The notes beneath the pieces were generated by a model. The model did not search any database. It was not told the DNA's origin and saw nothing but the letters and a program-made list of their open reading frames with translations. A stretch of 41,544 nt of DNA from Bacteroidales bacterium (GTDB lineage Bacteria; Bacteroidota; Bacteroidia; Bacteroidales; VadinHA17), in contig JAGGWN010000051.1 of the NCBI GenBank assembly GCA_021157415.1, forward strand, positions 1 to 41,544, written 5' to 3'. Positions 1 through 41,544 of this stretch are shown here, piece after piece. The position numbers and the translations under genes were made by a program. Every line of letters begins with the position of its first letter. Within the stretch, counting starts at the first letter, position 1.

Positions 1-203
1 GCTGTCGGAGATACTTCGTTATACATGCTTTTCTGTACCAGGGCTGCATGGAAATGTCCTGGTTCCAGCGTTATCAGGGTGACAGGGTAACTTTTTTTCC
101 CCATGCTGTTTTCTTTTTCCGATTTTTCTTTATGTCCGGTACAGGAAAACCCGGCCAAAGCGATTCCTGCAAGCATATAATAAAAGATTGTTCGCATAAT
201 CAT
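1..203 (-). CDS. Oxidoreduct_C-type lipoprotein, N-terminal part only (cut by window edge)
   Basis: Open frame on the minus strand that runs off the left edge; only about 67 residues are visible. In-frame ATGs lie at 203 and 197. The N-terminus is a lipoprotein signal peptide with lipobox AGFSC, so the protein is expected to be lipid-anchored. After a short charged linker comes VTLITLEPGHFHAALVQKSM, which I recognise as the beginning of the Bacteroidota 'putative oxidoreductase C-terminal domain' proteins (a Gfo/Idh-like Rossmann part plus Oxidoreduct_C). The family name rests on this short stretch, so it is moderate. The gene is the most distal visible member of the leftward operon that starts at 4885, and it follows a Gfo/Idh/MocA gene, which fits a second sugar oxidoreductase. 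Confidence 0.6.
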   Translation of the reverse strand, partial: MIMRTIFYYMLAGIALAGFSCTGHKEKSEKENSMGKKSYPVTLITLEPGHFHAALVQKSMYNEVSPT

Positions 204-220
204 TATTTCTAAACATAAAA

Positions 221-248
221 TTCAAACTTCAAATTTCAAACCTCAAAC
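221..248. repeat. Four tandem 7-bp units (TTCAAAC-like)
   Basis: Between the Gfo/Idh stop and the next gene the plus strand reads TTCAAAC, TTCAAAT, TTCAAAC, CTCAAAC in direct succession. On the minus strand this places a TTTG every 7 bp just upstream of a TATGTTTA (210-217), which resembles the Bacteroidota -7 element. A role in expression of the leftmost gene is conjecture. Confidence 0.6.
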
Positions 249-254
249 CCTTCT

Positions 255-1631
255 TCATATCTTAATATAATTCGTGCCGTAAGGATACCTCTGAGGTCTT
301 GACAACCGGCTGTTAGCTTCGTCGTCATTCACAAATCTTTCTTTCACAGGATCCCAATGATGTATTCCGGGCAGTTTCATAGCGATATGACTTATCAGGC
401 AAACGGTGCAGGCCCGATGGCCTTCCTCTATGGGGGAAATGGGTTGTTTTCGTGCTTTGATACAGTCCAGCCAGTTTCCGTGGTGGTCATCTGCTCTGTA
501 AAGATGGATCTCGTCGGGGCCGATGACAGAGGTCAGTATCTTCGGGTCGCTGGCATCCAGGGCTTTTTTGTTTGTCTCCCGGACAACAGGGTCGCTGGCT
601 GTGGCAGCGTAATTGCCACGGGAGACAAATATCCATCCTTTTGTACCTTCGTAACGTATGCCGTTGGTATAGCCCTGGCTGATGAACATCCGGATGCCGT
701 TGGCATATTCGGCTTTGACCATAAAGTCCATATGTACATCCCACAGGCCTGATCGTGGAAACTGGGCGATCGCTTCCACACTTACCGGGCCGGTATATTC
801 GGTATCCATTCCCCAGTTAGCCGAGTCGACATGATGTTGTCCCCAGCCGGTGATCATGCCTGCCCCGAACTGTTCACATCTCAGCCATCCGGGCCGGCCG
901 TATCCATGTTGTGGGTGTACTCTCATTTCGGTATAGTAAACTTCGGGAGTGGAACCCAGCCACATATCGTAGTTCAGGTTTTGCGGCACGGGCATTTCCG
1001 GGGCGTCAGGTCCTGCGGGATCGCCAGGCAGGCCGATCTTAACGGTCTGGAGCTTGCCAATGCGGCCGTTGCGAACCAGTTCTGCCGCGATCCTGAACTG
1101 TGGCATCGACCGTTGCTGGGTGCCCATTTGGAGGATCACCCCCTGACGATTGACCACATCACTTAACAGTCTTCCTTCGGCGATGGTCAGTGAAGTGGGT
1201 TTTTGCAGATAGATGTCTTTACCGGCCAGTGCAGCTTCTATTGCTGGCTGTGCATGCCAGTGATCCGGCGTACTGATAATCACCGCATCAATGTCTTTGT
1301 TTTGGAGAAGTTCTTTGTAGTCATCATACATTTTTACATCAACATACCTTTTCTTACCTTTCTTTTTTTCATAGTAGTCTTCGATAAACTTTTTTGCGTC
1401 TGCCTTCCGGTGGTCATCCAGGTCGCTCACGGCGACAAACCTGGCCTGGTCAAACTTGAGGGTGGCAGGCATATCCCAGGACCGGGCGATACGACCACAG
1501 CCGATCTGTCCGATGTTGATCATGTTGGAAGGAGCCTCTTTTCCGAATACCGAAGAAGGAACAATGGTCGGTATAACAAAGGCTCCTGTCGTAGCGGCCA
1601 TGCTGTTTCTTAAAAAATTTCTGCGTTTCAT
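255..1631 (-). CDS. Gfo/Idh/MocA family oxidoreductase, exported (Tat-like signal)
   Basis: 458 residues. The N-terminus KRRNFLRNS followed by a hydrophobic stretch to about residue 30 is a Tat-type signal, so the enzyme is expected to act in the periplasm with a bound nicotinamide cofactor. The Rossmann nucleotide motif GCGRIA is at 44-49, TPDHWH at 121-126, and the family's EKP catalytic-lysine motif appears as QKP at 143-145. The rest matches the Gfo/Idh/MocA C-terminal alpha/beta domain. Members oxidise or reduce sugar hydroxyls, or remove sugars through a transient 3-keto intermediate. The gene lies between a ThuA gene and an Oxidoreduct_C lipoprotein, all on the minus strand, which supports a glycoside- or keto-sugar-processing operon. 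The exact substrate cannot be read from the sequence. Confidence 0.9.
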   Translation of the reverse strand: MKRRNFLRNSMAATTGAFVIPTIVPSSVFGKEAPSNMINIGQIGCGRIARSWDMPATLKFDQARFVAVSDLDDHRKADAKKFIEDYYEKKKGKKRYVDVKMYDDYKELLQNKDIDAVIISTPDHWHAQPAIEAALAGKDIYLQKPTSLTIAEGRLLSDVVNRQGVILQMGTQQRSMPQFRIAAELVRNGRIGKLQTVKIGLPGDPAGPDAPEMPVPQNLNYDMWLGSTPEVYYTEMRVHPQHGYGRPGWLRCEQFGAGMITGWGQHHVDSANWGMDTEYTGPVSVEAIAQFPRSGLWDVHMDFMVKAEYANGIRMFISQGYTNGIRYEGTKGWIFVSRGNYAATASDPVVRETNKKALDASDPKILTSVIGPDEIHLYRADDHHGNWLDCIKARKQPISPIEEGHRACTVCLISHIAMKLPGIHHWDPVKERFVNDDEANSRLSRPQRYPYGTNYIKI

Positions 1632-1729
1632 AATGTATAGGATGATTTAATGGATATAAAGTGGAAATTTGTTTGTCTTGCTCACTCCATCATGTTGTTA
1701 AAATACCGGCAAAATATGTTTTTTACTTT

Positions 1730-2536
1730 TTACTTCTTCTTTTTGTCTTTTGCCTTTTGCTTTTTTTCAAGCACCCACAACAAACCTCCTTGTAAGTGTC
1801 TGCGGAATACCGGATCGTTATAGGTTTCGGCGTCATGGCCCAGGGCGGTGTACCATTCCCGTCCGCCGTCGTAAGTGTGACACCAGCAAAGGGGAAAAAG
1901 GTCTCCGAAAGTACGGCCGGGATATGCATCCCGGTTCTTATCCTCCAACGTGGTCAGGTCGGCAGATAAGAGCACTTTGATGTCAGGGTTGAGCTCATTG
2001 GAATAATAACATTCGTCATGGACCGTCCAGCGATCAGGCAGGAAATAGGTGGAAGGATTATCCGGGTTGGTGACGACGACGACAAATTGCTGATGAGGAG
2101 CATGGCGGACGAACTTTCCTCCGACCATAGCCCACATCCAGGGCCAGTTGCGTTCGGTAGCGTTGGCCGAGTGAATACCCACAAACCCACCCCCACGGCG
2201 GATAAAATCCTGCAGGGCTTTTTTCTGTCCTTCCGTGTTAAAAACCTCGTTGTTGGTGTTTGAAAAGATCAAAGCATCATACTTTTTCAGGTTTTCCTGG
2301 GTGAAAGCGCCCGGGTCTTCCGTAGCATCTGCTGCAATGCCCATGCCGGCACAGATCTCTTTCAGGGCTTTAATACTGGCAGGGATGTTTTTATGGACAA
2401 AGCCTTGCCCGTTTTTCGTGTAGATGAGTACATGTTTTCCTCTCACATCGGATAACAGAGATTCCGTAGATTGGGATAAAGCAGGGAGGAATATTCCTGC
2501 CAGCAAAAAGAAAATGACTAAACTTCTACGTTTCAT
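1730..2536 (-). CDS. ThuA-domain protein, secreted
   Basis: 268 residues with an N-terminal signal peptide ending near LPALSQS. The body is the ThuA (trehalose-utilisation-like, glutamine-amidotransferase-fold) domain. Visible family landmarks are HVLIYTKNGQGFVHKNI near the start, DFIRRGGGFVGIHSA in the middle, the HDE segment of WTVHDECYYS, and a C-terminal region containing CWCHTYDGGREWYTALGH. The tail is very lysine-rich. ThuA proteins commonly accompany Gfo/Idh/MocA oxidoreductases and are tied to periplasmic sugar oxidation, although their precise chemistry is poorly defined. The gene sits about 40 nt downstream of the PmoA-like gene and 98 nt upstream of the Gfo/Idh gene, so co-transcription is likely. 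Confidence 0.9.
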   Translation of the reverse strand: MKRRSLVIFFLLAGIFLPALSQSTESLLSDVRGKHVLIYTKNGQGFVHKNIPASIKALKEICAGMGIAADATEDPGAFTQENLKKYDALIFSNTNNEVFNTEGQKKALQDFIRRGGGFVGIHSANATERNWPWMWAMVGGKFVRHAPHQQFVVVVTNPDNPSTYFLPDRWTVHDECYYSNELNPDIKVLLSADLTTLEDKNRDAYPGRTFGDLFPLCWCHTYDGGREWYTALGHDAETYNDPVFRRHLQGGLLWVLEKKQKAKDKKKK

Positions 2537-2576
2537 ACGTTTAAGATTATTATTTGTTTAATTAGATATACGGTTA

Positions 2577-3839
2577 TTATTTGATCTTTTCTGTTTCTAC
2601 GACCGGGGGATGGGCAAAGTCATTCCATAATCTCTCGGCTTCTTCACGACTTAATTTACCGTTAAAGACAAACATTCTGTATTTTAGGGCATATTCTATT
2701 CCTTTTTCTAATGTCCAGCTTTTATGCCGGATAGGGCAAAACTCGAAAAAAAGATCTCCGCGGCCGTTGTTGGCATTGCCAGGCCATACCCGCATAGGTT
2801 CGGGAAAGTCTCTGTTTTCCGGATGATCCATGAACAGGATACCGTTTTCCCCTGAAGGCATTGTTCCTGTAATCCGGCACCACCGGGCTTTGCTGCCATC
2901 GGCATCCTGGCGGGTTTTTCCTTCAGAGGTAAGTACGGATGAGTTTTTATTGTTCCAGTGTCCGGTAGCCCGGAAGCCAAGCCCTCCGCCATAGCGATAG
3001 GCCTCCAGCAGTATGCCCGATGGAAGGGGACAGTTCTGGGTGGATGTATAGTCCACCAGCCAGGCCTGTGGGCCTACATTCCAGGCCCGCATTTCCAGGA
3101 TTTCGTTTATGGCTGTCCGGTCGGGACCATTTCTTCCGAAATCGATATGTTTCTGATGCACTCTCAGGGCACAAAATACCGGGCCTTCTTCCAGGGAAAG
3201 CAATCCGGCATATCTTACGGTTCCCTGCCCTTTTCCCAGGTTCCAGAAATCCACTTCGCGTCCGTTTATATGGGTTTTGGTCCAGGGACCCCAGATGCCG
3301 TAATGATGCAGGTGGTCAGGGGGTTGAATGCGTGTGAGCACTTCACCTGAGGGAGACCACAACGGATGGATATATCCTGATTTCTGATAAAGCGGATCTG
3401 CTCCGTCGGGGGCATCCATGATGCGGAAACGGTAATTCAGGATCTTTTGCGATCCCCTTTCCAGCACATAGGATGAAAAAGTTTTTTGGATTTTCATAAT
3501 CGCAGTGTCAGCCGCTTTTGCAGTTTCCCGTTTCAGCAGAAAGGTGCGCCGGGTATGCCGGGGAGTAGTTCCGGACAGGATGAACCATATTCCGGAAGCA
3601 GGAACACGATCCGGCTGGCAACGAACAGGAATGAATCCTTTGTGTGTTTTTTCATACAGATGCCAGTACGCAGATACGGTGCCGGTGTCGGGAAAGCTAA
3701 CGGGGATGAAAACCGGACAATCCTCACGGTCATGATCTCCGGCGGCCACCGTCACCTGATAAAGGTTCTGAGCCAACAGCAGGGTAGGAAAAAAGAAAAA
3801 GAATGAAAAAACAACCGATACGTAGGTTTTTCTTGTCAT
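2577..3839 (-). CDS. PmoA family (DUF6807) protein, secreted
   Basis: 420 residues with a hydrophobic signal peptide ending at LLLAQN. Family-typical segments are IHPLWSPSGEVLTRIQPPDH followed by LHHYGIWGPWTK, HINGREVDFWNLG, and a C-terminal FPEPMRVWPGNANNGRGDLF. These mark the DUF6807 family, often labelled 'PmoA family' although it is not the methane monooxygenase subunit. The conserved His-rich DHLHHYGIW segment could bind metal or sugar. These proteins usually occur in polysaccharide or glycoside degradation clusters beside ThuA and Gfo/Idh/MocA genes, as here. The start is 5 nt from the stop of the upstream UroD-like gene, which indicates an operon. The biochemical role is not established. 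Confidence 0.85.
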   Translation of the reverse strand: MTRKTYVSVVFSFFFFFPTLLLAQNLYQVTVAAGDHDREDCPVFIPVSFPDTGTVSAYWHLYEKTHKGFIPVRCQPDRVPASGIWFILSGTTPRHTRRTFLLKRETAKAADTAIMKIQKTFSSYVLERGSQKILNYRFRIMDAPDGADPLYQKSGYIHPLWSPSGEVLTRIQPPDHLHHYGIWGPWTKTHINGREVDFWNLGKGQGTVRYAGLLSLEEGPVFCALRVHQKHIDFGRNGPDRTAINEILEMRAWNVGPQAWLVDYTSTQNCPLPSGILLEAYRYGGGLGFRATGHWNNKNSSVLTSEGKTRQDADGSKARWCRITGTMPSGENGILFMDHPENRDFPEPMRVWPGNANNGRGDLFFEFCPIRHKSWTLEKGIEYALKYRMFVFNGKLSREEAERLWNDFAHPPVVETEKIK

Positions 3840-3844
3840 GGGAG

Positions 3845-4885
3845 TTATGATGATAGTATGTTATGGATGGTTTCGATGAAAGCAGCTAGGTTGCCGGTAG
3901 AAACATCCGGGGGCATCCCTCCGCCGCATGACCAGATGATACCGGAATGATCTTGTGTTTTCAGGATCATTTTTTTTGTTTCCTTTCGGATCGTTTCAGG
4001 AGAGCCTGCGGCCAGCACATCCCGGGGCGGGAGATTGCCCATGAGGATCACTCCGGGTCCTGCCAGTTGGCGGATTTCGTTGAGGCTGTGCTCATGACTG
4101 AAATTGAACATATTTACATCCATTTCTTTCAGATATGAAGCGGTGATAAGTCCCCGGGCATCATTGTGCAGCAGTCGTATATCTGCTTCGAAGGCATTGA
4201 ATATCTTTTTCATGCAGGGCAAAACAAAGGAGGTAAACTCTTTTTCTCCTACAAAACCGATCAGGTCGTCCAGGATCATGATGCCTTCGATGGAGGGGAA
4301 CTGTTTTTTCTGGTATTGCAGCCAGCGAATGAGAAATTCGGTAATCTTGTCCAGGAATGTACGGGTTTCCTCCGGATACATTATGAGGTCTGTCATCAGT
4401 TCGGTGGTACCCCGCAGATAAGAAGCGATATTTAGCGGACCCCGGGCAACGGCAAAACGGATGCGGTGGCCCATGTCACAGATTTCTTTTTCAGTGTTTT
4501 TCAGCCGCTGGATCATGAAAGGGAGCAACCCGTCTTTTTCCGGATCCGGAATGTCCAACGTGGGGATATCAGCAATATCGCGAATTACTTTCCCGGCCCA
4601 TGGAAGCGAATCTTCGTGCCAGGAAAGTTTGGATCCGAAGGCCGAGGGCTCGGTACACATCCCGTATTCCGACCAGAAACCCGGAATGAAAAAGACGCCG
4701 GGAAAAGATTCAATAGCCTTTTTATTGGTTTGAAACCACAGAGGATCCGAAGTATAGTATTGGAGCTTTGTCAGATGGTTCCATCCCGGAAGCCAGGGGC
4801 TGTCAATAATGAAACCGACAGTGTCTGTGCGTTCTTCATTTCCGGCAACGATCTGTTTCAGGTTTTCCCACTGGGAGTCAGTCAT
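3845..4885 (-). CDS. Uroporphyrinogen decarboxylase/MtaA-like methyltransferase family protein
   Basis: I chose the ATG at 4885 (346 residues) over an in-frame ATG at 4942. AAAGAAGAA precedes it, and a promoter-like element at 4947-4954 would put the transcript start near 4940, inside the longer frame. The fold is that of the UroD family. The zinc site of corrinoid-type methyltransferases (His-X-Cys...Cys) appears here as His240-Asn-Asp242 and Cys320 (SCGGGMPP), so the first Cys is replaced by Asp. That variant, and the sugar-oxidation neighbours, argue against haem synthesis and for a methyl-transfer or sugar-related role. It is the first gene of the leftward operon and diverges from spt. 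Cytoplasmic: no signal peptide with this start. Confidence 0.8.
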   Translation of the reverse strand: MTDSQWENLKQIVAGNEERTDTVGFIIDSPWLPGWNHLTKLQYYTSDPLWFQTNKKAIESFPGVFFIPGFWSEYGMCTEPSAFGSKLSWHEDSLPWAGKVIRDIADIPTLDIPDPEKDGLLPFMIQRLKNTEKEICDMGHRIRFAVARGPLNIASYLRGTTELMTDLIMYPEETRTFLDKITEFLIRWLQYQKKQFPSIEGIMILDDLIGFVGEKEFTSFVLPCMKKIFNAFEADIRLLHNDARGLITASYLKEMDVNMFNFSHEHSLNEIRQLAGPGVILMGNLPPRDVLAAGSPETIRKETKKMILKTQDHSGIIWSCGGGMPPDVSTGNLAAFIETIHNILSS

Positions 4886-4946
4886 GATTTCTTCTTTAGA
4901 ATTCCCGAATGCAATCTTACCAAAAGGAATGATAAAAAACAAACTG

Positions 4947-5016
4947 CAAAGTAAATAAACAGATTCATAAAAAAATGTGGTTTTTGTTTGTTTATGACAA
5001 TCTGTTTATATCTTTG
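4947..5016. promoter_or_regulatory. Symmetric divergent promoter between the UroD-like gene and spt
   Basis: A perfect 11-bp inverted repeat (ATAAACAGATT at 4955-4965, AATCTGTTTAT at 4999-5009) is flanked on each outer side by CAAAG / CTTTG. Rightwards this gives a Bacteroidota-type promoter: TATCTTTG at 5009-5016 with TTTG at 4987-4990, 18 nt apart. Leftwards it gives TTACTTTG (4954-4947), which differs from TAnnTTTG at one position. The two divergent promoters are therefore near mirror images. Confidence 0.6.
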
Positions 5017-5085
5017 CCGAACACCAGAGTCTTTATTTGAATGGGTATTTTTCTGACAGACATAATTTTAAGTAAATAAGCAGAA

Positions 5086-6270
5086 ATGGATATTTTTACC
5101 AAGTGTCACAAATTTACAAGGGCCAGACAGGCTGTTGCAGAGGGATGGTATCCTTACTTCCTCCCAGTCGAATCAGGTCCCGGTACAGAGGTAATGGTTC
5201 ATGGCCGGGAGATGATCATGATCGGTTCCAATAATTACATGGGACTGACCGGACATCCGAAAGTGGTTGAAGCTTCTGTGGCCGCCACCAAAAAATATGG
5301 GACGGGCTGTACCGGTTCACGTTTTTTAAATGGCACACTGGATATTCATCTGGAACTGGAAGAGCGGCTGGCTAAATTTGTCGGGAAAGAAGCAGCGCTG
5401 TGTTTCAGTACAGGGTTTCAGACCAATCAGGGGGCTATTTCGGCACTGGTGGGTAAGGGTGATATTGTTTTTGTGGATCGTGAAAATCATGCTTCCATAG
5501 TGGATGGTTATCGGCTTTCGTTCGGGAAAGTTGTAAAATACAAACACAATGATTTTGATGATCTGGAACGTGTGTTGAAACTTTATGAAAAAGAAGATAC
5601 CGGCAAGATGATTGTTACCGACGGGGTTTTCAGTATGGAAGGAACCATCGCCCGAGTGCCGGAAATCGTGGAATTGGGAGAAAAATACGGCGCCCGTCTT
5701 TATGTTGATGATGCCCATGCGCTGGGTGTGCTGGGAAAGCACGGTAAGGGGAGTGGGGAGTACTGGAATATGACTGATCATATTGACCTGGTGATGGGGA
5801 CTTTCAGCAAATCTCTGGCCTCCCTGGGAGGTTTTATTGCCGGAGAATCTGTCGTGGTTGATTATATCAAACACCATGCCCGTTCGCTGATTTTCAGTGC
5901 CAGTATGCCTCCGTCGGCTGTGGCCGCCGTCATTGCCAGTCTGGACATTATTGAATCGGAACCGGAACGTGTGGAAAGATTGTGGGAAAATACCCGCATG
6001 ATGAAAGAAGGCTTTGAAAGCCTCGGTTTTAATACCGGTGAAAGCAATACTCCGATCATCCCGATTGTCATCGGAACGGATGAGGACTGTTTTACTTTTT
6101 GGAAAATGCTCTTTGATGCCGGCATTTTTGCCAACCCGGCTGTCAGCCCGGCAGTGCCTCCGGGTCAGGCGATCATTCGCACCAGTTACATGGCTACCCA
6201 TACGGAAGAAGAACTGAACTATGTGCTGGATATATTTAAGAAGATCGGGAAAGAGTCGGGGATCATTTAA
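5086..6270 (+). CDS. spt: Serine palmitoyltransferase (alpha-oxoamine synthase family)
   Basis: 394 residues. A PLP-dependent fold-type I enzyme of the alpha-oxoamine synthase family, which condenses an amino acid with an acyl-CoA. Landmarks are IGSNNYMGLTGHP near residue 47, GTGCTGSRFLNG at 72-83, His135 in DRENHAS (PLP stacking), Asp208 and His211 in VDDAHALG, and the Schiff-base Lys242 in GTFSKSLASLGG. BioF, Kbl and Spt are hard to separate by eye. Overall resemblance to the Bacteroidota sphingolipid enzyme, the N-terminus and the length favour Spt, the cytoplasmic first step to 3-ketosphinganine. It has its own promoter at 4987-5016 and an A-rich leader. The stop overlaps the stop of the convergent DUF4954 gene. 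Confidence 0.85.
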   Translation: MDIFTKCHKFTRARQAVAEGWYPYFLPVESGPGTEVMVHGREMIMIGSNNYMGLTGHPKVVEASVAATKKYGTGCTGSRFLNGTLDIHLELEERLAKFVGKEAALCFSTGFQTNQGAISALVGKGDIVFVDRENHASIVDGYRLSFGKVVKYKHNDFDDLERVLKLYEKEDTGKMIVTDGVFSMEGTIARVPEIVELGEKYGARLYVDDAHALGVLGKHGKGSGEYWNMTDHIDLVMGTFSKSLASLGGFIAGESVVVDYIKHHARSLIFSASMPPSAVAAVIASLDIIESEPERVERLWENTRMMKEGFESLGFNTGESNTPIIPIVIGTDEDCFTFWKMLFDAGIFANPAVSPAVPPGQAIIRTSYMATHTEEELNYVLDIFKKIGKESGII

Positions 6271-8300
6271 GCCGGCTTGCCGGCAAAGGTGCTTAATTTC
6301 ATAAGCTTGCCAATAATCCTGTCGCTGAGTGCATTTTTCTTTTTCAGATGTTCCTGGATGGACTTTACCTGAGGATTTTCTTCAAACTTCCCTCTGACCT
6401 GCTCAAAATCCAGGGTTCTGGTATTCTTGTCTCCGTCAATGCCAAAGCCGGTCTGGGAAATCAGGGTGAACTCTTTTTTGGCATCTTCATACAGCATCTT
6501 ATCCAGTTCCGTTACACTTTCTTTCCATTTATTCACCACATTACAGACATCCTCGATGGTCCAGGTACTGATTTTCTTTCCGGTTTCCTTTTCGAGGATA
6601 TCAGCCGCCCAGTTCCAGGTCCAGGTGTAATAACGGGCATGGAAATCCCGGAAAACATCCCTGATCTTTTGCATATTCTTTATCTTGCCGTTTTCTATGT
6701 TATCGGCCAGGGTCTCAATCTCATTCAGGGGTGCGATCAGTCCGGCCAGATCGGTCCATTTTCCTTTTCCCGTTTTGCTTTCCGGGATAAGTACTTTTCT
6801 CATTCCGTCAATATCCCGGAAAGGCTTGCTGGTAAGCTGTTGGATAAGAGAATTACCCAGAAACTTATACAGGGCAATGTTGTACAGTTGTATTCCCCGC
6901 AACAAAGCGGAGCGGGTGATCTTTACATTTTCATAAGAATAAAACTCCGACTTCTCTCCGGAATATTCAAGCAGGCGTTTCAGCAGATCTCTGCCGGCAA
7001 TCACTTTGTTGATGGTATAAGGACTGAGCAGGTTGAAATTAATGAAATCTGCAGTGGCAGGACAATTTCTTTTATCTCTTGCCGGCCATTTACGGGCGTC
7101 GCGGATGGTTCCTACGCTTCGCAGGTTCACGCCGGGTGAGAGGAAGCTTTCGTCATTGTTTTCAATGAGGTATGAAAAGGGCAGGCTGGAGGTATCGGAG
7201 TTTTTATAGTGTCTGCCCATAACTACGGTGAAAGCTCCTACCTTGGCCGGCCACAGAATGTAAGAGTCGCTGGCGGTTTTGGATCCTCTTTCCATAACCC
7301 CGTGGTGTACGGGGCCCAGCTTATACATATGGTTGCTTTGGTTTGTCCCGCTGCCTGCATTGAAGAAGGAGAACATGCCTGCGATCAACAAGGTGGATTT
7401 ATGATGCGTAACGGTATAGGGTCCTGCAAAGATGGAGCAGGCCTCTCCGTGATAGGCGATGCAGTTGCTGAAAAAAAGAGAATGTTCGGCAGAGAACTGT
7501 TTTCCCATTTCACAGGCATGGCCGACAAAGCAGTGGTCCAGGATCACATCGTTGGCGATATGGCCCCCCTCGGATAAGATGAAATGTTTCATGGTAACCC
7601 CCGGACCTACAAAGACAGGGTCTGATTTACTGCTGTGGATGGTCCCCTCATATAAGTATCTGCTTCCTTCAATGGTACACCAGGGTCCGATGTTTACGTT
7701 TCTGATCGTCCCGGCGTGGAGGATCCTGCTATGTTTTCCGATATATCCCATTGCAGAACGGACTTTGCCGGTGTAGCGGTCAATCATGTGGTAAATGGCA
7801 CGTGTGAGTCCGGGCCGGTGCCGGTACATAGCGAGCATGTAAGCCAGGTGGGCGGAGAGGCCGTCAACGATCTTAACGCTTCTTCCTCCTGTTTCATCCA
7901 GCACATGTACTTCGGTACCATTGCCAAAAGTGCTCTCATTTTCCACAGCGATGCTGTCGGCATCCCGGATGAAAACATTTTCTCCGATCCTGTAGTTGGA
8001 AAGACCGTCCCGGACGTCCGATATGTGGGCATCCCTGCCGATCTCACAATGATGAATGGTTGTATTGTACAAACCGGCAGGAACTTCCCGGCCGTCCCCC
8101 ATGATAAAGATTTTTCTGAACGGCTGCAGGCTGACAGCACCTGAAAAACGGACATTTATGATTCGTCCGGCGGTAAAGGGTTCATGGACAACCACCTGAT
8201 TCCAGTTATCGGCGGTACACCTTTGTTTTTCCAATAAGGTGATCTCTTTTTTTGTCAGATGACGGAATGAATTCATGGTTTCGAATGTTTTCTTTATCAT
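6267..8300 (-). CDS. DUF4954 family protein (left-handed beta-helix, acyltransferase-like)
   Basis: 677 residues from the ATG at 8300, whose ATGA overlaps the glmS stop. A second in-frame ATG at 8276 (MNSFRHLTKKEI) resembles the usual family start, so the true start is uncertain. The first half consists of hexapeptide-like turns (for example GRDAHISDVRDGLSNYRIGE, IGENVFIRDADSIAVEN, GPWCTIEGSRYLYEG, GPGVTMKHFILSEGGHIAND) typical of left-handed beta-helix sugar acyl/nucleotidyltransferases. The C-terminal third is helical and charged. This is a Bacteroidota family of unknown function. Its overlap with glmS, the entry enzyme of UDP-GlcNAc synthesis, suggests work on an amino-sugar nucleotide, but no substrate is visible. 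Confidence 0.85.
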   Translation of the reverse strand: MIKKTFETMNSFRHLTKKEITLLEKQRCTADNWNQVVVHEPFTAGRIINVRFSGAVSLQPFRKIFIMGDGREVPAGLYNTTIHHCEIGRDAHISDVRDGLSNYRIGENVFIRDADSIAVENESTFGNGTEVHVLDETGGRSVKIVDGLSAHLAYMLAMYRHRPGLTRAIYHMIDRYTGKVRSAMGYIGKHSRILHAGTIRNVNIGPWCTIEGSRYLYEGTIHSSKSDPVFVGPGVTMKHFILSEGGHIANDVILDHCFVGHACEMGKQFSAEHSLFFSNCIAYHGEACSIFAGPYTVTHHKSTLLIAGMFSFFNAGSGTNQSNHMYKLGPVHHGVMERGSKTASDSYILWPAKVGAFTVVMGRHYKNSDTSSLPFSYLIENNDESFLSPGVNLRSVGTIRDARKWPARDKRNCPATADFINFNLLSPYTINKVIAGRDLLKRLLEYSGEKSEFYSYENVKITRSALLRGIQLYNIALYKFLGNSLIQQLTSKPFRDIDGMRKVLIPESKTGKGKWTDLAGLIAPLNEIETLADNIENGKIKNMQKIRDVFRDFHARYYTWTWNWAADILEKETGKKISTWTIEDVCNVVNKWKESVTELDKMLYEDAKKEFTLISQTGFGIDGDKNTRTLDFEQVRGKFEENPQVKSIQEHLKKKNALSDRIIGKLMKLSTFAGKPA

Positions 8301-10135
8301 TCAACGGTTACCGATTTGGCGAGATTACGGGGTTGATCCACATTGCATCCACGCAGTACTGCGATATGATATGCCAGAAGCTGAAGCGGGATCACGGCCA
8401 GCAAAGGACTCAGCGCCTGGAGAGTGGATGGTATCTCCAGCACATAGTCTGCCAGTTCGCGGATCAGCGTATCTTTTTCATTTACGATGGCTATCACTTT
8501 TCCTTTCCGGGCTTTTATCTCCCTGATATTACTCACGATCTTGTCGTAGGAATTATCTTTGGGGGCGATGACCACCACGGGCATGTTTTCATCGATCAGG
8601 GCAATGGGACCGTGTTTCATCTCGGCGGCCGGATAGCCTTCGGCATGGATGTATGATATTTCCTTTAGTTTCAGGGCTCCTTCCAGGGCTACGGGGAAAA
8701 AATAGCCCCGGCCCAGATAAAGAAAGTTATTGACATCCTTGTATTTGTCTGCCAGATCCCGGATGCTTTTGTGATTGTGTTTAAGGATATACTGAATCTT
8801 TTCAGGGATCATTTCCAATTCATGGATAAACCGGTGTAGTTGTTCCCGGGAAAGAAGTTCCTTTTTCCATGCCAGAAGCATGGCGATCATGGTCAGCACA
8901 GTAACCTGTGAGGTGAATGCTTTGGTGGAAGCTACCCCTATCTCGGGACCGGCATGGGTATATACTCCGGCCACGGTTTCCCGGGGGATGCTTGAACCCA
9001 CCACATTGCATATCCCCAGTACCAGCGAACCGGCTTCTTTGGCTTTTCGTATGGCTGCCATGGTATCGGCTGTTTCGCCGCTCTGGCTGATGGCAATGAT
9101 CACGTCCCGGGCATGAATGACGGGGTGCCGGTAACGAAATTCCGAAGCATATTCCACCTCCACAGGGATCCTGGCAAATTCTTCTATCAGGTATTCACCG
9201 ATAAGTCCTGCATGCCAGGATGTTCCGCAACCCAGGATTATAATACGTGGTGCTGCCATCATAGCAGGCAACACATGGAACAACCCTCCCAGATGCAGGG
9301 AAAGCGGTTTTTCTGAAATACGCCCCCGGAATGTGTCCCGGATTGAAGCAGGTTGTTCAAAAATCTCTTTCAGCATATAATGGGGAAAAGAACCTTTTTC
9401 CAAATCTCCAATGTCCTGTTCAATAATGTTGACTACCGGTTTGTGGAAATTGTTTTTCCTGCTTTGTATGGTCAGGTCGTCGGATTTCAGTATGGCCATC
9501 TCATCCTCTTTCAGATAAACGACTTTTCTGGTGTAGTGCATAATGGCAGGAGTATCCGAGGCAATGAAATGAGCTTGTTTACCTATCCCCAAAACCAGAG
9601 GGCTTCCTTTACGAACAGCAAACAGTCTGTCGGGTTCATCGGCGCAAATAATGCCCAGTCCGTAGGCTCCTACCATCTTTTTCAAAGCCAGGCGGATGGC
9701 CATTTCTGCCGGGATATTTCCTTTCAGATAAATATACTCCATCAGGTTCACAAGAACCTCGGTGTCGGTATCCGATTGAAAACGGTACCCTCTGGTGGTG
9801 AGTCTTTCCCTTAAACGATTGTAGTTCTCAATAATCCCGTTGTGAACCAGGATAAAATGTCCGTGCATAGAACGGTGGGGATGTGCATTTTTATCTTCCG
9901 GCTCCCCGTGCGTTGCCCATCTTGTATGACCTATTCCCAGATGTCCGGATATAGGTTTGGAACCGACAAAGTTCTCCAGTTCATGGACCTTCCCTTTTTG
10001 TTTATATACTCTGACCTTATCCCCGGCGATGGCGATGCCGGCCGAATCGTATCCTCTGTATTCTAGTCGTTTGAGCCCGTTGATGAGTATGGGATAAGCC
10101 TCTTTTGTACCAATGTATCCGATAATTCCACACAT
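8297..10135 (-). CDS. glmS: Glutamine--fructose-6-phosphate aminotransferase (isomerizing)
   Basis: 612 residues, full length. The N-terminus MCGIIGYIG supplies the catalytic Cys2 of the class II glutamine amidotransferase domain (about 1-220), with HTRWATHGEP and HNGIIENY as further landmarks. Two SIS domains follow: GCGTSWHAG and AISQSGETADTMAAI in the first, AEGYPAAEMKHGPIALID in the second, with the conserved end NLAKSVTVE. It converts fructose-6-phosphate and glutamine to glucosamine-6-phosphate in the cytoplasm, the first step towards UDP-GlcNAc, peptidoglycan and LPS. It leads a two-gene unit with DUF4954 (ATGA overlap). The 267-nt upstream region is AT-rich and contains an imperfect palindrome at 10201-10220. 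I saw no glmS ribozyme. Confidence 0.98.
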   Translation of the reverse strand: MCGIIGYIGTKEAYPILINGLKRLEYRGYDSAGIAIAGDKVRVYKQKGKVHELENFVGSKPISGHLGIGHTRWATHGEPEDKNAHPHRSMHGHFILVHNGIIENYNRLRERLTTRGYRFQSDTDTEVLVNLMEYIYLKGNIPAEMAIRLALKKMVGAYGLGIICADEPDRLFAVRKGSPLVLGIGKQAHFIASDTPAIMHYTRKVVYLKEDEMAILKSDDLTIQSRKNNFHKPVVNIIEQDIGDLEKGSFPHYMLKEIFEQPASIRDTFRGRISEKPLSLHLGGLFHVLPAMMAAPRIIILGCGTSWHAGLIGEYLIEEFARIPVEVEYASEFRYRHPVIHARDVIIAISQSGETADTMAAIRKAKEAGSLVLGICNVVGSSIPRETVAGVYTHAGPEIGVASTKAFTSQVTVLTMIAMLLAWKKELLSREQLHRFIHELEMIPEKIQYILKHNHKSIRDLADKYKDVNNFLYLGRGYFFPVALEGALKLKEISYIHAEGYPAAEMKHGPIALIDENMPVVVIAPKDNSYDKIVSNIREIKARKGKVIAIVNEKDTLIRELADYVLEIPSTLQALSPLLAVIPLQLLAYHIAVLRGCNVDQPRNLAKSVTVE

Positions 10136-10200
10136 AATATTTGCTAAAGATTTACAGTGCGTATGAATAAACTAAACAAATATCTAAAAAATATACTAAA

Positions 10201-10220
10201 TAGTCTAAATATTTTGACTA
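10201..10220. promoter_or_regulatory. Imperfect 20-nt palindrome upstream of glmS
   Basis: TAGTCTAAATATTTTGACTA is palindromic except at one symmetric pair of positions. It lies about 65-85 nt upstream of the glmS start in an AT-rich stretch that also holds a TAGATATTTG sequence (near 10178), partly like a -7 element. It could be an operator, or simply AT-rich sequence. Confidence 0.3.
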
Positions 10221-10402
10221 ATTGTTATTGTGTATGGAGTAATGATGTGTTAGGGGTTGTGGATGTTTATGCAAGCGAAGGAATAATTGGTTCTGTTATT
10301 TATAAACAATAAAAACCAGCAAAAAATATATAACAGCATAATATGTTTAGAAAACAATGGATCGAACGGAGATGGAGGAGCAAAAAACCGGAACAGGCAA
10401 AC

Positions 10403-12055
10403 CTATGCTTCCTGTGGATTTCCGAGAAGTGTATGTAGTTTATTGATTTTCTTTTCCAGGACGGCGGCTTCATCTTCTCCGGAAGAAAGGATTTTTTCTG
10501 CTGTGATCAGGTCATTTCGTAAGACGGTCAGGGTATCATCCATCATCCGGAAGATTTCGCGGTTTATGATTTCGGTGAGGGCGGATACCGTGCGGTACAG
10601 ATTTTTTTCTGTTTCGTCGGGAATGCGTTTCAGGAAGAAACGTCCGAAAGCTTTCCGGAAGAGAAACATGGGGATCAGGAACCAAAGGAGGTCAATATTG
10701 GTGTCGAAAGCCCAGTACACTGAGATATCAGGTTTTTTTATCTCCGGTTTACTGAATCTTACCGGTTCTTCCCGAAGGGTAGTGTGCAGCACCTCCTGTA
10801 TCTTTTCTCGTCGTTCTTTTCTGGCATTTTCCAGATAGGTTTCGAAATGTTTTCTCGGGTCATCAAGCAATTTGATCCATTTTTTTTCCATATGATCTAT
10901 AATGTTTCGTATTTCCCGTGCCAAATGCCGGGCCATCCATTGTTCATATCTTCTGGAGAGGACAAAGAGGTTTCCACGCCATGTTTTGTAATCTTTCGTG
11001 AATTCGATCTTCAGAAGCCGGGAGAGGGCCTCATGATAGGTTAGCAAAATATCTGTGAGTTTTTCATGGGTCAGGGCGGTATGGTTTTGTGCAATGAGTT
11101 GCAGTTCGCGGCGTTGACGGTACAGGTTGTCCCTGTTCCGCTGTATCAGTTCCTGCAATTCTTTTTTCTGACGGCGGGCTTTCAGGGAAGCCTGCCGGGA
11201 AGCCTTCAGATAACTCAGGCAGGTACGGGCCAGAGACCGTATCTTGTAGGCGTTGATCTCATTGACAACCGATTCCTGCCGGGTGACCATCGGACGGATT
11301 ACTTTGCTGAGGATTTCGTTCCTGAAGGCAACTGCATTCTTTCGAACGGAATACCTGAAGATCGTATAGGAAATCTGAAAATGCTGCTCAAGGGTGTTAT
11401 AAATGAATTTTTCGATCTCCTCCAGATCCTTCGCCTCATACAGGTCTGTTTTAGTCAGAAGGATATAGATACGGGGGGTATAGGTACGTAATTCCCGGAT
11501 CAGGTTGATATCATTTTCTGAGAGCGGATTGCCGGGGTTTATGGCTACGATGGCCAGCCCCGTATCCGGGGTAAATTGAAAGGTTGCCTCCGTATTATGC
11601 TTGAAAAGACTACCGATACCGGGAGTGTCAATAAACCGGATCCCCTGGAAAGGAGCCAACTCCGGCAACTCTATGATCACTTTTCCAACCTGTTTATGAT
11701 TGTTGGTGTTGATCTGTTCGTTGATATATTCAGGGAGCTCTTCGGGACCTATATTTCGTATTTTCCGGTCCAGAAAATGAATCGTTATTTTTTGCATCCT
11801 TCCATATTGTAGGATGGTGACCACGTTGGTTACAGGCGTCACTCCCACAGGCAGAATATTCTTTCCAGTCAGATGATTCAAAAAAGAACTTTTTCCTGCC
11901 TTGAATTGTCCCAACACGGCAATATTGATATACCGGTGTTTTTTCCGGAGATCATCAATGGCATGGAAAAAAGAAGTTAGACCCGGAAACATTTGTGGTG
12001 AGCATACTTTCAGAAGTTCATGGTATAAGGATTCCATTGGTTTTGGTTTCAGCAT
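10403..12055 (-). CDS. Dynamin-family GTPase (bacterial dynamin-like protein)
   Basis: 550 residues; a nearby in-frame ATG six codons in (MESLYHEL) is an alternative start. The GTPase core is complete: P-loop GQFKAGKS at 49-56, switch region TPVTNVVT at 73-80, G3 DTPG at 143-146 and G4 TKTD at 201-204. A long helical stalk rich in Arg, Lys and Glu follows (about 260-430). A hydrophobic stretch containing LLWFLIPMFLF in the C-terminal quarter could insert in or lie against the membrane. These features match bacterial dynamin-like proteins, which remodel or protect the inner membrane. It lies between glmS and tilS on the same strand, without obvious functional connection to either. Confidence 0.85.
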   Translation of the reverse strand: MLKPKPMESLYHELLKVCSPQMFPGLTSFFHAIDDLRKKHRYINIAVLGQFKAGKSSFLNHLTGKNILPVGVTPVTNVVTILQYGRMQKITIHFLDRKIRNIGPEELPEYINEQINTNNHKQVGKVIIELPELAPFQGIRFIDTPGIGSLFKHNTEATFQFTPDTGLAIVAINPGNPLSENDINLIRELRTYTPRIYILLTKTDLYEAKDLEEIEKFIYNTLEQHFQISYTIFRYSVRKNAVAFRNEILSKVIRPMVTRQESVVNEINAYKIRSLARTCLSYLKASRQASLKARRQKKELQELIQRNRDNLYRQRRELQLIAQNHTALTHEKLTDILLTYHEALSRLLKIEFTKDYKTWRGNLFVLSRRYEQWMARHLAREIRNIIDHMEKKWIKLLDDPRKHFETYLENARKERREKIQEVLHTTLREEPVRFSKPEIKKPDISVYWAFDTNIDLLWFLIPMFLFRKAFGRFFLKRIPDETEKNLYRTVSALTEIINREIFRMMDDTLTVLRNDLITAEKILSSGEDEAAVLEKKINKLHTLLGNPQEA

Positions 12056-12108
12056 AAAACAAAGTCTCTTTTTTGCATACGAAAATATAATAAATCAAAG
12101 CAGCTTGT

Positions 12109-13449
12109 TCAGGGAATCCACTCAATTTGCAGAATATTCTTTGTTTTTTCCGTGATTTTGTATCTTTCATCTATTCGCATTCCGAGAATCCAAACGATTT
12201 GATCCCCCTCGGTCAACAGCCAGGTATTTTCTTTTTCGTCAAGGGAAAGCTTACGATCTATAAAAAAATCACTAAGTTTTTTTATCCCTTTCATTCCCAG
12301 AGGCATAAAATAATCTCCTTTTTTCCATTTACGCAGGATGAGAGGCCAGGTGATCTTCCCTTCGTCCAGAACCGCCATATTACGCGCGTCGGGGATGATA
12401 AACCCTTCCGGGCGGACAAACCTTTTTTTTATATGCAGGATGACGGGGTCTGTGACCTGTGTCTGGGTTTTTTCTATATAATATCTTTTTTCCGGTTCGT
12501 TTTTGGGCAGGGGAGTGATGATCAGGGAATCCCTGTCTTTTATCAATCTGTGAGAAGGAGAAAAGAATTGTTTCCCCGGAGGGTTGTCCAGTGATTCCAG
12601 TATCTCATGAATGGTGCCTCCCTTAAAATTCATGGGTTTAAGCAGCTCGTAAAGAATGGCTTCTCTGACGGAAGATTGTCTGAGTTTATGGATGGGGATC
12701 ATTTGTTTTTTCCCGATTTTTATCAGAAACGTTGTCCTTGCATCCTCAAGGTAACGGAAAAAGATTTCTCCTGCTCCGGCCAGCCTTTGGGACGTGTCGG
12801 CAACACTGTGAATAAAATCCGGGTTCATTTCCTCGAAAAGGGGGATGATTTTATGGCGAATCTTATTCCGCATGTATTTGTTGGTCAGATTGGAGCTGTC
12901 TTCCCTCCATTTGATGTTGAAATAACCGGCATATTCAAGAATTTCCGTACGTGTGGCAAACAGTATGGGTCGGATGAGACGGTCATTGCGGGGCTTGATG
13001 CCCGTGAGACCCCGGATGCCTGTCCCTCGCGTAAGATTGATCAGGAATGTTTCCACCAGATCATTTTTGTTATGTGCCAGAGCAAGCAGGTCGTATCCTT
13101 CCTTTTCAAGGATCCGGCGAAACCATTCGTACCGCAGATCCCGGGCTGCCATCTGAATGGAAATGCCGTGTTCTTCGGCATAAGAATAAGTGTCGAAACG
13201 GGTATGGTAAAAAGGAAGATCGTTTTTATCCGCCCAGGAACGCACAAAATTTTCATCTCCGTCGGACTCATGGCCCCGCAGGGAGAAATTACAGTGAGCT
13301 ACCCCGGTGGAATAACCCAGCCTGTTCATCAGGTCACCCATTACCATAGAGTCAACCCCTCCGCTGACGGCAAGGAGTATACGATCATCCACCGTACAAA
13401 GCCGGTTTTTTTCGATGAAGAAGCGACAAGCCGATAGCAGGTCTTTCAT
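12109..13449 (-). CDS. tilS: tRNA(Ile)-lysidine synthase
   Basis: 446 residues. The PP-loop ATPase motif SGGVDS is at 29-34, followed by HCNFSLRGHESDGDENFV, LALAHNKNDLVETFLINL, and RPILFATRTEIL, all typical of TilS. The C-terminal part contains the substrate-binding and TilS C-terminal regions (for example PLILRKWKKGDYFMPLGMKG, then SDFFIDRKLS). The enzyme uses ATP and lysine to convert C34 of the CAU anticodon of tRNA-Ile2 to lysidine and is essential in most bacteria. It starts about 40 nt downstream of the peroxiredoxin terminator and ends about 54 nt before the dynamin gene. Confidence 0.96.
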   Translation of the reverse strand: MKDLLSACRFFIEKNRLCTVDDRILLAVSGGVDSMVMGDLMNRLGYSTGVAHCNFSLRGHESDGDENFVRSWADKNDLPFYHTRFDTYSYAEEHGISIQMAARDLRYEWFRRILEKEGYDLLALAHNKNDLVETFLINLTRGTGIRGLTGIKPRNDRLIRPILFATRTEILEYAGYFNIKWREDSSNLTNKYMRNKIRHKIIPLFEEMNPDFIHSVADTSQRLAGAGEIFFRYLEDARTTFLIKIGKKQMIPIHKLRQSSVREAILYELLKPMNFKGGTIHEILESLDNPPGKQFFSPSHRLIKDRDSLIITPLPKNEPEKRYYIEKTQTQVTDPVILHIKKRFVRPEGFIIPDARNMAVLDEGKITWPLILRKWKKGDYFMPLGMKGIKKLSDFFIDRKLSLDEKENTWLLTEGDQIVWILGMRIDERYKITEKTKNILQIEWIP

Positions 13450-13489
13450 GTATAATCTTTTGCGGTAAATTACACATTTTTGGGAAAAG

Positions 13490-13519
13490 AAAAAACCCCT
13501 GCGGTAAGCAGAGGTTTTT
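13490..13519 (-). terminator. Rho-independent terminator of the peroxiredoxin gene
   Basis: On the minus strand AAAAACCTCTGC, loop TTACC, then GCAGGGGTTTTTT: a 12-bp stem with one G-T wobble and a run of six T. It lies about 20 nt past the peroxiredoxin stop and before the tilS start, so it separates the two genes. Confidence 0.85.
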
Positions 13520-13538
13520 CCAGGTTATCCGAACGGGA

Positions 13539-14177
13539 TTATTTTTCCAGTTTTCCAAGAAATTTGGCTACCCCTTCATGTGTGGGTTCCATAGCTTCTT
13601 CACCGGGATGCCAGTCAGCCGGACATACTTCCCCGTGTTTTTCAAAATATTGCAAGGCGTCGATCATACGGAGCACCTCTTCCACGCTTCTGCCCAGAGG
13701 CATGTCATTGACCACCTGGTGGCGGATCACTCCTTCCAGATCGATCAGAAAGAGACCGCGATAGGCCTGGGGAACCCCCTCGAAACTTACTGCATCATCG
13801 TCATCATATTCATATTCCCCGGCCAGCACATCGTAATTCTCGGAAATTACCAGAGACTGATCTGCAATCAAAGGATATTTCACCCCTTTTATACCACCGT
13901 CGTGAAGTTCGGTCTGCAGCCATTTCCAGTGTGAAAACTGGGAGTCAACAGAACAACCCACGATAGCGGTATTTCTCTTTTCAAATTCGTTCATTTTTTC
14001 CTGGAAGGCCAGGATCTCCGTTGGACATACAAAAGTAAAGTCAGCAGGATAGAAAAACAATACTACATATTTTTTCCCCAGATACTGATCCAAAGAGAAA
14101 TTATCAATGATATCCTCTCCGTTAATCACTGCCGGAGCAGAGAAATTCGGAGCTTTTTTACCTACTAGTACACTCAT
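13539..14177 (-). CDS. Typical 2-Cys peroxiredoxin (AhpC/TSA family)
   Basis: 212 residues. Peroxidatic Cys51 lies in DFTFVCPTEI and resolving Cys185 in HGEVCPADWHPG, the arrangement of the Prx1/AhpC group. It reduces hydrogen peroxide and organic peroxides in the cytoplasm. Slightly unusual is an acidic insert EYEYDDDDAVSFEG at about 121-134, before GLFLID. A promoter-like TATCTTTA with an upstream TTG lies at 14205-14232, and a terminator follows at 13490-13519, so it looks monocistronic. The partner reductase (AhpF or thioredoxin-type) is not in the window. Confidence 0.95.
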   Translation of the reverse strand: MSVLVGKKAPNFSAPAVINGEDIIDNFSLDQYLGKKYVVLFFYPADFTFVCPTEILAFQEKMNEFEKRNTAIVGCSVDSQFSHWKWLQTELHDGGIKGVKYPLIADQSLVISENYDVLAGEYEYDDDDAVSFEGVPQAYRGLFLIDLEGVIRHQVVNDMPLGRSVEEVLRMIDALQYFEKHGEVCPADWHPGEEAMEPTHEGVAKFLGKLEK

Positions 14178-14204
14178 GGTTATATTATTTTAATATTTTG
14201 CGAG

Positions 14205-14232
14205 TAAAGATAATAAGATTTTCAATATGCAA
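14205..14232 (-). promoter_or_regulatory. Putative promoter of the peroxiredoxin gene
   Basis: On the minus strand, TTG (14232-14230), 17 nt, then TATCTTTA (14212-14205), one mismatch to the Bacteroidota TAnnTTTG -7 element. The distance to the ATG at 14177 is compatible with a short leader. Confidence 0.45.
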
Positions 14233-14341
14233 GGGGGATTATCTCATTTAGACTTGATTTATACAACCTCTGGCCAATGATCAGGTAAATATATGTTATT
14301 AAGTAAGATAAGGGTATCCGAAAAGAGGATTTATCCATGAA

Positions 14342-16273
14342 CTATTTAAATTCAAAGATACTGGGTTTGTGTGGGATAAAGTTATAGGGGGAGAACTGTC
14401 TTTCCCCTGATAAAACAATGGTTTGGTAAGTTACCGCTTCGGGTAAAACCGGGTAATACGCAAAACGGATCTGGAGCGTGCTGAAGACAAGATTTTCATT
14501 TCTTATTCTGATTCCCAGGCCCAGCCCGGAATAAAGATGATTGTCGGTGAACTGAATGTTTCCGAAATCAATGACTCCCAGGTCGGCAAAAGCAAAGAAT
14601 ACAAAACGAAATCCATAAAGGTAGTATGGACTGAATGCAACCGTCTCGGTTTTAATGGCCAGTCTGCGTATGCCGGTGAGGCTGTCACTCCTCAATCCTC
14701 TGATGCCATATCTGTCGTTGATAGTCAGCCGTTCTTCGCTATACCTGTTTATACCGGCAGTGAAATTGACATCCACAAATTGCCGGTAGTAATATTTGCC
14801 GATAGAGACCAACCGGCTGAAATAGTTGGTACGGATATTGATAATCCCGGCGTTGACAACATCCTTTGGCATAAAACCGCCTATTTTTATGCCGCTGTTC
14901 AGGTATCCGAAGCGGTTAAAATATTTACCGGCTGAACATTCCAAACCCGCATAATACCGGTTTCCAAACTCGTTGATTTCATAGCCTCCCGTTGCTGAAA
15001 CCAACATTCCTTCAGGAATATCTTCCGTGGTTCCGTAATTGTAAATCAACCCTGTTTTGAAATACTGGTCTTTTGAGTAGGTAAGCCCTGCCAGAATCAA
15101 CTGGTGCCGCTGGTATTGGTAGTATTCCTGTTCTCCCAACAGCGGACGTTGCATGACATTGTTCTGAATGTACCTGCCTGAAAGTACTAAACGTTCACGC
15201 CGGGAGCTGCTCAGTAAAAACGAATGAGCATACCACAGGTCGTTGTATAAATATTTTAGGGGGACTTCCATGGTGTCGTGGCTAAGCACTTCATGCGTAT
15301 ATGCAATGCTTGTAGTGAGTCCCCCGGCATTTTTTGTAAAAAAATTAATGAAATGCCGCTGAAAGGAAAGAGCGGCTGACTGCACCTTGAAGGTATGGTA
15401 AATACTTGCCTTGCCATGGATGAAACTTTTTCCGATATTATTGATTTCATATCCGGCACCGTTTCCGACGGGATGATCCTCGTTAAAATTATAGGGAATA
15501 GCTACGCTGAGTTTATGTCCCAGGCCCATGAGATTGTTATCGAATACGGAAATGTTTCCTTTTTTAATGTTGTAATATTGGTATTCAGCACCGATGGAAA
15601 AGACATCCCGTGTGATTACCACGACATCAACCTGATTGTTTCCCGCAGGTAAGAGCACAAAATGGGCATCCCGTATAAACGGTAACTGCCTGATATATCG
15701 TTCATTGTCAGCCATAATGTCCGGATTGACAGCATCTCCCTCTTTGAAAAAAAGGTTGTGGCTGATCGTTTTTGTGCGGGTGATTTTGTGTAATTTGTTC
15801 AGAAAACGTGCAGACCCGGTTTCTCTGATCAGGAGCGTATCTTTGACAATCGGACTAAAAGGATCAATCTCAAAAAATTTTATGGAACGGATAACTTTTC
15901 CTGTATATTTCAAATATTCATGGATGCTGTTTTTTTCTTTCTGCGGGTTTCGTGCAATGCCCCGGTTGGGAATAAAGAACAATTGATATAGTTTATATTT
16001 CCACTTGTTGTTTTTTGCCTTGGTGAGAAGCGTATCATAGAATTTTTTGGATTTAAGATATTTCTCGCCGGGCCGGATCACAGCCACGTCTTCCGGAAGG
16101 ATCAGTACTGTATCGCTGTCGAAAAAGATAATGGAATCGTTGAATATCAGCGACTCACCTTTTTTTATATGTAAGGTGTCCGGCGAGCCGGTGGACGACA
16201 GAACAACTCCGGCATTGCCAAGGAGCAGGGAAAGAAGAAGCAGATACTTAAAAGAATATTTTTTAACATCCAT
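14342..16273 (-). CDS. Omp85-like outer membrane protein (BamA/TamA-type barrel with POTRA-like part)
   Basis: 643 residues with signal peptide ending near GVVLSSTG. Residues about 110-230 contain a POTRA-like segment: KYTGKVIRSIKFFEIDPFSP, a middle with NLFFKEGDAVNPDIMADNER, and YIRQLPFIRDAHFVLLPAGN ending in VDVVVITRD. This is followed by about 400 residues of alternating beta strands with frequent aromatic positions, consistent with a 16-strand barrel. The C-terminus is FEFK, ending in the barrel region. This layout resembles BamA/TamA-type surface antigens with a reduced periplasmic arm. It could help assemble or export surface proteins or lipids, but the partner is unknown. The next gene upstream (16297-17058) ends 23 nt before it, so the two may be co-transcribed. 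Confidence 0.7.
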   Translation of the reverse strand: MDVKKYSFKYLLLLSLLLGNAGVVLSSTGSPDTLHIKKGESLIFNDSIIFFDSDTVLILPEDVAVIRPGEKYLKSKKFYDTLLTKAKNNKWKYKLYQLFFIPNRGIARNPQKEKNSIHEYLKYTGKVIRSIKFFEIDPFSPIVKDTLLIRETGSARFLNKLHKITRTKTISHNLFFKEGDAVNPDIMADNERYIRQLPFIRDAHFVLLPAGNNQVDVVVITRDVFSIGAEYQYYNIKKGNISVFDNNLMGLGHKLSVAIPYNFNEDHPVGNGAGYEINNIGKSFIHGKASIYHTFKVQSAALSFQRHFINFFTKNAGGLTTSIAYTHEVLSHDTMEVPLKYLYNDLWYAHSFLLSSSRRERLVLSGRYIQNNVMQRPLLGEQEYYQYQRHQLILAGLTYSKDQYFKTGLIYNYGTTEDIPEGMLVSATGGYEINEFGNRYYAGLECSAGKYFNRFGYLNSGIKIGGFMPKDVVNAGIINIRTNYFSRLVSIGKYYYRQFVDVNFTAGINRYSEERLTINDRYGIRGLRSDSLTGIRRLAIKTETVAFSPYYLYGFRFVFFAFADLGVIDFGNIQFTDNHLYSGLGLGIRIRNENLVFSTLQIRFAYYPVLPEAVTYQTIVLSGERQFSPYNFIPHKPSIFEFK

Positions 16274-16296
16274 TATTCAATGTTTCCTATGAGCAT

Positions 16297-17058
16297 TCAT
16301 TCTTCCAGCACATCGTCGGCATTGAACTGGAAACCGAGGCGTTTACCCGTTTGTTGGAGCGAACGCATGATCTTTGCCGACATTTGTTCGACACTTGTGA
16401 TCTTGACATTATCATATGGAGGGACCAGCAGGTCAAACTGCATGGCATAAAGGATTGATTTCTCAATGATCTTTTTCATGGTTTCTTTGCTTACCAGCAG
16501 ACTGCCGAACTTTTTATAATGAAACCCCATCTGTCTTTTCCCTTCCACGAAAAAGTGATTGTTCCGGTTGATGAAAATCCTGGCTATCAGGTAACCCAGG
16601 TCATTTACGCGGTTATATTTGAATGAATCGGACAGGAAATTGTAAATGTTGATAATCCCGCAATAGGAATTCAGGGGTTCATCTTTTACATAAGGTATTT
16701 CCCATATCTTATGCTCCCGGTTGAATTCAAAAATGTTGGTATGCATACTGCATATCAGGATGTCTCCGGAGATTTTGATTTGTGAGGCAAACTTTCCAAA
16801 ATCTTTAAACTCGGTCAACAGGCGTGGATCTTTTTGAGGGATGCCGGCATTCAATTCGGAAGATAATTCTTTTACGGCATCTTTAAGCAGGCTGAATCCT
16901 GCTACGGTCTGGTCATAGATATGTTGCTTGAGGGCCGCTTTGGTAGTCAGGTATTCGACGATTTGTTTCTGGCTGTTACTGTTTCCCACGTTCGTATCAT
17001 TTAAAGGGTCATAACCACAAAAAAGAAACCTAAAAATAATTTCTTTTTTCACATTCAC
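16297..17058 (-). CDS. Unrecognised conserved-looking protein
   Basis: 253 residues as drawn. I do not recognise a family. The sequence has normal coding composition, no signal peptide or clear membrane helix, and a mix of charged and aromatic residues (for example KKFGSLLVSKETMKKIIEKS, then MQFDLLVPPYDNVKITSVEQ). The C-terminus is acidic (ADDVLEE). The first 25 residues look atypical, with a hydrophobic segment FRFLFCGYD, and the real start may be further in, near NSNSQKQIVEYL, perhaps at a GTG. It lies between proS and the Omp85-like gene on the same strand. A cytoplasmic protein is most likely; nothing in the context fixes a role. Confidence 0.6.
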   Translation of the reverse strand: MNVKKEIIFRFLFCGYDPLNDTNVGNSNSQKQIVEYLTTKAALKQHIYDQTVAGFSLLKDAVKELSSELNAGIPQKDPRLLTEFKDFGKFASQIKISGDILICSMHTNIFEFNREHKIWEIPYVKDEPLNSYCGIINIYNFLSDSFKYNRVNDLGYLIARIFINRNNHFFVEGKRQMGFHYKKFGSLLVSKETMKKIIEKSILYAMQFDLLVPPYDNVKITSVEQMSAKIMRSLQQTGKRLGFQFNADDVLEE

Positions 17059-17156
17059 CTAACAGGCGGCTCAATTATTTTTTTCCAGTCTTAAAGATAA
17101 AGAAGAGATATTTTTTGCTATTTCCGGATTTTTCTTACCCTGCTACAATCTGTCTG

Positions 17157-18632
17157 TCAATATGCTTTGGCAAAGAGCACTCTTCTTTGGGAAGGTTTCC
17201 CTGTCACGATACATTTTCCTTCTTCTCGGGGGATATCTACCGGAATGATACGCAGGGTGGCTTTGGTTTCTTCTTTGATCTTCAGTTCTGTTTCCGTAGT
17301 ACCGTCCCAGTGTGCCAGTACAAAACCTCCTTCTTTCTCAAGAACTTCCCGGAACTCTTCGTAAGTATCTACCGTATGAATATGACTGTTTCTGTATTTC
17401 AGGGCTTTATCATAGATGTGCTGTTGTATATCGTTCAGCAGGGTTGGGATTTTTGATGCCAATCCCTCCATTGAATACGTGTTTTTTTCCAGTGTGTCCC
17501 GGCGGGCCACTTCAACAGTGCCGTTGGCCAGGTCTCTGGGTCCTATGGCGATGCGTACGGGAACTCCTTTTACTTCATACTCAGCAAATTTCCAGCCTGG
17601 TTTGTGGGTATCCCGGTCATCGTATTTGGCAGATAGACCAAGATTTTTCAGCTCTTCGAGCAATTTTTCAGCTACCACGGTAATTTGATCCAGCTCTTCT
17701 TTCTTTTTATAAATAGGGACGATGATAACCTGTAAAGGAGCCAGTCTGGGGGGCAATACCAGTCCGTTGTCATCCGAATGGGCCATGATCAGGGCTCCTA
17801 TAAGGCGAGTGGATACGCCCCAGGAAGTGGCCCAGACATATTCAAGTTTTCCGGATTTATCCAGAAATTTCACATCGAACGCTTTGGCAAAATTTTGTCC
17901 CAGAAAATGGGACGTTCCTGCCTGCAGGGCTTTGCCGTCCTGCATCAAGGCTTCAATGGTATAGGTCTCCAGGGCACCGGCAAAGCGTTCATTTTCCGAC
18001 TTCACACCTTTCAGTACCGGTATGGCCATGTATTTCTCAGCGAACTCTGCATAAAGGTTGATGATCTTCAGCGTTTCCTCAACCGCTTCTTCCCTGGTAG
18101 CATGAGCGGTATGCCCTTCCTGCCAGAGGAATTCGGCCGTGCGGAGGAACAAACGGGTACGCATCTCCCATCTCACTACATTGGCCCATTGATTGATCAG
18201 CAGGGGCAGATCACGGTATGACTGGATCCATCCTTTGTATGTGTTCCAGATGATCGTCTCGGAAGTGGGACGTACGATCAGCTCTTCTTCCAGTTTGGCA
18301 TCTTCATCTACGACCACACCCTTGCCATTCGGGTCGTTTTTTAACCGGTAGTGGGTGACTACAGCACATTCTTTGGCGAAACCTTCCACATGGGAAGCTT
18401 CTTTGCTAAAAAAAGATTTGGGAATAAACAAGGGGAAATATGCATTTTCGTGCCCCGTTTCCTTGAACATCTTATCCAGTTGGGCCTGGATTTTTTCCCA
18501 GATTGCATACCCATGCGGTTTTATAACCATACAACCCCTGACGACAGAATTTTCTGCCAGATCAGCCTTGGTTACCAGGTTATTATACCATTGTGAGTAG
18601 TCTTCCGAACGGGGGGTGATTTCCTTTGCCAT
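17157..18632 (-). CDS. proS: Prolyl-tRNA synthetase (archaeal/eukaryotic-like type)
   Basis: 491 residues from the ATG at 18632 ([16 protein letters not shown]). An in-frame upstream ATG would add a hydrophobic stretch absent from the family, so I rejected it. Class II synthetase landmarks are visible: [20 protein letters not shown], motif 2 [20 protein letters not shown] with HTAHA, and motif 3 in [20 protein letters not shown]. The anticodon-binding domain follows ([12 protein letters not shown]...). The protein ends in a Tyr (LFAKAY), as short ProRS of this type usually do. It charges tRNA-Pro in the cytoplasm. The short length and lack of the bacterial editing insertion place it in the ProS type 3 group common in Bacteroidota. 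It diverges from the Tyr-rich gene across 88 nt. Confidence 0.96.
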
Positions 18633-18709
18633 AATTTTTGGTATGGTATTTGATTTATTTTGGTTGAGAACTGCAAAGAAAAAAATTATCAACGACAAAT
18701 AAAAACAAT

Positions 18710-18716
18710 AGGAGGT
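18710..18716 (+). promoter_or_regulatory. Strong Shine-Dalgarno sequence before the first Tyr-rich gene
   Basis: AGGAGGT ends 4 nt before the ATG at 18721. Most starts in this window have A-rich leaders without an SD, as expected for Bacteroidota, so this site stands out. Confidence 0.7.
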
Positions 18717-18720
18717 AGTT

Positions 18721-19884
18721 ATGAAAACAAATCTTACATATAAAACACTGATGATTCTGATATCATTACTTTTGTTACCCTCCGCTTACTCATCTGCTGC
18801 CGGATATGAAGATGGTTATGTTCATGTTGGGGCCACGGTTACCTTTCATGTTCCGGTTGTATCCTATGCATACAGGATCCGACACTTTTATCATCCTACG
18901 ACCGTCATAAATTATTTTTATGATCCGGTGTTTACCGATTCATACTGGTATCCTTACGATGCTTACTACTGGGATGATCCTTTTTATATGGGAAGCAGTT
19001 TTTATGTTGGATATACGGGATATGTCGGTTTTTCCTTTGGCATTTCCTGGAATTATCCGATGTATTTCAGGAGCAGGTATGCGTGGAGACCTCCTGTTTA
19101 CCATTCCTGGCGTTACAGGCCGATGGTCTATAATTACAGAGTTCCTTACTACTATTCTTCCTCCCATTTTTCAAACCGATACTATTATGGGAACTATTAC
19201 ACCCGCAATACCTATTACAACAATTATTACTACCAGAATGGTTACCGTTCCAACACACACATCAACAATCATGTGAATAACCATGTAACCAACCACATCA
19301 ACAATCACATGAATCCTCGTACCAACCATTCCCGGGGCAATACTCACACCCGGGTGGAAGTCAGGGGACATTCGCAGGTACAGGGACAGGCATCCCGGAG
19401 GAGCTACGGAGTTCGCAACAGCGGAAACAGTAGAAGAGTGGCGAGCGGTAATGCCCTCCAAGGAACTGTTCCCAGGCATTCTTCCTCTGCAGTCGTGCGT
19501 ACCGGGAGTGCCCGTCAGGGCAGAACCGTCCAGACCAATACGAGAAGTTACGGCAGAACAGTTACTGTGGATGCACACAGGAGAAATACGGGACAACGTT
19601 CCTCCGGTATCGCAAACAGGACCACAACAAGAAGTAATTACCATGCAACCGGTCGTAGCAGAACCCAGGCTGTGCATGCCCCTGCCGTGAGATCAAGGGC
19701 TAACAAAGGTTCACATTCTACGGGATACAGGAGTTCCCGGACCACTGTCAAACGGGTGAATGTTACCAAACCGGCCGTCAGACGGTCCTCGGGCCATGCT
19801 GTAACAAAAGCTCATGCACCCCGTTCTGCAGGAAACACCAGCCGGTCTGCTAAAAAAAACACTTCCCGGGGACATCGCAGATAA
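18721..19884 (+). CDS. Secreted Tyr-rich, low-complexity protein with basic tail
   Basis: 387 residues with a signal peptide (hydrophobic [19 protein letters not shown]). Residues about 28-180 are extremely aromatic: one stretch of about 36 residues (starting near VPYYYSSS) holds 14 tyrosines. Then comes a His/Asn repeat ([18 protein letters not shown]) and a long Arg/Ser/Thr/Gly tail of about 190 residues with almost no acidic residues, ending [11 protein letters not shown] do not recognise a named family. It shares the segment R-I-x-H-F-Y-x-P followed by INYFYDP with the lipoprotein at 20108-21400, so the two are probably paralogues. A surface or matrix role is plausible from the signal peptide and composition, but is inference. 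A perfect hairpin at 19893-19930 follows the stop. Confidence 0.75.
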
Positions 19885-19892
19885 GATTGATT

Positions 19893-19930
19893 GTCATAAA
19901 AAAAGAGCCATCCGGCTCTTTTTTTATGAC
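19893..19930 (+). terminator. Perfect 17-bp hairpin terminator
   Basis: GTCATAAAAAAAGAGCC (19893-19909), loop ATCC, then the exact reverse complement GGCTCTTTTTTTATGAC. The A-run/T-run pair makes it a likely bidirectional intrinsic terminator. It begins 8 nt after the stop of the first Tyr-rich gene and separates it from the second. Confidence 0.85.
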
Positions 19931-20092
19931 AATCCGTTTACATCTGTTTGTTTCTATGTTCTTTGCTGTTTTTTTGTTATTTTCAGGAAAGTTTTTATAC
20001 ATTTGTTCAGATAATGAAATAATATAGATGCTTGAAAAAAAAACAGTTTTTGGTATGATATTTGTTTCTTATTCAATGAGAAAAAATTTATG

Positions 20093-20100
20093 AAGGAGGG
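20093..20100 (+). promoter_or_regulatory. Shine-Dalgarno sequence that fixes the lipoprotein start
   Basis: AAGGAGGG lies 7 nt before the ATG at 20108. Because it sits inside the longer frame that opens at 20090, the start at 20108 is the real one. Confidence 0.75.
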
Positions 20101-20107
20101 ACCAGAA

Positions 20108-21400
20108 ATGAAAACCAGATTTTTAATAATACCAGCTTTTATAGTAGCTTTGATCCTGGGGGGATGTGCATCAAGTGGATATATCACGGATGATGTTTAT
20201 TATATCCCGCAGGGTCAATCTTCCGTTCAGGCAGGTACAACTGTGCAAACAAATACAGAAACGACCGCCCAACAGCCGGCAGAAGCTTCGGGAGATGAGG
20301 TTTTTTCTGCTATTGATGATTATTACAGGGATAAAACTTATAATGAGGATACTTTGCAACTGACCCAGCAGGAAGCTGCTGCCAACCAGGGAGGAAACGT
20401 TATAATCAATAATTATGATGGTTCCTATGCTGCACGGATCAATCATTTCTTTTATCCCTCTCTCGGATTAAATTATTATGATCCTTTTTATTACGGTGCA
20501 GACCTTTATGATCCGTTTTATAGCCCCGGCCTGAGTTTTTCCATGGGATACGGTTTCGGTTATGGTTACGGCCTTGGCCTGGGATATGGTTATCCTTTTT
20601 ACAATTCATGGTATAATCCCTTTTACCGATATTCTCCTTATTCTTACTATCCTTATTATGGAGGATACTATGGAGGATACTATGGAGGATACTACGGATA
20701 TACGGGCGTCTATCCTATGCCGTATAAGGATTACGAAAATTACAACCCGAAATACGGACACCGGAATACGGTTGCCTCCAATCGTCTTTACAGCCCGAGG
20801 AGCAGTTCATCTGTATCACCGGCCAAAAGCAGTTTTATTCCTACCGATTCTAGAAGGGTGAGCGGAACCCGGAGGGCTGCAGGCACCTCTGCTACGGCCA
20901 CACAGTCCAGGAATGCATCAGGGTTGACTACTACGAGAACGAAAGGTACCGGTACAACCGTCACTACGGAAAAAAAGACTACGACCCGCACCACATATCA
21001 GCCCAGACGCACCTCTCAGGGGACGACTCATGTAAGGACTACCCGGCTGCCGCAGAGTGCAACATCCCGGACCACCACGACGACCAGAAGTACGGGAAGA
21101 ACATACGTGCCGAGATATACCAATACCAGAGCTGCCAGAACCACTGCCCGTCCCTCCTATAACCCTTCGCATAGCATTGGCACATCACGGTCGAGATCGG
21201 TTACCTCTTCTCCCGTGAGAAAGAATTACTCTCCGCCCGTAAAACGAAGCAGTTCAACCTATACACCGCGACGTAGCTATACCCCTACTCACTCGTCCTT
21301 TAACCGTTCATCGTCTTCCTCATCTACTATTTCCGCACCGCGGCGCAGCTCTTCCAGCAGTTCGCGTTCCTCGGGAAGCGGCGGTGGAAGAAGACGCTGA
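20108..21400 (+). CDS. Tyr/Gly-rich lipoprotein with Arg/Ser/Thr-rich tail
   Basis: 430 residues. Lipobox LGGC puts the lipidated Cys at 20. The next ~90 residues are polar and Gln/Thr-rich. RINHFFYPSLGLNYYDPFYY opens a Tyr/Gly-rich block (about 115-215) with FGYGYGLGLGYGYPF and three YYGG units. The second half is a Ser/Thr/Arg tail ending in SSSSSSRSSGSGGGRRR. The aromatic block aligns by eye with that of the neighbour at 18721-19884, so they look like diverged paralogues, one soluble or released and one lipid-anchored. No enzymatic motif is visible. The composition (Y/G/S then R/S/T) is the kind that forms condensates, fibres or cross-linked coats. That is inference only. Confidence 0.8.
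   Translation: MKTRFLIIPAFIVALILGGCASSGYITDDVYYIPQGQSSVQAGTTVQTNTETTAQQPAEASGDEVFSAIDDYYRDKTYNEDTLQLTQQEAAANQGGNVIINNYDGSYAARINHFFYPSLGLNYYDPFYYGADLYDPFYSPGLSFSMGYGFGYGYGLGLGYGYPFYNSWYNPFYRYSPYSYYPYYGGYYGGYYGGYYGYTGVYPMPYKDYENYNPKYGHRNTVASNRLYSPRSSSSVSPAKSSFIPTDSRRVSGTRRAAGTSATATQSRNASGLTTTRTKGTGTTVTTEKKTTTRTTYQPRRTSQGTTHVRTTRLPQSATSRTTTTTRSTGRTYVPRYTNTRAARTTARPSYNPSHSIGTSRSRSVTSSPVRKNYSPPVKRSSSTYTPRRSYTPTHSSFNRSSSSSSTISAPRRSSSSSSRSSGSGGGRRR
20657..20692 (+). repeat. Three exact tandem 12-bp repeats (TATGGAGGATAC)
   Basis: Three identical 12-bp copies encode Tyr-Gly-Gly-Tyr units; a fourth, degenerate copy follows. The repeat keeps frame, so copy-number change would lengthen or shorten the Tyr/Gly block of the lipoprotein without breaking it. 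Confidence 0.9.
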
Positions 21401-21513
21401 TGACCAGTGCCCTGTTTTGATTCTTTGTTATATGTGTATTCCCTGTTAAAATAACCGGAAGTTTTCCTATTGCCTGTTGCTGAAATTTGTTAACCGGATA
21501 AAATAAAACAATT

Positions 21514-23031
21514 ATGATTCTGAAGGACATGCATAAAAAAAATATAATCCTGCTCCTCACCCTTGTATTTGCTATTTTCTTTGCTGCCGGCACACAGGCA
21601 CAAAATGAGGAAGATGCACTTCGTTATTCACAACTTTTCGATGCCGGACTCACTGCCAGATCTTTAAGTATGGGAGGAGCCTTTGGCGCTCTCGGAGCCG
21701 ATATGTCGGAGATGTCTATCAACCCTGCGGGGATTGCTGTGTATCGGAGAAGCGTTTTTTCCATTACCCCGACATATATGTATGACAATACCCATGCTAC
21801 TTATCTTGGGAAAAGAATGTATGATTCGGATTCTCATTTTTCATTGGGAAACATTGGAATGGTTTATACTTATAATACCGGTCAGGACAACGGATGGGTG
21901 AACTTTAATTTCGGATTCTCCTCCCAGAAACGCACCGATTTCTTTAAAAATATGACTGTTTCAGCGGTCAATGATCATAGTTCTATGCTGGATTATTTTG
22001 CTGATAATGCAGATGGGAAAACCCTCGATATGCTGGACGACTATGAAGAAGGTCTTGCTTTTGATACCTGGCTGATCGATACGGTGGCGGGGAATCCTAC
22101 CCAATATGAAACCGTATTATCCCAATATGGTGATTTTGCAAATTCCACGTATGGCGAAGTACAACGAAGACAGGTTGCTGAATATGGGAATAATGCTGAA
22201 ACAAACTTTAACTTTTCTGCCAATTACGGATACAAATTATATGTGGGGGGAACCTTTACCATTCGTTCACTCAGCTATCATCGCACCATGAAGCATTCTG
22301 AGGATGATGTAAATGATGAGATATTCGATTTTAATTATTTTGATTATATTTATTATCTGAACACCCAGGGTACGGCCTATGCTTTCAGTATGGGCGCCAT
22401 TTTCAGGCCTGTTCCAATGCTCAGACTGGGGACTGCCTTTCATTTTCCTACCGTTTATAAATTACATGACAGCTACTCTTCCACTGTAGAATCGGGTTTT
22501 GATACGCCGGATGATCAAGGTTATACCACTTATTCCTCAGACTCTCCTGACGGATATTATGATTATAAATTAAACACTCCTTTCCGGTTTATCGGAAGCG
22601 TGGGCCTTCAGATCAAAAAGTTGGGTGTTATCAGTCTGGATTATGAGTATATCGATTATCCCGGAATGAAATTCAAAAACTGGGGAGATACCTATGATTT
22701 TTCCCCTACGAATGAAATGATCCGCAATGCTTATAAAGGAACCAGCAATATCAAAGGAGGGGCTGAAGTGCATTTCGGTTCTGTTTTCCTGCGTGGTGGG
22801 GTTGCTTATTACGGGAGCCCTTACAGAACTACCGAACTGAATAAAAATGCTTCTTCCGTATCCTATAGTACCGGGATTGGTTTTAAAACCAGAATGTTTT
22901 CTGTTGATTTTGGCTATGCTTATCTTACCCACACGGAGAATTATGTATTGTATCCCAATAATGAGGGGGATTATGCCTCTACATGGTCAGGAAGACACCG
23001 GGTATCTGGTACGATAAGTTTCACCTTTTAA
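21514..23031 (+). CDS. OmpP1/FadL-like outer membrane transport protein
   Basis: 505 residues from 21514, or 500 from the in-frame ATG at 21529, which gives a cleaner signal peptide (MHKKNIILLLTLVFAIFFAA then GTQAQ). The mature N-terminus has ARSLSMGGAFGALGADMSEM and INPAGIAVYRRS, the conserved 'NPAG' plug region of the OmpP1/FadL family. Beta strands with many aromatic residues continue to the end, where VSGTISFTF is a typical barrel C-terminus ending in Phe. FadL-type proteins pass hydrophobic molecules across the outer membrane. It follows the Tyr-rich lipoprotein on the same strand after 113 nt. A hairpin at 23032-23047 abuts its stop. Confidence 0.85.
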   Translation: MILKDMHKKNIILLLTLVFAIFFAAGTQAQNEEDALRYSQLFDAGLTARSLSMGGAFGALGADMSEMSINPAGIAVYRRSVFSITPTYMYDNTHATYLGKRMYDSDSHFSLGNIGMVYTYNTGQDNGWVNFNFGFSSQKRTDFFKNMTVSAVNDHSSMLDYFADNADGKTLDMLDDYEEGLAFDTWLIDTVAGNPTQYETVLSQYGDFANSTYGEVQRRQVAEYGNNAETNFNFSANYGYKLYVGGTFTIRSLSYHRTMKHSEDDVNDEIFDFNYFDYIYYLNTQGTAYAFSMGAIFRPVPMLRLGTAFHFPTVYKLHDSYSSTVESGFDTPDDQGYTTYSSDSPDGYYDYKLNTPFRFIGSVGLQIKKLGVISLDYEYIDYPGMKFKNWGDTYDFSPTNEMIRNAYKGTSNIKGGAEVHFGSVFLRGGVAYYGSPYRTTELNKNASSVSYSTGIGFKTRMFSVDFGYAYLTHTENYVLYPNNEGDYASTWSGRHRVSGTISFTF

Positions 23032-23047
23032 TCCGCCAAAAGGCGGA
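23032..23047. repeat. Short hairpin TCCGCC-AAAA-GGCGGA next to a stop codon
   Basis: A perfect 6-bp stem with a 4-nt A loop starting right after the OmpP1-like stop (TAATCCGCC...). It lies between two convergent genes and could end transcription from one or both sides. The same kind of element, TCCGTC...GACGGA, occurs after the stop at 35243. Confidence 0.6.
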
Positions 23048-23073
23048 CAAGATTTTAATCCTGCAGGATAATC

Positions 23074-23751
23074 TCATGCAGGGGGAAGAAGTGTGCGGCG
23101 TAAGACAGCAAGACTGTCGGGCCCCTCGTTGAATAACAGATCAACCATACTCAGGTTAGGCTGAAAAGCATAACGGTCGTCAAATACCTGGTGATAAGGC
23201 ACCGGTTGAAAGAACGGATCAACAATCTGTTTTTTAGGATGTATGCTTTCCCTGTAATCCAGCATGTTTTCTTCAGTCCCCGGTCTGTAGTATTTGCCGG
23301 TATAGGAAGCGGATGCCGGCAAGTCCGGTAATTTCAGCAATATATCCAGCAACGTGCTGTTCAGGTCCAGCAGAAAACGGATCTTTTTTCTGTAAACCTG
23401 TTCCAGATCCTCAATATAATATTCGTAGTAAGGAGAGTGTTTATAAGCGGTATTGAATGTTCTGAGGTGGTTCCTGACCCAGGGCAGATCATAATCCACT
23501 TCGACATCCTTTATGTGGATTTTGTGAAAACTGCCTCTTTTAACAGGGACTACAAGAGTCTGTAATCCATTGGGCCCCGTGATAACACAACGGTTGCGCC
23601 AGGTTTGCTTCATATAGTTTTCGTCCTTTTCAATAAGGACTTTCCCCAACAAAAATTTTGACACGTACTGGATAGGAGGCAGGTAGGCTGTTGACAAAAG
23701 AATAATCGGTTCTTTTTCACCGGATGCTGAAAGGACGTTTTTTCGATTCAT
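23074..23751 (-). CDS. WbqC family protein
   Basis: 225 residues. The beginning ILLSTAYLPPIQYVSKFLLG and the segments KQTWRNRCVITGPNGLQTLV, FHKIHIKDVEVDYDLPWVRN and HLRTFNTAYKHSPYYEYY mark the WbqC family. Members are found near O-antigen and glycan genes, and the reaction is not firmly assigned. In Bacteroidota it is widespread outside O-antigen loci. No signal peptide, so cytoplasmic. It starts 23 nt after the larB stop and is probably the last gene of the larC-larE-larB transcript, though it has no known role in nickel-pincer synthesis. Confidence 0.88.
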   Translation of the reverse strand: MNRKNVLSASGEKEPIILLSTAYLPPIQYVSKFLLGKVLIEKDENYMKQTWRNRCVITGPNGLQTLVVPVKRGSFHKIHIKDVEVDYDLPWVRNHLRTFNTAYKHSPYYEYYIEDLEQVYRKKIRFLLDLNSTLLDILLKLPDLPASASYTGKYYRPGTEENMLDYRESIHPKKQIVDPFFQPVPYHQVFDDRYAFQPNLSMVDLLFNEGPDSLAVLRRTLLPPA

Positions 23752-23774
23752 AGAGGGGGGTTACAGGGAAAAGG

Positions 23775-24521
23775 TCATAACCGGTTGATCATACTGGCAT
23801 AGTATCCTGCACCAAATCCGTTGTCAATATTTACCACAGCCACCCCGCCGCTACAACTGGTGAGCATGGCCAGCAGGGCTGATATGCCCTGCAGGTTAGC
23901 ACCATAGCCTACGCTGGTAGGTACAGCTATCACCGGGATGTTTACCAGGCCTGCCACAATACTGGCCAGGGCCCCTTCCATTCCGGCAATGACAATGACA
24001 ATCCGGGATTTACGGATCTCGTCAAGATGGGCGGTGAGCCGGTGAATGCCTGCCACACCGACATCAAAGATGCGACGGACGGTATTCCCCAGTAATTCTG
24101 CCGTGACTGCTGCTTCTTCTGCCACAGGTATGTCGGAAGTCCCGGCGGTGATGACGGAAATATAAGTTTCAGGTAACACCGGTTCTTTTTTCCTGATGCT
24201 TATGATCCTGGCTTCTTTGTAATACGCTGCTTCCTGTGCCAGCTTTTTCACCGCATCGTATTTTTTCTTGGAAGCTTTCGTGATAATGATATTACTGTCA
24301 TGTTCAAGCATGGCTCTTACGATGCCTTCAAGCTGCACAACGGATTTCCCTGCGGCATAAATGATTTCAGGATATCCGCGTCTTAACTCCCGGTGATAAT
24401 CCAGTTTGGCAAACCCCAGGTCTTTTATGGAAAAAGACTGTAGTTCATGCAAGACCTCTTCTACACTACGGGTCCCGTTTTTTACGTCTTTCAGTAATTT
24501 TTCAAGATATTCTTTGTCCAT
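23775..24521 (-). CDS. larB: Nickel-pincer cofactor biosynthesis protein LarB
   Basis: 248 residues from the ATG at 24521 (MDKEYLEKLLKDVKNG); an upstream in-frame TTG at 24536 is less likely. LarB carboxylates and hydrolyses nicotinic acid adenine dinucleotide to pyridinium-3,5-biscarboxylic acid mononucleotide. The C-terminal half is the AIR-carboxylase (PurE-like) domain: ITAGTSDIPVAEEAAVTAEL, DVGVAGIHRL, VIAGMEGALASIVAGLV, VPTSVGYG and a C-terminal NIDNGFGAGYYASMI. The length is normal. It follows larE after 11 nt and precedes wbqC. Cytoplasmic. Confidence 0.95.
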   Translation of the reverse strand: MDKEYLEKLLKDVKNGTRSVEEVLHELQSFSIKDLGFAKLDYHRELRRGYPEIIYAAGKSVVQLEGIVRAMLEHDSNIIITKASKKKYDAVKKLAQEAAYYKEARIISIRKKEPVLPETYISVITAGTSDIPVAEEAAVTAELLGNTVRRIFDVGVAGIHRLTAHLDEIRKSRIVIVIAGMEGALASIVAGLVNIPVIAVPTSVGYGANLQGISALLAMLTSCSGGVAVVNIDNGFGAGYYASMINRL

Positions 24522-24532
24522 AGATAATTTTA

Positions 24533-25339
24533 TCAAAGGTTATCATAACTACCGCTCCTGAATCCCTGAAGATCGAACGTGATAAAATCATAACCAAGCT
24601 TTCTGAATTCCTGAAGGATCTTGTCTTTTATCTCCTTCCTGATAATTACCGGGAAATCTTTTTCAGGAATTTCAATGCGTGCCAGATTATGGTGAGTCCT
24701 GACCCGCAGGTTTCCGAACCCCAGCTTGTGAAGATAAGATTCGGCCTTTTCAATACGCTCCAGTATCTCTTTGGTGATGGTGTGACGGTATGGCAAACGG
24801 GTCAGCAGGCAGGCATTGGAAGGTTTATTCCAGGTCGGAAGGCCAAGCTCTTTTGAAAGGTTGCGGATATCTTCCTTTGTCAGTCCGCTCTCCAACAAAG
24901 GGCTGATAATCCCGAGTTCTTTCAAAGCCTTTCTTCCCGGGCGGTATCCCTGTGTATCATCCGTGTTGGTACCGTCAAAGAAATATTGCTTCCTGTCATG
25001 TGTTGCGGTTTTTTTAAAAGTTGTGAAAAGTGTAAGTTTGCAGAGATAACAACGGTTCCGGGGATTGTTCAGGATCCCTGCCGGTATAGGCAGAGGAATC
25101 ACAGTGTGGGGGATTTTATATTTTTTACAGAATTCCCTGGCCTCCCTGATTTCTGTCCGGTTCATATAAGGCGTGTCAAAGGTATAGGCTGAAAAATGCG
25201 GGGTCACCCTGGATGCTACAAAAGCCAGAAAAGCACTGTCTGTACCTCCTGAAAAGGCCAGTGCGGCAGGTGCATGATCCGGCAAAAATGCTACCAGCTT
25301 TTGAAAACCTTTATGTTTTATTTTTTCTATCTGCGTCAT
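24533..25339 (-). CDS. larE: Pyridinium-3,5-biscarboxylic acid mononucleotide sulfurtransferase LarE
   Basis: 268 residues. PP-loop motif SGGTDS at 30-35. LarE adenylates the LarB product and inserts sulfur, in the classical enzyme by sacrificing its own cysteine. Here Cys177 in WNKPSNACLLTRLPY sits at about the position of the sacrificial Cys176 of the Lactiplantibacillus plantarum enzyme. A CYLC pair (Cys97, Cys100) lies in the conserved NRCYLCK segment. No extra C-terminal cysteines are visible, so the iron-sulfur-dependent variant seems less likely, though this cannot be settled by eye. The start overlaps the end of larC by 29 nt, which suggests translational coupling. Confidence 0.95.
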   Translation of the reverse strand: MTQIEKIKHKGFQKLVAFLPDHAPAALAFSGGTDSAFLAFVASRVTPHFSAYTFDTPYMNRTEIREAREFCKKYKIPHTVIPLPIPAGILNNPRNRCYLCKLTLFTTFKKTATHDRKQYFFDGTNTDDTQGYRPGRKALKELGIISPLLESGLTKEDIRNLSKELGLPTWNKPSNACLLTRLPYRHTITKEILERIEKAESYLHKLGFGNLRVRTHHNLARIEIPEKDFPVIIRKEIKDKILQEFRKLGYDFITFDLQGFRSGSYDNL

Positions 25340-26531
25340 TCAATAAGATATTGATTTCCTCGTAGAGTTGTTTTAGCGGAATGTTCTGATCCATGGCGAT
25401 TTTTCTGCAGTCGTCATATTCGGGTTTCCGGTTGATCAGGGCGTTTCCCAGGTAAGCTTCCTTAATTCTGACCTTTCCATACCGGGTATCCAGGTAGGAA
25501 ATCTTCCTGACCAGGAAATTTTTCCGGACCCGGCGACGCCGAAAACCTATGGTCGTTGTTTCTTTCAGCAGGATCAGGCCGATTCCGTTACTTTTTTCAA
25601 CAGGAGCAAGCACGCATATTTTCATTCCGGGCCGGTTTTTTTTCATAAATACCGGAGTCAACGTAACATCCAAGGCCCCGGCTTCGAAAAGCCTGGTTAT
25701 GATCCAGTCGTACCATTCCGGGTTCATATCGTCTATCGTACATTCGATTTCTTCGGCCACATCTTCACTCAGATCGGTATTTTCTATGCTTTCAGCCAGA
25801 AAAGTACGCAGGAGGTTGGGACGTGAGGTTCCCTTGTGATTTCCAATGCCATATCCCGTCTGCAGGATAGCCAGCCCGGGGTCATCGGTAAACCGCGTCA
25901 CCAGGGTTGACAGGATGGCTGCCCCCGTCGGGGTGGTGGTCTCAAAATCAGTGCCCCCGAAATGTAAAGGTTTGTTTTTCAGGATCTCAACGGTTGCCGG
26001 GGCGGGCACAGGAATGATGCCATGGGCGCTTTTGACAAATCCCTGTCCCATCTCTATGGTAGAGGCCCAGACTTCATCCACCTGAAGATAATGAAAAGCA
26101 ATGGCAGCACCGACAATATCAATGATCGCGTCTTCACCTCCCACTTCGTGAAAATGGATCTTCTCAGGGGAAGAACGGTGTACTTTTGCCTCTGCTTCGG
26201 CAAGCACCTGAAAAATAGCTTTGGCCGTTTCCTTGACAGCCTGATCCAGGGGAGTGTCATCGATGATCTCCCGGATATCTCTCAGATTCCGGGATACCAG
26301 CGTGGGGTGCATTACGGAAACCGTGGCATGGGTGCCGTAAATGGCATTGCGGGAATCTTTTTTGAAAGATACCTTAACGTTGGATAGTTCGATTTTTTCC
26401 AGTTCCCCGACAAGATAATCTTCCGGAACCCCCAGATCTACCATGGCTCCCATATTCATATCCCCGCTGATCCCGGAAAAGCATTGATAGTATAATATTT
26501 TTTTTTTGTGCGCTCGCATGGTTGTATCCAT
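25311..26531 (-). CDS. larC: Nickel insertion protein LarC (single uninterrupted frame)
   Basis: 406 residues; a second in-frame ATG four codons in (MRAHKKKILYYQ) is an alternative start. Motifs are YYQCFSGISGDMNMGAMVDL near the start, IHFHEVGGEDAIIDIVGAAI, GIIPVPAPATVEIL and TTTPTGAAILSTLV. LarC uses CTP to insert nickel into the pincer nucleotide. In L. plantarum larC is made by a programmed frameshift of two frames. Here both halves are one continuous frame, as in many other species. It heads the larC-larE-larB operon and diverges from the DUF362 gene across 95 nt. The client enzyme LarA is not in the window. Confidence 0.96.
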   Translation of the reverse strand: MDTTMRAHKKKILYYQCFSGISGDMNMGAMVDLGVPEDYLVGELEKIELSNVKVSFKKDSRNAIYGTHATVSVMHPTLVSRNLRDIREIIDDTPLDQAVKETAKAIFQVLAEAEAKVHRSSPEKIHFHEVGGEDAIIDIVGAAIAFHYLQVDEVWASTIEMGQGFVKSAHGIIPVPAPATVEILKNKPLHFGGTDFETTTPTGAAILSTLVTRFTDDPGLAILQTGYGIGNHKGTSRPNLLRTFLAESIENTDLSEDVAEEIECTIDDMNPEWYDWIITRLFEAGALDVTLTPVFMKKNRPGMKICVLAPVEKSNGIGLILLKETTTIGFRRRRVRKNFLVRKISYLDTRYGKVRIKEAYLGNALINRKPEYDDCRKIAMDQNIPLKQLYEEINILLNDADRKNKT

Positions 26532-26626
26532 ATAAATAAGGTCATAAAAATAATGTAAATATTCGAACGGATAAATAATTTACTTATCTTTATATGTTGA
26601 AATTTAATGAATAAAAAGAAGCTGCG

Positions 26627-27547
26627 ATGAAACGGAGAGATTTTTTTCTTAAATCGGCCGGTGTGGGGTTGGGCCTGGGTGCTGCCATGAGTCTGGGCAG
26701 CTTTAAGACGCTGACAGCAGGACCGTCGGCTTTTGCTTTACCGGATATGGCTGCAGTCCGCGGTGGTGAACCGGATGTGATGTTCGACCGGGCCATTGCC
26801 GCTATGGGCGGCATGGGGCATTTTGTGAAAAAAGGTCAGAAAGTGGTGGTGAAACCCAATATAGGGTGGGATGTTCCGCCTGAACGGGCGGCCAATACGA
26901 ACCCGTTGCTGATCAAACGGATCGTGCAACACTGCTATCAGGCCGGAGCCAAAGAAGTGTTGGCCTTTGACAATACCTGCGACGCCTGGACAAAATGCTA
27001 CAAGGACAGTGGCATCGAGAAATATGTGAAATCGGCCGGAGGGAAAATGGTGCCGGGAAATACGGAAGGGTTTTATCAGGAAATCGAACTGACTCAGGGA
27101 AAAAGACTGAAAAAAGTGAAAGTTCATGAGCTGGTGCTGGATGCAGATGTGTTTATTGATGTACCGGTCTTAAAAAGTCACGATGCTGCCAAACTGACCA
27201 TAAGCATGAAAAACCTGATGGGGGTGATCTGGGATCGCAGATACTGGCACCGCAATGACCTGAACCAGTGTATTGCCGATTATGCTACATACAGCCGGAA
27301 ACCCGATCTGGTGGTGGTGGATGCCTATAATGTTATGATGAAAAACGGACCGAGAGGGGTATCCAAAAGCGATGTGGTCAAAATGAAAGCCCAGATCGTG
27401 ACCACCGATATGGTTGCTGCCGATGCTGCTGCGGCAAAAATGTTCGGGGTTGACCCAGCTTCAGTTAGATACATTCGCCTTGCCCATGAAATGCATGCCG
27501 GGAATATGGATCTGTCTAAATTGAATATCAGCAGGATAAAAATCTGA
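26627..27547 (+). CDS. DUF362 domain protein, Tat-exported
   Basis: 306 residues. Tat signal: KRRDFFLKSAGVGLGLGAA at residues 2-20, so it is folded with cofactor before export. The body is a DUF362 domain: VKKGQKVVVKPNIGWDVPPE, HCYQAGAKEVLAFDNTCDAW, and LKSHDAAKLTISMKNLMGVI near 185-205. The function of the family is unknown; members often occur with ferredoxin-like partners. The next gene (27556) starts 8 nt after its stop and encodes a membrane multi-cluster iron-sulfur protein, so the pair probably forms one redox unit at the inner membrane. A TATCTTTA about 45 nt upstream of the start is a possible -7 element. Confidence 0.88.
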   Translation: MKRRDFFLKSAGVGLGLGAAMSLGSFKTLTAGPSAFALPDMAAVRGGEPDVMFDRAIAAMGGMGHFVKKGQKVVVKPNIGWDVPPERAANTNPLLIKRIVQHCYQAGAKEVLAFDNTCDAWTKCYKDSGIEKYVKSAGGKMVPGNTEGFYQEIELTQGKRLKKVKVHELVLDADVFIDVPVLKSHDAAKLTISMKNLMGVIWDRRYWHRNDLNQCIADYATYSRKPDLVVVDAYNVMMKNGPRGVSKSDVVKMKAQIVTTDMVAADAAAAKMFGVDPASVRYIRLAHEMHAGNMDLSKLNISRIKI

Positions 27548-27555
27548 ACCGGAAA

Positions 27556-29169
27556 ATGAATGTGCACTGGTTGAAAAAGCTGAGGGTGGCGGTCTCGCTG
27601 CTCTTCCTGATTCTTACATCCCTGCTCTTTCTGGATTACCGGAAAATGATTCCGGAAAGCTGGTTCAGTACGGTTTTATCCCTGCAATTTGTACCCTCCT
27701 TTCTTAAGTTTTTTACTGTACTGAAAATTTCTGTTTTTGGATTTATAGTAGTGATTGTCATGACTTTATTGTTTGGCAGGATTTACTGTTCTACCATTTG
27801 CCCGCTTGGTATTTTACAGGATGTAACGGCTTATATCTCCAGAAAATTCAGGTCGAAACGGAAAGGCAGGTATTATTACCGGAAAGCAAAGAATATTTTG
27901 CGTTATACGATTCTGGGAATCACTGCTGTTGCGCTTGTTTTTGGCTCAACTTACCTGCTCCTCCTGCTGGATCCATACAGCAATTTCGGGCGTATCATGA
28001 CTTACTTTGTCAAACCTTTGCTGGTTTGGGTCAACAATCTGCTCTCCCCTTTGCTGGCCCGCATAAATGTGTATTACCTGTATCCGGTGGATCTCAAACC
28101 AATAAAGGCTGCCGTATATATTGTACCGGTCATTATTTTGGGCCTGGTGCTGTGGCTGTCCGTTACGCGGGGTCGCCTATATTGTAATACGGTATGTCCC
28201 GTAGGGGCTTTCCTGGGTTTGTTGTCAAAGTTTTCCTTATTTAAATTCAGATTCAATACGCAGGCCTGTACGGGATGTCATCTTTGTGAGTTTTCCTGCA
28301 AGTCTTCCTGCATTGACGTGGTGAATAGGACCGTAGATGAAACTCGGTGTGTTACTTGCTTTGATTGTCTGACTTCCTGCAAACTGGGGGCTATGAATTA
28401 TACAACCCGTAAAGCCCTGAAAACCGATCCTGTCATTCAACCTGTTCAAATCAGGAAAAGTAACAGAAAGACGTTCAACGGGGATCATGACCCCGGGAAA
28501 AGGGTGTTTATTCTCGGGTCTCTGGCTTTTCTTGCCGGAATAGCAGGCATTTCAAAAGCTAAGGAATACCCTAAAAATGCCAAACCTACTACCATCCCTG
28601 AGAAGAAAAACTTTCCGGTAACCCCTCCCGGATCCTTGAGCATACGTCATTTTACCGACCAATGCACCGCCTGTTCTTTATGCATAGATGCCTGTCCTAC
28701 CGATGTGTTGCAACCTGCTTTTTTGCAATATGGTCTGGCGGGGATCATGCAACCCACAATGGATTATCATAGCGGCTATTGCAATTATGACTGTGTGCGT
28801 TGTACGGAGGTCTGCCCTACAGGAGCGATCCTTCCCCTGAAAAAAGAGGCCAAACAGACGGTCCAGATGGGGCTGGCTCATTTTGTAAAAGAAAATTGTG
28901 TGGTTTATACGGATGAAACCAACTGTGGCGCCTGTGCGGAACATTGTCCGACCAAAGCGGTTCATATGATTCCCTATAAAGAGGATCTGGTTATCCCGGA
29001 GACGACCGACGATATCTGTATCGGGTGCGGAGCCTGTGAACATGCGTGTCCTACGACCCCTTTCAAAGCCATTTATGTAGATGGCAATGAGATTCATAAA
29101 CTGGCAAAAAAACCCAAAGAAGAAAAACTTGAAAATCCCCTGGAGAAAACCGAAGATTTTCCGTTCTGA
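27556..29169 (+). CDS. Membrane iron-sulfur protein, NapH-like and NapG-like parts in one chain
   Basis: 537 residues. The N-terminal half has about five membrane helices and the two NapH/MauN-type motifs CSTICPLG and CNTVCPVG, then two ferredoxin motifs (CTGCHLCEFSCKSSC; CVTCFDCLTSCKLG). A single hydrophobic segment beginning KRVFILGSLAFLAGIAGI follows at about 315, and then four more clusters: CTACSLCIDACPT, CNYDCVRCTEVCPTG, CGACAEHCPT and CIGCGACEHACPT. The C-terminal half resembles NapG/MauM, whose Tat signal would lie where the internal hydrophobic segment is. It should carry electrons between the quinone pool or cytoplasm and a periplasmic partner, most simply the adjacent DUF362 protein. 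About six [4Fe-4S] sites are predicted from cysteine motifs. Confidence 0.88.
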   Translation: MNVHWLKKLRVAVSLLFLILTSLLFLDYRKMIPESWFSTVLSLQFVPSFLKFFTVLKISVFGFIVVIVMTLLFGRIYCSTICPLGILQDVTAYISRKFRSKRKGRYYYRKAKNILRYTILGITAVALVFGSTYLLLLLDPYSNFGRIMTYFVKPLLVWVNNLLSPLLARINVYYLYPVDLKPIKAAVYIVPVIILGLVLWLSVTRGRLYCNTVCPVGAFLGLLSKFSLFKFRFNTQACTGCHLCEFSCKSSCIDVVNRTVDETRCVTCFDCLTSCKLGAMNYTTRKALKTDPVIQPVQIRKSNRKTFNGDHDPGKRVFILGSLAFLAGIAGISKAKEYPKNAKPTTIPEKKNFPVTPPGSLSIRHFTDQCTACSLCIDACPTDVLQPAFLQYGLAGIMQPTMDYHSGYCNYDCVRCTEVCPTGAILPLKKEAKQTVQMGLAHFVKENCVVYTDETNCGACAEHCPTKAVHMIPYKEDLVIPETTDDICIGCGACEHACPTTPFKAIYVDGNEIHKLAKKPKEEKLENPLEKTEDFPF

Positions 29170-29607
29170 CACGACTTTTCTGAAATGTATCATAGACCTT
29201 ATTGTTATCGGATTGAATATCGGAAGATAAATCGTTTCTTCCGTAGGGACTCTCTTTATACATTTTTCGGCCATGGGGCCTACACTTAGAGCGGATGCTA
29301 CCGTCAAAGGAAATTCTTCGGCACAACTGAATTATTCCGGATACCTCGTACCGTTGGATCAGTCCCGGATCTTTAAGGGGATGTCGTTTTAGTATTATCC
29401 CGTCAAAAGACAGTTCGGCAATTTTTCAACATCTCCTGATTCCCAGGTAACTACATCAACTTTAATTACCAGTTTACTTTTGTGCTACCTACGCATTAAC
29501 CGGATGAACCTAAAATAATGATTGAAATATTAAAACTGATATTAAACCTTTGAAATTACTAAAAGATATGCTATGATTGCACTACAAAATCATAAGACTC
29601 ATAAACG
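29170..29607. other. Gene-free stretch, possibly decayed coding sequence
   Basis: No gene can be supported here. A short plus-strand frame ending at the TAG near 29391 reads ADATVKGNSSAQLNYSGYLV, and another near 29448-29499 reads GNYINFNYQFTFVLPTH before a stop. Both look protein-like but are too short to name. Given the two clear remnants that follow, this is probably more decayed sequence. The last ~100 nt are AT-rich, as an upstream leader would be. Confidence 0.35.
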
Positions 29608-29875
29608 ATGAATGGTACAGATATGAAGCCACAGGATTATATGGATCGTGAAGACCGTTTTGGAGCACATAACTACCATCCGCTACCCGTTGTGCTGGAC
29701 CGGGGAGAAGGGGGTTACGTCTGGGATGTATGCCTGGAAGATGAAAGAGCGCGGGCTGATCGCCAAACCCACCCATGACCATATCATCCGCTTTGCCCCT
29801 CCCTTGGTAATCACGGAAGAACAATTGTATGAAGCCATCACAATCATTAAACAAACCTTTGCTGAAATGAAATAA
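29608..29875 (+). pseudogene. Ornithine aminotransferase remnant with a large internal deletion
   Basis: From the ATG at 29608, frame one reads about 41 residues including [20 protein letters not shown] and VWDV, the conserved N-terminus of ornithine--oxo-acid aminotransferase. At about 29726-29731 the homology jumps to another frame (+1), which reads [20 protein letters not shown] then [12 protein letters not shown] and ends at the stop at 29875, the C-terminus of the same enzyme. The family is about 400 residues long, so roughly 300, including the PLP lysine region, are missing. Both ends are well preserved, so the deletion looks recent. No functional product is expected. Confidence 0.85.
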
Positions 29876-29896
29876 TCTCCCCAACATCCATAAAAA

Positions 29897-30124
29897 ATGA
29901 AATACATATTTTTATTTATTCTGCCGGCCCTGATCCTTGCGGCCTGCCAGCCAAAAAATGAAGTAATGAATGAGAAAGCAATCAATCCGGTTGACCTGGA
30001 TACCACAGTCAGCCCTGCTGTGGATTTTTACGCTTATGCCAATGGTGGCTGGATGAAAAAGCATCCCTTACCTGCCGATAAGAGCGGTTATCTGGTAATG
30101 TTGAATCGTAAAACGAACTTTTAA
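29897..30124 (+). pseudogene. N-terminal fragment of an M13 (neprilysin/PepO-like) peptidase lipoprotein
   Basis: 75 residues: a lipoprotein signal with lipobox LAAC (Cys17), then AINPVDLDTTVSPAVDFYAY and ANGGWMKKHPLPADKSGY, which is the conserved start of M13 metallopeptidases. Homology stops at about residue 64 and the frame ends after a short unrelated tail (LVMLNRKTNF). The zinc motif HExxH and about 600 residues are absent and are not found downstream, where the opposite-strand beta-galactosidase follows. The gene is therefore 3'-truncated. It may still be expressed as a small lipopeptide, but no peptidase activity is possible. Confidence 0.85.
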
Positions 30125-30187
30125 TCCCTGTCCAACTCTAAAGGACCGGGGTGAAAAATATCTGAGCACAGCCTTGTTTCAATAATA

Positions 30188-30220
30188 CAGAGAACGCCGG
30201 ATAGGGTCCGGCGTTCTCTG
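30188..30220 (-). terminator. Perfect 14-bp hairpin after the beta-galactosidase gene
   Basis: CAGAGAACGCCGGA (30188-30201), loop TAGGG, then TCCGGCGTTCTCTG (30207-30220). It lies about 20 nt past the beta-galactosidase stop on the minus strand. The T-tract is poor (TGTATTATTG), so it is a likely but not classical terminator. Confidence 0.6.
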
Positions 30221-30239
30221 GAATGCGAATATTATCTAA

Positions 30240-33452
<3,213 letters not shown>

Positions 33453-33511
33453 TCAGGTTTTGCATAGTCAGTGATACATGCTCCCGCAGGGATGTCTTTG
33501 GCATACATTTT

Positions 33512-34132
33512 TCATTTTGCTTTCCTCGTTCCATTCGCCTTCTGCCTTGATTTCTCTCCCAGATATCCTCCATGGTGCCGTTTGGCATAATCCTGGGCGG
33601 TAAAGTTAATTTTATTCATCAGCAATACAACCAGGGTATCTCCAATGACGGTCATAACCGTAGTTGAGGTAGTAGGGGTGAGACCCAGCGGGCATACTTC
33701 GTCAGGATGACCGGTGTAAATAACCATGTTAGCTCTTTTTGCCAACGGACTGTCGGGATTGCCGGTGAGTACAATGAGAGGCAGCTCCTGATAAAGTCGT
33801 TCTGCCAGGTCGATCAGTTCCAGTATTTCCCTTGTTTTTCCCGAGTTGGAGATCAGCAACAAGATATCATGAGGCTGGATCACGCCCAGGTCGCCGTGCT
33901 GTGCTTCACTGGGATGCAAAAAGACAGCAGGGGTTCCGGTGGATGAAAGGGTCGTGGCAATGTTGATGCCGATCTGTCCTGCTTTCCCCATACCACTGGT
34001 AATTACCTTTCCTCCCTGTTGATGAACTCTTTCGTAGATGAGCTCCACCGCTTTGGTAAACTGATGATTGACAGGGATGTTGCGTATTGATTCCGCCTCC
34101 TGTTCCAAGATGTTTCTGATAATATCTTCCAT
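33512..34132 (-). CDS. SIS-domain sugar-phosphate isomerase (KdsD/GutQ-like, no CBS domains)
   Basis: 206 residues from the ATG at 34132 (MEDIIRNILEQEAESI); an upstream ATG 14 codons earlier would add a non-family hydrophobic leader. The SIS-domain landmarks are GGKVITSGMGKAGQIGINIA, FLHPSEAQHGDLGVI, LLLISNSGKTREI and CPLGLTPTTSTTVMTVIGD. This is the isomerase half of KdsD/GutQ arabinose-5-phosphate isomerases, but the C-terminal CBS pair is missing and replaced by a short basic tail (KSRQKANGTRKAK). It could make arabinose-5-phosphate for Kdo or act on another ketose phosphate. Its divergence from a polyol-type dehydrogenase suggests the latter. Cytoplasmic. Confidence 0.9.
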   Translation of the reverse strand: MEDIIRNILEQEAESIRNIPVNHQFTKAVELIYERVHQQGGKVITSGMGKAGQIGINIATTLSSTGTPAVFLHPSEAQHGDLGVIQPHDILLLISNSGKTREILELIDLAERLYQELPLIVLTGNPDSPLAKRANMVIYTGHPDEVCPLGLTPTTSTTVMTVIGDTLVVLLMNKINFTAQDYAKRHHGGYLGEKSRQKANGTRKAK

Positions 34133-34183
34133 AAGGATTGTTTTACCGTTCGAAAATAATAAAATTCTTTGCATAGCTTTTCT

Positions 34184-34191
34184 TATTTTTG
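34184..34191 (+). promoter_or_regulatory. Putative -7 element of the dehydrogenase gene
   Basis: TATTTTTG, a full match to TAnnTTTG, 17 nt upstream of the ATG at 34209 in the divergent 76-nt gap with the SIS gene. I see no well-spaced TTG for the -33 position. Confidence 0.4.
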
Positions 34192-34208
34192 AAACAAATT
34201 TAAAGAAT

Positions 34209-35243
34209 ATGAGATCTTTTCAACTAACAGGTCTCCGGCAGATGGAAATGAAGGAGGTCCCTGAACCGGAGATGCGTTCGCCACATGATGTGCTGATCTG
34301 TATGAAAGCAGTAGGTGTCTGTGGTTCCGACATCCATTATTATCTGACGGGACATATCGGAAACCAGGTTGTAAACTATCCTTTTACGGTGGGTCATGAG
34401 GGAGCCGGGCTGGTGGAAGCGGTAGGACCGCAGGTGACACGTGTCAAACCGGGCGACAAGGTGGCCATAGACCCGGCTATGCCCTGTGGTGTCTGCGATC
34501 AGTGTCGTGCGGGAAGATCTCACACCTGCCGTAATATGAAGTTTCTGGGTACACCGGGACAGGCGGCAGGTTGTCTCTCCGAGTATGTTGTTATGCCGGA
34601 AAGCTCATTGTTCCCGCTGAAACCGGATAGTTCGTATGAAGGAGGTGCTTTTAGCGAGCCTTTGTCCATTGGGGTGTATGCCGTCAGGCTCTCGAAAGGG
34701 GTGAAGGGTAAAAGAATCGCCATACTTGGATCCGGACCCATCGGGATGAGTGTCCTCCTGTCATCGCTGGCTTACGGCGCAGAAACAGTGTATATGACCG
34801 ATAAGATTGATGAGCGCCTGGCACTGGCAGAAAAATCCGGTGCGGCCTGGACCGGAAACCCGGACAGGGAAAATGTGGTACAAGAGATATTGCAACAGGA
34901 GCCCGTGGGAATGGATCTGGTATTTGAATGCTGCGGACAACAGGAAGCCGTGAACCAGGCAGTGCAATTGCTGAAGCCCGGAGGCAAAATGATGATTATC
35001 GGCATCCCGGAGTTTGATGAGTGGCACTTCCCGGTGGATGACTTCCGCCACAAGGAGATAGCGGTGCAGAATGTGAGGCGTCAGCTGAACAGCGTGCAGG
35101 AAGCCCTCGACCTGATCGAATCGGGCCGGGTGAACATAGCCCCTTTGATTACCCATCGTTATTCTTTTGAAGAAACCCGTGAGGCTTACGAACTGGTGGC
35201 CGGGTACCGTGACGGAGTGATGAAAGCAATGATACATTTCTAA
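34209..35243 (+). CDS. Zinc-dependent medium-chain dehydrogenase (polyol/L-iditol-dehydrogenase type)
   Basis: 344 residues from the ATG at 34209 (MRSFQLTGLRQMEMKEVPEP); a longer frame from 34068 runs into the divergent neighbour and is rejected. Catalytic zinc ligands are Cys38 (GVCGSDIHYY), His63/Glu64 (VGHEGAG) and Glu150 (FSEPLS). Structural zinc cysteines are 93, 96, 99 and 107 (CGVCDQCRAGRSHTC). The NAD-binding motif GSGPIGM is near 174-180. The pattern fits sorbitol/xylitol/L-iditol dehydrogenases, which oxidise a polyol to a ketose. It diverges from the SIS isomerase and is followed, after three hairpin repeats, by an SSS symporter on the same strand, so it likely belongs to the uptake and catabolism of a sugar or polyol. 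Confidence 0.92.
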   Translation: MRSFQLTGLRQMEMKEVPEPEMRSPHDVLICMKAVGVCGSDIHYYLTGHIGNQVVNYPFTVGHEGAGLVEAVGPQVTRVKPGDKVAIDPAMPCGVCDQCRAGRSHTCRNMKFLGTPGQAAGCLSEYVVMPESSLFPLKPDSSYEGGAFSEPLSIGVYAVRLSKGVKGKRIAILGSGPIGMSVLLSSLAYGAETVYMTDKIDERLALAEKSGAAWTGNPDRENVVQEILQQEPVGMDLVFECCGQQEAVNQAVQLLKPGGKMMIIGIPEFDEWHFPVDDFRHKEIAVQNVRRQLNSVQEALDLIESGRVNIAPLITHRYSFEETREAYELVAGYRDGVMKAMIHF

Positions 35244-35302
35244 TCCGTCAGGAGACGGACACATCCGTCAGAGGACGGACAGATCCTTCCGGGGACGGAC
35301 AT
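35243..35302 (+). repeat. Three tandem 20-bp hairpin repeats after the dehydrogenase stop
   Basis: Units ATCCGTCAGGAGACGGACAC, ATCCGTCAGAGGACGGACAG and ATCCTTCCGGGGACGGACAT follow each other directly. The first two are perfect small hairpins (TCCGTC/GACGGA), the third is degenerate. The first unit shares its first A with the TAA stop codon. The same design (TAATCCGCC...GGCGGAC) occurs singly after the stop at 23031. Confidence 0.85.
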
Positions 35303-35343
35303 AGGAGGGGAGATTCATGATTTGACCGCTTAAGTTTATATGT

Positions 35344-36963
35344 ATGCATTCAAGACTGCAGATTTCAACGATTGATCTTACTATTATTCTGGTTTATCTG
35401 GCAGGGGTATTACTCCTGGGTCTCTGGGTTGTTCGCAGGCAGAAAATGACAGCCGGGAACTATTTTCTTGCCGGTCGTTCCCTTAACTGGGCTTTTGTGG
35501 GAGCAGCCCTCTTTGCCTCCAACATTTCCACCATCCACATGGTAGGCCTGGCAGCGGCAGGATATTCCGACGGGATCGTACAGGGCAACTTCGAATGGCT
35601 GGCTCCATTGCTGCTGATTTTACTGGGGTTGGTATTTGCCCCGTTTTACTTTAAAAACCGGATATCCACCTTGCCTGAGTTTCTTGAAAAAAGATACAAC
35701 GGCCTGGCACGATCCCTGCTTGCTTTCATGGCGCTGATGGGCGCCCTGTTTATGCATATAGGCATCAGCCTGTATGCCGGAGCTGTGGTGTTCCAGGATT
35801 ATTTCGGCATCAATATGTGGATATCCATCCTGTTGATTGCCGGAATAACCGCTGCTTATACCATCCTGGGAGGATTGAAGTCGGTGGTGTTTACCGAGAC
35901 CGCACAGACGGTGATATTGATTATCGGAGGTTTAGTGCTTGCGGTAATGGCCGTATTTGCCCTGGGAGATAACGGGATACATTCCCTGGCACAACTCAGA
36001 GACGCTGTAAAACCAGATCAGCTTACCTTGCTGCGCAGTTATGAGAGCTCTCCCAAATTGCCATGGTATTCGTTATTATTGGGTTACCCCGTGATCGGGA
36101 TATGGTACTGGTGTGCCGACCAGACCATCGTGCAAAGAGTGCTGGGTGCCCGGTCGCTGGATGATGCACGCAGAGGTCCTGTTTTTGCAGGTTTCATAAA
36201 ACTGCTTACCGTTTTTATGATGGTTATTCCCGGGATCATAGCCTATGCAATCTTCAGAACGGATATTAAGAACCCGAATGATACCCTCCCGGTACTGATC
36301 ACCAAGCTGCTTCCGGTAGGCTTTATCGGATTGCTCTCGGCGGCACTGCTTTCTGCTTTGATGAGTACGATCGCTGCTGCCCTGAACTCTTCGGCTACTC
36401 TGGTGTCCGTGGATATTGTAAAACGTATCAGGCCTGAGACCAGCGACCGGAAACAGGTGCGTATAGGCCGTTGGACGGCGGCTGTCGTAATGTTACTGGC
36501 TATTGCCTGGTCTCCTATGATTGGGAAGTTTATCAGTATATTTGATGCCATCAACCAGATCCTGGCCGTTCTCTCGCCACCTATTGCTACGGTATTTCTG
36601 CTGGGAGTCTTCTGGAAACGGGGCAATGCCACAGGAGCTGTAGCTGCCATTATCGGCGGTTTTGTCCTGGGGGTTCTGGCCTTTGTGATCGATTTTCCTA
36701 TGTTCGGAAATGTTAAGGTGATCAGCGAAGGACTGCATATTCCCTATATGCTGCAGAGCTTTCTGTTGTTTGTTATCTCCAGCCTGATCTTTGTCGGGGT
36801 GAGTCTGGTTACCGATCCTCCGCCCAGGGGAAAAATCGCCTCTACCACCCTCGACAGCCCGCTTGCTTTCCTAAAAGGCCGGATTACAGGCATTGGAGAC
36901 CCTCGCATCCTCTCCCTGATCTTGATCACCATACTGATCGGGTTGTACATTGTTTTTCAATGA
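35344..36963 (+). CDS. Sodium:solute symporter (SSS family, sugar-type)
   Basis: 539 residues, about 14 hydrophobic segments, in the inner membrane. Conserved SSS/SLC5 features are YLAGVLLLGLWVVRRQKMTA near the N-terminus, NYFLAGRSLNWAFVGAALFA, SNISTIHMVGLAAAGYSDGI and GGLKSVVFTETAQTVIL. WYWCADQTIVQRVLGARSL, a marker of the SglT-like sugar branch, is also present, with ALLSALMSTIAAALNSSATL in the second half. It should import a sugar or sugar-like solute with Na+. It lies between the polyol-type dehydrogenase and the ROK/NagB-LmbE genes, so an amino sugar, galactose-type sugar or polyol is the likely cargo. The ROK gene has its own promoter, so the two may be regulated separately. Confidence 0.92.
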   Translation: MHSRLQISTIDLTIILVYLAGVLLLGLWVVRRQKMTAGNYFLAGRSLNWAFVGAALFASNISTIHMVGLAAAGYSDGIVQGNFEWLAPLLLILLGLVFAPFYFKNRISTLPEFLEKRYNGLARSLLAFMALMGALFMHIGISLYAGAVVFQDYFGINMWISILLIAGITAAYTILGGLKSVVFTETAQTVILIIGGLVLAVMAVFALGDNGIHSLAQLRDAVKPDQLTLLRSYESSPKLPWYSLLLGYPVIGIWYWCADQTIVQRVLGARSLDDARRGPVFAGFIKLLTVFMMVIPGIIAYAIFRTDIKNPNDTLPVLITKLLPVGFIGLLSAALLSALMSTIAAALNSSATLVSVDIVKRIRPETSDRKQVRIGRWTAAVVMLLAIAWSPMIGKFISIFDAINQILAVLSPPIATVFLLGVFWKRGNATGAVAAIIGGFVLGVLAFVIDFPMFGNVKVISEGLHIPYMLQSFLLFVISSLIFVGVSLVTDPPPRGKIASTTLDSPLAFLKGRITGIGDPRILSLILITILIGLYIVFQ

Positions 36964-37056
36964 TGAGTTCGGTCTAAAATAATCTTTCCGATTTGATTTT
37001 TATAAAAAAATCCACCTTTGAAACTCGACTCAATGATCCAATTTTATAACGATGCA

Positions 37057-37072
37057 GCACACAACATTGTGC
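37057..37072. promoter_or_regulatory. Small palindrome upstream of the ROK gene
   Basis: CACAA-CA-TTGTG (37060-37071) within GCACACAACATTGTGC. It lies in the 335-nt gap between the symporter and the ROK gene and could be an operator or a weak hairpin. Confidence 0.3.
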
Positions 37073-37083
37073 CCCCCCTTTGC

Positions 37084-37127
37084 ATTTAAATACATATTTA
37101 AATATGTATTAAAATATGTATTTAAAT
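37084..37127. promoter_or_regulatory. Nested AT-rich palindromes upstream of the ROK gene
   Basis: A perfect 22-nt palindrome AATACATATTTAAATATGTATT (37089-37110) overlaps a second inverted repeat, ATTTAAATACATATTT (37084-37099) with AAATATGTATTTAAAT (37112-37127). Such doubled symmetry is typical of repressor binding sites, and it lies about 170 nt upstream of the ROK start. No regulator in the window is an obvious partner. Confidence 0.5.
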
Positions 37128-37267
37128 ATATATAATTTTACAGCAGGATTATTACTTTTAGGTGTACCTGTCTCCAATATTTCATTCTTTTTCATTCGGC
37201 AGAACCCGGAAGGATAAGTTATTCCAGTCTTCCGGTCTTCCGGCCTTCAGATTTTCCATTCTTTCCT

Positions 37268-37275
37268 TATCTTTG
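37268..37275 (+). promoter_or_regulatory. Putative -7 element of the ROK-nagB unit
   Basis: TATCTTTG matches TAnnTTTG fully and lies 23 nt upstream of the ROK ATG at 37299, giving a leader of about 17 nt. No clear TTG is seen at the -33 position. Confidence 0.5.
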
Positions 37276-37298
37276 CAAAAGCAATCAGAGGTCTGGAT

Positions 37299-38261
37299 AT
37301 GTATAAATTTGCTACAGCTATAGGAATAGAAATCGGCCGTACCGGGATTAACTATGGGGTTGTGAGGCAGGATGGAGCTGTGCTTTGGCATAACAGAATC
37401 CGTTATTCGCGCCAGCGGAACAAAACAGCCGTTTTACGAAAACTTTTTGATGTGCTGGATGATGTACTGGCCTATACGGCTGAGCAGGAGATCAATCCAT
37501 TGTGTATCGGCATCGGTTCTCCGGGCTTTGTGGATTTGAATACCGGATATGTACGAGGGATGGCCCTGCACATTCGCGACTGGCTGGATATTCCGTTGGC
37601 AGCCATTGTACTGGAAAAGACAGGTTTCCCGGTTTTTGTGGACAATGACGCTAACTTACAGGGATATGCCGAATGGATGTTTGGAGTAGCCCGGGATGTA
37701 GATGATGTCATCTTTATCACCTTAAGAACAGGTATCGGAGGTGCTATTATTATCAATAAAAAATTATACCGTGGCAATAACAATGCCAGTGGGGAGTTTG
37801 GCCAGATGACAATCAATTTCAAGGGTCCCGGAAACATATGGGGAGGTAGAGGTTCGCTTGAGTCTTATGCTTCCTCAAAAGTATTGGTGGAAAAGTATAA
37901 TAAAAAGATCAGGAAACAGGGAGATACAAGCCGTGTGGTTACATCTGCCATTCCTGTTTTTGAGCGTTTTAAGGACGGAGAACCGGAGGCGATGGCGGTA
38001 GTGGAAGAAAATGCCCGTTTTGTTGGGGTCGGTCTGGGGAACCTGGTGAATATTTTTTCCCCTTCCCTCATCGTGGTGGGTGGAGGGATGTCCCAGGCAG
38101 GAGATGCGTATATTGAATTGATTCGTAAAGCGACCCTGGAAAACACCATACCTTTTTGCCAGGAAGGATTGAAAATACTTCCGGCACGGTTACAATACGA
38201 TGCAGGTTTTATTGGAGCAGGGCATTTTGCCCTCTCCATGTTGGATGGAAAAATACCTTAA
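37299..38261 (+). CDS. ROK family protein with degenerate zinc and ATP sites
   Basis: 320 residues of ROK (sugar kinase/regulator) fold without an N-terminal HTH. The catalytic Asp is kept (Asp117 in VDNDANLQGYAEWMFG) and so is TGIGGAI, but other key sites are changed. The ATP-binding D-x-GGT-x motif reads EIGRTGI (11-17). The zinc motif GE-x-GH / CxCGxxGCLE reads GEFGQ (165-169) and IWGGRGSLE (180-188), so the His and all three Cys are gone together. It may be a divergent kinase for an amino sugar such as GlcNAc, or a sugar sensor. It is followed after 11 nt by the NagB-LmbE gene, clearly in one transcript. Confidence 0.88.
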   Translation: MYKFATAIGIEIGRTGINYGVVRQDGAVLWHNRIRYSRQRNKTAVLRKLFDVLDDVLAYTAEQEINPLCIGIGSPGFVDLNTGYVRGMALHIRDWLDIPLAAIVLEKTGFPVFVDNDANLQGYAEWMFGVARDVDDVIFITLRTGIGGAIIINKKLYRGNNNASGEFGQMTINFKGPGNIWGGRGSLESYASSKVLVEKYNKKIRKQGDTSRVVTSAIPVFERFKDGEPEAMAVVEENARFVGVGLGNLVNIFSPSLIVVGGGMSQAGDAYIELIRKATLENTIPFCQEGLKILPARLQYDAGFIGAGHFALSMLDGKIP

Positions 38262-38272
38262 AAATAGTCATT

Positions 38273-40240
38273 ATGATTACATTTCGTTTGGATGCGATAA
38301 AAGAGATCGAAGTCCCGGCCGGAAAGACGGAGATGCTGAAGTATGAAAAAATACCTGTTCGGGTATTTGCCAGTTCCAGGGCGGGATCGAAGATGGTGGC
38401 GGCACACATTGCCGAAGCGATCAGGGTAAAAGCTGAGGCAGGGGAGCATTGTGTCCTGGGACTGCCGACAGGCTCCACCCCTGTTGAGGTATATGACGAG
38501 TTGGTGCGTTTGCACCGGGAAGAAGGATTGAGCTTTCGCAACGTGATCACTTTCAACGTGGACGAGTACTATCCGATGAATCCCGGGAAATTGCAGTCCT
38601 ATGTGCGATTTATGCGGGAGCACCTGCTCGATGAGGTGGATCTGTTGCGGGAGAATATTCATATACCTGATGCTACTCTGCCGCTGGAGGAAATACCTGG
38701 GTTCTGTCGTCGCTATGAAGAAGATATAAAAAAAGCCGGTGGAATAGATATTCAGCTGCTGGGAGTAGGCCGTACGGGACATATCGGCTTTAATGAGCCG
38801 GGTACCGACCGTCATTCCCGAACCCATCTGGTCTCTCTCGATTATGTGACCATCGCCGATTCGGCGAGCGACTTTTTTGGAGAAGATAATGTGCCGCGTA
38901 AGGCGATCACCATGGGGGTGGGCACTTTGCTGGATGCCAGAGAGGTGATCCTGCTGGCCTGGGGTGAAGGAAAAGCCGGGATCATCCGGGAAACAGTAGA
39001 AGAACCTGTGACAGAGAATGTACCGGCCTCTTTCCTGCAGGAACATCCTCATGCTACCGTGATACTGGACGAAGCCTCCGCCGCCGAACTGACCCGTTTT
39101 AAGAACCCCTGGTTGGTAGGTGATTGTGAATGGGATGATGAACTGGTCAGAAAAGGCGTGATCTGGCTGTGTGAAAAGCAGAACAAACCGATCCTCAAAC
39201 TGACCAACAGGGATTACAATGAAAACCATATGGGAGACCTGATTGCCAAAAGGGGAGGAGCCTATGATATCAACATAGAAGTGTTTAATCAGATTCAGCA
39301 TGCTATTACCGGCTGGCCGGGAGGCAAACCCGACGCCGATGACAGCAACCGTCCGGAACGGGCTGTCCCCTATCCGAAGAGGGTGGTGGTCTTTAGTCCC
39401 CATCCCGACGACGATGTGATCTCTATGGGAGGAACGCTTACCCGGCTTGTGGATCAGGGCCACGAGGTACATGTGGCCTATCAGACCAGTGGCAATATCG
39501 CGGTCTTTGACGATGATGTGATTCGCTTTGTACGTTTTGTGACCGACTTTGCCGGGGATTTTCTTCCCGGCGAAGGGTATCCCCTGTCGTTTTATCAGAA
39601 AGTACTGGATTTCTTTGACAAGAAACATCCCGGTCAGGTGGACATCCCCGAGGTGCAGAAAGTAAAAACCCTGATACGGAAAGAAGAGGCGCGGGCAGCC
39701 TGTCGTTTTGTCGGAGTCCCCGAAGATCATATTCATTTTCTGGATATGCCTTTTTATGAGACAGGCCGGGTGAAAAAGAGTCCTCTTACGGAAGCAGACT
39801 TCCGGATTGTGCAGGATCTGCTGGAAGAGGTGAAACCCCACCAGATTTTTGCCGCCGGCGACCTGTCCGACCCGCACGGTACACACCGTGTCTGTCTGGA
39901 TGCAATCTTACAGGTGCTCGATAGGGTTAAAGGACAATCCTGGATGCAGGATTGCTATGTGTGGCTGTACCGGGGTGCCTGGCAGGAGTGGAACATTTAC
40001 GAGACCGACATGCTGGTGCCCCTGAGCCCCGATGAGGTTGTGAAAAAAAGAAAAGCCATTTTCAAACATCAGTCCCAGAAAGACCAGGCCCTTTTCCCGG
40101 GGACGGACCAGCGGGAGTTTTGGCAACGTGCCGAAGAACGTAATCACCAGACCGCCGTTCTCCTGGATAAGCTGGGCCTGGCCGAATACCAGGCTGTGGA
40201 GGCATTTGTGAGATATAAAGTGACGGAAGGATCTTTATAG
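38273..40240 (+). CDS. Glucosamine-6-phosphate deaminase-like / LmbE (PIG-L) fusion protein
   Basis: 655 residues from the ATG at 38273 (MITFRLDAIKEIEV); an earlier frame overlaps the ROK gene. Residues about 30-290 are NagB-like: LGLPTGSTP, FNVDEYYPM (Asp97 = E. coli Asp72) and GVGRTGHIGFNEPG with His170 and Glu175 (E. coli His143, Glu148). The position of E. coli Asp141 is Thr168. Residues about 365-640 are a PIG-L/LmbE zinc deacetylase domain, with SPHPDDD at 375-381 and DPHGTHRV further on. The two-domain protein is known in Bacteroidota and would deacetylate and deaminate amino-sugar phosphates, but the exact reaction is unproved here. Co-transcribed with the ROK gene. Confidence 0.92.
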   Translation: MITFRLDAIKEIEVPAGKTEMLKYEKIPVRVFASSRAGSKMVAAHIAEAIRVKAEAGEHCVLGLPTGSTPVEVYDELVRLHREEGLSFRNVITFNVDEYYPMNPGKLQSYVRFMREHLLDEVDLLRENIHIPDATLPLEEIPGFCRRYEEDIKKAGGIDIQLLGVGRTGHIGFNEPGTDRHSRTHLVSLDYVTIADSASDFFGEDNVPRKAITMGVGTLLDAREVILLAWGEGKAGIIRETVEEPVTENVPASFLQEHPHATVILDEASAAELTRFKNPWLVGDCEWDDELVRKGVIWLCEKQNKPILKLTNRDYNENHMGDLIAKRGGAYDINIEVFNQIQHAITGWPGGKPDADDSNRPERAVPYPKRVVVFSPHPDDDVISMGGTLTRLVDQGHEVHVAYQTSGNIAVFDDDVIRFVRFVTDFAGDFLPGEGYPLSFYQKVLDFFDKKHPGQVDIPEVQKVKTLIRKEEARAACRFVGVPEDHIHFLDMPFYETGRVKKSPLTEADFRIVQDLLEEVKPHQIFAAGDLSDPHGTHRVCLDAILQVLDRVKGQSWMQDCYVWLYRGAWQEWNIYETDMLVPLSPDEVVKKRKAIFKHQSQKDQALFPGTDQREFWQRAEERNHQTAVLLDKLGLAEYQAVEAFVRYKVTEGSL

Positions 40241-40367
40241 TAATGGAGGAATAACAAACCATGCAAACCGGAAACCGTGCCTTAGGCATTCCGGCACGTT
40301 CTGTTTTGAAGAACAAAGATAATCTGTCCTCCCTGCAGGTTTGGAAAAATAAAAGATTGTCAAAGAA

Positions 40368-40396
40368 AAAGACCTTCCCGCAGTGGAAAGGTCTTT
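40368..40396 (+). terminator. Hairpin after the NagB-LmbE gene
   Basis: AAAGACCTT, 11-nt loop, AAGGTCTTT (9-bp stem, extendable with one bulge), about 130 nt after the stop. The T-run after it is short, so termination strength is uncertain. Confidence 0.5.
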
Positions 40397-40407
40397 CCTA
40401 ATGTGAA

Positions 40408-40472
40408 CCTGGAGGAGGTCAATTTCAACTAAGAACTGACCAAGAGTGGTCCTAAGAGTGGGTAGTACTAAG
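40408..40472. mobile_element. Possible IS21-type end remnant
   Basis: The sequence around CTGGAGGAGGTCAATTTCAA, then AACTGACCAAGAGTGGTCC and TAAGAGTGGGTAGTAC, resembles the repeated terminal region I remember from IS21-family elements in Bacteroidota. No transposase is present and the match is from memory, so the call is weak. It marks the switch to the AT-rich gene that follows. Confidence 0.25.
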
Positions 40473-40501
40473 TTTTAATAGTAATCATTCTGCATAAAAT
40501 T

Positions 40502-41422
40502 TTATAATACCATTATTTTACCATATTTAATCATATTTTTGTTTATTATGACTCTATAAAAATAAATGCCATTATATAATTCAGCCTGCCTGATGATACA
40601 TTTTCCGGAGGAATCGAAAGTCTTAACCATTCTTAATCTGCCATGGATATCGTAAATTTCCAGTTTCATGTCTAATGAAATAACCGGATTTATGGTGATA
40701 AAAGATACATTACTGACAGGATTAGGAATAATATCTATGGTTATTTTTTCTACGGAATGATTAAAAATACCAGTTGATATATAATAACATGAATCAAATT
40801 TCGGATTCGTATAAATCAATTCAGCATTTTCATAAAAACATAATAAACTAATATATACTCCTATCGCACCGACCCTATTTGAATTTAATATTCCTAGCAG
40901 ACTTCCAATACCTTCAATCCATAAATCTTGGGGTTGGTCACTGCAAAACTGTCTGGCAAGTTTATATCTTTTACGTTTAACACCACCTAATTCAACTGTA
41001 TCAATACTACATACAAGTATTGGGTCATCGACAAAATTGGGTGGGATGAATAATGAATCGCCAATTTTAGCATTAAAATCATACATTAATTCTTCTTGTT
41101 CTTTATCAGGGGATTTGTAAAAAACTTTATGAGTCGAGTCTTCTCTGATAAGACCATGAACATCCCATTTGACCAGGGAAGAGTCAGTTGTCATGTACAC
41201 TTTCATATATTTTTTCCCATCCCATGTTGAATCTCCCATAAATTTAAAAATGGTTGTTTTTTTGTAACTGGGTGCCATCCCTGATTCATATACGTACCAC
41301 AATTTATTGGAGTCTACAAGTGGTATATAACTTTGTCCTTTTGATATTTCAGGCTGAAATAAGAAAAGAAATATTATTGAAATATTGAAAATATATTTTA
41401 CTATTTTGTATCTGAGATTCAT
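40502..41422 (-). CDS. Secreted protein with C-terminal T9SS type A sorting domain
   Basis: 306 residues from the ATG at 41422 (MNLRYKIVKYIFNISIIFLF), which gives a clean signal peptide; the longer frame to 41518 adds a non-signal leader. The C-terminal ~75 residues are a type IX sorting domain: ITIDIIPNPVSNVSFITI, MKLEIYDIHGRLRMVKTF, AELYNGIYFYRVIINKNMIK then YGKIMVL. The middle (WYVYESGMAPSYKKTTIFKF, CSDQPQDLWIEGIGSLLGIL) is not assigned; it resembles the repetitive beta-rich cargo of many Bacteroidota T9SS proteins. Codon use and base composition are much more AT-rich than the rest of the window, which suggests separate origin. Exported and anchored or released at the cell surface. Confidence 0.8.
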   Translation of the reverse strand: MNLRYKIVKYIFNISIIFLFLFQPEISKGQSYIPLVDSNKLWYVYESGMAPSYKKTTIFKFMGDSTWDGKKYMKVYMTTDSSLVKWDVHGLIREDSTHKVFYKSPDKEQEELMYDFNAKIGDSLFIPPNFVDDPILVCSIDTVELGGVKRKRYKLARQFCSDQPQDLWIEGIGSLLGILNSNRVGAIGVYISLLCFYENAELIYTNPKFDSCYYISTGIFNHSVEKITIDIIPNPVSNVSFITINPVISLDMKLEIYDIHGRLRMVKTFDSSGKCIIRQAELYNGIYFYRVIINKNMIKYGKIMVL

Positions 41423-41544
41423 TTGACGTTTGAAGAAAATTGAATTTATTATCCAAATCAATTTTACGAAATATTTATTAAAATGTAAAGTGTTTTTCCG
41501 ATAATTTTTATAGGTCAAATTTTATTTATTAAGGTTGCAGCCAA

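Follow-up and report, generated by a model that had tools for sequence, protein, structure and literature searches.

The closest described systems pair an outer-membrane barrel with a lipoprotein. In BamG/BamH, the lipoprotein BamH fits its N-terminal tail into a groove on BamG, a FadL-like barrel (PMC12578637, PMC12611786), and the genes for BamG2 and BamH2 form a putative operon (PMC12578637). BamG and PorV illustrate that FadL-like barrels of Bacteroidota can hold partners (PMC12578637, PMC12611786). F. johnsoniae has a lipoprotein (Fjoh_4940) next to a FadL homologue (Fjoh_4941), their locus tags being consecutive. On TamL depletion, their membrane levels went up 2.6-fold and 5.6-fold, respectively, while Fjoh_4941 fell to 0.4 in vesicles; the authors suggested a functional link between the two (PMC12045153). 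For surface-exposed lipoproteins, an acidic-residue (LES) rule has been described (PMC5080379, PMC12578637).

The window, which is the whole stretch of 41,544 nucleotides of Bacteroidales DNA analysed here, contains a locus of related plan. It encodes two Tyr-rich proteins, TyrA and TyrB, and a FadL-type outer-membrane barrel (OMP).

Table 1. Features of the TyrA, TyrB and barrel locus in the window
Feature	Position	Strand	Basis
proS, usual divergent neighbour, conserved with the TyrB–barrel module	17157..18698	-	locus comparison
TyrA, exported Tyr-rich protein (plain signal peptide, basic tail), paralogous to the TyrB core	18721..19884	+	sequence, profile searches
Shared motif RIRHFYHP in TyrA	18874..18897	+	sequence; core profile match
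20-pair inverted repeat between TyrA and TyrB, terminator-like on the - strand	19889..19934	.	consensus match only
TyrB, lipoprotein in which a Ser/Thr/Arg tail follows a Tyr/Gly-rich core; conserved barrel partner	20108..21400	+	sequence, profiles, locus comparison
Lipobox cysteine C20 of TyrB	20165..20167	+	sequence; aligned among relatives
N-terminal DDVYY motif of TyrB, proposed barrel docking site	20189..20203	+	motif count among members
Shared motif RINHFFYP in TyrB	20435..20458	+	sequence; core profile match
12-bp tandem array coding GGYY units, in frame in TyrB	20657..20698	+	3.5 copies; comparison with relatives
C-terminal Arg-Arg-Arg tip of TyrB	21389..21397	+	sequence; tip counts among members
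OMP, FadL/Toluene_X-type outer-membrane barrel, conserved TyrB partner	21529..23031	+	Pfam, profiles, locus comparison, tree

Two related Tyr-rich proteins

Both ORFs for Tyr-rich secreted proteins named in the original prediction were confirmed in place, with the start of TyrB taken at 20108. TyrA has 387 residues (11.1% Tyr, pI 10.6) and TyrB has 430 (11.4% Tyr, pI 9.9). The richest 60 residues hold 20 Tyr in TyrA and 23 in TyrB, against at most 10 in the other ORFs of the window (n = 23, those that we chose as genes). Basic tails nearly without acidic residues had been predicted, and the last 180 residues contain 2 acidic residues and 38 Arg or Lys in TyrA, and 1 and 34 in TyrB. The expected difference in export signals was also seen by eye – TyrA has a plain signal peptide, and TyrB a lipobox (LGG/C).

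The two proteins were said to share an R-I-x-H-F-[FY]-x-P motif, which reads RIRHFYHP in TyrA and RINHFFYP in TyrB. Core profiles of TyrA (19 sequences) and TyrB (15 sequences), with ends trimmed by us, align over 80 columns with a probability of 99.3% and an E-value of 3.5e-20, so that the likeness looks like common descent. The in-frame 12-bp repeats, proposed as a route to length variation, form an array that is shorter in two same-genus relatives. The claim that no such family had been described held as well: TyrA, TyrB and 10 diverse relatives of TyrB had no match in Pfam or NCBIfam, and the accessible literature on Tyr-rich, low-complexity, disordered or FadL-linked outer-membrane proteins of Bacteroidota yielded no described TyrB family.

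Given the inverted repeat between them, TyrA and TyrB may be transcribed separately, TyrA probably as a unit of its own. Homologues do occur in other Bacteroidota, as anticipated, but the pairing of the two genes does not extend with them. TyrA was found in none of 16 genomes of other families, and TyrA-profile hits below E 1e-40 were confined to the window's own family (weaker hits were set against the places of TyrB by eye, not individually). This restriction rules out TyrA and TyrB as a conserved pair; the profile comparisons make TyrA an additional copy of the core, particular to the family, that lacks both anchor and docking motif.

TyrB and its barrel

Judged from gene order and sequence, the conserved unit is not TyrA/TyrB, but TyrB and the FadL-type barrel gene that follows it. 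Among the loci located by TyrB or TyrA hits, 58 extend beyond TyrB, and every one of them has the barrel directly behind it in the same orientation; because of how they were found, these loci test only whether the barrel follows. They consist of 18 loci from near relatives (of 20, with L032 and L048 stopping at the contig end before the barrel) and 40 from the order, which we selected among the 161 genomes with hits so as to have space on the contig and varied E-values. One of the 58, L033, is without its 5' end.

Starting from the barrel, a TyrB-like ORF was found in front of it in 41 of 42 loci, 13 of 13 in the order and 28 of 29 in the phylum; the single barrel without TyrB is at L164. The 13 loci were picked, with room upstream, from barrel hits listed without a TyrB-profile hit, and the 29 are the best barrel hits among 74 genomes, poorer hits not being represented. 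Three of the 41 are atypical (L187 has a CGSCH motif, L190 has one gene in between, and L207 is cut at a contig end), and in L180 the ORF was counted from another frame. Our own rule for a TyrB-like ORF was a length of at least 180 residues, a 60-residue stretch with 20 or more of YWFGN, more than 60% STRGNKPQ in the last 100, and a gap of -250 to 700 bases. The same rule found such an ORF before 0 of 329 other genes, a background from which TyrB, the barrels and all genes above 8.5% Tyr had been removed, and at 0 of 9 BamG loci.

The gap between TyrB and the barrel is 3–152 bp in all but a few loci, and TyrB is present in one copy in nearly all genomes with a hit. Of the 247 genomes of the order, 239 carry the barrel (204 of 207 when only good genomes are counted); in the phylum it is present in 74 of 118 at E 1e-20. 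The specialised adhesive or coat of the original prediction is unlikely because the module's barrel is so general in the order.

Fixed ends and a variable middle

The sequence and length of TyrB drift among members, and both ends stay. A lipobox pattern ends the signal peptide in 89 of 99 members, as in an outer-membrane lipoprotein with predicted processing. On inspection, three of these 89 placements proved incorrect: the signal peptides of L102 and L169 are plain ones, and the Cys used in L108 lies further on. Correcting them gives no member an export signal. In L186 the pattern was missed. DD-[ILV]-Y occurs near the mature N-terminus in 79 of the 89, compared to a mean of 5.7 and a maximum of 14 in 500 shuffles. 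The motif is also close behind the cleavage site in all eight members judged by eye to have a plain signal peptide. The most distant lineages have CYTQ[LF] and an acidic stretch in its place, so docking by DDxY would not be universal.

At the other end, 97 of 99 members have Arg or Lys in the last three residues, compared to 50% of the 329 background genes. By position (n = 96), Arg or Lys is found in 85% at the last residue, 77% at the second-last, 43% at the third-last and 28% at the fourth-last, and in 5–20% at the further positions sampled. The charge of the tail varies – in L047 and L206 it is Asn-rich with few Arg.

An acidic surface-export signal, defined as at least two acidic residues at positions +2 to +6 behind the lipid cysteine, was found in 0 of 89 members; six have one acidic residue and 83 have none. 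The predicted surface exposure of TyrB is thus not supported. The missing signal also argues against TyrB and TyrA as a surface coat or adhesive, in which the Tyr-rich cores would crosslink or stack and the basic tails would hold anionic polymers. The composition, the export by signal sequences (by eye), the repeats of varying length and the abundance of surface lipoproteins in Bacteroidota (PMC5080379) all suit such a coat. We nonetheless consider it improbable, given also that neither protein has any family hit, adhesive or other, and that TyrB is kept in one copy beside a fixed barrel, which suits a core envelope job.

Searched against the PDB, the TyrB profile gave a single hit (E 0.46, nothing below) and the TyrA profile none. 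AlphaFold2 modelled TyrB with a mean pLDDT of 33 from only 4 sequences, a value that disorder and a thin alignment fit equally.

The FadL-type barrel

The barrel scores 32.6 bits against the Pfam family PF03349 (Toluene_X), over the gathering score of 29.7; the family matches 28 of 53 barrel relatives at E 1e-3. The barrel profile (A3, made without L040, whose start is unsure) matches the structures of TbuX, CymD, FadL, TodX and PorV, and the AlphaFold2 model has many strands at a mean pLDDT of 42, from only 3 sequences. These matches favour a FadL-like channel for hydrophobic molecules, with TyrB as an accessory lipoprotein that gathers substrate or gates, and the aromatic-rich core of TyrB could bind lipids. 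We see this as a minority possibility. To our knowledge, no transporter has a TyrB-like partner; against PorV, the barrel profile scores best in its N-terminal part, and BamG and PorV are described as Bacteroidota FadL-like barrels able to hold partners.

The barrel was also considered as BamG, and this was ruled out. It has no match to the BamG model NF053685 (cut-off 250 bits) at E 0.01, the genome has its own BamG elsewhere as the single match (G000:C84:33337-34554, 329 bits), and the barrels form a clade apart from BamG with support of 100/100, in a bootstrap that had not settled. The same results weigh against the pair as an assembly or quality-control station of the outer membrane, either parallel to BamG/BamH or as a client-specific helper of BAM or TAM, as does the lack of anything below E 0.46 when TyrB is compared with PDB chains. 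Such a station would share its plan of FadL-like barrel and lipoprotein with BamG/BamH, the BamG model does match 16 of 53 barrel relatives (below the cut-off or with the score not given, best E 4.7e-24), and Fjoh_4940/Fjoh_4941, putatively the same pair as TyrB and OMP, responds to TamL depletion (PMC12045153). Overall, this role seems distinctly improbable.

A part in type 9 secretion or gliding is disfavoured, and we rate it very improbable. Of 53 barrel relatives, 36 are hit by a PorV/PorQ-family model (best E 7.8e-14), and PorV is among the matched structures; however, the window barrel reaches only 32.6 of the 325 bits required by the PorV2 model NF052325. Among the 247 genomes of the order, moreover, 13 of the 14 without a match to the type 9 marker SprA_N have the barrel.

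Purifying selection

In three same-genus genomes, dN/dS was 0.13–0.14 in the core and 0.23–0.25 in the tail of TyrB, 0.15–0.17 and 0.33–0.49 in the core and tail of TyrA, and 0.11 in the barrel (Nei-Gojobori, computed with a script of ours; a contig end truncates one of the TyrB tails). On these codon comparisons, TyrB, TyrA and the barrel are under purifying selection. Poor alignment between families, of the TyrB tail and of the core outside a few motifs, is what low-complexity filler drifting neutrally would give. With dN/dS well below 1 in core and tail, ends that are fixed and a linkage to the barrel, filler is hardly credible. Chance composition was likewise ruled out by the dN/dS values and the match between the TyrA and TyrB core profiles.

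Proposed role of TyrB

Sequence directly shows that TyrB and the barrel are linked and how widely, that both ends of TyrB are fixed and its middle is free, that selection is purifying and that the barrel is separate from BamG. We infer the disorder, a physical complex of TyrB and barrel, the membrane side and the target of the basic end. The reading we favour, tentatively, is that TyrB is a disordered outer-membrane lipoprotein that serves as a leash: docked on its own barrel and probably periplasmic, it would offer its basic end to a partner. TyrB and the barrel would form one outer-membrane module, with TyrB disordered over most of its length. A short N-terminal DD-[ILV]-Y-[YF] would dock on the FadL-type barrel much as BamH does on BamG; the Tyr/Gly-rich and Ser/Arg-rich stretch would be the leash itself, free in sequence and variable in length, and probably periplasmic. 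The basic C-terminal tip could then bind a partner that is anionic or offers a pocket, for example peptidoglycan or some other component of the envelope.

A bolder version, which we think unlikely on the whole, is an undescribed module, near-universal in Bacteroidota: a lipoprotein disordered throughout, its two ends fixed, would be held on its own FadL-type barrel and act as an elastic electrostatic leash to the layer below, a job done elsewhere by tethers of the Lpp type. The fixed ends would there be a docking motif at the N-terminus and a di-arginine tip at the C-terminus, and the free spacer the Tyr/Gly and Ser/Arg stretches.

The results suggest that TyrB and its barrel are a widespread, unstudied part of the Bacteroidota envelope rather than a local coat or glue. 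A barrel found in nearly every Bacteroidales genome, beside a lipoprotein that Pfam and NCBIfam do not model, marks a gap in what is understood about the envelope in a phylum that ranks among the commonest of bacteria. TyrB is also a clean case of a free sequence in which two ends and the charge make-up are largely held. How Bacteroidota tie or tend their outer membrane becomes a directly testable question through TyrB and the barrel.

Comparison with known systems

Like BamG/BamH as described, the TyrB module combines a FadL-like barrel with a lipoprotein partner, and the N-termini of both lipoprotein and barrel are conserved. Unlike BamG, the window barrel belongs to a clade of its own and goes unmatched by the BamG model. 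BamH is described as a surface lipoprotein that is folded and has its cysteine followed by acidic residues, whereas TyrB is without these and looks disordered; because BamH and its partners are surface lipoproteins, the analogy is silent on the periplasmic side. The barrel is, like PorV of the type 9 system, a member of the FadL superfamily in Bacteroidota, and its profile matches PorV at E 1.1e-9, best over profile positions 1–84. Unlike PorV, it falls far under the PorV2 cut-off and occurs without SprA_N.

Fjoh_4940/Fjoh_4941 resembles TyrB and its barrel by description, the accessible text of that paper giving no family, motif or distribution (PMC12045153). Compared on that basis, the two may be the same pair. 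Braun's lipoprotein (Lpp) has a lipid anchor in the outer membrane at its N-terminus and a basic C-terminal end, and is a short coiled coil that is covalently joined through its C-terminal Lys. TyrB differs in being long and ending mostly in Arg, and is like Lpp, by analogy only, in its N-terminal lipid anchor and its basic C-terminus.

Gene order and the conserved unit

The original prediction for this contig (C53 of a 3.3-Mb assembly) described two adjacent secreted, tyrosine-rich proteins, TyrA and TyrB. That description is borne out – both ORFs are there, their tyrosine content is far above that of the 23 other window ORFs tested, and both have basic tails with almost no acidic residues. 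The find is a real one, but its framing as a local adhesive pair did not hold; what the data indicate is a core module of two outer-membrane genes, TyrB and the FadL-type barrel encoded directly downstream of it.

The TyrA and TyrB cores look to be of common descent. Compared profile against profile, TyrB cores (n = 19) and TyrA cores (n = 15) align with a probability of 99.3% over 80 columns, and the motif R-I-x-H-F-[FY]-x-P falls inside this alignment.

In the window's family the gene order is proS (divergent), TyrA, TyrB, barrel, and then a divergent WbqC-like gene, which is present in most family loci long enough to include its place. Used as a query, TyrA had no match in 16 genomes of other families, and its profile reached E < 1e-40 in only three of 247 genomes, all of the window's own family; weaker matches, where compared, sit on TyrB. 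In 40 loci from the order, the TyrB profile matched one ORF per locus, immediately upstream of the barrel. The gap between the two genes is 128 bases in the window and 3–152 in all but a few loci. Because TyrA was found only in the family, TyrB adjoins the barrel, and an inverted repeat parts TyrA from TyrB, the ancestral unit is likely TyrB and the barrel, with TyrA a late copy.

Features of the window and of two loci in distant genomes
Position	Strand	Feature	Remarks
14342–17058	-	Two proteins, 642 and 253 aa	No Pfam match; accompany proS in near relatives
17157–18698	-	proS	Divergent
18721–19884	+	TyrA	Plain signal peptide
19889–19934		20-pair inverted repeat	Listed as terminator-like
20108–21400	+	TyrB	Lipobox
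21529–23031	+	Barrel	Toluene_X, 32.6 bits (cut-off 29.7)
23775–26531	-	AIR-carboxylase-like, PP-loop/QueC-like and nickel-insertion proteins in a row (Pfam domains)	Look like larB, larE and larC, the nickel pincer cofactor set
L187:739–1419		Lipoprotein-like gene beside barrel	CGSCH
L190:864–1490		Lipoprotein-like gene beside barrel	CAQCH; additional gene separating TyrB from barrel

Linkage and distribution

Linkage was counted separately in two directions, by starting query. Starting from TyrB or TyrA, the barrel was the next gene in all 58 loci that extend past TyrB, 18 of them from near relatives and 40 from the order. Starting from the barrel, a TyrB-like ORF (at least 180 aa, with an aromatic/Gly/Asn-rich block and a low-complexity tail) lay upstream in 41 of 42 loci – 13/13 order loci without a TyrB-profile match and 28/29 phylum loci. 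The sole exception, locus L164 (also L204), has a small Lys/Asp-rich protein upstream instead. Under the same rule, none of 329 other genes from the same loci and none of 9 BamG genes has a TyrB-like ORF in front.

The TyrB profile matched in 161 of 247 order genomes and 17 of 296 phylum genomes, the barrel profile in 239 of 247 and 74 of 118. Since the TyrB-like ORF was found in all 13 order loci lacking a profile match, many of the misses come from rapid drift of the sequence and from contig ends rather than from true absence. proS lies within the fetched stretch in 35 of the 40 order loci and adjoins TyrB in 34 of these. Another 15 loci, drawn from the phylum-wide TyrB-profile search, were examined: proS is present in 14, and a barrel recognised by that of the window in 14. 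Three named relatives were found, each a bin (Bacteroidetes, Bacteroidales and Sphingobacteriales); the Sphingobacteriales bin has TyrB, then the barrel, and also proS.

Conserved features of TyrB

TyrB ranges from ~200 to 640 residues, and across families little aligns beyond short motifs and both ends. The motif [DEN][DEN]x(0,1)[ILVMAGF][YF] occurs within the first 26 mature residues of 79 of 89 members (500 shuffles: mean 5.7, highest 14). In eight members the lipobox is replaced, judging by eye, by a plain signal peptide, and in all eight the motif lies no more than ~10 residues past the presumed mature glutamine. At the C-terminus (n = 96), Arg or Lys occupies the last position in 85%, the second-last in 77%, the third-last in 43%, the fourth-last in 28% and the further positions sampled in 5–20%. 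At least one of the last three residues is Arg or Lys in 97 of 99 TyrB proteins; among background genes (n = 329) the share is 50%. A recurring tail motif, of the type Y-x-P-x-Y ... [RK]-P-x-Y, is seen in 17 of 96, in the window's family and some other members. Both core and tail are under purifying selection. TyrB is described as an unusual, probably disordered lipoprotein with fixed ends and a free middle.

In the most distant phylum lineages (loci L183, L185, L186, L188, L189 and L191) CYTQ[LF] at the lipid cysteine replaces DDxYY, with CYTKF as its counterpart in L184. Two distant genomes have, beside the barrel, a lipoprotein-like gene with a c-type-haem-like CxxCH.

AlphaFold2 models were too poor for use, with pLDDT 42 for the barrel (3 sequences) and 33 for TyrB (4 sequences), the latter compatible with disorder and no more.

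The Capnocytophaga surface-lipoprotein export signal is given in PMC5080379, in the part consulted, as K-(D/E)2 or Q-A-(D/E)2 close after the cysteine. Because none of 89 members has two acidic residues between +2 and +6, TyrB is predicted to face the periplasm. We infer that it would dock on the barrel by its N-terminal motif, and that its basic tip would bind a different partner, such as peptidoglycan or a further envelope component.

Comparison with known systems

TyrB, TyrA and ten diverse relatives gave no match to Pfam or NCBIfam models, and no PDB chain scored below E 0.46 with the TyrB profile or below 1 with the TyrA profile. Identity of the barrel with BamG, the FadL-like partner of the lipoprotein BamH (PMC12611786), was rejected: the genome's single BamG match, above its cut-off, is at another site. 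In a tree, 25 barrels and 9 BamGs are split by a branch with support 100/100 (the bootstrap had not settled). Of 53 barrel relatives, 16 match the BamG model (best E 4.7e-24), which counts against a clean cut from BamG, and 36 match the PorV/PorQ-family model; because both models match, these barrels are kin. A match to PorV was also obtained with the barrel profile, best over profile positions 1–84. Given this match and kinship, the barrel belongs among the FadL-like barrels of Bacteroidota, some of them holders of partner proteins. The module is not a strict part of T9SS, as 13 of the 14 SprA_N-negative genomes (among 247) keep the barrel.

The plan of a barrel with a lipoprotein is already known, while no description of the TyrB lipoprotein family was found in the literature searched. 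In Flavobacterium johnsoniae, according to the part of PMC12045153 consulted, TamL depletion raises both Fjoh_4941, a FadL homologue, and Fjoh_4940, a lipoprotein encoded next to it, in the membrane and lowers Fjoh_4941 in vesicles, and its authors suggest a functional link between the two. A literature search on Fjoh_4939, Fjoh_4940 and Fjoh_4941 found nothing besides this paper. In gene arrangement the neighbourhood of Fjoh_4940/Fjoh_4941 fits that of TyrB and the barrel, and the two pairs may be the same.
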